DNA of 51,079 nucleotides, from positions 1 through 51,079 of the forward strand of contig JAJPJP010000324.1 of NCBI GenBank assembly GCA_021324175.1, read 5' to 3'. The stretch comes from Chitinophagia bacterium. Its GTDB lineage: Bacteria > Bacteroidota > Bacteroidia > Chitinophagales > Chitinophagaceae. Position numbers and translations under genes: made by a program. Below, in pieces: positions 1 through 51,079 of the stretch; within the stretch, counting starts at the first letter, position 1; each line of letters begins with the position of its first letter. The notes beneath the pieces are model-generated. The model was not told where the DNA came from, did not search any database, and saw only the letters and a list, made by a program, of their open reading frames with translations.

Positions 1-933
1 GTCGTCATTAACCGTGACGGTGTTGCCGGTCTGGACGGTGCTCTGGGTGAACTCTTCGTCGTCGATCGGTGCGGATCCATTGGCTGGTCCCGAGCCGTTT
101 TCCATCCCATAATCGATCGCCTCCGGCATGACCATCTTGGGCTCCTCCTTTACTATGTTTGCCGTTACTTCCACTTCAGTATCGACCGTGTCGGATTCGA
201 GGTTGGAGAAATCGCCCGTACGCACCTTCGGATAGTTTTTAAAAGCGTGCTTGATACATTTGGCCATCCACATGCCGCCGATGCCATCCACCCAAGCCTT
301 GGATTCGGGTTCCTTGGAGAACTTGCGGAACCGGTTGATATCGTCCTGGGTGATGATCTTGTAATCGATGCTGCCGTCATTACGCGTGATCTTCATGTAG
401 CATGCGATGATCACGTTATTCTTGCGCGGTATGTTTGATGTGTGGTTGATGAAGGCCTTCTCATTCTTCACGCCAAAGCTGAACTCGTCGCCTTCATATA
501 CAAGGACCGGGTTATCGGCATACTTGATCTGTCCCTGCAGTTTGCGAAGCAGCAGCTCGCCCTGGCCGCTGATCTGCAGGCTGGCCCTCTTCTCCCATTT
601 TTTCGATTCTTTGGTGCCTACATTGATGTTGTATGGAACGATGTAGAGATGCTTGAAAGAGGGATCGAAGCTGAGGCCGTTGACAGCTACATCGAGGAAA
701 CAGCCGTAAAGGGAGAACTTGGTACACTCCTGGAGCGCATTGCTTTCGCGGATCAGCTTCATGAAGTGAAATTTTTCCGCCTCGTAGAAGATCTCGGCTT
801 TGGCACCCGGATGGATGACGCCATACAATTTTTTGAACCGTTCAGCAACTTCGGGTATGGCAGGGATCTGTGCCGGCATCGCCTTTTCGATGGATGCCAT
901 CACATTGCTTTTTTGATTTACATTTGCTTGCAT
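1..933 (-). CDS. RecT-family single-strand annealing recombinase (partial, C-terminus beyond window)
   Basis: The frame is open from an ATG at 933 to the first base of the window, 311 codons with no stop, so the C-terminus lies to the left. RecT-family proteins anneal complementary single strands during phage recombination and repair. The RecT-like pattern is visible: around residues 55-95 a Cys-Thr-Lys-Phe-Ser stretch leads into LDVAVNGLSFDP and then HLYIVPYN, matching the family's 'GLepdp...aYlvPy' core. Near residue 220 WMAKCIKHAFKNYPKV matches its conserved basic helix. The C-terminal 60 residues are acidic and low in complexity. It is the most distal gene seen in the leftward early operon, as expected for phage recombination genes. 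The family call rests on motif recognition, not on a search; another phage annealing family is the main alternative. Confidence 0.75.
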   Translation of the reverse strand, partial: MQANVNQKSNVMASIEKAMPAQIPAIPEVAERFKKLYGVIHPGAKAEIFYEAEKFHFMKLIRESNALQECTKFSLYGCFLDVAVNGLSFDPSFKHLYIVPYNINVGTKESKKWEKRASLQISGQGELLLRKLQGQIKYADNPVLVYEGDEFSFGVKNEKAFINHTSNIPRKNNVIIACYMKITRNDGSIDYKIITQDDINRFRKFSKEPESKAWVDGIGGMWMAKCIKHAFKNYPKVRTGDFSNLESDTVDTEVEVTANIVKEEPKMVMPEAIDYGMENGSGPANGSAPIDDEEFTQSTVQTGNTVTVNDD

Positions 934-996
934 ATTTTGTTTTTTTGTTTTAAGAGACCGGCGACAAGCGCCGGCCTTTGGATTTAAAAATGGCCC

Positions 997-1095
997 CTAC
1001 TCTTCAGTGGCAGTTTCTTCGGACTGCGTTTCTTCATCTTCTTCATCACCGGGACCTGTCTTCAACCTCAGTTCGTCAGGATATTTACTGATCAT
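997..1095 (-). CDS. Possible 32-aa acidic ORF upstream of recT
   Basis: ATG at 1095 to TAG at 997-999 encodes 32 residues, the last half almost entirely Asp, Glu, Thr and Ser. It lies in the gap between the DUF3846-like gene and recT, with no clear ribosome-binding site. I do not recognise it. Its placement in a compact phage operon is the only support; it may be untranslated leader. Confidence 0.25.
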   Translation of the reverse strand: MISKYPDELRLKTGPGDEEDEETQSEETATEE

Positions 1096-1139
1096 ATTTG
1101 AATGGCAGCAATCACGCTACTGCCGGCGTTTACAGTCAT

Positions 1140-1547
1140 TCAAAAAGGCCATGCCCATTGTTCCAGGATGTTGGCTTCTACCAGAGGGCCGCCAGGTAGC
1201 GATATCAACGTGTGACCAATTGTGTCGCCAAAGCGGACATGCATTTCAACAAGTTCCTTCCATAACCTGGTCGAAGCATTCTTGCCTTGCTTGTCAGTCC
1301 CAAGGATCAGTCCATGGCCACTAATAGCCGATGGATATCCTTCGATGAGAAATCCGCCAAGCGGCTTTTCCCTCAACAGACCACTGTCATCGACCCAGCA
1401 GCTCTCCACCCATCCCGACTGGGTCCGGAGAAGAACGACTCTCTCGATACATCTGCAATCCAGTGCCTGATACATGCTCTCAAGGCTACCATCGATTTGA
1501 ATCTCTTCCACCGTTTTTTTGACCACATCAATTTTTATAGCGTCCAC
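1140..1547 (-). CDS. DUF3846-like phage protein
   Basis: 135 residues. The N-terminal part (EEIQIDGSLESMYQAL, then IERVVLL, then a Trp-Val-Asp-Asp-Ser-Gly-Leu-Leu segment), followed by a Gly-rich stretch with GHGLILGTD, resembles DUF3846, a small domain common in phages and mobile elements whose function is unknown. It starts 10 bp downstream of the stop of the 92-aa gene, so the two are probably co-transcribed. The family assignment is from pattern memory and moderate; the existence of the gene is better supported, since frame and spacing fit the operon. Confidence 0.6.
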   Translation of the reverse strand: MDAIKIDVVKKTVEEIQIDGSLESMYQALDCRCIERVVLLRTQSGWVESCWVDDSGLLREKPLGGFLIEGYPSAISGHGLILGTDKQGKNASTRLWKELVEMHVRFGDTIGHTLISLPGGPLVEANILEQWAWPF

Positions 1548-1557
1548 AATAAAGGGC

Positions 1558-1836
1558 TTAGAGTTTCACAATTGATAATTCACGTGTCTTCAGATCCATC
1601 ACGCTTATCTCGAACCTGGTGCTGGCGATCGTCCCGCGGATCGACGTGATCACATGACTGGGATCCCGGTCATCTACCAGGCGGCCGTCCTTTACCGTTA
1701 TCTCGTCTCCTTCATACAGGAAAGACACGATGCCTTTGCTGGTCAACAGTCGCGGCGAGATCTGCAGCGACTTCATGGGTACCAGCTTCGTGATCGAATC
1801 ATTGATCGATTTAAAAAATAGGTCTAGAGCTTCCAT
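1558..1836 (-). CDS. Phage early-operon protein of unknown function, 92 aa
   Basis: I do not recognise this protein. It has mixed alpha/beta composition: a helical N-terminus (EALDLFFKSINDSITKLV) followed by short beta-like segments, with no signal peptide, membrane segment or cysteine motif. The ATG at 1836 lies 10 bp after the stop of the preceding 40-aa ORF, and the gene ends 10 bp before the DUF3846-like gene. Such spacing is typical of one transcript. A cytoplasmic role in early phage development is only an inference from position. Confidence 0.6.
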   Translation of the reverse strand: MEALDLFFKSINDSITKLVPMKSLQISPRLLTSKGIVSFLYEGDEITVKDGRLVDDRDPSHVITSIRGTIASTRFEISVMDLKTRELSIVKL

Positions 1837-1846
1837 CGTTGATGAT

Positions 1847-1969
1847 TTATTCGGTTATCAATGCTCCTTTCTTTTTCATGCGGCGGATCATCGCATTCCA
1901 GATCCTGCGTTCCTTGCGGATCTGTGCTTTTTCTTCCGGCGTCAACTTTTGTTTTTTCATTTCCATCAT
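1847..1969 (-). CDS. Small basic phage ORF, 40 aa
   Basis: ATGATG at 1969/1966 to TAA at 1847-1849. The 40-residue product is strongly basic and helical (KAQIRKERRIWNAMIRRMKK), consistent with a small nucleic-acid- or protein-binding peptide. Its start codons overlap the TGA of the upstream ORF (AAATGATG), the usual sign of translational coupling. A GC hairpin, GCCGG-N6-CCGGC followed by five T, lies just before the start on the coding strand. Function unknown. Confidence 0.5.
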   Translation of the reverse strand: MMEMKKQKLTPEEKAQIRKERRIWNAMIRRMKKKGALITE

Positions 1970-2103
1970 TTTAAAAAGCCGGTCTTTCCCGGCTGCCAGA
2001 TTGTAATACCCGAATTCTTATTGCTGCTGCTTCCTATCAGCCTTTTGCCATTCAGCTGATCCAACGACCCGTATTCAAAGAACTTTCGTGGTGAGGTAAG
2101 CAC
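1966..2103 (-). CDS. Small ORF, 45 aa, GTG start directly after an in-frame amber codon
   Basis: The frame from GTG at 2103 (or TTG at 2106) runs 45-46 codons to a TGA that overlaps the next gene's ATG. The product has plausible composition (SPRKFFEYGSLDQLNGK) but no recognised domain. Directly upstream, the same frame contains TAG (2107-2109) and, eight codons further, ATGATG (2133/2130). The ORF is therefore either a GTG/TTG-started gene or a 55-residue gene interrupted by an amber codon. The upstream ATGATG overlaps the end of the neighbouring 38-aa ORF in another frame, which weakens the second reading. Confidence 0.4.
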   Translation of the reverse strand: MLTSPRKFFEYGSLDQLNGKRLIGSSSNKNSGITIWQPGKTGFLK

Positions 2104-2113
2104 CAACTAGACC

Positions 2114-2230
2114 CTAAACCGAATGCTCATCATGGTCTTTCAATATCTTCTCGTTTTCGAGATAGATCCTCCAACATTGGAATTCGATCAGGCATGCGGC
2201 GGTCAGGCTCAGTATGAAAAGAACTGTCAT
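2114..2230 (-). CDS. Small membrane-anchored ORF, 38 aa
   Basis: ATG at 2230 to TAG at 2114-2116. Residues 2-18 are hydrophobic (TVLFILSLTAACLIEFQ), followed by a charged tail rich in Glu, Lys and Asp, the layout of a single-pass small membrane protein. It sits in the same leftward operon with short gaps on both sides. I do not recognise a family; small phage membrane peptides of this sort have diverse roles. Confidence 0.4.
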   Translation of the reverse strand: MTVLFILSLTAACLIEFQCWRIYLENEKILKDHDEHSV

Positions 2231-2261
2231 GAATATTGGTTTGAGTTTAAGGGGGTGCGAA

Positions 2262-2411
2262 TCAGTTTAGCTCCCGGGCCACCTTCACGTATCGGATCAG
2301 GGCCGCTTCCTAGTGCACCATTGTGCTGTACCGCTTGCCCGCAGCCCGCGCGTATCCTCTGACGATCTTCAGGAAGGCTGCATTGGGCATCTCCGGAAAC
2401 ATTCTATGCAT
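2262..2411 (-). pseudogene. 49-aa ORF with an in-frame amber codon (interrupted gene or readthrough)
   Basis: The frame opens at ATG 2411 (overlapping the TAG of the 100-aa gene) or ATG 2402. It reads MFPEMPNAAFLKIVRGYARA and onwards to a TAG at 2310-2312, then continues EAALIRYVKVARELN to a TGA at 2262-2264. Both sides of the TAG look like one basic helical protein, so a sense codon (Gln CAG is one base away) was probably there. Either the gene is broken, or the amber codon is read through in the phage. Four neighbouring putative genes appear to end in TAG, which argues against general recoding. Confidence 0.45.
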
Positions 2412-2706
2412 TGTCCTCTTCATGCGCATATGCCAGTTCCATTTGTTCACCAGTTGATTCTTCATGTCGCATCTCCTCGATAGCCCTGGATCTCTTTGAC
2501 TGTCTCGCCTTAATGATCATGCCGGCGATCAGGCAATGAGAGTCCGCCAGGTTGGCTGCTTGCTCAAAAGCCGCGGCACGTTCTTGCCAAGCGACATTAA
2601 GCGTCGATTCTTTCAATGCCGGGTTTTGGGAGTCAGTCCACGCTCTGTCAGCTGAGGCAATCAAAGTGTCGTACAGTTCCTGAAATGTTTGTAGATTTGT
2701 GTCCAT
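2404..2706 (-). CDS. Phage early-operon protein of unknown function, 100 aa
   Basis: Entirely helical-looking 100-residue protein, rich in Ala, Glu and Gln, with no membrane segment or metal-binding motif. A Cys-Leu-Ile-Ala-Gly-Met stretch near residue 58 is the only hydrophobic patch. The C-terminus is acidic (MRHEESTGEQ, ending EEDNA). Its TAG stop (2404-2406) overlaps the possible ATG of the next ORF. I do not recognise it; the codon pattern and fit in the operon support it being real. Confidence 0.6.
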   Translation of the reverse strand: MDTNLQTFQELYDTLIASADRAWTDSQNPALKESTLNVAWQERAAAFEQAANLADSHCLIAGMIIKARQSKRSRAIEEMRHEESTGEQMELAYAHEEDNA

Positions 2707-2729
2707 TCTTGTAAGTTTTTATAGATCAT

Positions 2730-2867
2730 CTATTTTGAGGCAGCCGTTCCACCGGCTGCTTTTTGTTTCTTTGAATACCACGCTGCGGCGCTGAAGAATC
2801 CAAGGCAGAATGCGAATGCCATCGCGAAGTAGAAAACAGGTTCCGTCAATTGATGATTAGGGTTCAT
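2730..2867 (-). CDS. Small single-pass membrane protein, 45 aa
   Basis: ATG at 2867 to TAG at 2730-2732. Residues 11-30 form one aromatic-rich membrane segment (VFYFAMAFAFCLGFFSAAAW), followed by a Lys-rich cytoplasmic-type tail with AAGGTAAS. The ATG overlaps the TGA of the upstream 79-aa gene as ATGA, indicating coupled translation. The last codons lie over a GC hairpin (GCAGCCG-N6-CGGCTGC). The product is unknown; a holin-like or inner-membrane accessory role cannot be distinguished. Confidence 0.55.
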   Translation of the reverse strand: MNPNHQLTEPVFYFAMAFAFCLGFFSAAAWYSKKQKAAGGTAASK

Positions 2868-3103
2868 GTCTTCGGTTTTGCCATTCGCCGTTCCCGCTGG
2901 ATCACCACGCTCATCTGCTCTTTTTTCGAAAGCCCTTTTTGAAAGGCCGGCGTAGACACGCCAGCCGCTTTTCTTCTTAATCTTGAACAGAATCTTTTCA
3001 AGGAGTTCCCATGATCGATCGCCAGCTGAGCCAGCGCCTCCAACTCCTCTGTCCTGCGAATGATCTCCTTGCTCGTTAATGCGGTTTGAATAATGGTTTT
3101 CAT
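2864..3103 (-). CDS. Basic phage protein of unknown function, 79 aa
   Basis: 79 residues with an N-terminal helix carrying EIIRRTEELEALAQLAIDHG and a very basic C-terminal half (LKRFCSRLRRK and later RERRMAKPKT). This composition would suit nucleic-acid binding, but I see no recognised fold. It is the first gene after the Cro-like regulator, with a 22-bp gap, and overlaps the following 45-aa membrane gene by ATGA. Confidence 0.55.
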   Translation of the reverse strand: MKTIIQTALTSKEIIRRTEELEALAQLAIDHGNSLKRFCSRLRRKAAGVSTPAFQKGLSKKEQMSVVIQRERRMAKPKT

Positions 3104-3125
3104 TTAGTAATTTTGCACGGTTTGA

Positions 3126-3344
3126 TCACGCCTTTTCAACCCTCTCCTCTGTTTCCAAAATTTGATCGTCAGTTAAATTGAATTCTTTGCGAATAGCAAT
3201 GAGCATTGCTGCTTTTGTCAGTTCGTCCCTGTTATTTTTTACGTATTCGCGAGCCGTGGAGAAAGAACAATCGAGGCTCATCATGATCAATCCGTAGCCC
3301 TTATTGCAGTCCAGGAGTGCAATTACCGACTGTTTTAATTTCAT
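3126..3344 (-). CDS. Cro-like small DNA-binding regulator of the early operon
   Basis: 72 residues from the ATG at 3344. The open frame extends to 3446, but those extra codons run through the promoter and both operator sites, so the inner start is preferred. Residues from about 12 to 45 (GYGLIMMSLDCSFSTAREYVKNN) look like a helix-turn-helix, followed by DELTKAAMLIAIRKEFNLTDDQILE, an arrangement I associate with short regulators beside Bacteroidota prophage repressors. It is the first gene of the leftward operon and divergent from an XRE repressor, the classical Cro position. It presumably binds the GGAA-N5-TTCC operators and limits repressor and/or its own transcription; that role is inferred. 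Confidence 0.6.
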   Translation of the reverse strand: MKLKQSVIALLDCNKGYGLIMMSLDCSFSTAREYVKNNRDELTKAAMLIAIRKEFNLTDDQILETEERVEKA

Positions 3345-3378
3345 ATATTCGTTTTGATTTCTAAATAATTCTGATTTA

Positions 3379-3386
3379 CAAATATA
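3379..3386 (-). promoter_or_regulatory. Leftward early promoter, -7 box TATATTTG
   Basis: On the minus strand TATATTTG matches the Bacteroidota -7 consensus TAnnTTTG. A TTTG lies 21 bp upstream as a -33 element. Transcription would start near 3371, about 27 bp before the Cro-like ATG. One operator sits inside the spacer and the other just upstream, so binding would shut the promoter. Confidence 0.55.
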
Positions 3387-3388
3387 AT

Positions 3389-3431
3389 GGAACATTTTTC
3401 CAAATTCCAAATTAAAGCGGAATATTATTCC
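3389..3431. promoter_or_regulatory. Twin operators GGAA-N5-TTCC
   Basis: Two inverted repeats of identical pattern occur at 3389-3401 (GGAACATTTTTCC) and 3419-3431 (GGAATATTATTCC). Their starts are 30 bp apart, close to three helical turns, so bound dimers would face the same side of the DNA. A further TTCC half-site lies between them at 3405-3408. Placement between two divergent regulators, over the leftward promoter, makes them the likely binding sites of the repressor and/or Cro-like protein. Confidence 0.6.
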
Positions 3432-3459
3432 AATTAATTGATCCAAATCAATCTTTGTG

Positions 3460-3981
3460 ATGCAGGACCCAATTGGAGAAGAGATATTAAGAGTCAGGAA
3501 AGAACGAAAAATCTCCGTTCCGGAGCTAAGTAAGATATTGAATATACCAAAAGACAGGATTTACAAATGGGAAAAGGGGTCAGTTCCCAAGTACAAAGAT
3601 CGACAGATAATCGAAAAATGGCTAGCCGGAGATTGGAAAAATGTTCCACAAAGCGCCACTTATTCCCACATCAAGGCTGAACAAGACAGGATGTCCACCT
3701 TCGAGCGATTGCTGATCCAATTGATAGAAATGCAAAACAAAATATTGACGCGACAGGAAGAAGAACTAATTGCACGGGTGAAAACGATCGACATCAATTT
3801 AGATCGAACCCAAATGGGAGTCGACACAATTCAGCTGGAAGTTTCAAGCGAGCGTGAGGTCGTGCTTCGGTCGCTTGCCCGCCTGGAGAAAATGAAGGAC
3901 CACGAAACTCTGATAAGGGAAGCAAACAATATAATGGTGAAAAGAGGCGATGTTTTAAGTAAAAAGGGCAAACTTCATTGA
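3460..3981 (+). CDS. XRE-family phage repressor-like regulator
   Basis: 173 residues from ATG 3460 (a GTG directly before it is also possible). Residues 3-60 form an XRE/Cro-C1 helix-turn-helix: GEEILRVRKERKISVPELSK, then ILNIPKDRIYKWEKGSVP. The rest is a long Glu/Lys/Arg-rich coiled coil (about residues 75-160), presumably for dimerisation. No LexA-type Ser-Lys self-cleavage domain is seen, so induction would not follow the classical RecA route. It faces the Cro-like gene across the twin operators, which makes it the likely lysogeny repressor. The short leader (operator to ATG about 28 bp) suggests close autoregulation. Confidence 0.7.
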   Translation: MQDPIGEEILRVRKERKISVPELSKILNIPKDRIYKWEKGSVPKYKDRQIIEKWLAGDWKNVPQSATYSHIKAEQDRMSTFERLLIQLIEMQNKILTRQEEELIARVKTIDINLDRTQMGVDTIQLEVSSEREVVLRSLARLEKMKDHETLIREANNIMVKRGDVLSKKGKLH

Positions 3982-4143
3982 GCCGGCAGTGCGTGCAATC
4001 GCGCTCCATAGTGACAAGGTTCTTAAGGATTTTGTACTGATGGGTGCGATCGAAGAATAAAATTAAATAGTTACTCTTATCCGTTAGCAAGTGAAAACCC
4101 TTGATTTTGTTAAAGTACGGGTTTCCATTTATAAACCAGTTTT

Positions 4144-4731
4144 ATGAAAAAAAAACCTCTATGGGTGGTCGTCGCCTCAGTCATTGTGATCTTTCTCATT
4201 CCGTTAACATTTTCATGCAGCAAAAGCAATAAGTCTACATCCTCCGCAGCCGTTGACAGTGTTTCCTTTTACTTGACGATGCAATCAAACAGTGGTTTTA
4301 CGAACGATATCCCAATTGTAATGGGAAGCACGAGCCAACTTGAAATTCTTGATCAAACATTCATGACCAACGTGGGACCTGGATTTAATGGAAAGATCTA
4401 TCAATTTGAGTTCACGAACACCTCCACGAACGAAAGTGTCCAATTTGCGGTCCCGATCGATTCGTTTCCGACAATCCCTGCAAACAAGAATTTTTATTAT
4501 AACGATTCCAGCACGGTGCCGTTAGCTGAATTGTGCAGCGCTACAGAAGGCGTTAATAATACTGTCAGCCCGCTCCCCGGAATAAAAGACAGTGTGATTT
4601 TGAACTTAGCTATCATGCGATATTCAAATAACACGATGGACGGGAACTTTACATTGATCATCTACGTGGGATTAGATTATGCTCAAGTGACCCTTGGCTA
4701 TTTTAAAAACGTTGCCGTAAAAACTCTTTGA
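4144..4731 (+). CDS. Exported lipoprotein of unknown function
   Basis: 195 residues beginning MKKK, a hydrophobic stretch to residue 22, and a lipobox ending LTFSC with the acylated Cys at 25, so a membrane-anchored lipoprotein is predicted. The mature part is Ser/Thr/Asn-rich and beta-like, without recognised motifs. It is clearly richer in A+T than the chromosome to the right of the attachment site. The next gene follows after 21 bp, suggesting one transcript. Situated between the repressor and the element end, it is best viewed as an accessory (moron-type) gene of the element; its job is unknown. Confidence 0.65.
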   Translation: MKKKPLWVVVASVIVIFLIPLTFSCSKSNKSTSSAAVDSVSFYLTMQSNSGFTNDIPIVMGSTSQLEILDQTFMTNVGPGFNGKIYQFEFTNTSTNESVQFAVPIDSFPTIPANKNFYYNDSSTVPLAELCSATEGVNNTVSPLPGIKDSVILNLAIMRYSNNTMDGNFTLIIYVGLDYAQVTLGYFKNVAVKTL

Positions 4732-4752
4732 ACGTCTTACAAACCTATCGAT

Positions 4753-5352
4753 ATGAAATACCTGCTTTTTCTTTTGCTTCCAATTTTTTCTTTTGCCCAG
4801 GAAAGGATAAACGGCCTTGGACTATTCAAAATCGGAAGGACACTTTCTTCTAAAATTGCCTCCGTTGGAGATACGACAAAATTATATTATGCAGTTCCTG
4901 AAGATTCGGTGACAGAATTATGGGCCGCTGATCATTATCCGATCGCGGGCATTACTGTCGAGAATCTAAAATTGACTTTCTTTAAGGATACTTTATATTC
5001 AATCGAGTGCGAGTTTTCGGATGAGCTTAAAGATGCATTAACAGCAAAATATGGCAATCCAAAAATTTCAAAGAAAGCTAAGATAATTACTTGCCGAAAT
5101 GGACTCGGAATTACTTATAATGAGACTGAGGAGACTTTCACGACATCATTTCCAACTGTTTCCAGCCGCATCACGGCAAGCGGCATTGTAAGCGCATATT
5201 TTAATGATAAATGTGAGAAACAATATTTGAATTTTTACTTGGTCGCCGATGAACTGATAAGCAGAAGAGTGACGATAGCCAATAACAAGTTCGATGCAAA
5301 AAAAGATCGGCAAGCTCAGCAAAAATTGAAGAAGAAGCTTGATGGGCTCTAA
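4753..5352 (+). CDS. Secreted protein of unknown function, 199 aa
   Basis: An N-terminal signal peptide is clear (MKYLLFLLLPIFSFAQ, cleavage after Ala-Gln region). The mature protein has an N-terminal 'GLFKIG' segment, resembling in outline small proteins that begin with a short stability/threshold motif, and a Lys/Gln-rich C-terminal helix (RQAQQKLKKKLDGL). I do not recognise a family. It is probably co-transcribed with the upstream lipoprotein (21-bp gap) and shares its low G+C. Role unknown. Confidence 0.6.
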   Translation: MKYLLFLLLPIFSFAQERINGLGLFKIGRTLSSKIASVGDTTKLYYAVPEDSVTELWAADHYPIAGITVENLKLTFFKDTLYSIECEFSDELKDALTAKYGNPKISKKAKIITCRNGLGITYNETEETFTTSFPTVSSRITASGIVSAYFNDKCEKQYLNFYLVADELISRRVTIANNKFDAKKDRQAQQKLKKKLDGL

Positions 5353-5757
5353 TCGCAAGTCTGAAGGACGGTATGGGCAAGAAAAACGAATCAGAAAATT
5401 TTTGAATTTGTGGAGTATGGCAAAAACTCTTCCAAGCCGTTGCCTATATCCCGATCAACTCCGGGGAATTCCTTGCCAAGCCTTTTTACTCCCTGGACAA
5501 GTGCCCTGATTACCACTGTTTACCGCAGCGGTGGTAACCCGTCCACCGGCGCGGTCAAAGTGACAGTGCAAAAAAATGGGTTAGAAAAAATTGGTAGTAT
5601 CGCAATTTTACTACATTTGGCATGGTAATTTAACAGTTGACGCCGTAATTAATGCGATCCTAAAATCGCACATTCCTACGCTATTGAAGCAACTAATTTT
5701 TAAAGAAGTTTGTATAAATGAAAAGTCGACGGTTGACACGCCGACTTCTAGGATCAT
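5353..5757. other. Intergenic stretch, possible gene remnant
   Basis: No intact gene is convincing here. Two overlapping forward frames each hold about 30-70 protein-like codons (for example AVAYIPINSGEFLAKPFY in one frame and a Gly-Gly-Asn-Pro-Ser segment in the next), which may be a frameshifted remnant, but no family is recognisable. The right end holds the leftward terminator of the 45-aa ORF. Confidence 0.3.
5715..5747 (-). terminator. Leftward intrinsic terminator after the 45-aa ORF
   Basis: On the minus strand AAGTCGGCG and CGTCGACTT form a nine-pair stem with one G-U pair and a seven-base loop, followed by TTTTCATTT. The mismatch is a wobble pair only on the minus strand, supporting leftward use, just past the stop at 5758. 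Confidence 0.5.
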
Positions 5758-5895
5758 TTAATGATGGTGCCCGTTCTGCACTATCCAAATGACCACCTGA
5801 ATCAGGTTCCAGAGCGTCAGGGCTCTATCAACGAATCTGAATAGGTCTTCCCAAAGGTCCTTCCCTTGGGGATTGGGTCGGCTATATTTAGCCAT
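5758..5895 (-). CDS. Small ORF, 45 aa, amphipathic with His tail
   Basis: ATG at 5895 to TAA at 5758-5760. The product starts MAKYSRPNPQGKDLWEDLFR and continues into a Trp/Val/Ile-rich helix (LTLWNLIQVVIWIVQ) ending in three His. It could be a small membrane-associated peptide. Its stop is followed 11 bp later by a good terminator, which favours a real gene. No family recognised; possible roles include lysis-related or toxin-like peptide, both speculative. Confidence 0.45.
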   Translation of the reverse strand: MAKYSRPNPQGKDLWEDLFRFVDRALTLWNLIQVVIWIVQNGHHH

Positions 5896-5975
5896 CGGAT
5901 TAAAAACGGCAGCCTTTTAGGATATTGGCCACTATCAGGGCCGCCGCGTAACATTACATGCAAGCAATTGAAATC

Positions 5976-5999
5976 GCCACTTTAACCGAGTGGCTTTTT
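5976..5999 (+). terminator. Forward intrinsic terminator
   Basis: GCCACT, seven-base loop, AGTGGC, then TTTTT. No forward gene ends just before it, so it may end an untranslated transcript or block readthrough. Confidence 0.45.
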
Positions 6000-6090
6000 C
6001 GTGATATACAGCATGTGGATAACTTGAAAGAGAGAATCGGAAGATAACTGAGTAAGTTTGCGCCGCGTCACTCAACTTTATTTTCAGATT

Positions 6091-6117
6091 CCCCGCTCGC
6101 CAGCGGGGTTTCTCTTT
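6091..6117 (+). terminator. Forward GC-rich terminator
   Basis: CCCCGCT and AGCGGGG pair perfectly around a four-base loop, followed by TTTCTCTTT. No forward gene precedes it closely. Confidence 0.45.
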
Positions 6118-6237
6118 GAAGGTTGTCCGGTAAATGCTGCAAATATCACTGTCTTTTTTATAAAATCCCTCCATAAATATCAACAATAATGTCTATTTTT
6201 TAGATCCGTAAATTTTAGGCTATTTGTATTAATGTTC

Positions 6238-6327
6238 TACCTTTGCCGCCCGCGATTAGCGCCAATCTCCCTAAACCGAACTGCTCTCCTCCGAAAAGAC
6301 TACGAGAATTTAGTCTCTCCTTTTTCT
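6238..6327 (+). ncRNA. Candidate small RNA: promoter box and terminator without an ORF
   Basis: TACCTTTG at 6238-6245 is a full match to the Bacteroidota -7 box, and a start near 6252 is expected. At 6297-6316 AGACTA, an eight-base loop and TAGTCT form a hairpin followed by CTCCTTTTTCT. The predicted transcript is about 75 nt and contains no reasonable ORF. It lies in the element's accessory region. A plain leader for the downstream protease with an attenuator is the alternative. Confidence 0.3.
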
Positions 6328-6524
6328 AAAAAGAAAATTGTCCGTGAACCAGGCCATCGGATACTGCAGAATATAATGCCAATGAAATAAGGTAACAAAT
6401 GTCGGATTCGCCAATTCATATCACGGTTTATCTTCCCCGGAATCCTTCGCGCCTGGCGATTTCGCCAGCCAGCGGCTTCGTCCGGGACGCCGAATTTGAA
6501 GGCAAATCAGCTAACCTGCGAAAG

Positions 6525-7385
6525 ATGTTTTTTGAGCTTGCGAGAATTATTTCTGTATTCATTATTACATTGAGTTTATCAAGTTGTGAAACTTCGAAGC
6601 AAAATCTCTCGTCTCTTAATAGCGCAATTGATTCATTGAAAAAATACAGTTATCATGTCTTTGGCTTTTACATTAGACAGCCAATGCAACTAGATAGCGC
6701 CGGAAACGTTCTAGGTGGCGAAACAGGCGGAACTTGCTTTTTTATTAGAAAAAACGGAGAGCTTTTCTTGATCACAGCAAAGCATGTTTTGACAGGCTGC
6801 GACAGTTTAGAAAAAGTAAAAAACTTCCCTTCTTCTTTAATGATTTGGGTATCTCCAAATTCATCTTTTAGAATTGCGCAATTCGATGTGAGCATAATTC
6901 GCGACACCGCGTCTTGCCTACCAATACCGCTATCTCCGGATGAGATTGTAATCAGAATAAAAGATAGCTCCGCGAAAGATGTATATTCAATAGAAAAATT
7001 TTTGTCTGCACCATTTAAGAAAGTAAGAAATTCATTATTTATTGGATATCCGGCAGCTACAAGTACTTTGGCTGGAAGAATCAAACGCGTAGAGCCATCA
7101 ACAATAGGGCTTGTCAATAAAGAATATTATTTTTCTCAGGGCTACACCGATTCGACGCGTAAAAATTTGGATATTATTAATCACAGAATATATTCCGATA
7201 GTATAGACTTCGAGCAAAATTTTCACGGATATTCTGGTTCTCCATTATTTGTGCAAGATTTGAAAACTAAGAAATGGAGAATTGCTGGAGTTCTCGCAGG
7301 CACAGGACGTGACAATTTCAATAAATATTATTTTTACGCCGTCCGCATCGAATATCCGCTAAGCGATATCGGAATTACATATTAA
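6525..7385 (+). CDS. Lipoprotein with trypsin-like serine protease domain
   Basis: 286 residues from ATG 6525, chosen because it gives a signal sequence with lipobox LSLSSC (Cys21). The upstream in-frame extension to 6399 has no protein-like character. A chymotrypsin-fold pattern is visible: FLITAKHVL with His87, a plausible Asp121 (FDVSII), and the nucleophile motif Gly-Tyr-Ser-Gly-Ser-Pro with Ser237. It would act at the cell surface or in the periplasm. It is AT-rich compared with the chromosome and sits last before the attachment site, so it is probably cargo of the element. The substrate is unknown; without GNSGGP in its standard form, activity is likely but not certain. Confidence 0.65.
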   Translation: MFFELARIISVFIITLSLSSCETSKQNLSSLNSAIDSLKKYSYHVFGFYIRQPMQLDSAGNVLGGETGGTCFFIRKNGELFLITAKHVLTGCDSLEKVKNFPSSLMIWVSPNSSFRIAQFDVSIIRDTASCLPIPLSPDEIVIRIKDSSAKDVYSIEKFLSAPFKKVRNSLFIGYPAATSTLAGRIKRVEPSTIGLVNKEYYFSQGYTDSTRKNLDIINHRIYSDSIDFEQNFHGYSGSPLFVQDLKTKKWRIAGVLAGTGRDNFNKYYFYAVRIEYPLSDIGITY

Positions 7386-7603
7386 CATTTTTTCGTGTAT
7401 CTTATGTGCTATAAGATTTACCTGGATGAGCTTAATTGTTACAAAATGCTGAAAATATCAATAGCTATCTAGGAGCTTCCTCGTATTTTCGTTGTACCAC
7501 TTGCCTCTACCACCGAAAAAAAGTGCACCGAAACTCCACCAAAAAGTAATTTCCAGATTCTCCAAATTGAAGATTCTCAAGCGCGATCATTCTAAATGAG
7601 GCG
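7386..7603. other. Element end, non-coding
   Basis: AT-rich sequence between the protease stop and the tRNA fragment. No gene is supported. A reverse frame over 7507-7743 exists only because the tRNA fragment is open on that strand. This should be the element's side of the attachment site, where integrase arm-binding repeats might be found; none was obvious. Confidence 0.35.
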
Positions 7604-7645
7604 CTCATAACCCGAAGGTCGGAGGTTCGAACCCTCCCTTCGCAA
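7604..7645 (+). pseudogene. 3' tRNA fragment (anticodon CAT), attachment site of the integrated element
   Basis: The sequence matches a tRNA from the anticodon loop onward: loop CTCATAA (anticodon 7606-7608), stem CCCGA, variable AGGTC, T-arm GGAGG-TTCGAAC-CCTCC, acceptor strand CTTCGCA and discriminator A. The five bases before the loop (AGGCG) cannot pair with CCCGA, and no TGCGAAG acceptor strand or D-arm lies upstream, so this is only the 3' part. Tyrosine-recombinase elements regenerate the tRNA at one end and leave such a fragment at the other. Since it reads rightward, the element lies to its left. The anticodon fits Met, fMet or Ile2. Confidence 0.75.
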
Positions 7646-7661
7646 CAAGCTGATATTCCAT

Positions 7662-7684
7662 AGCATTCGATTGAATGCTTTTTT
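7662..7684 (+). terminator. Terminator of the original tRNA gene
   Basis: AGCATTC, loop GATT, GAATGCT and TTTTTT form a strong intrinsic terminator 16 bp after the tRNA 3' end. It probably belonged to the chromosomal tRNA before integration and now marks the start of host DNA. Confidence 0.65.
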
Positions 7685-7849
7685 ATTTGAGGCCTGCCCA
7701 AGATCTCCGGTACGAACTCGCGAAGCAGGGTCAACTCCATCAAAAAATAGGGCGAAAATCGCTTTTATGTCGGGAAATCCCCCCCTTTAGGATACTAAAT
7801 CGACGGCAATCAAGTTTATTAGAAGGAAACCGTCCAAAATCCAATAGCT

Positions 7850-8269
7850 ATGAGAATCCTCATCCTAGGCCTATTACTGCCCGTATTTGGGTGGTCGCAA
7901 TGTTACGAAAGCAGGCTAGCCCTAAATTTCAATATTGGGACGCCCTTCAAAAGCGGAATGGAACTCACCTTTTTCCCGCATGATGGCAAAATTGGTTTCG
8001 ATGCCGGAGGCTATTTTTACCAGAAGAATACTGTATACGGAAAAAACAAAATATTAGAACAACCTGCTGCCGACCCCATCGGACGGATCATTTTCAGATT
8101 AAATGAACCAGGCGATTTTCAACACCAGGTTACCCTTTTTGGGACCCCCAAACAGATTGGCATTTCATACCGGCTCTACTACCGGGCGGGCGATGTCCTC
8201 TTGGGCATCGAACCAACGGTTTCGACATCAGAATGCGGAGTGAGTGCCCTTGTCACATTTGATCTGTAA
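7850..8269 (+). CDS. Small exported protein of unknown function
   Basis: 139 residues with a signal peptide (MRILILGLLLPVFGWSQ) and a beta-rich mature part with alternating hydrophobic residues and several Gly/Tyr (FNIGTPFKSGMELTFFPHDG). It may be a short outer-membrane or periplasmic beta protein. First gene on the chromosomal side of the attachment site, followed by its own terminator, so probably monocistronic. No family recognised. Confidence 0.55.
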   Translation: MRILILGLLLPVFGWSQCYESRLALNFNIGTPFKSGMELTFFPHDGKIGFDAGGYFYQKNTVYGKNKILEQPAADPIGRIIFRLNEPGDFQHQVTLFGTPKQIGISYRLYYRAGDVLLGIEPTVSTSECGVSALVTFDL

Positions 8270-8289
8270 AACGACAAGACCGTAGAAAG

Positions 8290-8325
8290 GGAAGGTCCCG
8301 CAAACGCGCGGCCTTCCTTTTTTTC
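8290..8325 (+). terminator. Terminator after the 139-aa exported protein
   Basis: GGAAGG...CCTTCC stem extended by an inner GC-rich part around AAAC, followed by seven T. It lies 20 bp after the stop at 8269 and faces the convergent head-GIN gene. Confidence 0.7.
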
Positions 8326-8337
8326 GTGAGCAACAGC

Positions 8338-9054
8338 CTACCGCTTGGAGACACCTCCGCCGCTACCTGTATCCAACTCCTTGATCACGGCGTTGCCTTT
8401 GTAATGAATATGACCGCCGCTGCTGGCTGAAGCAGAAAGCTCCTTGTTAACATTCAGTTCAATTTTGGCTCCGCTGCTGGCTTGTGCGTCGGCATTATCG
8501 ACCTGAAGATCATCAGCATCCAGATGGCTTCCGCTGCTGGCTTCAGTTCGAATCGACGAGGCCGTACCGGAAATAACAGAATGAGCCCCGCTGCTGGTTT
8601 CAGCAGTAAGGTCGGTTACACTTACAGCGCCTTTAAAGGAAGCGCCGCTTGAAAAATCAAGTTTCAATTTATTTGAGTGTACGGTTCCGTCGACTTCTAC
8701 GTGCGCACCCGCATTCCCGGTCAGTGCATCCAGGTCTTTACATGATACATATGCCTTGAGTTCCTTTCCTGATGAACTCCAATCATTCCATTTGTTATCA
8801 TAATAGATTTTCAGGGTTCCTCCATCCGTTACCTCCGTCTTTATCCTGTCCCGGTACTCGCGTTCCGAGGCGCTCACGGCGACAGCTTCCTGGTTTCCCT
8901 GGGTAAGATACAGGCGGATGCCAGAAGAAATCCTGATGGCGTGAAAACTCCGAACATTGCGAACTTCTGCGTTGGGATCGTTGTAGGTCTTCCCCTGGGC
9001 CATGACAGCAAGTGCGATGACACTGGCTGCAATGATGAACATAAATTTTTTCAT
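8338..9054 (-). CDS. Head-GIN domain (DUF2807) exported protein
   Basis: 238 residues with signal peptide (MKKFMFIIAASVIALAVMAQ). The N-terminal segment FHAIRISSGIRLYLTQGNQE, then AVAVSASE, is the typical opening of the head-GIN domain. It is followed by a beta-solenoid-like series of about 20-residue turns each containing Ser-Ser-Gly-Ala or Ser-Gly-Gly (six to seven copies). Such proteins are thought to be surface or periplasmic adhesin-like solenoids in Bacteroidota; no biochemical role is established. It lies 34 bp after a paralogue in the same direction, so they are probably co-transcribed. Confidence 0.8.
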   Translation of the reverse strand: MKKFMFIIAASVIALAVMAQGKTYNDPNAEVRNVRSFHAIRISSGIRLYLTQGNQEAVAVSASEREYRDRIKTEVTDGGTLKIYYDNKWNDWSSSGKELKAYVSCKDLDALTGNAGAHVEVDGTVHSNKLKLDFSSGASFKGAVSVTDLTAETSSGAHSVISGTASSIRTEASSGSHLDADDLQVDNADAQASSGAKIELNVNKELSASASSGGHIHYKGNAVIKELDTGSGGGVSKR

Positions 9055-9088
9055 GAGCTATTGTTTTTGAGTGTTGGTGTGTTGAGAT

Positions 9089-9808
9089 TTATCCCTTTTT
9101 GGTAATGCCGCTGGAGCCACTCGACTTCACCGAGTGTACCACTCCGGTACCCTTGTAGTAAATATCGCTTCCGCCGCTGGCGCTTGCCGAAAGCTCCTTA
9201 TTTACTGTAATATGCGAGTCACTCCCTCCGCTCGCCATAATCCTACAATAGTCTGTGACCAGGCCATAGCCATTCAGGTCGCTGCCACCTGTCGCGTCGA
9301 CATTCAGGTTTGAAACCGATCCTGAAATATCCACATCGGATCCGCCACTCTGGTCAATCGACATTTCGTTGGCTTGAATTTTACCTTTGAGGTCGCTTCC
9401 CCCGGAAAGTTCAACTTTAAGTTTGTCTGATTTGATCATCCCCTGCAAATAGGCATCAGACCCGCCGGAAGCCGTCAGACCATCAATCGTTTTAACTGAA
9501 ACATAGGCCTTTAGTTTGCGGTTGCCCCAGCCGAAGTGAAAACCCCTGGACTCAAAATATATTTTCAGGACTCCATCTTCCACTTCAGTTTTTATGCGAT
9601 CCCTGTATTCGGGATCAGAAGCACTGACTGCCACGGCTTCTTCACTGCCTTGCGTGAGATAAAGGTCTATTCCACCGGAGACGTGGATAGCGTGAAAACC
9701 CTTTACCTTGCGTTGTTCAGCATTACGGTCTTCGATGACTTTTCCTTCTTGGGCGAAGCCGCAAACGCTCGTTATCAAAAATATCGCTGCAATTATTACT
9801 TTGTTCAT
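9089..9808 (-). CDS. Head-GIN domain (DUF2807) exported protein, paralogue
   Basis: 239 residues from ATG 9808, chosen because it begins a proper signal peptide (MNKVIIAAIFLITSVCGFAQ); twelve upstream codons in frame look non-coding. The opening (FHAIHVSGGIDLYLTQGSEE) parallels the neighbour almost residue for residue. Here the repeated turn motif is Ser-Gly-Gly-Ser-Asp instead of Ser-Ser-Gly-Ala, used consistently in at least six turns. The pair is a tandem duplication whose loop motif has diverged as a set. The Asp in each turn might bind Ca2+; that is inference. Confidence 0.8.
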   Translation of the reverse strand: MNKVIIAAIFLITSVCGFAQEGKVIEDRNAEQRKVKGFHAIHVSGGIDLYLTQGSEEAVAVSASDPEYRDRIKTEVEDGVLKIYFESRGFHFGWGNRKLKAYVSVKTIDGLTASGGSDAYLQGMIKSDKLKVELSGGSDLKGKIQANEMSIDQSGGSDVDISGSVSNLNVDATGGSDLNGYGLVTDYCRIMASGGSDSHITVNKELSASASGGSDIYYKGTGVVHSVKSSGSSGITKKG

Positions 9809-9929
9809 AAAACAATTTTTAAATAGACATTCAAAGTTGGGCAATGTTGCACCTGCCGGCCTTTTTTGCCCGCTTTTAATTTTGACGTCCGGGTCCCTGC
9901 AAATGTTACAGAGATCATTCGCATTTCCC

Positions 9930-9937
9930 TACCTTTG
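9930..9937 (+). promoter_or_regulatory. Promoter -7 box TACCTTTG for the riboswitch transcript
   Basis: Full TAnnTTTG match 43 bp before the TPP riboswitch. No good -33 TTG was found at the ideal spacing. Transcription would start near 9943. Confidence 0.45.
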
Positions 9938-9979
9938 TTCTGGATTTGTCCATTTTTCGTGACAAATCAACTTTCTCAG

Positions 9980-10078
9980 ATTCCTCGGGGTGCTTGCATT
10001 GCGTCAATTGGTTGTCGCCGTGCCGGCTGAGATAATACCCGTAGAACCTGATCAGGGTAATGCCTGCGCAGGGAAGGT
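9980..10078 (+). promoter_or_regulatory. TPP riboswitch (THI element)
   Basis: The conserved THI core is present: GGGGTGC at 9987-9993, GGCTGAGA at 10025-10032, ACCC, GAACCTGATC at 10044-10053, and GGTAATGCCTGCGCAGGGA ending near 10073. The ends TTCC and GGAA can close helix P1. Thiamine pyrophosphate binding should repress the gene downstream, a TonB-dependent receptor starting 90 bp further. The T-run after the aptamer (GTTGTTTTTT) may form part of a terminator switch. Confidence 0.92.
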
Positions 10079-10167
10079 GTTGTTTTTTACACTTCGCTTA
10101 CGCAGAATTTTTTCAAAACCGTTTTGGGTGATTATTCCTGACGTCATCCGCATTTAAAGCCAACCAA

Positions 10168-12621
10168 ATGAAAAAATTGCTTTTGGGGATTTGCATGCTA
10201 ATCGTTTCCCGAAGCGGAACTGCGCAGATTTATCCCGAAGGGAAAGTTATCGACTCACTGACGGGACAGCCGATCGCCGGGGCTACTATAAGCATCGACA
10301 ACTTGAGGCCCATCATTTCCGGGGAAACCGGCGAATTCGCATTCAAAAGAAATGCCGGCGGTTGGCACCGGCTGAAAATCAGTTTTGTAGGATACCGAAA
10401 TGTGGATAGCCTCGTTGAATTCCGGCAAAAACTACTCATATTTCAGCTCAGGCCAATTCGATTATTCATGCAACCTGTAGAGATCCGGGCATTGCGCGCG
10501 GGGGAACGAGCGCCATTTTCCAAAACCAATTTGTCAAAGGAATACATTGAAGAAAATAATCTTGGTCAGGACCTGCCCTATATTTTGAACCAGACCCCTT
10601 CGGTGGTGATTAACTCGGATGCCGGAAACGGCGTGGGCTATACGGCGATCTACATTCGCGGAACTGACGACTCCCGGATCAATATGACGTTGAATGGAAT
10701 TCCATACAACGATGCGGAAGAGCAAGCGATTTATTTTGTCGACCTGCCTGATTTTGCTTCTTCGGTAAGCAGCATACAGATCCAGCGCGGGGTAGGTACA
10801 TCATCCAACGGGGCGGGCGCTTTTGGCGCAACCGTAAACTTTTCTACAAACGAATTCAACGAAAAGCCCTATGCAGAAATCAATAACAGCTATGGTTCAT
10901 TCAATACCTGGAAAAATACGGTTAAAGTAGGCTCGGGTCTGGTAGACGACCATTTTACGATTGATGCCCGGCTTTCACAGATAACGAGTGACGGTTACAT
11001 CGATCGTGCGTCCAGCAACCTTAAGTCTCTATACCTGTCGGCCGGTTTCTATTCCACAAATTCATCATTTCGATTTAACCTCATCCAGGGAAAAGAAAAA
11101 ACCTATCAGGCCTGGAATGGCATACCCCAGGCCAAAGTTGATGGCAACCTGGCTGCGCTCGAGCAACATTATGCCGATAATGTAGGATCTCTCTATTTCA
11201 CCCGGTCGGATTCCCTAAACCTTTTCAATTCAAATAACCGGAAGTACAATTATTTTACTTATCCAAATCAAACAGACAATTATTGGCAAAACCATTATCA
11301 ACTATTTTTCAATCACCAGTTTGACCAGCGGTTTTCGATGAGCATCGCTACATTCTTTACGAGGGGATATGGCTATTATGAAGAATATCATGACCAGGGC
11401 GACTCGGCGAATTCCAAATATGCCGTTTATGGATTGCCTAGTCCTGTTGTGGGCAATGACACGCTGCAGAGCACCGACCTGATCAGGCAACTTTGGCTAA
11501 GCAACTATTTTTACGGAGGGATTTTTTCTTTGCAATACAAATATAAAAAATCCCAGTTCGCACTCGGTGGGGGATGGGACAAATACGACGGTTGGCATTA
11601 TGGTATCATTACCTGGGCTCAAGACGGCGGAATACCACCAGATTACCAATGGTACCATGAACCAGCCCACAAAGCGGATTTTAACATCTATGGGAAATGG
11701 CAAGAGTCACTTAATGATCACTGGACAGCCTTCGCGGATGCGCAATATAGGCGCATTGTTTATGCTATCGACGGCTTCGATGACAATCCATTGCTTATCG
11801 TAAATACTACCTATAACTTTTTTAATCCCAAACTGGGTGTAAGTTTTGTAAAGGATTTGTGGTCGGGCTATTTTTCCTACTCCCAGGCGAATCATGAGCC
11901 GGATCGGAACGACTTCGAAACAAGCCCGATTGACAAGCCGAAACCCGAGCGTTTGAACGATTACGAACTGAATCTTGGCCAAAAAACAGCAGATTGGTCC
12001 TGGAGCGCTACCGGCTATAACATGAACTATAAAAACCAGCTCGTCCTGAACGGCAAAATAAACTACGTAGGGGAATATACCCGGATCAATATACCAGACA
12101 GTTACCGGCTAGGTCTGGAATTAGAAGCAACCGTGAGGCCGGCGGCCTGGTTTAACGCGGAGGCGAATATCTCGTTCAGCCGCAACAAGGTCAAGAACTA
12201 CACCGAATATATTGACGATTACGACAGCGGCGGACAGAAAACTTTCACCTATCGTTCACCGGATATTGCGTTTTCACCCGATATAGTCGGTGGCGCAACC
12301 ATCAATTTCTTTCCCCTTAAACGTCTGGAAATAAGCCTGATCAGCAAGTATGTGGGCAAAGAGTATCTCGATAACACGCAGGATGAAGCCCGCAAACTCA
12401 ATCCATATTATGTACAAAACCTAAGGTTTGATTACAACCTGAAGATCGCGCGCATCCGCGACATCAACCTAATATTCCAGTTGAACAATCTTTTCGACAA
12501 GAAGTATGAAGCGAATGGCTATACCTACAGCTACATTTATGGCGGTGCGCTTGTCACGGAGAACTTCTTATTTCCGATGGCCACGACCAATATAATGTTT
12601 GCAGTCAATATCAAACTCTGA
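10168..12621 (+). CDS. TonB-dependent outer-membrane receptor, predicted thiamine transporter
   Basis: 817 residues: signal peptide (to about 19), a carboxypeptidase-D-regulatory-like domain (about 22-95: GKVIDSLTGQPIAGATISID), a plug domain (about 115-225: YIRGTDDSRINMTLNGIPYN and IQIQRGVGTSSNGAGAFGA), then a 22-strand-type barrel ending in Leu. Such receptors import ligands above porin size using TonB energy. The TPP riboswitch directly upstream makes thiamine, TPP or a precursor the likely ligand; TPP-regulated TonB receptors are known in Bacteroides. No periplasmic or inner-membrane thiamine partner is in the window. The gene stands alone, meeting the M56 peptidase gene end to end after 5 bp. 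Confidence 0.88.
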   Translation: MKKLLLGICMLIVSRSGTAQIYPEGKVIDSLTGQPIAGATISIDNLRPIISGETGEFAFKRNAGGWHRLKISFVGYRNVDSLVEFRQKLLIFQLRPIRLFMQPVEIRALRAGERAPFSKTNLSKEYIEENNLGQDLPYILNQTPSVVINSDAGNGVGYTAIYIRGTDDSRINMTLNGIPYNDAEEQAIYFVDLPDFASSVSSIQIQRGVGTSSNGAGAFGATVNFSTNEFNEKPYAEINNSYGSFNTWKNTVKVGSGLVDDHFTIDARLSQITSDGYIDRASSNLKSLYLSAGFYSTNSSFRFNLIQGKEKTYQAWNGIPQAKVDGNLAALEQHYADNVGSLYFTRSDSLNLFNSNNRKYNYFTYPNQTDNYWQNHYQLFFNHQFDQRFSMSIATFFTRGYGYYEEYHDQGDSANSKYAVYGLPSPVVGNDTLQSTDLIRQLWLSNYFYGGIFSLQYKYKKSQFALGGGWDKYDGWHYGIITWAQDGGIPPDYQWYHEPAHKADFNIYGKWQESLNDHWTAFADAQYRRIVYAIDGFDDNPLLIVNTTYNFFNPKLGVSFVKDLWSGYFSYSQANHEPDRNDFETSPIDKPKPERLNDYELNLGQKTADWSWSATGYNMNYKNQLVLNGKINYVGEYTRINIPDSYRLGLELEATVRPAAWFNAEANISFSRNKVKNYTEYIDDYDSGGQKTFTYRSPDIAFSPDIVGGATINFFPLKRLEISLISKYVGKEYLDNTQDEARKLNPYYVQNLRFDYNLKIARIRDINLIFQLNNLFDKKYEANGYTYSYIYGGALVTENFLFPMATTNIMFAVNIKL

Positions 12622-12626
12622 ATAGT

Positions 12627-14753
12627 TTAATCGTTTATCGAAATTTCTGCAGTGACGGATGCTCCGTGCTTCGAATAACGTACATGATTCCCTTTGTTGC
12701 CGTTTAAATAACGCTCCATAAACCGGGCGTGCATTTCTTCGGGTTGCCTGATGCCATTTACTTTAAGCTCATCTTTATTCAATACGATTGTCAGGTTATC
12801 TTTTGAATTGATTACTTTTTCATCAAAAAGCTCAAAGATTATCGCCTCGATCGGCTTCGTAATCAGCTGGCTGGATTCTGAGGCTTCTGTTGATAAAGCT
12901 GACTTTGGTCGGAGCAATTCGGCTTGATCCGATACTCCTCCTTTGCCCGAATGCTCCATAATCAAATTGTTCACGCGTTGTTGTTGAATGTCAATTCCCG
13001 TGCGCGCGGCCTGCAAATCTGCCAATCTCATTTTTAATAAATTCAACTGTGGGCCGGCATCTTTGTCAGAAAGCGAGCGAATCTCTTCGGTCAGAATTTG
13101 CTCCTGAATTTTTGACTTAAGTTCCATGGCTTTTAATTCTGCGTCCTCTTTCGCAAGCTGCGATTGTTCGACCATTCGATCCTTTTGTTCCAGTTCTAGG
13201 TGGTCCAAGGCGCTTTTTTCCCAAATGGTTTTCGCCTCCGCATCTAGTTCCGCCTGTCTTTTCGCCAGGATGGCTACTGAATCAGCGTTCGAATCGCCTT
13301 GGCCACGATTTAACAATTCCCTCTGCCGGTCGAGCATCTCCGCGTTCAATTTTCGCTCGATTTCCAGTCTTTGGATGGCTTTATTGTCCAAATTTTTGTG
13401 TTCGAGATATTCTTGCCGCGCCCTTACTTCAACGGCCTGTTTGTCCTGGTCTGCTTTGGCGAGCACCTGCAATTTTTCTATAATCTCGCTGTAATCGCCA
13501 ATTTTATCACTTGGAATTTGCTCTCCATCAATGGTCAGACTGATTACTTTGCCATCAACCATCTCAAGCCGGTAGTCTTTGCCATCGATACTTGCTATAT
13601 ATTTGAGATGCGGCCTCTCCGCTTTCGAAGGTGGTACGGTATCGCGATCGAATTGCTGCCGGATAATCTTTGACGGTTCGCTGGTTTTTATATCGGACGA
13701 ATCCAATCGATGCGTCGCGTGGGGTATGGATGTAAATGCTGATATAGATAATGCGGCAACGACGATTCCCGTAGCCAATGAAATCTTTTCCATATTGTTT
13801 AATGTTTTATTGTTATTGGTAAGGATGCGGGTAGCCCTGTCAAGAAGTCGGTTTTTCCTTCCCGGAAATCCAAGCGCAATCCCGCTTCCCCGCATATAAT
13901 ATTCCTGGAATGAGACCAGGGCATTGACAAACTCTTCGCGATTTCCACGGCCAGTAACGGCCATATCATCGCAACAGTTCTCGCGTTCGTCGCGAATCGC
14001 TGCAGAAATCCATAGCACTCCAGGGTTAAAAAAGAAAATGACTTCCGCGAGGTTTTGCACCAGGTTAACCAGGTAATCTTTGCGCCTGATGTGTGCGAGT
14101 TCATGCAGCAGAACGGCTTCGACTTGTTCAGCAGGCAATTGTGTCATCATGGATAGCGGAAAAAGGATCACAGGTTTGAAGAATCCGACTACCAGAGGCG
14201 CTTTAACAATTCCTGACTCGAAAAACAGCACAGATTTTTTCATTCCGAGAGTGCGTGCAAGCTCTCTTAGACGGCGCTGCCAGCTCACCGAAGGCGCAAA
14301 TATTCTTAAACGGCGAAGTCGCTGGATATAAATCGCGTTTGTGATTAAGCGCAGGCATTGAGCAACCATCATCATGAACCAAATAGAGACGACAATTTGG
14401 GCATGATTATTCAAATAAATGTTGATAATTTCAAGACCATTCCTTGAAACTGGTGAAGTAGCATGAGATACCTGGTAGATCGGTTCAACAGCGGCTATTG
14501 CGAGTGTCGGGTTCATCGACGGGACAGGCAGTAATGTTGTTTGTAGCCGGTATTCTCTTACAAAAGTAACGCAGGCTACGCCGACAAATATCAAAAAAAG
14601 CAGCGAAAGAAGATTGTAGCGGATCGCAGCGCTCGATCTCCGCGTGATCAAAATGACGACGCCTCCGCCAAGCGCAGTCAACAAGCCCTGCCAGAGCGAA
14701 TGAATGAGCGTCCAGCAAAGAGCATACATGATTTGGTCATTAAACAAGTACAT
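12627..14753 (-). CDS. BlaR1/MecR1-like M56 membrane metallopeptidase
   Basis: 708 residues. Four membrane segments in the first 340 residues flank a zinc protease motif HELAH (His217, Glu218, His221) with a downstream Glu in RDERENCCDDMAV, as in family M56. The final membrane segment is near residue 320-340. The C-terminal 370 residues are not a beta-lactam-binding domain. They contain a short DUF-like segment (YIASIDGKDYRLEMVDGKV), a long Glu/Lys/Gln-rich coiled coil and a final basic tail. The protein probably senses an envelope signal and cleaves or inactivates the BlaI-type repressor encoded 17 bp upstream. The signal is unknown; penicillin sensing is not supported. Confidence 0.88.
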   Translation of the reverse strand: MYLFNDQIMYALCWTLIHSLWQGLLTALGGGVVILITRRSSAAIRYNLLSLLFLIFVGVACVTFVREYRLQTTLLPVPSMNPTLAIAAVEPIYQVSHATSPVSRNGLEIINIYLNNHAQIVVSIWFMMMVAQCLRLITNAIYIQRLRRLRIFAPSVSWQRRLRELARTLGMKKSVLFFESGIVKAPLVVGFFKPVILFPLSMMTQLPAEQVEAVLLHELAHIRRKDYLVNLVQNLAEVIFFFNPGVLWISAAIRDERENCCDDMAVTGRGNREEFVNALVSFQEYYMRGSGIALGFPGRKNRLLDRATRILTNNNKTLNNMEKISLATGIVVAALSISAFTSIPHATHRLDSSDIKTSEPSKIIRQQFDRDTVPPSKAERPHLKYIASIDGKDYRLEMVDGKVISLTIDGEQIPSDKIGDYSEIIEKLQVLAKADQDKQAVEVRARQEYLEHKNLDNKAIQRLEIERKLNAEMLDRQRELLNRGQGDSNADSVAILAKRQAELDAEAKTIWEKSALDHLELEQKDRMVEQSQLAKEDAELKAMELKSKIQEQILTEEIRSLSDKDAGPQLNLLKMRLADLQAARTGIDIQQQRVNNLIMEHSGKGGVSDQAELLRPKSALSTEASESSQLITKPIEAIIFELFDEKVINSKDNLTIVLNKDELKVNGIRQPEEMHARFMERYLNGNKGNHVRYSKHGASVTAEISIND

Positions 14754-14770
14754 AGAAATAATTTACAATT

Positions 14771-15175
14771 TTACTTTTTGCCCATTTTATCCAGGAGGTC
14801 CTTGATGGCCTGAATTTCTTCTTTGGAAGTCTTGCCGCTGCCGAGCAGCTGCATAAGAAGGCTGCTCGCCGATCCCTTGTACATTGAGTTAACAAATCGT
14901 TCAAGAAGGAAACCTTTTGTCTTCTGCTCTTCCACGGCGGGAAAATAAATATGCTTCATGCTACTCTGATCCCTTTTTAAAATGCCCTTCTCCGCCATAA
15001 TCTGCATCAACTTCAGTGTGGAAGTGTAATGAACCGCACGCTTTTCCTCGTTCAGTCTATCGTTTACAAATCGTACCGTTGACGGTCCATGCTCCCAAAG
15101 AACCTGCAAAATTTCAAGTTCCGACCTGGTCGGTTCGATGCTGTTTTTCTCTTCTTTTCTTGACTGTTTCATCAT
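14771..15175 (-). CDS. BlaI/MecI/CopY-family repressor
   Basis: 134 residues from ATG 15175 (ATG 15172 is equally possible; the frame extends to 15205 without support). A winged helix covers residues 12-80: TRSELEILQVLWEHGPSTVR with the family's 'E..iL..lW..gp.tV' signature, then AVHYTSTLKLMQIMAEKGIL. The C-terminal part is the dimerisation region. It is paired with the M56 peptidase gene, the normal two-gene layout in which proteolysis relieves repression. A ten-base palindrome (15193-15202) just upstream is a candidate operator for self-regulation. Confidence 0.9.
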   Translation of the reverse strand: MMKQSRKEEKNSIEPTRSELEILQVLWEHGPSTVRFVNDRLNEEKRAVHYTSTLKLMQIMAEKGILKRDQSSMKHIYFPAVEEQKTKGFLLERFVNSMYKGSASSLLMQLLGSGKTSKEEIQAIKDLLDKMGKK

Positions 15176-15192
15176 TCGAATGTAGGAAAAAT

Positions 15193-15202
15193 TTCGTACG
15201 AA
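15193..15202. promoter_or_regulatory. Candidate BlaI operator palindrome
   Basis: TTCGTACGAA is a perfect ten-base palindrome 18 bp upstream of the BlaI-like start codon. Its core GTAC and position suit autoregulation, but the typical TACA-N2-TGTA pattern is absent. Confidence 0.35.
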
Positions 15203-15358
15203 CAAATTTTTATCTTTTTTTTTTAGAAAGACCGTACATGTGCCCAGTCTGATTGGAGCTTGGGATAGGCTTGGGCGCCTTTGTCGAATTGATCGAAGCT
15301 TCGTCGACGAGTGGATGGGGTTCAGAATAAACGGCTCGGAATCAGTGAGTTTTGAATA

Positions 15359-15664
15359 TTATCCAAATTTTTCTTTCCAGGCCAATATTCCGCCGGTAAG
15401 ATTCTTGGTATTCTTGAAACCCAGCATATCGAGGATAATACATGCCTGGCCACTCCGATTACCGCTGCGACAATAACAGATAATCTCTTCATCCCTCCAG
15501 TCGTCTATGACATCGACGTCCATCGCCTGGATCTGGCCAAGCGGGAGAAGAGTTCCGCCGATGTTGTATTCTGTATTTTCGGATGGTTGCCGTACGTCAA
15601 GTAGATGTAATTTTTCGCCACGATCCAGTCGCTCCTTAAGTTCATCAACGGTAATTAACTGCAT
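15359..15664 (-). CDS. Single-domain rhodanese-like sulfurtransferase
   Basis: 101 residues, the length of a single rhodanese domain. LHLLDVRQPSE (about 19-29) and the active loop CYCRSGNRS with catalytic Cys65 match the GlpE/PspE type, followed by GGILAWKE at the C-terminus. Such proteins carry sulfane sulfur as a persulfide. There is no signal peptide, so it is cytoplasmic. It follows the PASTA protein gene after 24 bp, suggesting one transcript with PASTA and perhaps Ddl. The small-molecule acceptor cannot be told from sequence. Confidence 0.88.
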   Translation of the reverse strand: MQLITVDELKERLDRGEKLHLLDVRQPSENTEYNIGGTLLPLGQIQAMDVDVIDDWRDEEIICYCRSGNRSGQACIILDMLGFKNTKNLTGGILAWKEKFG

Positions 15665-15688
15665 AAATAAGCTTTTACTTTTATCAAT

Positions 15689-16486
15689 CTATTGTGCCTG
15701 GATACCCGAGCTGTCCCGCCTGGTTGCACTTAGCCACACGTCAATTGTTTGCCCCTGGCGGATGTGATTTGGCTGTCTGTTCTCATCGAGTCGTTCGGGA
15801 TTTTGCCGGGTTATAAATGCGCTTTCCTTATCCGCGATATCTTCCAGGGGAACTACGGCACCGAGTATCAGGCGACTGGAATCAAGGACATGACGGGCGT
15901 CATGAAGGGTCAGCCCCGTCAGGTCAGGTACCCCGTATTCAACATCGCCGATCCCGTTACCCAAAACCAGTGTAATACTACCCCCCTGCTGGATTTGCGT
16001 ACCAGGCTTGATTGATTCACCATTATACATCTGATCAAGGACAGAATTTTTGGCAAAGTCGGGCCTGAATATCGTGTCTTCAAGTTTCAATCCATACTGC
16101 CGCAGGATCATGTGTGCATTTCGAATGGTCATCCCTACCAGATTGGGCATCGCGATATAAGGGGCAACTGCCCGGTTAATTGTAAGATAGACGGTTCGGT
16201 TCACTTTAACCATATTATCCGCTTCAGGGATCTGTCGCAAAACTTGCAATGGAGCTAGGGTATCGCTGTAAACCGAATCTTGGACCTGGACATCAAATCC
16301 CTGTGACTCAAGTGTCTTCCTGGCATCATTGACCGACATTCCCGTAACGGACGGTATTTTCATTTCCTTGCCGTGACTGGTTATGACCTGCAAGGAAGCC
16401 AGAAAGAGGAGGAGTAGAAAAACAAGAATAACAATTCCGCCGAGCACATTAATCCAAAGTGGTTTGCCGGTAATGAATTTGAACAC
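15689..16486 (-). CDS. PASTA-domain membrane protein
   Basis: 265 residues: one membrane segment (about 12-34), then three PASTA repeats (about 40-108, 110-178, 186-256). Typical repeat features are visible: a 'P.v.gm...da...L...g' helix start in each (IPSVTGMSVNDARKTLESQG; MPNLVGMTIRNAHMILRQYG; VPDLTGLTLHDARHVLDSSR). PASTA domains bind cell-wall fragments. There is no kinase domain, so it is a stand-alone wall-associated protein in the periplasm. It lies downstream of D-Ala-D-Ala ligase, consistent with a cell-wall role. Confidence 0.88.
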   Translation of the reverse strand: MFKFITGKPLWINVLGGIVILVFLLLLFLASLQVITSHGKEMKIPSVTGMSVNDARKTLESQGFDVQVQDSVYSDTLAPLQVLRQIPEADNMVKVNRTVYLTINRAVAPYIAMPNLVGMTIRNAHMILRQYGLKLEDTIFRPDFAKNSVLDQMYNGESIKPGTQIQQGGSITLVLGNGIGDVEYGVPDLTGLTLHDARHVLDSSRLILGAVVPLEDIADKESAFITRQNPERLDENRQPNHIRQGQTIDVWLSATRRDSSGIQAQ

Positions 16487-16597
16487 TAGTCAGGAATTTG
16501 GTTTGTGAAGATAATGTAGCCGTTCTAGAATTGGAAAGTTAAACGTCACGATTTTATGCGAGCTTAAGTAACATTTAACACCCTTTCATGGAATCGC

Positions 16598-17593
16598 TCA
16601 TTTTCTTCTAGCCAGTGCCTCGTCAATTAACGCGGAGTAAAAATCTGTCAGGTTCCATCCCAGCGCTCTAACTTGTTGCGGAACAATGCTCTCGTTCGTT
16701 TGGCCTGGCACAGTATTTATCTCGAGAAGAAACGGCTCTTTTTTCTCTTCATTGTAAATAAAATCGATCCGGATAACGCCATTGCAATTGAAAACCTCGT
16801 AGACTTTCTTTGCCGTATCCCGTACTTTTTGCGCAACGACTTCGTCGACCTGGGCCGGCGTGACTTCTTCGGTTAATCCAGGTGTGTATTTTGCCTCAAA
16901 ATCGAAGAACTCTTTTTTTGTTTTGATTTCTGTGAACGGCAGCGTCACGATTGAACCGTTCGACCGAAAAACGCCGATCGTAAATTCTCTTCCGGTGACG
17001 AATTCCTCGATCAAAACCTGGTTGTCCTCGCGGAATGCCTTCTCTATAGCCGCTCCCAATTCCTCGGAAGGATTGTTAACTCTGGACATGCCAATACTCG
17101 AACCACCATTATTTGGCTTAACAAAAACGGGAAATCTAAGCTGCCGGATGACTTCATCAGCACTCCCGAAACGGTCTTTGAACAAGATAACCGACTTCGA
17201 TACGTTTATACCCGAGAATGAGGCAACGGCAACAGTATATCTTTTGTTAAACGTTAAAGCCGAGGTTGCTGCGTTGCATGAAGTGTAAGGTAGATTTAAT
17301 AAATCAAAATATCCCTGCAGTTTCCCATCTTCACCAGGTGTGCCATGTATACCGATAAGAACCGCATCAAATCTAATTTTGGTGCCGTTGTGCATGACAG
17401 AAAAATCTTCCTTTTCCACCGGTGAGCGTTGTCCATCGACAGATTCATACCACCAGCCTCCCGGCGTCAAGTCGATTTTATACACATCGAATTTATTCCG
17501 GTCAACATTTTTAAGAATATTCACCGCGCTCTTATAAGAGATTACTGATTCGCCGGAATAGCCACCCGTGACAAAAGCTATGTTTGGTTTCAT
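16598..17593 (-). CDS. ddl: D-alanine--D-alanine ligase
   Basis: 331 residues, normal length. It makes the D-Ala-D-Ala dipeptide for peptidoglycan. The N-domain has GGYSGESVISYKSA and GIHGTPGEDGKLQGYFDLL, with the family's 'H.G.gEdG.iQg' motif. The ATP-grasp core shows FPVFVKPNNGGSSIGMSRV, VLIEEFVTGREFTIGV and the metal site RIDFIY...PFLLEINTVPG. The first gene of a leftward group with PASTA and rhodanese genes (gaps 111 and 24 bp). Cytoplasmic. Confidence 0.95.
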   Translation of the reverse strand: MKPNIAFVTGGYSGESVISYKSAVNILKNVDRNKFDVYKIDLTPGGWWYESVDGQRSPVEKEDFSVMHNGTKIRFDAVLIGIHGTPGEDGKLQGYFDLLNLPYTSCNAATSALTFNKRYTVAVASFSGINVSKSVILFKDRFGSADEVIRQLRFPVFVKPNNGGSSIGMSRVNNPSEELGAAIEKAFREDNQVLIEEFVTGREFTIGVFRSNGSIVTLPFTEIKTKKEFFDFEAKYTPGLTEEVTPAQVDEVVAQKVRDTAKKVYEVFNCNGVIRIDFIYNEEKKEPFLLEINTVPGQTNESIVPQQVRALGWNLTDFYSALIDEALARRK

Positions 17594-17692
17594 GTTGGAT
17601 TAAAAATTTTTGGCAAATAAACAAAAAACAGGCGAGTTTATGGTCGCGCCGATATTTTGTTATGTTTCAAGACAGGAGGCAAAGAAATAAGA

Positions 17693-17731
17693 AAGGTGAA
17701 GGCATATTCAAGATAAATTTCCTTCACCCTT
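17693..17731 (-). terminator. Inverted repeat, likely terminator of the ferredoxin gene
   Basis: GGTGAAGG and CCTTCACC form an eight-pair stem around an 18-base loop. On the minus strand it is followed by TTTCTTATTTC. It lies 128 bp after the ferredoxin stop and before ddl. The long loop lowers confidence. Confidence 0.35.
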
Positions 17732-17858
17732 TTACGACGGGAAATATCACCCGCCTATAATAGTAGCGCGAGGCTACATCAAAAAAACTTCTTCGTTTCC
17801 GAAAGTTAAGACAGTTTTGTCGCGGTTTCCAAAACTTTAACTGCAATTTTTTGCACAT

Positions 17859-18206
17859 TCAGACATGCAGCTTTTCCTTTTTTGCCAGAAGTTCGTCCAC
17901 AGTCTCGCGATACATTTCATCAGGCACGCAGCAGTCCACCGGGCAAACAGCCGCACACTGTGGTTCCTCATGAAAACCCTGGCATTCGGTGCATTTGTTC
18001 GGAACGATATAATAGATGTCGGTGGCAATTGGTGCATTCCGCTGATCTGCATCAATTGCTGAACCATCGAGCAATGTGAATTGTCCCTTGATCGTCGTGC
18101 CGTCCGCGATCGCCCACTCCACGCCTCCTTCATAAATCGCGTTGTTGGGACACTCGGGTTCGCAGGCGCCGCAGTTAATACATTCTTCTGTTATTTTAAT
18201 CGCCAT
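17859..18206 (-). CDS. 4Fe-4S dicluster ferredoxin
   Basis: 115 residues. Cluster 1 ligands are Cys9, 12, 15 and 19 (CINCGACEPECP). Cluster 2 uses Cys72, 75, 84 and 88 (CTEC-x8-CAAVCP), with two further Cys at 92-93. The longer spacing in the second site is usual for the 7Fe/8Fe 'YfhL-like' ferredoxins of Bacteroidota. It carries electrons in the cytoplasm. Divergent from the acyl-CoA reductase gene, with 128 bp between them that must hold both promoters; a shared redox role is possible but not shown. Confidence 0.92.
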   Translation of the reverse strand: MAIKITEECINCGACEPECPNNAIYEGGVEWAIADGTTIKGQFTLLDGSAIDADQRNAPIATDIYYIVPNKCTECQGFHEEPQCAAVCPVDCCVPDEMYRETVDELLAKKEKLHV

Positions 18207-18334
18207 AGCTTAATATTGGAGATTGAGTACATTTATTTTCCGATTCAAATATAAAGAAGAAATGGGAAAATCGCGGGCGACCGCAAATTGACCGTAATAG
18301 TATTTTTAGTCTGAGACCGTCAACTGTTCAGCGC

Positions 18335-19333
18335 ATGAACGTACAAGAACGAATCGACTTACTTTCAGAGCTCGGAAATCATCTGCGCTCTGGGAGCCCG
18401 GAATGGCAAGAATCCAAACGAAAGGCGTGCCTGCAAAACAGCTGGTTTACTCCGAAATTCATTAACCTGGCAGTGACAAACATTTGTGCTGAGTTCCTCG
18501 ACCACAGAAAGCTGGAACTTTGGGCCTCACGGTACAACCTGGGAAACGAACTGAGCGAAAAGACTATCGGGCTCGTTATGCCGGGCAACATTCCTCTTGT
18601 CGGATTTCACGACTTTGTCAGCGTTTTTATTTCGGGGCACCGTCTGCTTGCGAAACCATCTGCCAAAGATGAAACGCTGATCAGGTATATCCGGGACTGG
18701 ATTGCTTCGAAATATAAAGCCATGGCCAGCCGGTTAACTTTTGGTGAGATGCTTAAGAATTGCGATGCATATATCGCCACAGGCAGCAATAACTCCTTCC
18801 GCTATTTTGAATATTATTTTGGCAGATTTCCACACATTATCCGCCGAAATAAAACTTCCATTGCCATTCTCAGCGGTGCCGAAAGCCAGGACAATCTTTA
18901 CGACCTGGCCTCGGACATATGTTCTTATTTCGGCCTTGGATGTCGAAATGTCACACACATCATGGTACCTGAGGAATATGACTTCATTCCACTTCTCGAT
19001 TCGCTAAACAGGTTCGGTCACTTCATTGATCACAACAAATACAAAAACAATTTTGATTATCAGCTGGCGCTCCTTATTCTTAATAACCGACGATATATGA
19101 CAAATGGATCGGTTATTCTCACAGAGAATGCTTCTTTTCATTCACCGATCAGCGTCCTGTTCTATGATCATTATCATCATCTGAGTGAAGCAGTTCAATT
19201 GGCGAACGCCAGCGATGAAATTCAATGCATTGTGGGAAAAGACCATATGCCTTTCGGCACGACCCAAAGCCCATCACTTGGCGAATACGCAGACGGAGTG
19301 GATACCCTGCTCTTTTTGTCTGGCCTTGGATGA
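18335..19333 (+). CDS. LuxC-like acyl-CoA reductase
   Basis: 332 residues resembling the LuxC/acyl-CoA reductase group, an aldehyde-dehydrogenase relative that reduces acyl-CoA or acyl-protein to aldehyde. Visible features: IGLVMPGNIPLVGFHDF (nucleotide-binding-type 'GnvP' segment, about 75-95), ATGSNNSFRYFEYYFG (about 150-165), RRNKTSIAILSGAES, and a Cys in FGLGCRNVTHIMVPE, the likely catalytic residue near 210. Slightly short for LuxC. No luciferase or alcohol pathway is nearby; a lipid-modification role is possible. Confidence 0.8.
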   Translation: MNVQERIDLLSELGNHLRSGSPEWQESKRKACLQNSWFTPKFINLAVTNICAEFLDHRKLELWASRYNLGNELSEKTIGLVMPGNIPLVGFHDFVSVFISGHRLLAKPSAKDETLIRYIRDWIASKYKAMASRLTFGEMLKNCDAYIATGSNNSFRYFEYYFGRFPHIIRRNKTSIAILSGAESQDNLYDLASDICSYFGLGCRNVTHIMVPEEYDFIPLLDSLNRFGHFIDHNKYKNNFDYQLALLILNNRRYMTNGSVILTENASFHSPISVLFYDHYHHLSEAVQLANASDEIQCIVGKDHMPFGTTQSPSLGEYADGVDTLLFLSGLG

Positions 19334-19373
19334 TTTATTAGCAAAATGATATGGAGGGGTTTTTAATCTTTCG

Positions 19374-19381
19374 TAATTTTG
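19374..19381 (+). promoter_or_regulatory. Promoter -7 box TAATTTTG upstream of the HtrA gene
   Basis: A full TAnnTTTG match 135 bp before the HtrA start; the -33 element is not clear. A 130-nt leader would result. Confidence 0.35.
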
Positions 19382-19516
19382 ACATGAAGTACGAAAAGCT
19401 TAGTAAATTAAATGTTAAACTGAATGTACGGCAAAACGATTTGGGGCAGAGACCGTTAATTTGGTAGGGAAAGATTTGAGATCAATTTTTGACGAAAAAA
19501 ATTTATACACACACAA

Positions 19517-21019
19517 ATGAAAGCAAGACAAGTAGTGGCAGTCGTATTAATCAGTGCCTCTTCTGCGCTGGCTACGATATGGGGATATAACCACTTTTCG
19601 GGAAGCAAGACCTACTTTTATGCACAGGACTCGTCCTTGGGAAAAATGCCTGCGAACTATGCCAAATTTTTTGACGGTCAGAAGTTTGGCAATGCCCCGG
19701 CAGACTTCACTGATGCCGCCAGCGCAGCGATACCCGCAACCGTGCACATTAAGACCAAAAGTGTTCGAACCGTCACAAACAACCTGCCAAAGAACCCCTT
19801 TTCTGATCTTTTTGGGCTTGGGGACGACTGGTTTGGTCCTCAAATGCGCTCAATTCCTGAAATGGCATCGGGCTCAGGTGTCATCATCAGTGAAGACGGA
19901 TATATTGTTACCAACAACCATGTCATTGACGGCGCGGATGAACTCACGGTTACGCTGTCAAACAGAAAATCTTTCAAGGCAAAGGTGATCGGCGCGGACC
20001 CAAGCACTGACCTGGCCGTGATCAAGATCGATGCGAAAGGCTTGCCGTTCCTTTTATATGGTAATTCCGATATAGCAAAAGTTGGGCAATGGGTTCTGGC
20101 CGTAGGGTACCCGCTAAACCTGGAAACAACGGTAACTGCAGGTATCATCAGTGCCAAAGGAAGAACTTTAGATATCAACATGCGCCAAAGCAAGACACCC
20201 ATTGAAGCATTCATACAAACTGATGCGGCGGTTAACCCGGGCAACAGCGGTGGTCCGCTAATCAATCCCGAAGGTCAGCTGATTGGGATTAATTCTGCCA
20301 TTGCCTCGCCGACCGGCTCATACGCTGGTTATTCTTTTACGATTCCAGTCAATATCGTCAAAAAGGTCGTGGGTGACATTCTCAAATACGGGACTGCGCA
20401 AAGAGCATTTTTAGGAGTCAGGTATTTACCCGATAATGCGAGTGAAGAGCAAAAGAAGGAAGCAGGTATCCAGGATGGGGACGGCGTATATATTCTTGAC
20501 GTCCCGGCAGATGGATCCGCTGCAAAGGCGGGTATTGAAAAGGGTGACAGGATCACGAAAATCAACGGCATTGGTATCGGAAGTGCTGCAGATATGGTGG
20601 GAATGGTCGCCACTTATCGTCCTGGAGACAAGATTAGCGTTACTTATCAGCGGAATGGCAGGGAATTTACGGTTCCCCTGGTACTCCATAATAATGCGGG
20701 AACTACTGAGGTTGTGAAAAGCAATGGCATGATGGACAAACTTGGCGCTGATTTGCAGACGCTCACGAAAAAGGATGCATCCGAATTGAATGTAAAGGGA
20801 GGCGTCGTAGTCAAATCGATTGACGAGAACGGACTTTTCAGCAAGACGAGGATGGAGGAAGGCTTTGTGATCCTTAAGGTGGATGGTAAGGATGTTTACA
20901 GTGTAGAAGATTTCAAAAAACTATTAAATAGTGCCAACGGCTCGGTTAAACTGGAAGGAGTTTACCCAGGGTATGAGGGGTCGTTCCAATACCCGCTACG
21001 TCTTAACGGCGGCCAGTAA
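19517..21019 (+). CDS. HtrA/Deg-family periplasmic serine protease
   Basis: 500 residues: an N-terminal signal anchor (about 5-25), then a trypsin-like domain with catalytic His135 (TNNHVIDG), Asp165 (STDLAVIKI) and Ser244 (NPGNSGGPL). Two PDZ domains follow: the first at about 295-385 (FLGVRYLP, GVYILDVPADGSAAKAG, GDRITKINGIGI), the second at about 410-495 (GGVVVKSIDENG, GFVILKVDGKDV). The protein would degrade or refold damaged envelope proteins and bind exposed C-termini through PDZ. Monocistronic, ending at a strong terminator. Confidence 0.95.
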   Translation: MKARQVVAVVLISASSALATIWGYNHFSGSKTYFYAQDSSLGKMPANYAKFFDGQKFGNAPADFTDAASAAIPATVHIKTKSVRTVTNNLPKNPFSDLFGLGDDWFGPQMRSIPEMASGSGVIISEDGYIVTNNHVIDGADELTVTLSNRKSFKAKVIGADPSTDLAVIKIDAKGLPFLLYGNSDIAKVGQWVLAVGYPLNLETTVTAGIISAKGRTLDINMRQSKTPIEAFIQTDAAVNPGNSGGPLINPEGQLIGINSAIASPTGSYAGYSFTIPVNIVKKVVGDILKYGTAQRAFLGVRYLPDNASEEQKKEAGIQDGDGVYILDVPADGSAAKAGIEKGDRITKINGIGIGSAADMVGMVATYRPGDKISVTYQRNGREFTVPLVLHNNAGTTEVVKSNGMMDKLGADLQTLTKKDASELNVKGGVVVKSIDENGLFSKTRMEEGFVILKVDGKDVYSVEDFKKLLNSANGSVKLEGVYPGYEGSFQYPLRLNGGQ

Positions 21020-21052
21020 TATAGCCTGTATTTTACTTTGAAAAGATAATTC

Positions 21053-21077
21053 AAAACCCCGCATGCCGGGGTTTTTC
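21053..21077. terminator. Bidirectional terminator between HtrA and GH13 genes
   Basis: AAAACCCCG and CGGGGTTTT pair around five bases, with T-runs outward on the forward strand and A-run mirror on the other. It serves the two convergent genes. Confidence 0.8.
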
Positions 21078-21085
21078 TTTGAAAG

Positions 21086-22354
21086 TCATTTTTTGAGGAT
21101 GATAAAATTCCAGGCAGGAATATTAAAATAATCTTCCATCCCTAATTTCATTTCTGACCCGTCAAAGGCATTCGTGTACAAACTCTCTTGCTGGTTTAGT
21201 GTCAAATGTATTGTAGCACCATCGGTTGAATAATTTAGGAAAACAAGAACTTCACTGCCCTGCGTACAACGCTTAAAGGCAAATACCTGGTTATCTGCTC
21301 CGGTCCAAAGTCGCTGAGTTGTCACAGCCGGATCGCCGGCCCTCAGTGCCGGCTGTTTTTTGCGTAACGAAAGCAATGTTTTGTAAAAGGTTTGCAGGTC
21401 GCAGTTAGCCGGCCAGGTGATGGGGTCCCTGTCGAAAAATTTAAGGCGCTTTAAATTCGGAATCTCCTGGCCGCTATAAATGAGAGGTATGCCGTTCCAT
21501 AAGCTGCTGAATACCGCCAGATTTTTGGCCGCGGGACCGAATTTTTCATATTCTGTACCATTCCAGGTATTTTCGTCATGATTGGAAGTGAAATATGCCC
21601 GAAATGCGCTGGGAGGAAAATCGCGGTTGTAATCTGAAAGCAGTTCCCATAGTCCGTTGATATCGGTCTGGTCTCGCGCGAAATCTTCAGTTTTATGCAT
21701 CCATCTCCAGGTATAACTGGCATCGAATGCGAGGTGATAGTCGGCGACCTCACATTCTGCCAGCCAAAACAACCTTTTTTGCTGATCGAGTTCAGTTCTC
21801 GCTTCGATCCAGAAATCCAGGGGCACCAGGTGAGCCATATCACAACGGAAACCGTCTATATGACAATCATCTATCCAAAATCGCATCGCACTGATCATTG
21901 ATCGCCGAAGTTCCTGGTTGTTATAGTCCAGATCAATCACATCATCCCAGCCGTTGCGCTCAATAAAATTACCATTCGGGTTACGCACGTAGTATTCCGG
22001 ATGTTCTCTCGTCCACCGATGATCCCACCCAGTATGATTGGCAACCCAATCGATCAGGACCTTGAATCCTAACTGCTGGGCTTCCCTGACCAGAGTTCGA
22101 AACTCGTCGAGTGTACCGAATTCTGGATTTGTTGTGGTATAGTCAGAACAAGCGTAATAACTTCCCAGGCTTCCCTTTCGATTTAACTGACTGATTGGAG
22201 TAACCGGCATAAACCAGAGTGTTTCTATGCCCATATTTCGCAATCTTTCAAGCGAACGCGCAAAAGCAATAAAAGTACCTTCATCCGTATACTGGCGCAA
22301 ATTGACTTCATAAATATTTGTATTGTAACTCCAATCTACGGGCGAAAAACTCAT
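21086..22354 (-). CDS. GH13 alpha-amylase-family glycoside hydrolase
   Basis: 422 residues from ATG 22354 (the codon before it is TTG). The TIM-barrel motifs are present: VLIDWVANHTGWDH (region I), GFRCDMAH with nucleophile Asp172 (region II), WLAECE with acid/base Glu200 (region III), and FTSNHDENT with Asp260 (region IV). A C-terminal beta domain follows (LNYSTDGATIHLTLNQ). No signal peptide, so cytoplasmic; it may act on glycogen or maltodextrins. Subfamily and exact specificity are not clear. It is divergent from ispH with only 39 bp between the start codons. Confidence 0.9.
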   Translation of the reverse strand: MSFSPVDWSYNTNIYEVNLRQYTDEGTFIAFARSLERLRNMGIETLWFMPVTPISQLNRKGSLGSYYACSDYTTTNPEFGTLDEFRTLVREAQQLGFKVLIDWVANHTGWDHRWTREHPEYYVRNPNGNFIERNGWDDVIDLDYNNQELRRSMISAMRFWIDDCHIDGFRCDMAHLVPLDFWIEARTELDQQKRLFWLAECEVADYHLAFDASYTWRWMHKTEDFARDQTDINGLWELLSDYNRDFPPSAFRAYFTSNHDENTWNGTEYEKFGPAAKNLAVFSSLWNGIPLIYSGQEIPNLKRLKFFDRDPITWPANCDLQTFYKTLLSLRKKQPALRAGDPAVTTQRLWTGADNQVFAFKRCTQGSEVLVFLNYSTDGATIHLTLNQQESLYTNAFDGSEMKLGMEDYFNIPAWNFIILKK

Positions 22355-22380
22355 CAACTGATATTTACATGTTCAAATTG

Positions 22381-22388
22381 TAATTTTG
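22381..22388 (+). promoter_or_regulatory. Promoter -7 box TAATTTTG directly before ispH
   Basis: A full TAnnTTTG match ends six bases before the ispH ATG, so the transcript would start at or within a few bases of the initiation codon (leaderless or nearly so). Confidence 0.4.
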
Positions 22389-22393
22389 CTTCG

Positions 22394-23617
22394 ATGAAAG
22401 CATTCAATGTTCCGATCATTTACCGCAGCCCATTGATAACCGCGATCAAAAATAAAAGAAAGCAAGATGATCGGATGAAAAAAGATTTCAGTCCCACGCT
22501 TCTGGATTATGGTGAACTCCGAATTCTTCTTTCCCGGCACTTCGGGTTTTGTTTCGGAGTGGAAAACGCTATTGAAATTGCATTTCGTACTATCGAGGAT
22601 AATCCTGGAAGACGAATTTTTCTTCTCAGCGAGATGATTCACAATCCCCAGGTAAACGCTGACCTTGAATCACGGGGCGTTAGTTTTATTCAGGACACCT
22701 ACGGCAAGCAGCTGATTCCTTTTTCAGAATTGCATGCGAATGACATTGTCATTATCCCTGCTTTTGGAACAACACTGGAAATTGAGAAAAAGCTCTTGGC
22801 GATCGGTGTGCAAACCGAACGATACAACACTACCTGCCCGTTTGTAGAAAAGGTTTGGAACCGCTCGGAACAGATCGCCAGCAAATCCTATTCTGTCATT
22901 ATCCATGGCAAACCGGGGCATGAAGAAACCAGGGCTACATTTTCGCATGCGGCCAACCATGCGCCGGCCGTCGTTGTCAAAGACATCCATGAAGCGAAAG
23001 CTCTCGCAAAATATATAGGGAACCCTTCTGAAGACTTTTACAAAGAATTCCTTGGAAGGTATAGCGACGAATTTAATATTTACCGTGACTTGGAAAGAAT
23101 CGGTGTAGTCAACCAAACGACCATGCTTGCCAGTGAGACGCAGGCCATCGCGGATATGCTCAGGCAGGCAATTACAGACAGGTACGGAACAACGAAAGAC
23201 AATGAAGACTTTCATTTTGCTGATACCCGGGACACCCTCTGTTATGCAACCAACGATAACCAGTCCGCCGTCATTGAAATGCTGCGTGAAACCGCCGATC
23301 TTGCGTTGGTGGTGGGCGGTTACAATTCTTCGAATACTTCACACCTTGTCGAACTTTGCGAGGAAAAATTGCCGACGTTTTTTATTAGTTCAGAGGAAAA
23401 AATACTGGCGAGCAACAAGATATTGCACTACAACATTCATCGGAAGGAAGAAGTGTTCTCAATGAATTACTTACCGGTACGCAAGCCTACAACCATTCTT
23501 CTCACCAGCGGTGCCTCCTGCCCTGATGCGCTTGTCGAAGGTGCTATAAAGAAACTGGCAGGTTATTTTGATGCTGGCGAGCCGGCAATAAGCTGCATTA
23601 ACCGGAAAGCATTATAG
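22394..23617 (+). CDS. ispH: 4-hydroxy-3-methylbut-2-enyl diphosphate reductase
   Basis: 407 residues, the long form found in Bacteroidota, cyanobacteria and plants. It performs the last step of the MEP isoprenoid pathway, making IPP and DMAPP. Iron-sulfur ligands are Cys53 (HFGFCFGVENA), Cys148 (NTTCPFVEKVW) and Cys283 (RDTLCYATNDNQSA); substrate-binding His83 (EMIHNPQVN) and His176 (GKPGHEETR) are present. The start at 22394 is preferred because the opening MKAFNVPIIYRSPLI matches the long-form N-terminus as I know it; ATG 22475 is the alternative. Convergent with accC at 19 bp. Confidence 0.95.
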   Translation: MKAFNVPIIYRSPLITAIKNKRKQDDRMKKDFSPTLLDYGELRILLSRHFGFCFGVENAIEIAFRTIEDNPGRRIFLLSEMIHNPQVNADLESRGVSFIQDTYGKQLIPFSELHANDIVIIPAFGTTLEIEKKLLAIGVQTERYNTTCPFVEKVWNRSEQIASKSYSVIIHGKPGHEETRATFSHAANHAPAVVVKDIHEAKALAKYIGNPSEDFYKEFLGRYSDEFNIYRDLERIGVVNQTTMLASETQAIADMLRQAITDRYGTTKDNEDFHFADTRDTLCYATNDNQSAVIEMLRETADLALVVGGYNSSNTSHLVELCEEKLPTFFISSEEKILASNKILHYNIHRKEEVFSMNYLPVRKPTTILLTSGASCPDALVEGAIKKLAGYFDAGEPAISCINRKAL

Positions 23618-23636
23618 AATTGCAAGCGAGGCAGGT

Positions 23637-24974
23637 CTAAGTCATCGTAAAATTCTCGAGAAACTTGGTATTGAAGTCGCCACTACGAAAGCGTTCATCC
23701 TTCATCAGCTGAAGATGAAATGGAATCGTAGTCTTAACCCCCTCAATAACATATTCCATCAATGACCGATGCATCGTATTGATGGCTTCCTCCCTGGTTC
23801 TCGCCACGGCAATGATCTTACCAATCATGGAGTCATAAAACGGAGGGATCGTGTAACCGGCGTAAACATGCGAATCGACACGAATGCCGTGACCGCCCGG
23901 TTGGTGAAGGGTTGTGATCCTGCCCGGCGAAGGTCGGAAATCATTGTAGGGGTCCTCTGCATTAATGCGGCATTCGATTGCATACATTTGAGGTTCGTAG
24001 TTATCTCCGCTGATCGCGTCGCCTGCCGCAATTTTGATCTGTTCTTTGATCAGATCAAAATTTACAACCTCTTCGGTGACACAATGCTCTACCTGGATAC
24101 GAGTGTTCATTTCCATGAAGTAAAAATTGCGGTGCTTGTCAACCAGGAATTCTATTGTGCCTACACTTTCATAATTGATCGCCGATGCCGCCTTAATCGC
24201 TGCCTGGCCCATCCTTTGGCGCAATTCGGGAGTCATAAAAGGCGATGGAGATTCTTCAACGAGTTTTTGGTGTCGACGCTGAATAGAACAATCCCTTTCA
24301 CTTAAGTGACAGACCTTCCCGTATTGATCACCCGCAACCTGGATCTCAATATGCCGCGGTTCTTCAACAAATTTCTCGATGTACACTCCGTCGTTCTTAA
24401 AGGAAGCCGCCGCCTCAGCCTTTGCCATATTGTAGGCACGTTCCATTTCGCGTTCTTCCCACACCTCGCGCATGCCCTTTCCACCCCCTCCGGCTGTCGC
24501 CTTGAGAATGATCGGGTAACCGATTTCATAAGCCAGCCGTTTGGCATCGTCCAGGCTTTCCAGCAAACCCTGCCCTCCCGGAACGACCGGAACTCCCGCC
24601 TGGATCATTGTTTCCTTTGCCGTAATCTTATCACCCATGGCATTGATCATGGCCGGAGTAGGGCCAATAAACTTGATGCCATGCTCGCCGCAAATTTCTG
24701 CGAACTTGGCATTTTCCGCCAGAAACCCATAGCCGGGATGGATGGCATCAGCATTGGTGATCTCAGCTGCAGCCATAATGTGCGGGATATTCAGGTATGA
24801 ATCCGCGCTTGCCGGCTTGCCAATGCACACTGCCTCATCAGCGAAGCGCACATGAAGACTGTCTTTGTCTGCGGTCGAATAAACCGCAACAGTCTTAATT
24901 CCCATTTCGCGGCAGGTCCTTATCACACGCAAGGCGATCTCTCCGCGATTCGCAATTAATATTTTTTTAAACAT
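23637..24974 (-). CDS. accC: Acetyl-CoA carboxylase, biotin carboxylase subunit
   Basis: 445 residues, full length. It carboxylates biotin on AccB with ATP and bicarbonate. N-terminal [35 protein letters not shown], glycine-rich ATP loop [11 protein letters not shown], metal and catalytic segment [17 protein letters not shown], and [12 protein letters not shown]-type motif (here [22 protein letters not shown]) are all seen. Downstream of accB (67-bp gap) in the same direction; together with efp this is a common Bacteroidota cluster linking fatty-acid synthesis and translation. Confidence 0.97.
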
Positions 24975-25041
24975 ACAATTCTGATGTGATTAAAGCGATG
25001 CCGGTAAAATCCTTTCTCAAAAGCAACATCCGGGTATTGCA

Positions 25042-25530
25042 TCAGGCAGGTTCAACTAAAAATAAAGACTGATCATATTCGACAGGTGAAGCGTCTTCGG
25101 CCAATACCTTCACAACCCTGCCTTTGATTTCACTTTCAATTTCATTAAATAGTTTCATGGCTTCTATTATGCATACGACCTGTCCACTTTCAATTTCGTC
25201 GCCAACGTTAATGAAAGCTGGCTTGTCTGGAGCCGCACTGCGATAAAACGTTCCTATCATCGGGCTCTTAATCGTAACCAGGTTACTGGCTGCCGCCGGT
25301 TCTGTGGCTTTCGGCTTATCTGCAATGGGGGATTGTTGTGCCTGGAATTGGGTAGCAACCGGCTGGACGACTGCGGGTTGAACCGCGGTTGGGGCCGCAG
25401 TGATAATTTGCTGGACAGGCTCTTCTTTCTGCTTGATGGTTATATGAAATCCTTTTTCCTCTATGGTTAACTCGCCAATATTCGATTTATTGACAAGTTT
25501 TATCAGTTCCTGAATCTGCTTAAAATCCAT
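25042..25530 (-). CDS. accB: Acetyl-CoA carboxylase, biotin carboxyl carrier protein
   Basis: 162 residues. The biotinyl domain occupies the C-terminal 80 residues, with the biotinylated Lys126 in the motif EAMKLFNEIES. Upstream lies a Pro/Ala/Gln/Thr-rich flexible linker (about 40-80), typical of BCCP. The N-terminal 35 residues form a helix-sheet cap. It shuttles CO2-biotin between AccC and the carboxyltransferase. Located between efp and accC. Confidence 0.97.
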   Translation of the reverse strand: MDFKQIQELIKLVNKSNIGELTIEEKGFHITIKQKEEPVQQIITAAPTAVQPAVVQPVATQFQAQQSPIADKPKATEPAAASNLVTIKSPMIGTFYRSAAPDKPAFINVGDEIESGQVVCIIEAMKLFNEIESEIKGRVVKVLAEDASPVEYDQSLFLVEPA

Positions 25531-25642
25531 ATTAAGGAATTTACATTATTGTGAATGGAATAACTAAGATAAGAAAATCTGCGCACTGCAATCCATTTGA
25601 TTTAATCTTCGAAATCAACCAGATACACACGGAATTAGCAAG

Positions 25643-26209
25643 TCACTCCTTCACCCGTTCAACGTATTCACCCGTCTTAGAGTTTATCCGAATTAGTTCT
25701 CCCTCATTGACGAAAAGCGGAACATTAACCGTCGCACCCGTTTCCACAGTAGCTTGCTTTAATGTCCGAGTGGCGGTGTCCCCCCGCACGCCGGGTTCTG
25801 AATAAGTAACTTTTAGGATGATTTTGTCCGGTAGTTCAACGCTCATGGGTTGCTCAGTATCCGTGTTGATTAATACAGACACTTGCTGACCCTCCTTCAG
25901 GAATTGAGGAGCATCTACAAGTTCCTGGTTCATGGCAATCTGTTCAAAAGTTTCATTGTCCATAAAATTGTAACCGGTGTCATCCTTGTACAAATATTGA
26001 AATTCCTTTCTTTCAACGCGAATAGGAAATATGGAATCACCACTATTCCATGTCTTTTCAATGCTGCGGCTGTTGTCGACACCTTTAAGTTTGGCCCATA
26101 CTTTGGCCGCTGCGCGCGCAGTTTTGTTTTCCCCGAAATCAACGACGGTATATAGACTGCCGTCAAGTTTAATGATCATGCCCCGCGAGATGTCTGCAGT
26201 ATTTGCCAT
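25643..26209 (-). CDS. efp: Translation elongation factor P with arginine-type tip loop
   Basis: 188 residues from ATG 26209 (the frame extends to 26287 through non-coding-looking codons). Three-domain EF-P with the C-terminal signature region GATVNVPLFVNEGE. EF-P relieves stalling at polyproline. The domain I loop is GENKTARAAAKVW. Aligned to family members it has Arg32 where E. coli-type proteins have the beta-lysylated Lys in PGKG; the segment NKTARAAAKVWAKLK lines up with NKSGRNAA... of EarP-dependent EF-Ps, where Arg32 is rhamnosylated. Upstream of accB in the same direction. Confidence 0.95.
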   Translation of the reverse strand: MANTADISRGMIIKLDGSLYTVVDFGENKTARAAAKVWAKLKGVDNSRSIEKTWNSGDSIFPIRVERKEFQYLYKDDTGYNFMDNETFEQIAMNQELVDAPQFLKEGQQVSVLINTDTEQPMSVELPDKIILKVTYSEPGVRGDTATRTLKQATVETGATVNVPLFVNEGELIRINSKTGEYVERVKE

Positions 26210-26629
26210 AAAAATTGATTCAATTGAGGCGGCAAAACTAACGCAAAATGGGGACAGAAAAAATTGAAAATAAAGATGATGAACCACTGCATTTACTGCG
26301 AAAATGCGCCAGACGAACCCCTGTTTTTTTTAACTCGATCGAAAAGTCGGACGATTCAAAAGACGTGATCAAGGCCGATAATTCTCCATCTGTTTGAGGT
26401 ATCAGAAGCTGCGTCAATTATTAACTTCAGGGTCAACGTTTCAATTGAGTTGCCAACTGACAAACGTCAATTAGCTAGTGCTTCTGTACACAATTGACAT
26501 TGCGGGTAGAATTTCTAAAGAAGAATCCGTTGGGCTCGATTGGAATGATTGTCTTGCGGATCACGCGCATTTAAACAACAAATAATCTTTTATTTTTGTA
26601 TTTTGTTTTAATTATCTGAAAACGAATTC
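26210..26629. other. 420-bp intergenic region
   Basis: No gene is supported. It must hold the leftward efp promoter and, at 26591-26598, a TATTTTTG -7 box reading rightward 31 bp before the thioredoxin-like gene. The middle part (26280-26560) shows no hairpin, repeat or ORF that I can defend. Confidence 0.4.
26591..26598 (+). promoter_or_regulatory. Promoter -7 box TATTTTTG of the thioredoxin-like gene
   Basis: A full TAnnTTTG match; predicted start near 26605, giving a 25-nt leader before ATG 26630. Confidence 0.45.
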
Positions 26630-27145
26630 ATGAAAAAACTAATACCGGTTTTGTTGTTGTTGAGCTCAAACCTTGCTTTCGCCCAGCAGGCTTCCTCGTC
26701 CGAACCCAAGCCTGGATATCTTGAAGTCCCCAGCATTCCTCCTTTCAATTTGCTTAAACTGGACAGTACGACCCACCTTACCCGTGATGACCTGAAGAAA
26801 AACCGCCTGACCATGATTATATTCTTTAGTCCGACATGTGATCACTGCAAACATCAAACACGGGACATCATGGAATCGATTGACAGATTTAAAGACATAC
26901 AGATCGTCATGGCATCTTACCAGCCAATGAGCGATATTAAAGAATTCTACGATGATTTTCACCTGAGCGAGCATCCCAACATTAAGGTGGGCAAGGATGA
27001 GAAGTTTTTTTTACCTCCTTTCTATCGTATCAGGAATCTGCCCTTTATCGCGTTATATAGCAAAAAAGGCGATTTGATTACCACCTTCGAAGGCAACCAA
27101 AAAGTGGACACTATACTGAACGCATTTGCGCGCAAGTCCAATTGA
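26630..27145 (+). CDS. Periplasmic thioredoxin-like (TlpA/ResA-type) protein
   Basis: 171 residues with signal peptide (MKKLIPVLLLLSSNLAFAQ). The thioredoxin fold is shown by MIIFFSPTCDHCKH with redox Cys70 and Cys73 (C-D-H-C) and by the cis-Pro loop RIRNLPFIALYSKKG. It would act as a thiol-disulfide oxidoreductase in the periplasm; reductant and substrate are unknown. Single gene with its own promoter box and a downstream terminator. Confidence 0.85.
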   Translation: MKKLIPVLLLLSSNLAFAQQASSSEPKPGYLEVPSIPPFNLLKLDSTTHLTRDDLKKNRLTMIIFFSPTCDHCKHQTRDIMESIDRFKDIQIVMASYQPMSDIKEFYDDFHLSEHPNIKVGKDEKFFLPPFYRIRNLPFIALYSKKGDLITTFEGNQKVDTILNAFARKSN

Positions 27146-27293
27146 TCCGGGCACCGTTCATCCCCTGGACTGATGCGCCCGTTGAGCCTGAGTAGTGAGC
27201 AGGGGAAATCGACGACCACTGACCTTGGTGTGAAGAACCGAGCGATTTTTGTTCGATAGCCGATCTTTTAGCTTTCTTCCAACCTTCCCATAC

Positions 27294-27318
27294 AAACTCC
27301 GGTTTTCCGAGTTTTTTT
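27294..27318 (+). terminator. Terminator between thioredoxin-like and esterase genes
   Basis: AAACTC-(C)-GG, TTTT loop, CC-GAGTTT, then TTTT: stem with one bulged C. It ends the rightward transcript about 150 bp after the thioredoxin-like stop. Confidence 0.55.
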
Positions 27319-27324
27319 ATGATC

Positions 27325-28155
27325 TTATTTAGGGAGACTGGCTGCCTGGTCGCGCCCCCAGCCCCAGCGGAGAAAAACGGGCATCGCACGACTCCACGTC
27401 GCCACATCGTGTTTGCCGTCGTCCAGTTGAAGGTACCGGATATCCTGGTCCTGATAACCCTTGGCATGGAGCTCCGTGATGAGGTCGAGTGTATCGTCAA
27501 TGGAATCAATAACACCATTGTTGTTGCGATCCTCTTCTTCATCAGCCGCACCACACTCAAAAAAAAATCTCAGCCAGGGGTAAAAGCCGCCGTTTCTTAT
27601 TTGTTGCTGCATGATGCGATCCGTGTTGTCATTGTAGTTTTTCGCATTCTTGTCCCTCGTTCGCCACCAGAGAGAACCAGAAAAAACTCCGACTTTCGCG
27701 AATTGCGAAGGGTAATTCCATACGATATCAAGCGCGCTAAGCCCTCCCAGCGAAAAGCCCGCAAATGATTTCTCCCGAAATTCCTGAACACGATAGGTCT
27801 TGCTTATATAAGGCAACAGTTCCTTAAATATAAAATCGGTGTAACGCTGAGCTTTCGCGCCCCTTCTTTTGTAATCGAGAATTTTTGCAGTTCCATATTC
27901 CATTTTTCTTTCAGTGCCGGCATGGATCCCGACGCATAGAAGGGGGGAAATGGCGTCGCGGCTGTAAAAATCTTCAAGCATGCCAAGGAAACCGAGCTTT
28001 TCCATGTCCTGGCCGTCATTTATAAGCAAAAGGCTCATCGATGATGGATCGGCCACACTAGTAGGAAGGTAGAAATCGACCCGTATATCTCTTTCTAGGT
28101 TGATTGACGGCAGCAGCAGGGTTTCATAAAGAATCGTGGATGGAATGCCAGGCAT
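27325..28155 (-). CDS. Esterase-D/enterochelin-esterase-like alpha/beta hydrolase
   Basis: 276 residues without a signal peptide. The nucleophile elbow is SFAGFSLGGLSALDIVW (Ser in G-F-S-L-G-G), and a C-terminal GKHDVATW supplies the likely catalytic His. A loop near residue 210 (DRNNNGVIDSIDD) has the spacing of an EF-hand/dockerin calcium site; I believe this insert is shared by Bacteroidota relatives. Such enzymes hydrolyse esters of small metabolites or acyl-CoA thioesters. It is divergent from the ATP-grasp/GCS2 ligase pair, so it may take part in the same pathway. Confidence 0.82.
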   Translation of the reverse strand: MPGIPSTILYETLLLPSINLERDIRVDFYLPTSVADPSSMSLLLINDGQDMEKLGFLGMLEDFYSRDAISPLLCVGIHAGTERKMEYGTAKILDYKRRGAKAQRYTDFIFKELLPYISKTYRVQEFREKSFAGFSLGGLSALDIVWNYPSQFAKVGVFSGSLWWRTRDKNAKNYNDNTDRIMQQQIRNGGFYPWLRFFFECGAADEEEDRNNNGVIDSIDDTLDLITELHAKGYQDQDIRYLQLDDGKHDVATWSRAMPVFLRWGWGRDQAASLPK

Positions 28156-28364
28156 GGAGCCAAAAATAACGCAGAACCTCGAATTACCCTGACTTTAGCA
28201 CTTAAATTCTCATGGCACCCATCAAAAAATTCACATAGCTAATTCAAAAAAGGCGACTGAATTTTCAGCGCAGAAAATCAGATAATTCTTGCTAACTTAA
28301 CTGCAATTATGAACCGGTGACAGACTAGACAGCCGAAGCGCACGAATACCGTCCATCATGAGAA

Positions 28365-28390
28365 TTTTTTGGCTATACTTGGCCAAAAAA
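28365..28390. promoter_or_regulatory. Perfect inverted repeat around a -7 box, candidate operator
   Basis: TTTTTTGGC and GCCAAAAAA form a nine-base perfect inverted repeat with eight bases between. The centre reads TATACTTG, one mismatch from the TAnnTTTG promoter box, and lies 32 bp before the ATP-grasp ATG. A repressor dimer bound here would cover the promoter. An RNA hairpin is less likely because the start of transcription would fall inside it. Confidence 0.4.
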
Positions 28391-28412
28391 CAAAACAATA
28401 AAACCACAACAG

Positions 28413-29366
28413 ATGAAAAAAATTGGTGTTCTTTTTGGAAAAGAAAGAAGCTTTCCTATGGGCTTGGTTGAAAGGGTCAACAGTAAAAATGTTGAGGGTA
28501 TAGTTGCTGAGCCGGTTCGGATCGACAAAGTTGTGCAGGGCGAATCCAGCGGTTACGCCGTCATCATTGACAGAATCTCCCAGGACGTCCCTTTTTACCG
28601 CGCATTTTTAAAAAACGCGGCGCTCTGCGGGACAGCGGTGATCAATAATCCATTTTGGTGGAGCGCAGATGAAAAATTCTTTAACAACTGTCTGGCCACC
28701 AAGATTGGCGTTCCGGTACCCAAGACAGTCATTCTTCCTTCGAGGGACCATCCTGCAGACACAAGCGAGCAATCCTTTTCCAACCTGGCCTACCCATTGG
28801 ATTGGGAAGGAATTTTCCACTATGTCGGTTTCCCGGCATACATGAAACCATTCGCAGGAGGAGGCTGGAAAAATGTTTACAGACTTTCAAGTTCTGAGGA
28901 TTTTTTTCAAAAACACGGTGAGACGGGCGAACTCGTTATGTTGTTGCAAGAAGAAATCGTCTTTGATGAATATTACCGGTGCTACTGCATTGGAGGCAAA
29001 CACGTTCGGATTATGCCCTATGAACCGAGGAATCCTCATCACCTTCGTTACGCAAGCAACTTTAATCCATCGCTTGAAAAGCTGAAGCAGATGGAGCAAA
29101 TTGTTCTACGCATCAACCACTACCTGGGTTATGATTTCAATACCGTGGAACTCGCACTGAGGGACGGCGTGCCATATGCGATCGACTTTTGCAATCCGGC
29201 TCCCGATGCAGAGAAAACCAGCGTTGGAGAAGATAACTTCAGCTGGGTTATAGAAACCGCTGCAAACTATGCGATCGAAAGGGCTTTGGCGCACCAGGAG
29301 GGGATGGATAATCTAACCTGGGGAGAATATTTGAAAAGAAGCACGGCTAAAAAACATCTTGTGTAG
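28413..29366 (+). CDS. ATP-grasp ligase-like protein
   Basis: 317 residues with an ATP-grasp layout: a N-terminal pre-ATP domain, then FPAYMKPFAGGGWKNVYRLS (phosphate/adenine-binding loop with Lys, about 140-160), LLQEEIVFDEYYRCYCIGG (hinge Glu), and a metal-binding stretch FNTVELALRDGVPYAIDFCNPAPD ending in Asp and Asn. The protein should form an amide or peptide-like bond with an acyl phosphate intermediate; substrate unknown. It lies 52 bp before a GCS2-type ligase gene with which it is probably co-transcribed. The pairing of ATP-grasp and COOH-NH2 ligases is known from surveys of unexplored metabolite pathways. Confidence 0.75.
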   Translation: MKKIGVLFGKERSFPMGLVERVNSKNVEGIVAEPVRIDKVVQGESSGYAVIIDRISQDVPFYRAFLKNAALCGTAVINNPFWWSADEKFFNNCLATKIGVPVPKTVILPSRDHPADTSEQSFSNLAYPLDWEGIFHYVGFPAYMKPFAGGGWKNVYRLSSSEDFFQKHGETGELVMLLQEEIVFDEYYRCYCIGGKHVRIMPYEPRNPHHLRYASNFNPSLEKLKQMEQIVLRINHYLGYDFNTVELALRDGVPYAIDFCNPAPDAEKTSVGEDNFSWVIETAANYAIERALAHQEGMDNLTWGEYLKRSTAKKHLV

Positions 29367-29418
29367 AGCCCGATCGCTCGAAAAGACACGTATCAATCAT
29401 CGCAAATCAATAGTCAGG

Positions 29419-30531
29419 ATGGCAAATATCAGTTACAAGAATTTCACGATCGGAGTCGAAGAGGAATACATGGTACTCGATCCGGTTTCCAAAGAACTAA
29501 AGAGTCACGAACAGAAAATTGTCACTGAGGGGCAAAAAGTAATCAAGGACAAGGTTAAAGCAGAAATGCACCAGGCCGTGGTGGAAGTGGGGACGGAAAT
29601 CTGCCAGAATATTGACGAAGCATTTGACGATGTCGGGACGCTTCGAAAAACCATTTCGCAAATAGCTAACGACAACGGATTCTGGGTAGGCGCATCAGGC
29701 ACTCATCCCTTCAGCCATTGGGAAAATCAATTGATCACCGATCACGCCAGGTATAATGAGATTGTAAATGAACTCCAGGAAGCCGCGAGGAGCAATCTCA
29801 TTTTTGGCCTGCACGTGCATGTTGGCATGGAAAGCCGGGAGATGGCCAATCATATAGCGAATTCTACAAGGTATTTTCTGCCGCACATCTACGCGTTGAG
29901 CACAAATTCACCTTTTTGGGAGGGAAGACAAACCGGATACAAGTCTTTTCGGACCAAGGTCTTTGACAAGTTTCCGCGAACCGGCATACCTGAAAATTTT
30001 GAGAGCATCGAAGCTTACGAAAACTTCGTCAAGCTTCTTGTGAAAACAAACTGTATCGATAATGCAAAAAAAATTTGGTGGGATTTGCGCGTACACCCTT
30101 TTTTCAATACGGTAGAGTTCAGGATTTGTGATGTGCCAATGACCGTTCCGGAAACCATCTGTATTGCGGCATTGTTCCAGGCGATCTGCGCTAAGATTTA
30201 CAAGCTTCGATCTCAAAACCTGAATTTCATTCAATATTCACGGGCGCTTATTAATGAAAACAAATGGCGCGCGAGCAGATATGGCATAGATGGCAGACTC
30301 ATCGATTTTGGCAAAGAAGAGGAAGTCAATACCCGCGTATTAATTTACGAGCTGCTTGATTTTGTTGATGACGTGCTTGATCCGTTAAACAGCCGACATG
30401 CGGTAAACCATGTTGGACAGATTTTGGAGCATGGAACGGGCGCCGACCGTCAATTGAAAATATACACTGAATCCAACAATCTAACCAGCGTGGTGGAATA
30501 CATCCATTCCCAGTTTTTGCATGGTATCTGA
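29419..30531 (+). CDS. GCS2-family carboxylate-amine ligase (YbdK-like)
   Basis: 370 residues from ATG 29419 (20 in-frame upstream codons overlap the previous gene and look non-coding). Family signs: FTIGVEEEYMVLDPVS at the N-terminus, VGASGTHPFSHW (about 95), NLIFGLHVHVGM (about 135), WWDLRVHPFFNTVEFRICDVP (about 220-240, the glutamate/metal site). GCS2 enzymes join a carboxylate to an amine with ATP, often glutamate to cysteine, but YbdK members have wider or unknown substrates. Last gene of the ATP-grasp pair; it meets the leftward glycosyltransferase end to end with a 4-bp gap. Confidence 0.88.
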   Translation: MANISYKNFTIGVEEEYMVLDPVSKELKSHEQKIVTEGQKVIKDKVKAEMHQAVVEVGTEICQNIDEAFDDVGTLRKTISQIANDNGFWVGASGTHPFSHWENQLITDHARYNEIVNELQEAARSNLIFGLHVHVGMESREMANHIANSTRYFLPHIYALSTNSPFWEGRQTGYKSFRTKVFDKFPRTGIPENFESIEAYENFVKLLVKTNCIDNAKKIWWDLRVHPFFNTVEFRICDVPMTVPETICIAALFQAICAKIYKLRSQNLNFIQYSRALINENKWRASRYGIDGRLIDFGKEEEVNTRVLIYELLDFVDDVLDPLNSRHAVNHVGQILEHGTGADRQLKIYTESNNLTSVVEYIHSQFLHGI

Positions 30532-30535
30532 CTTT

Positions 30536-31744
30536 CTAGTCGCCCGTATGAACCTTGGGAGTATGCAGGAACTCCTTTCTTTTTACGTTCATCGAGAATA
30601 ATGCTTTTACCATTGAAAATACAAGCAATGGAACCTTGCACAGCGCTCTGAGCGTCGACCAGGCATAAAGGTTACGTGGAACAGAAATGATCATGACAAG
30701 CGAGAACATGACCGTGATGGCCAGCCAATAGACATAGCCAGGGAAAAGGATCTGAAAATTCAGCATCCATCCCACCAGAAAGATCAGGAATACCACGAAA
30801 TATGAAAGGAGAAAAAGTAGGCGCGGGGGAGCGAGGTTGAAAAACAGGCGATTCCAATAGTCCTTAGTTTTCGGAATATCGCCTTCTGATTTGTCAAAAA
30901 AGAGCCCTAGATGAATGATTTGGGATTCGAGCCAGCGGGTCCTCTGGCGTTGGTACACGGTCCGGCTCGAAACCTTCTCGTCCAGGACATAGGCATCGTC
31001 AATAAATTCGATGCAAATTTCGGATTTCATGATTTCAAAATCAACTTCCCGGTCGCATGCCGGATTGCCAAGGATACCGGGCTTATTATAAATTTGCTTT
31101 AGTTTTTTGAATTCAAACGCCATCCCCGATCCAATAGTACTCGACGAAAAGCCCAGCGCGCGCTGTCCCTTGCGAAAAATGTTATTATTGATTTCCTCGC
31201 TCATGGCATCCAGCACAGCGACGGCGTTGTTCTTGTTTTTGGCAACCCGGTGACACTGGACCGCGCGAAACCCGCGCTGAAATGCGGCATTCACTTTCTC
31301 AAGACAGCCTGGCATCATGATATTATCGCCGTCAAGAATAATGGCAATGTCATATTTTTCTTCCGGTATTTGATTCAGCAGTCGATTCAGCGACCTTGCC
31401 TTTGAGCTGATTTCAAAAGAAACTTCCAAAACATTGACCGGTATGGACCTGAGCGCTTCGATCGTTTCACGCGTGAGTTGATCAGCCGCTACAAAAACGT
31501 CAAAGCAATTTAACGGGTAGTCGTGTTCTTTCGCTTTTTGCGCTGTCATCCTTATCACGGCATCCTCCCGGAAACTGGGAATGAGCACGGCAATTCTTTT
31601 CTTTTCCGCTACTGCGAAATACTTGGCCGGACGATATAGCCTGCCTCCTATCGAAATGACGAAAAAATAAAGTGTATTTGACGACAAGTAGATGAAAAGG
31701 ACCAGGAATAAAATGTGCACAACAGTTAACACCATACCGGACAA
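30536..31744 (-). CDS. Membrane glycosyltransferase family 2 (processive type)
   Basis: 402 residues. N-terminal membrane segment (about 5-32), GT-A domain with IAVLIPSFRED, the metal site DGD (138-140) and the acceptor motif QRTRW (267-271), then three further membrane segments (about 300-385). This D, DxD, QxxRW set is typical of cellulose/hyaluronan-synthase-like enzymes that extend polymers at the inner membrane. It is the last gene of the leftward exopolysaccharide arm, 26 bp after another GT2 gene. Confidence 0.88.
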   Translation of the reverse strand: MSGMVLTVVHILFLVLFIYLSSNTLYFFVISIGGRLYRPAKYFAVAEKKRIAVLIPSFREDAVIRMTAQKAKEHDYPLNCFDVFVAADQLTRETIEALRSIPVNVLEVSFEISSKARSLNRLLNQIPEEKYDIAIILDGDNIMMPGCLEKVNAAFQRGFRAVQCHRVAKNKNNAVAVLDAMSEEINNNIFRKGQRALGFSSSTIGSGMAFEFKKLKQIYNKPGILGNPACDREVDFEIMKSEICIEFIDDAYVLDEKVSSRTVYQRQRTRWLESQIIHLGLFFDKSEGDIPKTKDYWNRLFFNLAPPRLLFLLSYFVVFLIFLVGWMLNFQILFPGYVYWLAITVMFSLVMIISVPRNLYAWSTLRALCKVPLLVFSMVKALFSMNVKRKEFLHTPKVHTGD

Positions 31745-31770
31745 AATATTTAGTTAATATCTAAGAAGAT

Positions 31771-32679
31771 TTAAACGATGGAAGCGCTTGTTGAGTACAT
31801 ATTCCAGAAAACGCCCTTGTAAAAATATTTCAACTGGGTCAATTCCCCTTTAGCGAGGAAAATAATGGTCGTTTTTGGGATAGTAAACAATATAAAGAAC
31901 GCCGTAAAAACGACCAGTTGAATGAGATTAGTATTTCTGCGCATGTACAATATTCGGTTCCGCGTATGATAAAAAACTTTCATTGGATTGTTCTTTCCAA
32001 CTGACATTGACTCCTTGTGCAATATCTTGGCATTGGCAACGTACCAGATTGAATATCCAGCCTTAATAATCCTGGCGGACCAGTCCCATTCCTCATAGTA
32101 TAGGAAGAACCGTTCGGGGAACATGCCTGTCTTGCCAATCACTTCGCGTTTTACCAACATGGCACAGCCATGCGCGGCGCTCGTGGTCCGCGACTGGTCA
32201 TATTGACCCCGGTCCCTTTCTCCTTCTCCTATGACATGGACGCGACCGGTAAAAGGGTTCATCGGGTTGAATCCTGCGTACTGGATCGTATCTGGCTCAG
32301 AAAAATAACAAATCTTGGGACAGGTTACACCAATTGACGGGTCGTCCAAGAAAGGCTTAAGGAGATTTCCGAGAAGATCTTCCGTAACCTCGGTGTCATT
32401 GTTAACGATAAAAAAAAATTCGCCCTTTGCCTGCTTCATCCCCCAGTTGTTTCCCGCCGCAAACCCAAGGTTTTTTTTGCTAAGCAAAAGACGGGTTTGA
32501 GGGTAATTACCGGCAGCGATTTCATCGGTAGGGTCGATGGCCGATGCCATGTCACAGACCAGGATCTCAAAATTACGATAGGTTAATTTCTTCGTAGAAT
32601 CCAGGAATTGACAGGTAGTCGTTGTCTGGTTATAATTCAGCGTAATGATGGAGATCAAAGGCTGCCAATCCTTTAGCAT
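31771..32679 (-). CDS. Glycosyltransferase family 2 (rhamnosyltransferase-like)
   Basis: 302 residues. GT-A fold: PLISIITLNYNQTTTT at the N-terminus, SKKNLGFAAGNNWGM (about 70), the metal motif NNDTEV (about 93-98), HGCAMLVKREV and YYEEWDWSARI (about 195-205). These are features of WbbL/rhamnosyltransferase-type enzymes. One hydrophobic segment near the C-terminus (about 255-280) suggests membrane association. It transfers one sugar of the exopolysaccharide repeat. The donor sugar cannot be fixed from sequence. Confidence 0.88.
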   Translation of the reverse strand: MLKDWQPLISIITLNYNQTTTTCQFLDSTKKLTYRNFEILVCDMASAIDPTDEIAAGNYPQTRLLLSKKNLGFAAGNNWGMKQAKGEFFFIVNNDTEVTEDLLGNLLKPFLDDPSIGVTCPKICYFSEPDTIQYAGFNPMNPFTGRVHVIGEGERDRGQYDQSRTTSAAHGCAMLVKREVIGKTGMFPERFFLYYEEWDWSARIIKAGYSIWYVANAKILHKESMSVGKNNPMKVFYHTRNRILYMRRNTNLIQLVVFTAFFILFTIPKTTIIFLAKGELTQLKYFYKGVFWNMYSTSASIV

Positions 32680-32728
32680 AATACCATCTTCATTTGACAG
32701 CCAAATTAACCAATTGCCGGGAAAGTTA

Positions 32729-33886
32729 CTAGGCGTTTGTTTTCTGGATCAGCGCGGAAGGAGTCTGCGCCATAATCCAGAGATCGTATACAAAATTGCA
32801 GTTGTCCGCATAGTCAATGTCAAGTCCAATTCTTTCTTCAGCTGACATTTCTTCCCTACCCCTCTTTTTGATTTGCCACAGACCCGTGATGCCTGCAGGA
32901 GCCATGAAACGCTTTGCCCAATGATCCGTAGTCAGCGTCTCCGCCTCATAAAGTGGGAGCGGACGATTACCCACGATTGACATGTCGCCAAGCAGTACAT
33001 TGAGTAATTGCGGAAGTTCGTCAAGGCTTGTATTTCTCAAGAAAGAGCCTACGCGCGTAATGCGAGGGTCATTATTGATCTTGATAAAAACCGGCCCGCT
33101 TGCGGGGTTCGCATTGTAAAGATTCAGGTGAGAAAAATCGTTGATTTTCTCGTCGGCCCCGATACCCATTGTCCGAAACTTGTAAAAATCAAAAATTTTG
33201 TAGCCCTTACCCGCCCTCTTCGAAACATAAAAAACCGAGCCAGGCGACTCCAACTTGATCGCCAGGGCAATCAGGAGGAACAAGGGGCTTAAAAGGGTGA
33301 GGATGGTGAGAGAAATGATAATGTCAAAAGCCCTTTTCAAAAACATTTGTAAAGATGCCAGGTCTCTTTCCTGGTACACCGGGCCAACCGAAGCCTGCCT
33401 TGACTTAACCTTCTTGAGAAATTGTATCTTCCCGAAGACAAACTTTTCGTGAAAATCATTCAGAAACACAATTTCATCCAGAATTTTGTTTCTCCTGTGA
33501 TAATTAAGTTCTTTTTCAGACAAGCCGGATCCATCCAAAATAAAAGGAATTGAACTCAAAACGGGGTCATTATTCAGATAATGACGAAAATTTCGAATTT
33601 CACCGATGTCAAAACTTGCGTCGCAAAAAATGACCTCGGGAATTACATTATTGTCGTTTTTGAGGGAGCGGGTCAATTCGTTCTTGGTGCTTTCGAGCGA
33701 TTCAAAAGCATGGCCTCTTTTGAAAGAGCCCAACAATTTTTCTACGCTTTCAGTATTCTGACCGATATAGTAAAAACCGTTATTTCTGTAGACTTTGTTC
33801 TCTCTTACAGCATAATAAGACTTGATGCTGTAGTGAGCAAAAGTTTTGTTTTTAAAGGTTGCTTTGGGTAAAAATGTGAACTCCAT
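32729..33886 (-). CDS. Phosphoglycosyltransferase with degenerate receiver-like N-domain
   Basis: 385 residues in two parts. The C-terminal 205 residues are a bacterial sugar transferase (small-PGT fold): a membrane helix after [34 protein letters not shown], catalytic Asp289-Glu290 in [13 protein letters not shown], and GNRPLP. This enzyme loads the first sugar phosphate on undecaprenyl phosphate. The N-terminal 160 residues resemble a response-regulator receiver ([27 protein letters not shown]) but lack the conserved Lys and the acidic pair, so it cannot work as a normal phospho-acceptor. It lies 35 bp after a real receiver gene, which hints at a regulatory partnership. Confidence 0.85.
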
Positions 33887-33921
33887 ACAAAAGGTTTATA
33901 GTTTCATAATTACGGCATGCA

Positions 33922-34323
33922 CTAATTGGCATTAAAAAAATTCTTGTCGATAACCTGCTTTCTCACCAGGTTATTTACGACTGACAATAGATCAACTGGA
34001 TTAAAAGGCTTCAAAAAATATTTTGATACGCTGTGCTCCAGGCATTTAACCTGAGTTTCCTCGTTGTCAAGGCCGGAAAGCACCAGCAGCGGGATATGGC
34101 CATAAATACCACTTGATGAAAGTTGCTCAACAAGTTCCCAATTTTCCATATCCGGTAACTGCGGATCCGCGATTATTAAATCGGGTAAATTCTTTTTGGA
34201 GAGCCAATACATAGCAGTACAACCGTCAGGCATTGAAATGACCTGGTAGTCTTTACTGAGTATAGTCTGTAGCAAAAAGCGAATAGCTTTGCTGTCGTCA
34301 ATAACCAAAATTTGCTTTTTCAT
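33922..34323 (-). CDS. Stand-alone response-regulator receiver (CheY-like)
   Basis: 133 residues, receiver only, with no output domain. All catalytic residues are present: acidic pair in LVIDDSK (Asp9, Asp10), phospho-acceptor Asp53 (IIADPQLPDM), Ser83 (VLSGL) and Lys105 (FLKPFNP). It should be phosphorylated by a histidine kinase located elsewhere. It is the first gene of the leftward exopolysaccharide arm, upstream of the receiver-like sugar transferase, so it may regulate polymer initiation by protein contact; that is inference. Confidence 0.88.
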   Translation of the reverse strand: MKKQILVIDDSKAIRFLLQTILSKDYQVISMPDGCTAMYWLSKKNLPDLIIADPQLPDMENWELVEQLSSSGIYGHIPLLVLSGLDNEETQVKCLEHSVSKYFLKPFNPVDLLSVVNNLVRKQVIDKNFFNAN

Positions 34324-34672
34324 GGGCAGAAGTGCTTAGTTAAAAAACCAATCTTTCAATAGGCAAATCTTCAGATAAACGGGGCTTACAAAAGGTATTG
34401 GCTTTAACTGACTGCCTTGAAAAGGAAGTAAATTATTTATAGTTTTAATTAGAGCTTGACCAGGCTTTTTGTGCTTTACAGGTATCGGCGTGCGGGATTC
34501 CAAGGGATTTTGTCGATGTCTGTGTGTACGGAAAGGGTAGAAAAGTGAAGTTCAGAGGAATTGAATATCTATGGGACGATTATTCGAGGATAAAAGTAAT
34601 AACAATTTTCAATAAGCCAAATATTGGGCCGCTTTTTTTTGTTAACAACCGTGAATATTTTGTAGTTGCGTG
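34324..34672. other. 349-bp intergenic region
   Basis: Must contain the promoter of the receiver-led operon, though I found no clear leftward TAnnTTTG box. No ORF of coding character, tRNA or strong hairpin was seen. Confidence 0.35.
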
Positions 34673-35866
34673 TTACTGAGCAAGGGCTTGCCGGGCCGCT
34701 TTTTCCCAAAGTACGGATTGCTGTTTCATCATGAATCGCTTAAATCCCAAAAATACCGCCACGTTCATGAACAGGAAATAATAAGGAATATATAATATTT
34801 TGAGCTTAATATTCCGGTTGGCGAAGAGCCAGCCGATGACCGCAGAAAGGTAGAACGCGGCCTGCAAAACCATCAGTAGGATAAAGAGAGGCGATGGCGA
34901 TAGGATTATTATCATGATATTAATGATCACTAAAAAGAGCAGGGCAACGGGACAAAGCGTCCATCGCAAGATCCTGTGAGAAATAAACTGGAAACTTAAC
35001 ACCGGATATTTGAAAACATTAAACAGGCTCCTGAGCATGCCCATCGCCTGGAACGCCCCGGCACAGATCCTGATTTTTCGCTTCTGCTCGTCTTTCATCG
35101 ATGCTGATGATGTCTCTATCGCGTATGCATTTGGTTCATAACGAATTACATATCCTTTCATACATATTTTCAGGGATTGGACAAAATCTTCAATTATGAC
35201 ATCCTTTTCCTCTTTTTCAAATAAATCGGTTCTGACGGAGAATAGTTCGCCGGCGGCACCAACCACCGAATAAAAAGTAGAATCAAGCTTTTTTAGAAAG
35301 GACTCATACCTCCAGTAGAGCCCCTCGCCTATTCCTGCGGCCGTGTCCGTTGCCTGTTTTAGGACTTTTTTTTCTCCTGCGACGCCCCCCACCAGAGGAT
35401 CGGCATAATGCAGCACGATCTCTGCGACGGCTTGAGCGTTAAGGAGAGTATTGGCATCTGAAAAGATGACATAAGGTGTCGAAACAAACTCCATAGCCCT
35501 GTTCATCGCAGCCAATTTCCCCCTGCGTTGCGGTTCGTGCAAAAGCAGAATTTCGGGGTACCTTCGGACAATTTCCGTCGTTTGGTCGCTGGACCCATCC
35601 GTTATAAAGATAATCTTGAGCAAGTCACGGGGATATGATAGTTCGAGGGTGTTTTGAATCTTAGTCTCAATAAATTCCTGCTCATTGTAGGCAGAAACAA
35701 CCAGGGAGACCGGAGGCTGAAACGTCTTGCCTTTATCCACTCGTTCAACACGGCGCCTGGTTAAATTCCTCAGCTTTATCAATAAGAAAATCAACATGCT
35801 ATAACCGGCGTAGCTGTATGCAACCAGGAAAAGACATAACCAGAAAATTATTTTTAACGCAGTCAT
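34673..35866 (-). CDS. Glycosyltransferase family 2 with membrane segments
   Basis: 397 residues from ATG 35866; the upstream 16 in-frame codons look non-coding. N-terminal membrane helix, then a GT-A domain: PVSLVVSAYNEQEF, FITDGSSDQTTEIV, HEPQRRGKLAAMNRA, metal motif SDANTLL (about 130), IEDFVQSL and a basic acceptor segment (KRKIRICAG), followed by three or more membrane helices. It resembles enzymes that build N-acetylglucosamine-type or other exopolysaccharides. Its start region is divergent from the Wzc-like gene (336 bp), and a leader gap of 349 bp separates it from the receiver operon. Confidence 0.85.
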   Translation of the reverse strand: MTALKIIFWLCLFLVAYSYAGYSMLIFLLIKLRNLTRRRVERVDKGKTFQPPVSLVVSAYNEQEFIETKIQNTLELSYPRDLLKIIFITDGSSDQTTEIVRRYPEILLLHEPQRRGKLAAMNRAMEFVSTPYVIFSDANTLLNAQAVAEIVLHYADPLVGGVAGEKKVLKQATDTAAGIGEGLYWRYESFLKKLDSTFYSVVGAAGELFSVRTDLFEKEEKDVIIEDFVQSLKICMKGYVIRYEPNAYAIETSSASMKDEQKRKIRICAGAFQAMGMLRSLFNVFKYPVLSFQFISHRILRWTLCPVALLFLVIINIMIIILSPSPLFILLMVLQAAFYLSAVIGWLFANRNIKLKILYIPYYFLFMNVAVFLGFKRFMMKQQSVLWEKAARQALAQ

Positions 35867-36202
35867 TTTCAATCGATAAAACCAGATATCCCATAAACGT
35901 CCGCCCGGTAACAATAGTATCCTTTTTCGCGGGAAATTTCCAGGTCACCCTGGCGATTTTCTAAATCTTGGGTATTGAACAGCTTCCCGGGATTAAGAAA
36001 AAATAGTCCTATTTTTGACCACACCGTCAAAACCGCGAAAACAGGCCACGAACCGTCAAATTCATCTCGTTATTATGTCTTTTATCAGGAACTGCCGTAC
36101 GTGCCTGGATATAAAACATTTTTTCGGTTGCCACATATTCGGCAATCGCAAATCAGCGTTATACTCATTTAGTTAGCAAAATTGTCAATTTAAAATAGCC
36201 TC
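35867..36202. other. Divergent promoter region of the exopolysaccharide locus
   Basis: 336 bp between two divergent genes. The only strong element is a rightward TATTTTTG box at 36010-36017. If used, the Wzc-like mRNA would have a leader of about 180 nt, which could carry control elements, but no known riboswitch was recognised. Confidence 0.4.
36010..36017 (+). promoter_or_regulatory. Promoter -7 box TATTTTTG for the rightward exopolysaccharide arm
   Basis: Full TAnnTTTG match. No convincing -33 TTG at standard spacing, so moderate support. Confidence 0.35.
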
Positions 36203-38425
36203 ATGGATCTGAATTACCTTTTAAACGCCCTTTTTAAAAAAAAATGGATCATTATTTTTGGTACGCTGGTCGCACTAGCAGCTTCACTTGCCTTCACCTT
36301 TTTCATGAAAAAAAGCTACGTCTCGGACGCACAGTATTCGACGGGCCTCACGCAAACAAGTAAGATTTCATTGCAGACCAGCGAAGTTTTTGATATCAAC
36401 CAGATTGATTTGCGGTTCAACAACGTGGTCGAGACTTTTCAATCTCCAACAGTTGAAGGAATGCTCTCCTATGAACTGCTGCTTCATGATATCGAAGCTT
36501 CCCATCCGTTTCGCCAGTTGACCGCCAGTCAGAAAAAAGATACTGCTTATACACTCGCGGATTTCACAAAAGCGAAAGAGATTCTTCATAAGAAGCTAAA
36601 TTCACTCACGTTACTCAGCAGTTATGATTTTGATGAACGCAGGGTTTGGGACCTGTTGCTGTTATACGAGTATGATGATTATAATCTGTCCAAGAAGCTG
36701 ACCATTGAACGTATTAAGAGTTCAGACTTTCTGCTCGTTGAATTTTCTTCTGAGAATCCGGAATTGAGCGCTTTCGTGGTCAACACGATCGGCGAAAAGT
36801 TCCTGGAATTCTATAACTCGCTGCGATCGGGGGTGACTCACAACGCCCTAGTGCGCGTAGACAGCCTGGCTAAGGCGCAACAGAAAAAAGTCGATAGCCT
36901 CCAGGCCCGTCTTGAGAATTTCCGCGCTAAAAACGGCACTTCAAAGACAGGGGACGTCCAGGCGCAGGCATTGCAAAGCGCATCGGAAGCCAACGCCCAG
37001 TACACAAACGAACAGACGAATTTAAACAAGTTAATTGCCCAACTTGACGCTGTCAACAATCAGCTGGCAACGCTCAATAGTGGGACGACGACCTCATCTA
37101 CGAGCCAGCAAACGAACAATAATGCCGAGATCCTCCGACTAAAAAAAGAAAACGAAAACCTGACGAGCCAGATGGCCGCCAAAGGAGGCAATGATCCCGA
37201 TATCCAGGGTAAGATAACAGCCAACATCAACCGGATTAATGAGCTCTATCAGACTGTCGGCACCACTAATCCAGTGGCCAGTGCAGAACGGATCCAGACA
37301 ACGCGGGAAACGCTTATCATCAAAAAATCCGACTTGCAGGCGGAAATCGAAGCTTCCAGGCAAAACTTGAGAATTTACCTGGATAATGCGGACAAATACA
37401 GAGGTATTGCTAATTCGGGAGGTGGTAGCGAAGTCATCGCAAATGCGTATGAAAATGACCTGAAGTCGGCACAGGATGAGTTGACAAAATACAGAAACAG
37501 CCTGTTTACCTCGCAAGATATCGCGGTCAATCCGGATTTCAATTTCCGCCAGACGCTGATTGGACAGCCTCCAATAAAAGCCATGCCGCTCCACCGGACC
37601 ATTATCGTGGGCGTATCGGCTATATCCATGTTCATTATCGTCTGCCTGATTATCATCGTCCTGGAATTCCTTGATCCATCGCTTCGGAGCCCGTCAATTT
37701 TCCAGCGCGAGACCAAATTAAAGCTATTGACAGTCGTCAACAAAATGGATCTTCTCAAAAAATCCATTAAAGAAAGTTTCGATTTATCCAGCGGTGAATC
37801 ACTAAGCTCCTCCAGCAAAACATTTGTTGAGAGTTTCAGGAAATTGAGGTTCGAACTCGAGAACAGCGGCAAAAAAATCATCTTATTGACCAGCTTGAAA
37901 TCGGACGAAGGCAAGAGCACCCTCCTGGAAGCGCTTGCATACACGTTCAGCATGACCAAGAAAAAAATACTCCTTATTGACTCGAATTTTTCAAACAACA
38001 CACTGACAAGGAAATTTTCAGCGAAACCTACTCTCGAAAATTTCAGCCTTGGTGCACAGGATAACGCGACGGATAAAATTTGGGGCATCACAACGCTGAC
38101 TGATATTGTTAATGTCGACGTCATCGGCTGCAATGAAGGCAACTACACACCTGCTGAGATTTTGCCAAAAAATAACCTGCTGTTCAACCTAAACAAGATC
38201 GGCCAGCACTATGATTTTATTTTCATCGAAGGCGCGTCTTTGGACGATCATGCGGACAGTAAGGAACTGTCAAAGTATGCTGATGGCATCGTCGTAGTTT
38301 ATTCAGCTAAAAATTCACTTGGGGAAATTGACAAAGAGTCTTTACAATTTTTGAAATCATCGACACCCAGTAAATTCCTGGGAGCCATTTTAAACAGCGT
38401 CGAAAACGATTACCTTGATGTCTAG
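36203..38425 (+). CDS. Wzc-like polysaccharide co-polymerase with degenerate BY-kinase domain
   Basis: 740 residues. N-terminal Wzz-type membrane helix (about 15-35), a large periplasmic region with long coiled coils (about 215-450, rich in Gln, Asn and Ala), a second membrane helix (about 465-490) and a cytoplasmic ATPase domain. The Walker A reads SLKSDEGKST (Lys571), where the usual form is PGEGKS/T; the A' Asp593 remains in LLIDSNF, but the Walker B position has Glu676 (DFIFIEG) instead of Asp. The C-terminal tyrosine cluster is absent (one Tyr). It probably sets chain length as a scaffold, with weak or no tyrosine-kinase activity. First gene of the rightward arm. Confidence 0.87.
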   Translation: MDLNYLLNALFKKKWIIIFGTLVALAASLAFTFFMKKSYVSDAQYSTGLTQTSKISLQTSEVFDINQIDLRFNNVVETFQSPTVEGMLSYELLLHDIEASHPFRQLTASQKKDTAYTLADFTKAKEILHKKLNSLTLLSSYDFDERRVWDLLLLYEYDDYNLSKKLTIERIKSSDFLLVEFSSENPELSAFVVNTIGEKFLEFYNSLRSGVTHNALVRVDSLAKAQQKKVDSLQARLENFRAKNGTSKTGDVQAQALQSASEANAQYTNEQTNLNKLIAQLDAVNNQLATLNSGTTTSSTSQQTNNNAEILRLKKENENLTSQMAAKGGNDPDIQGKITANINRINELYQTVGTTNPVASAERIQTTRETLIIKKSDLQAEIEASRQNLRIYLDNADKYRGIANSGGGSEVIANAYENDLKSAQDELTKYRNSLFTSQDIAVNPDFNFRQTLIGQPPIKAMPLHRTIIVGVSAISMFIIVCLIIIVLEFLDPSLRSPSIFQRETKLKLLTVVNKMDLLKKSIKESFDLSSGESLSSSSKTFVESFRKLRFELENSGKKIILLTSLKSDEGKSTLLEALAYTFSMTKKKILLIDSNFSNNTLTRKFSAKPTLENFSLGAQDNATDKIWGITTLTDIVNVDVIGCNEGNYTPAEILPKNNLLFNLNKIGQHYDFIFIEGASLDDHADSKELSKYADGIVVVYSAKNSLGEIDKESLQFLKSSTPSKFLGAILNSVENDYLDV

Positions 38426-38505
38426 AACCGGGCAAAAAAAACCGGAATATAAAGTCGTCGGGCCTGGAGAGCCTTCCGCATTTTAATTGAATTGATGCCA
38501 GATTA

Positions 38506-39702
38506 ATGGAACATAATTTTATCAAGAATAAAGATATTGTACTGTTTACCTTTCAACCGTGGGACTCTGGTATTGGCTTTAATTTTAAGGAGATGGCTTT
38601 TGAGCTTGCGCGTTACAACCGCGTGCTTTTTGTCAATCGCGTCGTTGACAGAAACTCCCTCCTTCGGCAGAAAAAAAGTGAATTAACCCAGGCGAAAGCG
38701 AAGCAGGAGTTAACCCGGGTTGAAGAAAATCTCTGGCTGTACAATCCTGACATTGTCATGGAATCAATCAATTGGATTTCGGTTAATTGGGTCTACGACA
38801 TCATTAACAAGATCAATAACAAACGGCTGGCAACTGCAATTAAACGGGCGACAAAAAAACTAGGATTCGGAGAATTTATCTTCATAAACGACAATGATTT
38901 TTACCGCGGACTATATCAAAAAGAGCTTTTGCCGGGCTGCAGCCATTATATTTTCTATATCCGCGATTTCCTGACGATCCAGCCATATTTCAGGAAACAC
39001 GGCATACGTCTGGAAGAGGAAATTATCAAAAAATCGGATTTGGTCGTCGCTAACTCAGCCTACCTGGCCAATTATGCGTCGCAATGGAATGAAAAGACAT
39101 TTGATATCGAGCAGGGATGCGACCTAAAAAACTATCTTGGCTCTGATTATCCCATGCCCGCGGACCTTGGGCCGATTAAGCGTCCCATCATTGGGTATTG
39201 CGGGGCGGTAACCAGCATGCGACTCGATATCGCGGTTATCGAGCATATTGCACAGACGTTCCCCGAGTACAGCATCGTTTTTGTCGGACCAGTCGATAAG
39301 ATTTTTGAGAAAAGCAGGTTGATGACCTTCGCGAATGTCCATTTTATGGGTTTAAAAAAATTAGAAGAAATTCCTGCTTACATCGCTCATTTTAATATTT
39401 GCATGAATCCGCAAATGATTAATCCGCTGACAGTCGGAAATTATCCTCGAAAAATAGATGAATACCTGGTAATGGGCAAGCCTGTCGTTGCCACAGCTAC
39501 ACTTGCGATGGAAATGTTTCGGGATTATGTCTTTCTGTGCAAAACAAAGGAGGATTATGTTTCCAGCATCAATGATATCCTTTCCAATCGGCGACTTGTC
39601 AGCGAGGATGAAATACAAAGAAGAATGAATTTTGCATTGACGCATAGCTGGGAAAACAGCATTGGCATGCTTGGTGATGCATTTCATCGGGCATTTGGTT
39701 AA
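38506..39702 (+). CDS. Glycosyltransferase (GT1/GT4-like, GT-B fold)
   Basis: 398 residues. N-terminal IVLFTFQPWDSGIGFNFKEM with a Gly-rich acceptor-side loop; the C-terminal half has IIGYCGAVTSMRLDIAVIEHI, IVFVGPVDKI, HFMGLKKLEEIPAYIAHFNI and KIDEYLVMGKPVVAT, which follow the GT4 nucleotide-sugar-binding order including the E-x7-E region. No membrane segment, so a cytoplasmic or peripheral enzyme that adds a sugar to the lipid-linked repeat. Lies 80 bp after the Wzc-like gene and 11 bp before a 34-aa membrane ORF. Confidence 0.85.
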   Translation: MEHNFIKNKDIVLFTFQPWDSGIGFNFKEMAFELARYNRVLFVNRVVDRNSLLRQKKSELTQAKAKQELTRVEENLWLYNPDIVMESINWISVNWVYDIINKINNKRLATAIKRATKKLGFGEFIFINDNDFYRGLYQKELLPGCSHYIFYIRDFLTIQPYFRKHGIRLEEEIIKKSDLVVANSAYLANYASQWNEKTFDIEQGCDLKNYLGSDYPMPADLGPIKRPIIGYCGAVTSMRLDIAVIEHIAQTFPEYSIVFVGPVDKIFEKSRLMTFANVHFMGLKKLEEIPAYIAHFNICMNPQMINPLTVGNYPRKIDEYLVMGKPVVATATLAMEMFRDYVFLCKTKEDYVSSINDILSNRRLVSEDEIQRRMNFALTHSWENSIGMLGDAFHRAFG

Positions 39703-39713
39703 AAAAATTGCAA

Positions 39714-39818
39714 ATGACTGAGAAACAAAATTCGAATAACAAGGGCGCCGAATTCCTATTGACGACGGTATTTATTATATTCCTGATTTTTATATTTATT
39801 AAATTTGTTTTTTACTGA
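39714..39818 (+). CDS. Small membrane protein, 34 aa, in the exopolysaccharide operon
   Basis: ATG 39714 to TGA 39816-39818. The first 14 residues are polar, then residues 15-33 form a very hydrophobic helix of Phe, Ile, Leu and Val. Gaps of 11 bp upstream and 5 bp downstream put it firmly in the operon. I do not know a family. It could stabilise the adjacent polymerase or the Wzc-like protein; that is inference from position. Confidence 0.6.
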   Translation: MTEKQNSNNKGAEFLLTTVFIIFLIFIFIKFVFY

Positions 39819-39823
39819 CCCTG

Positions 39824-41341
39824 ATGAATCACTACAGCTTATCTCACAAAGGTGCTCCCCAAGGCAATTGGTTCAGGCGCAATTTCCTTGAAAAGAAAAT
39901 GAACACGGCTACCGGATTTATCATTGCCGGTTTGTTGGCGATCGGATGCGCATTTTGCACTGCCTTGGTTGATCTTAAAATCGGGCTCGCCTACCTGGGT
40001 ATATTCGTCGTCATCTTTGTCATCGCTTTGTATCTCAGAAATCCACGAGCCGGTCTCTATGTAACAATCGCTTTTTCCGCAATACCCGCTTTGCTTTCTC
40101 GCTTGACTCCTGGGGCTGATTTTCCCTATGGCAGCATAACTGACGGGCTAGCCTATCTGTTATTTTTTAGCGTCATCATTAAGTATAGTTATCGTGCTCA
40201 GATAGACAAGAGATTTTTTTTCAACCCGGTTTCGATTGGGCTGTTAATCCTACTGGTTTATTACGTCCTCGAAGTCACGAACCCAAATATGTTCAGTAAG
40301 CTTGGATGGTTCAGCTATACAAGAAAATATGTGTTGCAACTTTGCTTTTTTTTCAGTTGCTATTGCCTTTTTGATAGTTGGAAGAGGGTCAGGTTTTTTA
40401 TTTATTTCTGGATAATCCTGACAACTATTCTGGCCGCCTATGCCTGCAAACAGCAGTGGTTCGGGCTTGCTGATTTTGAGTGGCAGTGGCTGAACTCGCA
40501 CCCCAAACAGATGGACCTTTATCTTCAATGGGGCCTGCTCCGAAAGTTCTCTATACTGTCTGACCCGGCGGCGTCGGGCGTGTACTTCGCATCGGTGGCG
40601 TCTCAATGCATCATTCTCGTCATTAGGGAAAAGCGCTTCAGATTGAGGTTCTGGTTGGGAATTGCTGCAATGATCAACTTGTTTGCCTACGCCTATTCAG
40701 GAACAAGAACCGCTACATTGATGGTCGTCGCAGGCATAGCATTTTATATGCTAGCCACCATTAGAGAGCGGAGAACACTTGTATTTGCATTTCTGTGTGT
40801 GATTGGGTTCCTGACACTGATGTATATGCCCTTTAGTCCACCAGCTATAGGTCGAATTCGCTCGACTTTTACCATGGGTTCGAAAGATGCGTCCGCGACG
40901 ATCCGTGACGTCAACCGTCACACGGTCCAGCCATACCTTTACCAGCATCCGATGGGTGGTGGTATTTTCACCTGTATCAGCGAAGGAACCAAATATAACC
41001 CGGGGCATTACCTTGAGAAATTCCCTCCGGACGGCGGTTACATGAAAGTCTTTGCCGAGCAGGGATATATTGGATTGGCGATCATGATATTCTGTTATTT
41101 CCTGTTCCTGCGCCATGGTATCCGAAATTACTTCAGGCTCAGCGACAGTGAAATGCAAATGCACGCGATTGGACTGCTCGTTTTGATATTCACCCTCATG
41201 GTCGGACAATATTCGCAAATCTGTATAGGTATAGATCCGGAAACATTTTATTATTTTGGCGCCCTGGTTTTCTTTGTGAAAATGCCGGTACTGGAAGAAA
41301 GGAAAATGAACGAAGTGCCCCTTACTAAAAACAACATATGA
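39824..41341 (+). CDS. O-antigen ligase/Wzy-type polymerase
   Basis: 505 residues with about ten to twelve membrane helices and a large periplasmic loop near residues 340-400 containing HPMGGGIFTCISEG, the typical 'H.lGvG.G' pattern of the O-antigen ligase/WaaL-Wzy superfamily. It polymerises lipid-linked repeats on the periplasmic side. The short N-terminal extension before residue 30 is hydrophilic; an internal start (ATG 39899) is possible. Its last four bases overlap the start of the TolC-like gene (ATGA). Confidence 0.85.
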   Translation: MNHYSLSHKGAPQGNWFRRNFLEKKMNTATGFIIAGLLAIGCAFCTALVDLKIGLAYLGIFVVIFVIALYLRNPRAGLYVTIAFSAIPALLSRLTPGADFPYGSITDGLAYLLFFSVIIKYSYRAQIDKRFFFNPVSIGLLILLVYYVLEVTNPNMFSKLGWFSYTRKYVLQLCFFFSCYCLFDSWKRVRFFIYFWIILTTILAAYACKQQWFGLADFEWQWLNSHPKQMDLYLQWGLLRKFSILSDPAASGVYFASVASQCIILVIREKRFRLRFWLGIAAMINLFAYAYSGTRTATLMVVAGIAFYMLATIRERRTLVFAFLCVIGFLTLMYMPFSPPAIGRIRSTFTMGSKDASATIRDVNRHTVQPYLYQHPMGGGIFTCISEGTKYNPGHYLEKFPPDGGYMKVFAEQGYIGLAIMIFCYFLFLRHGIRNYFRLSDSEMQMHAIGLLVLIFTLMVGQYSQICIGIDPETFYYFGALVFFVKMPVLEERKMNEVPLTKNNI

Positions 41342-42060
41342 AATACATCCTGTTCTTTGTTTTGGCGCTGTCGGGCGTTTCCTTGTTTGCCCAGGTTCGC
41401 CCGCTTAATCCCAGCTCCAATTATCGCCTTAACAGCGACACAGGGAGAATGAGTGATGTCCGTGAAAGACTGGTGCAGCTCGCCTTACAGAACCCGCTTT
41501 ATGAAATTGCCGATCATCATGTCACCATTGCGGAATACAATATCCGGCTTGCAAAAACAAGCTGGCTTGCGCAAATTATCGTGGCAGGTAACCTCAATGA
41601 GTTTTCAATAGATCCGAAGGCTGCCGGAACAGCTTCAGTATACTATCCGAGATACAATTTTGGCATTAGCATCCCGCTCGACATTTTCTCGCGAAGTGCG
41701 AATAATACTAAGATTGCTTACGAAAAATATATGATAGCACAGGCAGAACGCAACGATCGTTTCCGGATGATCAAAGCGGAAATTCTTACCCGTTATGAGG
41801 ATTATGTGCTTTCGAAACAAAAGTTGCAATTCCAATATCAGATTACCAAGAATGCTTTTGAAGCTTACAGTAAAGCGGAAATCGACTTTAAAAACAATTT
41901 GATAAAAATCGAAGATCTGAACGCCTTCAACTCGAAGTACATCGATGAACAAATCAAGCGCCTAGAGCTGCAGCGCAACTATAATATGTCAAAGATTGAG
42001 ATTGAAAAACTCATAGTCGTGAAGCTCGACGATGTCATTTCCGTGGTCGACAAGTTTTAG
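41338..42060 (+). CDS. Half-length TolC-like outer-membrane factor
   Basis: 240 residues with signal peptide (MKYILFFVLALSGVSLFAQ). Pattern and helices resemble the TolC/outer-membrane efflux family: RLVQLALQNPLYEIADHHVTIAEYNIRLAKTSW (the usual 'A...NP......' opening helix), a beta-strand pair in the middle (YPRYNFGISIPLDIFSR), then a long coiled coil. Normal TolC members have two such repeats and about 420-450 residues; here only one is present. Six copies rather than three might be needed to form a channel. Overlap ATGA with the polymerase gene ties it to polysaccharide export. Confidence 0.75.
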   Translation: MKYILFFVLALSGVSLFAQVRPLNPSSNYRLNSDTGRMSDVRERLVQLALQNPLYEIADHHVTIAEYNIRLAKTSWLAQIIVAGNLNEFSIDPKAAGTASVYYPRYNFGISIPLDIFSRSANNTKIAYEKYMIAQAERNDRFRMIKAEILTRYEDYVLSKQKLQFQYQITKNAFEAYSKAEIDFKNNLIKIEDLNAFNSKYIDEQIKRLELQRNYNMSKIEIEKLIVVKLDDVISVVDKF

Positions 42061-42114
42061 TAGAATATTATCTCTTACGGGCGCGAGTCGCAATCAGGCT
42101 TCTCGATTTTTGAC

Positions 42115-42122
42115 TAATTTTG
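42115..42122 (+). promoter_or_regulatory. Promoter -7 box TAATTTTG before recG
   Basis: Full TAnnTTTG match. The transcript would begin near 42128, only about 60 bp before the first ordinary start codon (GTG 42190). Confidence 0.45.
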
Positions 42123-42189
42123 CTTCAAATCTCAACTTATCTACGGTTCAAAGAGCATATTAGAGACGCCCATTGAATATTTAAAGGGC

Positions 42190-44250
42190 GTGGGACCCGC
42201 ACGTGCCGATTTGCTGAAAAAAGAACTTGGAATTTTTCTTTTCAAGGATCTCCTGGAACATTATCCGCTAAGACATATCGACAAAACGATCATTACGCCC
42301 ATTAGCCAAATAGGTGCAGACACAGACTACGTGCAGGTTTCCGGCCAACTGATCAATCTTTCGGTCGTTGGCCACAACAGGTCCAAAAGACTCGTGGGTT
42401 CGCTGAAAGACGGGTCCGGTGAACTGGAATTAGTCTGGTTTAACAGCATTGCCTGGATTCAGAAAAGCCTAAGACCTGGAAATCAATACCTGGTATTCGG
42501 CAGAGCCGGCTTTTATCAGGGCTTGCCGCAGATCACCCACCCGGAAATCGAATCTGTATTATCGGAATCGCCTACAGTGAAAAATCATCTCGAACCTGTT
42601 TATCCAAGCACCGAAAGACTCAAGTTGAAAGGTTTAGGGGGCAGGCAAATGGCAAAGTTGACAGAATCGCTCTTTCAGCTCTTATCGGAAAATGATATAC
42701 CTGAGATCATTCCGCGCCAAATAATGGGAATTCTAAAATTGGCGCGCCGATTTGAATCATTGCGCCAGATACATTTTCCGGACAATCCAGAAATCTACGC
42801 GCGATCAGTATATCGTCTGAAATTTGAAGAATTGTTCGTCGCGCAAATGCGCATTGGTTTGATCAAATCGAACAGGCACCGATATTCCCAGGGCATCGTC
42901 TTCGATCACGTGGGAATCTTGTTCAATAAATTCTATGGCGACAAACTCCCATTTGAGTTGACCAAGGCGCAAAAAAGGGTTTTGCGCGAAATCAGGGGCG
43001 ATACAGCCAATGGAAGGCAAATGAACCGGCTCCTTCAAGGGGATGTAGGGAGCGGCAAAACCATCGTAGCCCTACTGTCCATGCTGCTGGCAGCTGACAA
43101 TGGATTCCAATCCTGCTTTATGGCGCCAACCGAGATTCTTGCCAGGCAACATTTCGACACCATCCGCTCGATGCTGGGCGACTTGCCCGTGAGCATCAGG
43201 TTATTGACCGGTTCCTCTAAGGGCAGGGAGCGCAAGCAAATCCTCGATGAACTGGCAGGCGGTGCCGCGACTATCCTGGTCGGCACACACGCTGTTATAG
43301 AGGAAGTGGTGGTTTTCAAAAATCTGGGACTTGCGATCATTGACGAGCAGCACCGTTTTGGAGTCGAACAACGATCCAGGCTTTGGAAAAAATCACAGCT
43401 GCACCCGCACATTCTGGTAATGACAGCAACACCGATTCCCCGGACCCTTGCCATGACCGCTTACGGCGACCTGGACTACAGCGTCCTGGATGAACTCCCT
43501 CCGGGAAGGCAACCCGTTATCACTGCCCATCGTTATGATAATAACCGATCCCAGGTGATGGATTTTATCAGGGCAGAAGTGAGCAAAGGGCGGCAGGCCT
43601 ATTTAATATTCCCGCTGATCGAAGAATCAGAAAAAGTGGACTATGAAAGCCTCATGCAGGGCTATGAGAATGTCAAAGCCTATTTCCCAGAACCAAAATA
43701 CTGGATAAGCCTGGTGCACGGTAGGCAAAAATCTGAAGTTCGGGCGATCAATATGAAGCGCTTTGCAGAACATGATACCCAGATCATGGTAGCCACGACG
43801 GTTATTGAAGTGGGGGTCGATATACCTAATGCAACAGTGATGGTCATTGAAAGCGCAGAGAGGTTTGGCTTGTCTCAACTTCACCAATTGAGGGGAAGAG
43901 TGGGGCGTGGTGCGGAAAAAAGTTTCTGTATTCTGCTTTCCGGTTCCAAACTGGGCAAAGAATCGATGGAAAGATTGAAAATTATGACTTCTACGAACGA
44001 CGGTTTTAAGATCGCCGAAAAGGACCTGGAACTTCGGGGACCGGGCGACATATCAGGTACCAGGCAGAGCGGAGAGCTGAACTTCAAACTGGCCAGCATT
44101 GTGGAAGACAGGGAACTGCTGATGGTTGCCAGGGAAATGGCGGAGTCTATCCTGAAGCAGGATGCCGAGCTAAGCTTGCCGGAACATATTTTGTTGAAGA
44201 AGCATTTAAGTATCGAGGCTGGCCAGACCCAATGGAGCAAGATATCGTGA
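42190..44250 (+). CDS. recG: ATP-dependent DNA helicase RecG
   Basis: From GTG 42190 the product is 686 residues, close to the family's usual ~690-700. RecG reverses stalled replication forks and processes recombination intermediates. Wedge/OB region about 40-150; Walker A LLQGDVGSGKTIVALLSM; DEQH box IIDEQHRFGVEQR; TATPIPRTLAMT; motif VI-like QLRGRVGRG; C-terminal TRG-type segment with ELRGPGDISGTRQSG. The coding frame clearly continues upstream of 42190 (codons for LETPIEYLKGV, part of the N-terminal hairpin region), but no ATG, GTG or TTG lies between it and the in-frame stop at 42115. A rare start such as ATC 42139 or ATA 42157 is possible. Confidence 0.93.
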   Translation: MGPARADLLKKELGIFLFKDLLEHYPLRHIDKTIITPISQIGADTDYVQVSGQLINLSVVGHNRSKRLVGSLKDGSGELELVWFNSIAWIQKSLRPGNQYLVFGRAGFYQGLPQITHPEIESVLSESPTVKNHLEPVYPSTERLKLKGLGGRQMAKLTESLFQLLSENDIPEIIPRQIMGILKLARRFESLRQIHFPDNPEIYARSVYRLKFEELFVAQMRIGLIKSNRHRYSQGIVFDHVGILFNKFYGDKLPFELTKAQKRVLREIRGDTANGRQMNRLLQGDVGSGKTIVALLSMLLAADNGFQSCFMAPTEILARQHFDTIRSMLGDLPVSIRLLTGSSKGRERKQILDELAGGAATILVGTHAVIEEVVVFKNLGLAIIDEQHRFGVEQRSRLWKKSQLHPHILVMTATPIPRTLAMTAYGDLDYSVLDELPPGRQPVITAHRYDNNRSQVMDFIRAEVSKGRQAYLIFPLIEESEKVDYESLMQGYENVKAYFPEPKYWISLVHGRQKSEVRAINMKRFAEHDTQIMVATTVIEVGVDIPNATVMVIESAERFGLSQLHQLRGRVGRGAEKSFCILLSGSKLGKESMERLKIMTSTNDGFKIAEKDLELRGPGDISGTRQSGELNFKLASIVEDRELLMVAREMAESILKQDAELSLPEHILLKKHLSIEAGQTQWSKIS

Positions 44251-47200
44251 GGGTGCTGAGTGGCATATTTGATTTTAATTCATTAAATTGTAAAAAAGAA
44301 ACTTTGTTCAGAAAACTCGCGATAGTTCTTCTTCTGTTCATTGCCGGCGCCCTGAAAATCAACGCACAAAACGCAGGAATTTCAACTCTTCAGTTTGTAG
44401 AAAACAAGGGCCAGTGGGATCCCCGCATCAAATACAGGGCGGCCATGCGCAATGGAGCCTTCTTCCTTCACAATGATGGATTTAGCGTCTTGGTACAGGA
44501 TGAAAAGGACCTGGAAAAGATTCACCAAGCTCACCATGGAATTCTTGCACGCTCAGGTACCGCCGCGAGCCGATCGAGATCGGATTCGACTGGAACTGCC
44601 AGTAGCGGGATGATTCTTCATTCCCATATGTACCGCGTCACGTTCGACCATGCAAATGACAACCCGGAGATCGTTCCTGAAAAGCCAATTGAAACTTACA
44701 ATAACTATTTCCTCGGCAGCGATCCGTCGAAATGGGCACCACATTGCAGAATATTCCAGGCGATGACATACAGGAATATATATCCGAATATAGACCTCCG
44801 CTATTATGCCGAAAATGGTATGCTTAAGTACAATCTCATCGTCCATCCTGGTGGCAACCCGGATAATATTTCATTGAGATATGACGGTGCCGACCGGCTC
44901 ATTGCAAAAAATAAAACATTACAAATCAAGACCTCTGTAGGGATATTGACGGAAAAAATTCCGCTCTCATACCAATTTTCTTCTGAGGGAAGGACCGATG
45001 TCGAATGCCGGTACCAACTCGTGGGCAAGAATACAATCAAATTCAGGTTGAATAGCTATTCTCCCGATCAAACGCTTGTCATTGATCCAACGGAGGTTTT
45101 TTGCTCTTTTTCGGGAAGTGCTGCTGATAATTGGGGTTTTACGGCTACTTATGGCCCTGACGGAACAATGTTCATTGCAGGAATTGTTTCCGGTCTCGGC
45201 TACCAGGTCACTACAGGTGCTTTTCAATCAGGTTTTGCAGGAGGCACAGCCGGCAGTAATTCCGAAGCCTGGGACATAGGCATCATGAAATTTAATCAAT
45301 CCGGAAGCACAGTCGACTATGCGACGTGCCTGGGCGGCCCCGGTAACGACTATCCTCATAGCCTCATTTCCGATGCTGCAGGCGAACTGGTCGTTTTTGG
45401 ACGCACGGAGTCGGGCACCGACTTTCCCCTGAATCCCGTAAAAAACAAATTCGGTCCATGTGGGTCCAGGGATATTTTCGTAACAAAATTTAATGCAACC
45501 GGAACGGCGCTGATCGGGTCCATATTGATTGGTGGCAGCGGAGATGACGGCGTTAATATTGAGGACCAAGACGAGTGTGATAACTGCATCGGACTGAATT
45601 CGCTGGTTCGCAATTATGGGGACTGGTCCCGCGGGGAGGTCATTTTGGATGGCGGCGGAAACATCCTGATTGCCACCTGCACCCAATCGCAGGATTTCAA
45701 AGTTCTAAACGCGTTTCAACCGACTTTCGGCGGGGGACTTCAGGATGGTGCAGTGGTCAAACTTGACCCTTCATGTCAGAATGTATTATTTAGCACCTTC
45801 CTTGGCGGCAGCCATGATGACGTCGCTTTTGTCATGGACCTCGACCCGATTACCAATGAAATTTTTGTCGGCGGAAGTACGGCAAGTGCTGACTTTCCGG
45901 GAGTTAATGCTAGCGTAGTTCAGCCTGCCAAGGCTGATAGCATCGATGGTTTCGTGTCAAGAATTTCGGCAAACGGCTCAACTCTCATCGCCTCAACTTT
46001 TCTTGGGACCTCGGGAATTGACATGATTTACGGGCTAAAATTTGATAAGTTCGGCTATCCCTACGTAATGGGTACAACGACAGGCACCTGGCAGGTTACG
46101 CCAAACGTGGCATACTCGAACGCAGGATCAAAACAATTTATAACCAAACTGGATTCCAACCTTTCAAAAATCGTTTATTCAACGACGTTTGGGTCGGCCA
46201 ACGCAGCGCGGCCAAATATTTCTCCTGTCGCTTTCCTCGTTGACCAATGCCAAAACGTCTATGTATCCGGCTGGGGGGCCTTCTACCGTGAATCTGAGCC
46301 ATACGATCTCCAGGGAACTCTTGGGATGCCCACGACCAGCCCGGCAATCGGCGGATTGAAGACAAATACCGATAACCATGATTTTTACTTTATCGTGATC
46401 AAGCGGGACGCTTCGGGATTGCTATTTGGTAACTTTTTTGGGCAGGATGATACGAAGCACAACAGCGCAGACTGGTGCTGCAGTGAGCACGTGGACGGTG
46501 GTACCAGTCGGTTCGATAAGCAGGGAACAATTTACCAGGCTATTTGCGCTAATTGTGTCGATCATTCGGTCCATTTTCCGACGTCTAATGGCGCACGGTA
46601 TACACAGAATGGGGCGGTCTCAGGTGCTGGATGCAACGAAGCCGCCCTCAAAATCGCTTTTAATTTTTCGGGCGTTTCAGCCGGACCGCGGTCCCTCATT
46701 AATGGAAGGCCGGATTCATCTGGCTGCATAACACTAATTCCAACATTGGAAGACACAGTACTCAATGCACGAAGCTATATCTGGAGCTTTGGAGACGGAA
46801 GTCCGGACACGGCAACAGTCAGCTCGCAGGTGACTCATCAATATGCCAACACTGGAACCTATCTCGTCAGGTTGATTGCGATTGATTCGACTTCCTGCAA
46901 TATCAGCGATACAGCCTTTATACACATTTATGCGCGAAATGACCCGGCCAATGTGGCCTTTGTTGACACCAAGTTGCCCCCCTGCGAGTCGTTGACCTAC
47001 CAGTTTAGCAATAGCTCAACAGCTCCTGCGGGTAAGCCTTTCTCCAATACTTCATTCATCTGGGATTTCGGCGATAACAGCGTCCAGGATACGACCGGGA
47101 CGACGACAATTACCCACACTTTTGGGGCACCGGGCAGTTATAAAGTACGCCTCATATTGTTGGATACCAGCTACTGTAACAGCCCGGATACTGTGACCAA

Positions 47201-47990
47201 GACGCTCAATGTATCGCCGCTTGTCAAGGCTCAGTTCATTGCCCCGCAAACGGGCTGCGCGCCTGACTCGGTCCAATTTAACAACACCTCCGCGGGAGGC
47301 CAGCAATTTTTCTGGAGTTTTGGCGACGGTTCAACTTCTACGGACCCCAGCCCGGGTCATTTATATCCAAATACCGGCACCTACACGATCAAGCTCGTAG
47401 TCGTGGATTCCAACACCTGTAATATCATCGACTCCGCGCAGGCGATGATTTCTATATACAGTAAACCCCATGCAGCGTTCACTACTGCGCCAGTGCCTCC
47501 AATAGTCAACACGCCGAATGTCTTCACAAACCTTTCTACAGGCGGCGTGTTGTACAAATGGTTTTTTGGCGACGGCGACACGGCGACTACCACTAACACT
47601 ACCGATAGCGTAACACACCAGTTCAATAGCACAGGGACTTTCAATGCGTGCCTGGTTGCCTATAACCAATACGGTTGCACCGACACGGCTTGCCTGGCAG
47701 TCCAGTCAGTTATTACGCCGCTGCTGGATGTGCCTAATGCGTTTACGCCTGGTCGATTTGGCGACAATGGCATCGTTAAGGTCAGGGGATTCGGTATCAG
47801 TCAGCTGGTATTCAGAATTTATAATCGCTGGGGGCAAAAGGTATTTGAAAGCAATGACGTCAATATCGGGTGGAACGGTACCTATAAGGGAAATCCCCAG
47901 CCAATGGACGTTTATGCGTACACCGTGGAAGCAGTTTTCTCAGATGGAACAAAGGCGACAAAAAAAGGAGATATAACCTTGATTAGATAG
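44232..47990 (+). CDS. Large secreted PKD-repeat protein with T9SS type B sorting domain
   Basis: 1252 residues. Start at 44232 overlaps recG by 19 bp; a later start (for example TTG 44303) would give a cleaner signal peptide, whose hydrophobic core is LAIVLLLFIAGALKINAQ. An N-terminal DUF7948-like domain (FVENKGQWDPRIKYRAAMR) is followed by several beta-propeller (SBBP) repeats, at least four PKD domains with the typical WSFGDGS/WDFGD core (about 850-1140), and the C-terminal gliding-type domain (VPNAFTPGRFGDNG ... NRWGQKVFES ... DVYAYTVEAVFSDG). The C-domain directs export by the type IX system and surface attachment. Adhesive or polymer-binding role inferred. Confidence 0.87.
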   Translation: MEQDIVRVLSGIFDFNSLNCKKETLFRKLAIVLLLFIAGALKINAQNAGISTLQFVENKGQWDPRIKYRAAMRNGAFFLHNDGFSVLVQDEKDLEKIHQAHHGILARSGTAASRSRSDSTGTASSGMILHSHMYRVTFDHANDNPEIVPEKPIETYNNYFLGSDPSKWAPHCRIFQAMTYRNIYPNIDLRYYAENGMLKYNLIVHPGGNPDNISLRYDGADRLIAKNKTLQIKTSVGILTEKIPLSYQFSSEGRTDVECRYQLVGKNTIKFRLNSYSPDQTLVIDPTEVFCSFSGSAADNWGFTATYGPDGTMFIAGIVSGLGYQVTTGAFQSGFAGGTAGSNSEAWDIGIMKFNQSGSTVDYATCLGGPGNDYPHSLISDAAGELVVFGRTESGTDFPLNPVKNKFGPCGSRDIFVTKFNATGTALIGSILIGGSGDDGVNIEDQDECDNCIGLNSLVRNYGDWSRGEVILDGGGNILIATCTQSQDFKVLNAFQPTFGGGLQDGAVVKLDPSCQNVLFSTFLGGSHDDVAFVMDLDPITNEIFVGGSTASADFPGVNASVVQPAKADSIDGFVSRISANGSTLIASTFLGTSGIDMIYGLKFDKFGYPYVMGTTTGTWQVTPNVAYSNAGSKQFITKLDSNLSKIVYSTTFGSANAARPNISPVAFLVDQCQNVYVSGWGAFYRESEPYDLQGTLGMPTTSPAIGGLKTNTDNHDFYFIVIKRDASGLLFGNFFGQDDTKHNSADWCCSEHVDGGTSRFDKQGTIYQAICANCVDHSVHFPTSNGARYTQNGAVSGAGCNEAALKIAFNFSGVSAGPRSLINGRPDSSGCITLIPTLEDTVLNARSYIWSFGDGSPDTATVSSQVTHQYANTGTYLVRLIAIDSTSCNISDTAFIHIYARNDPANVAFVDTKLPPCESLTYQFSNSSTAPAGKPFSNTSFIWDFGDNSVQDTTGTTTITHTFGAPGSYKVRLILLDTSYCNSPDTVTKTLNVSPLVKAQFIAPQTGCAPDSVQFNNTSAGGQQFFWSFGDGSTSTDPSPGHLYPNTGTYTIKLVVVDSNTCNIIDSAQAMISIYSKPHAAFTTAPVPPIVNTPNVFTNLSTGGVLYKWFFGDGDTATTTNTTDSVTHQFNSTGTFNACLVAYNQYGCTDTACLAVQSVITPLLDVPNAFTPGRFGDNGIVKVRGFGISQLVFRIYNRWGQKVFESNDVNIGWNGTYKGNPQPMDVYAYTVEAVFSDGTKATKKGDITLIR

Positions 47991-48007
47991 TTAGTGATGA
48001 TCGCATT

Positions 48008-49045
48008 ATGAAAGAAGTCAGAATTATGTTATTGATTGCCGCATTGGCAACGTGCGGCGCTGCCGGCGGCCAGGATTTGCATTTCTCCCAATGGTATAAC
48101 GCGCCCCTTATTACCAACCCCGCCAACACAGGTTTCATCCCAGACGCAGACTACCGCCTGGGCGCCAATTATCGCGATCAATGGTCATCGATCATGACAG
48201 AGCCATATAAGACGATGAGCATCTGGGGGGATGCCCAACTTTTTCGCAACAGGATCGAAAATGGCTGGCTGGGTCTGGGTGGAGTATTGCTGAGAGATGA
48301 AGCCGGCTCGGGCAATCTGACTTCAACTGAAGCCTATGCGTCGTTAGCCTATCACCAGATGCTCGGCCTGAGCAGCTTGCTGACGGCTGGTTTTAATGTG
48401 GGCTGGATAAATAAACGGATCAACAGTACCAACCTAAAATTTCCGGACCAGTTTGACGGAAAATTTTTTGACAACACGCTTCCAACTTCCGTTCAGATCG
48501 ACGTACCGAATGTCAGCCTTTTCGACATGCAGGTGGGGATGAACTATGCTTATTTTCCGACCAATCGCATGTATATCAACGGCGGATTCTCGGTGTGGCA
48601 TCTTAATCATGCGAGGGAATCTTTCTTCAGCACTGACCCCTCGGGATTCGATAGCAAATTGCCGTCACGGTATATTGGTTTTCTAAACGCAAGTTTCAAG
48701 ACGGCAGACCTGGTCATCATCAACCCGATGGCCTACTATACGAACCAGGCGGGTTCTTCGGAGATGGTGCTTGGCATGAATGCGCAGTATAACCTGTCAA
48801 GCGATGGTGATCAACAGGTAATCGGTGGGTTATATTTGCGGGTGGGCGACGCCGTTATACCGATGATCGGTTTTGTTTATAAAAACATCCGGCTGATGTT
48901 CACTTATGACGCGACAATTTCGTCGTTGAGAAATACCAACAATGGCTTTGGCGCCTGGGAGTTCTCGCTCATAGAATATGGCAATTACAGCAACTCCTAC
49001 AACGGCAGTGAGCGTCAATCGCTTTGCCCAAACTTCAAAAACTGA
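48008..49045 (+). CDS. PorP/SprF-family type IX secretion membrane protein
   Basis: 345 residues with a signal peptide and the family's opening QDLHFSQWYNAPLITNPANTGF (the 'hfSqf...p...NPA.tG' motif), then an outer-membrane beta barrel with GANYRDQW and many aromatic strand ends. PorP/SprF proteins are paired with T9SS type B cargo and anchor or export it. It starts 17 bp after the cargo gene's stop, so the two almost certainly form an operon. Confidence 0.92.
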   Translation: MKEVRIMLLIAALATCGAAGGQDLHFSQWYNAPLITNPANTGFIPDADYRLGANYRDQWSSIMTEPYKTMSIWGDAQLFRNRIENGWLGLGGVLLRDEAGSGNLTSTEAYASLAYHQMLGLSSLLTAGFNVGWINKRINSTNLKFPDQFDGKFFDNTLPTSVQIDVPNVSLFDMQVGMNYAYFPTNRMYINGGFSVWHLNHARESFFSTDPSGFDSKLPSRYIGFLNASFKTADLVIINPMAYYTNQAGSSEMVLGMNAQYNLSSDGDQQVIGGLYLRVGDAVIPMIGFVYKNIRLMFTYDATISSLRNTNNGFGAWEFSLIEYGNYSNSYNGSERQSLCPNFKN

Positions 49046-49131
49046 TGGTGACCAACAAAGCGTGCCAGCCATGGTTGTTCGTCGCCGAAGCATTCATCTT
49101 TATTTTTGCGACTTTTGCATAAAGCCGCCGT

Positions 49132-50553
49132 ATGCTGACGAGTTCACAGAATCAAAATATAACCGACCTTCATATCCGCTCCTTCCGGGATATCGTAGGT
49201 GACGAAAATGTTCTTCTCGAACCGGGCGCGCTTGACCGCTATGCCCATGATGAAACGGAAAACCTGCACTTTCTTCCGGACCTTGTCCTTAAACCCAGAA
49301 CGCCTGAAGAAATTGCAGAAATAATGACCATATGCAATGCAAATCGAATTGCCGTGACGCCGAGGGGTGCCGGCACGGGTCTGAGCGGAGGCGCGTTGCC
49401 GAATTTGGGCGGAGTATTGATCTCGCTCGAGCGAATGAATTCAATCCTGTTGATAGATGAAAAAAATCTGCAGGTGACGACTGAGCCGGGCGTCATCACT
49501 GAAGTTTTGCAGGATGCCGTGCGCGAAAAAGGCTTATTTTATCCACCCGATCCAAGCAGCCGCGGCTCATGTTTCATTGGCGGAAATATTGCGGAGAACA
49601 GCGGTGGTCCAAAAGCTGTAAAATACGGCGTCGTGAAGGACTATGTGCTGAACCTGCAGCTCGTCCTTCCCACAGGCGAAATCATCTGGACTGGAGCCAA
49701 TGTGCTAAAAAATTCCACAGGCTACAATTTAACGCAATTGATCGTTGGAAGTGAGGGTACTTTGGGCATTGTCACAAAGATCGTTTTGAAATTGATTTCG
49801 CTTCCCCGCTATGATTTGCTGATCCTTGTCCCGTTCCGATCTTTGGAACAGGCCGCCGATGCGGTAAACCAGATTTTCCTTGCCGGTATCGTACCCAGCG
49901 CGCTCGAGCTCATGGAAATCGACGCCCTGAAAATCACAAGTGCTTCCCTTGGCAGTAACCTTGTACCGGTTTCAGATGACATCGAAGCTCATCTTATCGT
50001 CGAATTGGATGGAAATCATATCGAAATTTTAACACAGCAAATGGAAACCATTGCGGATCTGCTATCGAAGTATGATATTGAGGAAATATTTTACGCCGAT
50101 GATACCCGTCAAAAAGCGGAGTTGTGGAAAATGAGAAGGAGCGTGGCGGAGGTAGTAAAAATGGCGGGATATACGATCGAAGAAGACACCGTGGTCCCCA
50201 GGGCAGCATTGCCCGACCTGGTCCGTGCTATCAAAAAATTGGGCAGGGAACATCATTTTGAAAGCGTCTGTTATGGGCACGCCGGTGATGGAAACCTGCA
50301 CATCCGAATAAAAAAAAATGGAACCGTTAATAGTTTTGACAATGACGAAATGACGGCCTGTTTGCGATCTTTATTTGAGGAGGTTCACAGACTTGGCGGA
50401 ACGATTAGCGGAGAGCATGGCATAGGATTGGTGCAAAAGCCTTTTATTGACATCGTTTTTGGTAAGAAGCAAATCCAGTTGATGCGGGAAATAAAAAAAG
50501 CTTTCGATCCTAACAATATTTTAAACGCAGGAAAAATTTTTGACGCATACTAA
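49132..50553 (+). CDS. FAD-binding oxidoreductase (GlcD-like glycolate/lactate dehydrogenase subunit)
   Basis: 473 residues. FAD-binding PCMH domain: VLKPRTPEEIAEIMTIC, VTPRGAGTGLSGGALPN, and the FAD-contact segment GSCFIGGNIAENSGGPKAVKYG (about 145-165). C-terminal FAD-linked oxidase domain with YGHAGDGNLHIRI and SGEHGIGLVQKPF, matching D-lactate/glycolate dehydrogenase-type enzymes. Cytoplasmic, probably oxidising an alpha-hydroxy acid. No GlcE/GlcF subunit genes follow in the window. Confidence 0.9.
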   Translation: MLTSSQNQNITDLHIRSFRDIVGDENVLLEPGALDRYAHDETENLHFLPDLVLKPRTPEEIAEIMTICNANRIAVTPRGAGTGLSGGALPNLGGVLISLERMNSILLIDEKNLQVTTEPGVITEVLQDAVREKGLFYPPDPSSRGSCFIGGNIAENSGGPKAVKYGVVKDYVLNLQLVLPTGEIIWTGANVLKNSTGYNLTQLIVGSEGTLGIVTKIVLKLISLPRYDLLILVPFRSLEQAADAVNQIFLAGIVPSALELMEIDALKITSASLGSNLVPVSDDIEAHLIVELDGNHIEILTQQMETIADLLSKYDIEEIFYADDTRQKAELWKMRRSVAEVVKMAGYTIEEDTVVPRAALPDLVRAIKKLGREHHFESVCYGHAGDGNLHIRIKKNGTVNSFDNDEMTACLRSLFEEVHRLGGTISGEHGIGLVQKPFIDIVFGKKQIQLMREIKKAFDPNNILNAGKIFDAY

Positions 50554-50583
50554 CTGTTATGTTTGTATCATAAATCACTAAGC

Positions 50584-51079
50584 ATGTTCAAAAAAATAAT
50601 TATCGCTTGCATACTGATGAGCCCGGGTCTGCTGAGCTTTGCGCAGGAGCACAGTCCCGGCCGAATGAATACATATAGCGACGAATCACCCGTTTTTGGC
50701 CTGACAAAGGAAAATCTTTTTGCGGGAGGAGGAGTCGCATTCGGCTATAACGGATGGGACTTTAATGCCGGCATCACCCCCGAAATTGGCTATACACTTG
50801 CGTCCTGGTTCGACGCTGGGGTCCTGGTAAATCTGAACTATACCTCGGAGCGTGCTGACCCTTACTATGTATACAACAATGACATCCGTCAGCGTAGTTT
50901 CAACTATGGCATAGGCGCATTTGCGAGGATTTACCCGGTAAATTTCCTTTTTTTCCAGCTGGAGCCGGAATATAATTGGGTCGCCTATAATGCTAAAGAC
51001 ATGAGCAGCGGCGAAACAGCATCGGTCACCACGCAAGCCGCCAGCTTCCTGGCCGGGATAGGATATTCGCAGCGCATAA
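50584..51079 (+). CDS. Outer-membrane beta-barrel protein, partial
   Basis: Starts at ATG 50584 and runs off the window after 165 codons. Signal peptide (MFKKIIIACILMSPGLLSFAQ), then alternating beta strands (LFAGGGVAFGYN, FNAGITPEIGYTL, SFNYGIGAFARIYPV, FFQLEPEYNWVAY), as in small outer-membrane OmpA/OprF-like barrels of Bacteroidota. C-terminus not visible. Confidence 0.75.
   Translation, partial: MFKKIIIACILMSPGLLSFAQEHSPGRMNTYSDESPVFGLTKENLFAGGGVAFGYNGWDFNAGITPEIGYTLASWFDAGVLVNLNYTSERADPYYVYNNDIRQRSFNYGIGAFARIYPVNFLFFQLEPEYNWVAYNAKDMSSGETASVTTQAASFLAGIGYSQRI

Follow-up and report, generated by a model that had tools for sequence, protein, structure and literature searches.

A free receiver paired with a pseudo-receiver-bearing phosphoglycosyl transferase across Bacteroidota: a candidate switch on exopolysaccharide initiation

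The window analyzed here, a 51,079-nucleotide stretch of DNA from a Chitinophagia bacterium, encodes a phosphoglycosyl transferase (PGT) whose N-terminal domain (N-domain) is a degenerate receiver, and the gene immediately upstream encodes a complete receiver. This pair of genes recurs across Bacteroidota and is therefore probably an on/off control that acts directly on the PGT. Docking of the free receiver on the fused pseudo-receiver, to switch exopolysaccharide synthesis post-translationally at its first step, is a reading that we consider reasonably probable. A fuller version, to which we give an even chance, is a split PleD-like switch. Here, a receiver would have been duplicated in tandem, the fused copy would have lost its chemistry and become the docking half, and the free, phosphorylated copy would open or close exopolysaccharide initiation. 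The system would be general to Bacteroidota and later phosphorylation-independent in some Chitinophagaceae.

Control at the PGT step is a standing question because PGTs draw on a lipid carrier that is scarce and shared with other cell-surface pathways, as set out in passages of PMC12802240. How bacterial pseudo-receivers are activated is still a mystery according to a 2025 review, which raises receiver/pseudo-receiver heterodimers as a possibility (passages of PMC12632262). The pair described below is a conserved two-gene system in named Bacteroidota strains, with both likely partners identified and an enzyme that can be assayed as its output.

The window locus and its free receiver

An earlier note on this DNA had the coordinates and contents of the receiver and PGT reading frames right. 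They lie among the following features:

33922..34323 (-): receiver gene, single-domain response regulator, 133 aa (Pfam PF00072, Response_reg, 4.9e-18)
32729..33886 (-): PGT with N-terminal pseudo-receiver, 385 aa (Pfam PF02397, 4.8e-59)
33389..33781 (-): pseudo-receiver core, PGT residues 36-166 (AlphaFold2 model, VIA and profile matches)
32747..33337 (-): PGT catalytic domain, residues 184-380 (Pfam Bac_transf, PF02397)
34673..35914 (-): family 2 glycosyltransferase upstream of the receiver gene (Pfam PF00535, 7.1e-19)
31771..32679 (-): family 2 glycosyltransferase downstream of the PGT (Pfam PF00535, 6.3e-20)
30536..31744 (-): family 2 glycosyltransferase, final gene of the same-strand run (Pfam PF13641, 7.4e-22)
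36203..38425 (+): Wzz/Wzc-like chain-length protein with a C-terminal P-loop domain (Pfam Wzz, 5.5e-8, above cut-off)

The minus-strand order is thus glycosyltransferase, receiver, PGT, glycosyltransferase, glycosyltransferase, with 35 nt between the receiver and PGT reading frames. The Wzc-like gene adjoins on the plus strand and, by its sequence, marks a polysaccharide locus; its product also matches NCBIfam eps_fam (3.7e-20), below that family's cut-off. A promoter and terminator scan returned counts no different from those of shuffled sequence. Two overlapping open reading frames at 28413-30531 (+) converge on the final glycosyltransferase gene and end four bases from it. By sequence type, their products look like an ATP-grasp ligase and an enzyme of the glutamate-cysteine-ligase type.

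The active site of the receiver is complete (D9, D10, D53, S83, and K105), with an aromatic residue (Tyr) at K-3 and Pro at D+4. PF00072 spans residues 5-116 and no output domain follows, so the protein is a single-domain response regulator; the earlier note's description of a complete receiver without an output domain holds. No close paralog was found in its own genome (88% complete), where the next receiver scores 42.1 bits against 288.8. The window receiver is not a member of the NCBIfam EpsW family NF041866 (46 bits against a cut-off of 200).

The catalytic domain

The Bac_transf match of the window PGT follows the start of the single hydrophobic stretch, at residues 181-214. Hydrophobic windows of 19 residues (mean 1.6) start at residues 181-196, and none was found that starts before residue 181. 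The catalytic residues are D188/P201, K236, R284, D289-E290, and R308, which are invariant in 59 PGTs; the motif roles come from passages of PMC12802240, and the equivalent residues were assigned by reading the sequence. With Bac_transf, a DX12P re-entrant helix, the Asp-Glu dyad, and the substrate Lys/Arg, the enzyme is a monotopic PGT. It lacks the four-helix transmembrane bundle and the PF13727 domain of the large monoPGT type (WbaP/WcaJ/EpsZ), and it falls outside the NCBIfam EpsZ family NF041877 (161.1 bits against a cut-off of 800). The full-length model (mean pLDDT 65.9, pTM 0.40) was used for domain arrangement only as to the helix that follows the N-domain.

Many orthologs, including L100-L105 and L175, have a catalytic domain interrupted by a Cys-rich insert (a C..C pattern followed by two further Cys), which is perhaps a metal site. 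The insert is present in 6 of 11 PGTs from named genomes and 21 of 40 from the broad Bacteroidota set described below, and in none of the 56 Chitinophagaceae pairs, the window included.

The N-domain is a degenerate receiver

The first ~166 residues of the window PGT end in a degenerate receiver, an assignment that comes from family profiles and from the predicted structure. Pfam detects no family above cut-off in this part of the protein, and the Response_reg cut-off is not reached. Compared directly, the window N-domain and window receiver give a BLASTP E value of 0.088, which does not make homology convincing from two sequences alone. At the family level, hhalign aligns a profile of 57 N-domains to a profile of 56 paired receivers with 95.4% probability (E 1.9e-8). 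A 12-sequence N-domain profile matches 148 PDB sequences below 0.01, with receivers down to 3.8e-12. The 60 of these that were listed are response regulators, receivers, CheY, and two-component or cyclase proteins, and PleD is among the best of them. A profile built from free receivers only matches 72 of 109 N-domains (E up to 0.01), and 108 of 109 match at least one of three profiles, two of which were built partly from the same sequences; L204 matches none. Response_reg itself weakly matches two of 57 Chitinophagaceae N-domains scanned singly. Among ten ortholog PGTs, four N-domains pass its gathering score of 30.2 bits (L103, 32.1; L104, 30.9; L176, 32.1; L184, 57.7).

The AlphaFold2 model of the N-domain (mean pLDDT 79.5; block means 83-95 across residues 31-160) has five alternating strands and helices, (βα)5. 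In the 50 Foldseek matches listed, the best PDB entries are mostly response regulators, with a few others such as arginine decarboxylase. The highest VIA Z is 13.1, for the PhoB receiver 2jb9 (residues 36-161; 115 residues, 2.4 A). By sequence and by model, then, the N-domain is a receiver. Among its five helices, mean conservation peaks in a5 (1.16 vs 0.71-0.97), the helix that runs on to the catalytic domain.

Aligned to receivers, the five active-site positions of the window N-domain are G42, Q43, D89, G119, and L142. Only the Asp at the acceptor position, D89, is kept; the acidic pair, Ser/Thr, and Lys are gone. The earlier note had the domain resembling a receiver without the catalytic residues: its receiver derivation and degeneracy are borne out by the profiles and model, but the loss is not total. 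A pseudo-receiver is defined as a (beta-alpha)5 receiver domain lacking at least one of DD, D, T, and K (passages of PMC12632262), and the window N-domain, modeled as (βα)5 and lacking DD, T, and K, is one. None of 109 N-domains keeps the acidic pair, Asp, and Lys together. In Chitinophagaceae, the acceptor position is Asp in 30 of 59 and Glu in 26 of 59.

Two related genomes hold a far less decayed N-domain (L184 and L190), which keeps Lys and Ser and has Glu in place of the acceptor Asp. In one of them, G746, the holder of L184, the N-domain matches 23 other stretches, and the adjacent receiver is the best of these (60.8 bits; next, 32.0). Because of this result, which covers that one genome, the N-domain probably arose by tandem duplication of the neighboring receiver and fusion to the PGT.

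Conservation of the receiver/PGT pair

Similarity to the N-domain or PGT was the criterion for selecting relatives; whether a receiver was present played no part. The search behind the Chitinophagaceae sample gave 78 matches, spread over 76 of 294 genomes: 60 regions were examined, 17 matches were left out, and one is the window. PGTs were held by 58 of these regions, and the other two (G045 and G098) held other receivers. Across a phylum sample, PGT subfamily members below 1e-100 occur in 45 of 395 genomes. For the broad set, 43 of 48 such matches were taken, since four (G000, G029, G035, and G021) were already sampled and G008 was left out. Nine further N-domain PGTs (L207-L215) were added from another match list, on which most other matches were frames of receiver or hybrid-kinase size. 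The controls were 78 PGT genes: 70 from 69 loci of different kinds, and a further 8 from Bacteroidota. Five with under 500 nt upstream were dropped, leaving 73.

A single-domain receiver gene lies immediately upstream, on the same strand, of 105 of 109 sampled Bacteroidota N-domain PGTs, and of none of the 73 control genes with at least 500 nt upstream (Fisher p 1.3e-46, ignoring relatedness). Chance adjacency is rejected on this comparison. The gaps range from about -32 to 243 nt, and some of the genes overlap. Within Chitinophagaceae, 56 of 59 PGTs (window included) have the adjacent receiver, at gaps of -32 to 117 nt, and the window's gene order is kept in 20 of 58 loci. The three exceptions are L048, which is near a contig end, and L040 and L041, which are second copies. 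Neither of these second copies, which belong to genomes G282 and G242, has its own receiver close by; they may share that of the first PGT copy. In named genomes, all 11 N-domain PGTs (Pinibacter, another Chitinophagaceae, Dawidia, Saprospiraceae, Pedobacter, two Sediminibacterium, Hymenobacter, two Flavobacterium, and Rufibacter) are paired, ten of them not already counted. The broad Bacteroidota set has 39 of 40 paired, the exception being L175. The adjacency count of 109 includes L175 and not L095, which shares a contig with L062 and is counted once there, while the 109 of the N-domain residue and profile counts includes L095 and not L175.

The paired free receivers keep the acceptor Asp in 98 of 107, the Lys in 101 of 107, and all five residues in 79 of 107. 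These counts take the L062/L095 gene twice and include the receiver of L198, a PGT without an N-domain that also stays in the ND+REC group of the tree described below. By set, all five residues are intact in 34 of 56 Chitinophagaceae, 8 of 11 named, and 37 of 40 broad-set receivers. The 22 of 56 Chitinophagaceae receivers that are not intact (L056, L057, L062, L064, L068, L074, L081, L082, L088, and others) lack the Lys, the Asp, or part of the acidic pair. Since paired receivers in parts of Chitinophagaceae have lost active-site residues, decay there affects the free and the fused partner alike. Part of the window's family may have given up phosphorylation, because only those 34 receivers keep all five residues; the residues of the window receiver itself give no sign of such loss. 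Column coupling between receivers and N-domains (106 pairs) is dominated by clade differences, the top pairs being a few clade-marking columns, and is therefore uninformative on an interface; its top-ten mean of 8.06 only just exceeds the maximum of 7.42 in 100 shuffles.

A proposed mechanism and its alternatives

In the proposed mechanism, a histidine kinase would phosphorylate the free receiver at Asp53, and the phosphorylated receiver would dock on the fused pseudo-receiver of the PGT. Lacking most of the phosphorylation chemistry, the pseudo-receiver would serve as the fixed half of a receiver-receiver pair. Docking would then shift the position or dimer state of the catalytic domain through the last helix of the pseudo-receiver, and sugar-phosphate transfer to the lipid carrier would be turned up (more likely) or down. 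We infer phosphorylation, docking, allostery, and the sign of the switch, and the upward direction is a guess by analogy with EpsW.

This switch interpretation, which the earlier note had put forward, is partly supported. Its strict docking form is weakened because PGTs of the subfamily without an N-domain ("bare" PGTs) still adjoin a receiver in 4 of 12 cases (L198, L216, L217, and L220), and because 22 of 56 Chitinophagaceae paired receivers have lost part of the active site. Exclusive docking is weakened by a genome in which the pseudo-receiver is retained but no clear ortholog of the receiver was found. In that genome (L175; one contig, 99% complete), the N-domain PGT has no adjacent receiver, and the search for an ortholog gave at best 72.6 bits, within a 1462-aa frame, and 64.9 bits for a short frame. 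Directly upstream of this PGT, where relatives carry the receiver, are two histidine kinases and a 377-aa frame (L175:6268-10359).

The bare PGTs bear most directly on an alternative that we hold to be unlikely, in which the direct target of the receiver is the catalytic domain or the membrane face of the PGT, along the lines proposed for EpsW and EpsZ, and the pseudo-receiver does another job, such as dimerizing the enzyme. Besides the four bare PGTs with an adjacent receiver, five have one a single gene away, so the receiver's partner need not be a pseudo-receiver; that receiver looks partly decayed in L218, L224, and L225. A quick tree was built from 101 catalytic domains, those of some of the N-domain PGTs, of the bare PGTs, and of 21 others. 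A branch with support 100 has the 21 others all on the same side, and the bare PGTs lie inside the N-domain clade on weakly supported branches, as direct action would allow; this placement fits either loss of the N-domain from the bare PGTs or its absence from the outset. However, for 3 of the 12 bare PGTs the 4 kb upstream contain no receiver on the same strand, and an adjacent receiver is missing from 8 of 12 bare vs 4 of 109 N-domain PGTs. The G746 N-domain, whose nearest receiver is its own neighbor, also suits a receiver-receiver pair. In two bare loci, a ~675-aa protein with DUF4842 and DUF4114 lies between receiver and PGT (L218:5800-7821 and L222:2587-4620), and L221, L224, and L225 have frames of that size in the same place.

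Somewhat less likely again is a permanent structural role for the receiver as a subunit of the PGT, with phosphorylation unimportant. Pairs do persist where the receiver no longer has an acceptor Asp (9 of 107) or a Lys (6 of 107), or where its acidic pair is incomplete, and gene overlap in some loci suggests coupled translation. Against a purely structural role, the five residues are kept in 79 of 107 paired receivers and 37 of 40 in the broad set, the window receiver retains its aromatic residue at K-3, and hybrid kinases with Hpt domains are adjacent in some lineages. In Hymenobacter and Rufibacter, such kinases, with HisKA, HATPase, receiver, and Hpt domains, are encoded upstream of the pair. 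Adjacent upstream hybrid kinases were identified by Pfam in L102, L105, and L216 and by seed match in L217 and L220. A scan of the 58 Chitinophagaceae loci with three kinase seeds revealed no kinase gene in the vicinity of the pair.

In other systems, single-domain receivers take part in relays, and the locus encodes several other enzymes. The receiver could therefore serve another target (Wzc, another glycosyltransferase, or a transcription partner) and be merely operonic, with the pseudo-receiver a relic membrane or dimer module. We regard this as improbable, given that the receiver stays beside the PGT in 105 of 109 loci while other neighbors vary, and that the control PGT loci lack a receiver there.

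Lastly, identity of the N-domain with CoA_binding_3 of ordinary large PGTs, its receiver likeness being only superficial, is scarcely credible and is rejected: both are alpha/beta domains N-terminal to the same catalytic domain, but PF13727 matches neither the window PGT (E up to 1) nor any of 57 N-domains (E up to 0.1), whereas it is matched by two other PGTs encoded in this genome (36.1 and 34.7 bits). In addition, profiles, Pfam, and the model all give receiver matches, and no hydrophobic window starts before residue 181. No CoA_binding_3 protein was noticed among the 50 structural matches listed, which is no proof of absence. The earlier note had proposed modeling as a CoA-binding-like fold as a check on its receiver reading; the best model matches are receivers, and the reading stands.

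Comparison with known systems

Docking on the pseudo-receiver, the reading we prefer, has relatives among described systems. In Myxococcus xanthus, phosphorylated EpsW is reported to interact with and stimulate the PGT EpsZ, and a 2:2 complex has been modeled (mBio 2025; passages of PMC12802240). As in the window, a single-domain response regulator of an exopolysaccharide system accompanies the initiating PGT; phosphorylated EpsW is reported to lie close to that PGT and to stimulate it, and for the window pair the comparison covers gene adjacency and residues. EpsZ belongs to the large monoPGTs and has a bundle of four transmembrane helices plus a DUF, whereas the window PGT has no such bundle and carries a pseudo-receiver. 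The kinase of EpsW/EpsZ is DifE (same passages), while the three seeds revealed none near the Chitinophagaceae pairs, and the window proteins score far below the curated family cut-offs.

Large monoPGTs such as WbaP share the catalytic domain and have a proposed N-terminal regulatory domain (passages of PMC10942596). That DUF (PF13727), reported there to respond to uridine nucleotides, has no match in the window PGT. Small monoPGTs fused to receiver domains, the same type of fusion as in the window, are mentioned in PMC12802240 with reference to O'Toole 2021. The passages concerned do not mention a degenerate state, a partner receiver gene, or Bacteroidota-wide pairing, and O'Toole 2021 may hold more. 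The words "Bacteroid" and "pseudo-receiver" do not occur in a text search of PMC12802240, and an open-access literature search found no title or abstract describing the Bacteroidota receiver/PGT pair.

A parallel for control through a pseudo-receiver is PleD of Caulobacter, which consists of a receiver, a pseudo-receiver, and a diguanylate cyclase (passages of PMC12632262). In PleD, the phosphorylated true receiver controls the enzyme through the pseudo-receiver, and the same is proposed for the window pair. However, PleD is one polypeptide with a cyclase output, whereas the window system has a true receiver encoded by a gene of its own and a PGT as its enzyme. The principle of a receiver switching a PGT is already published for EpsW/EpsZ (2025; passages of PMC12802240); having the pseudo-receiver in cis, and the pairing throughout Bacteroidota, seem to be a new variation on it.
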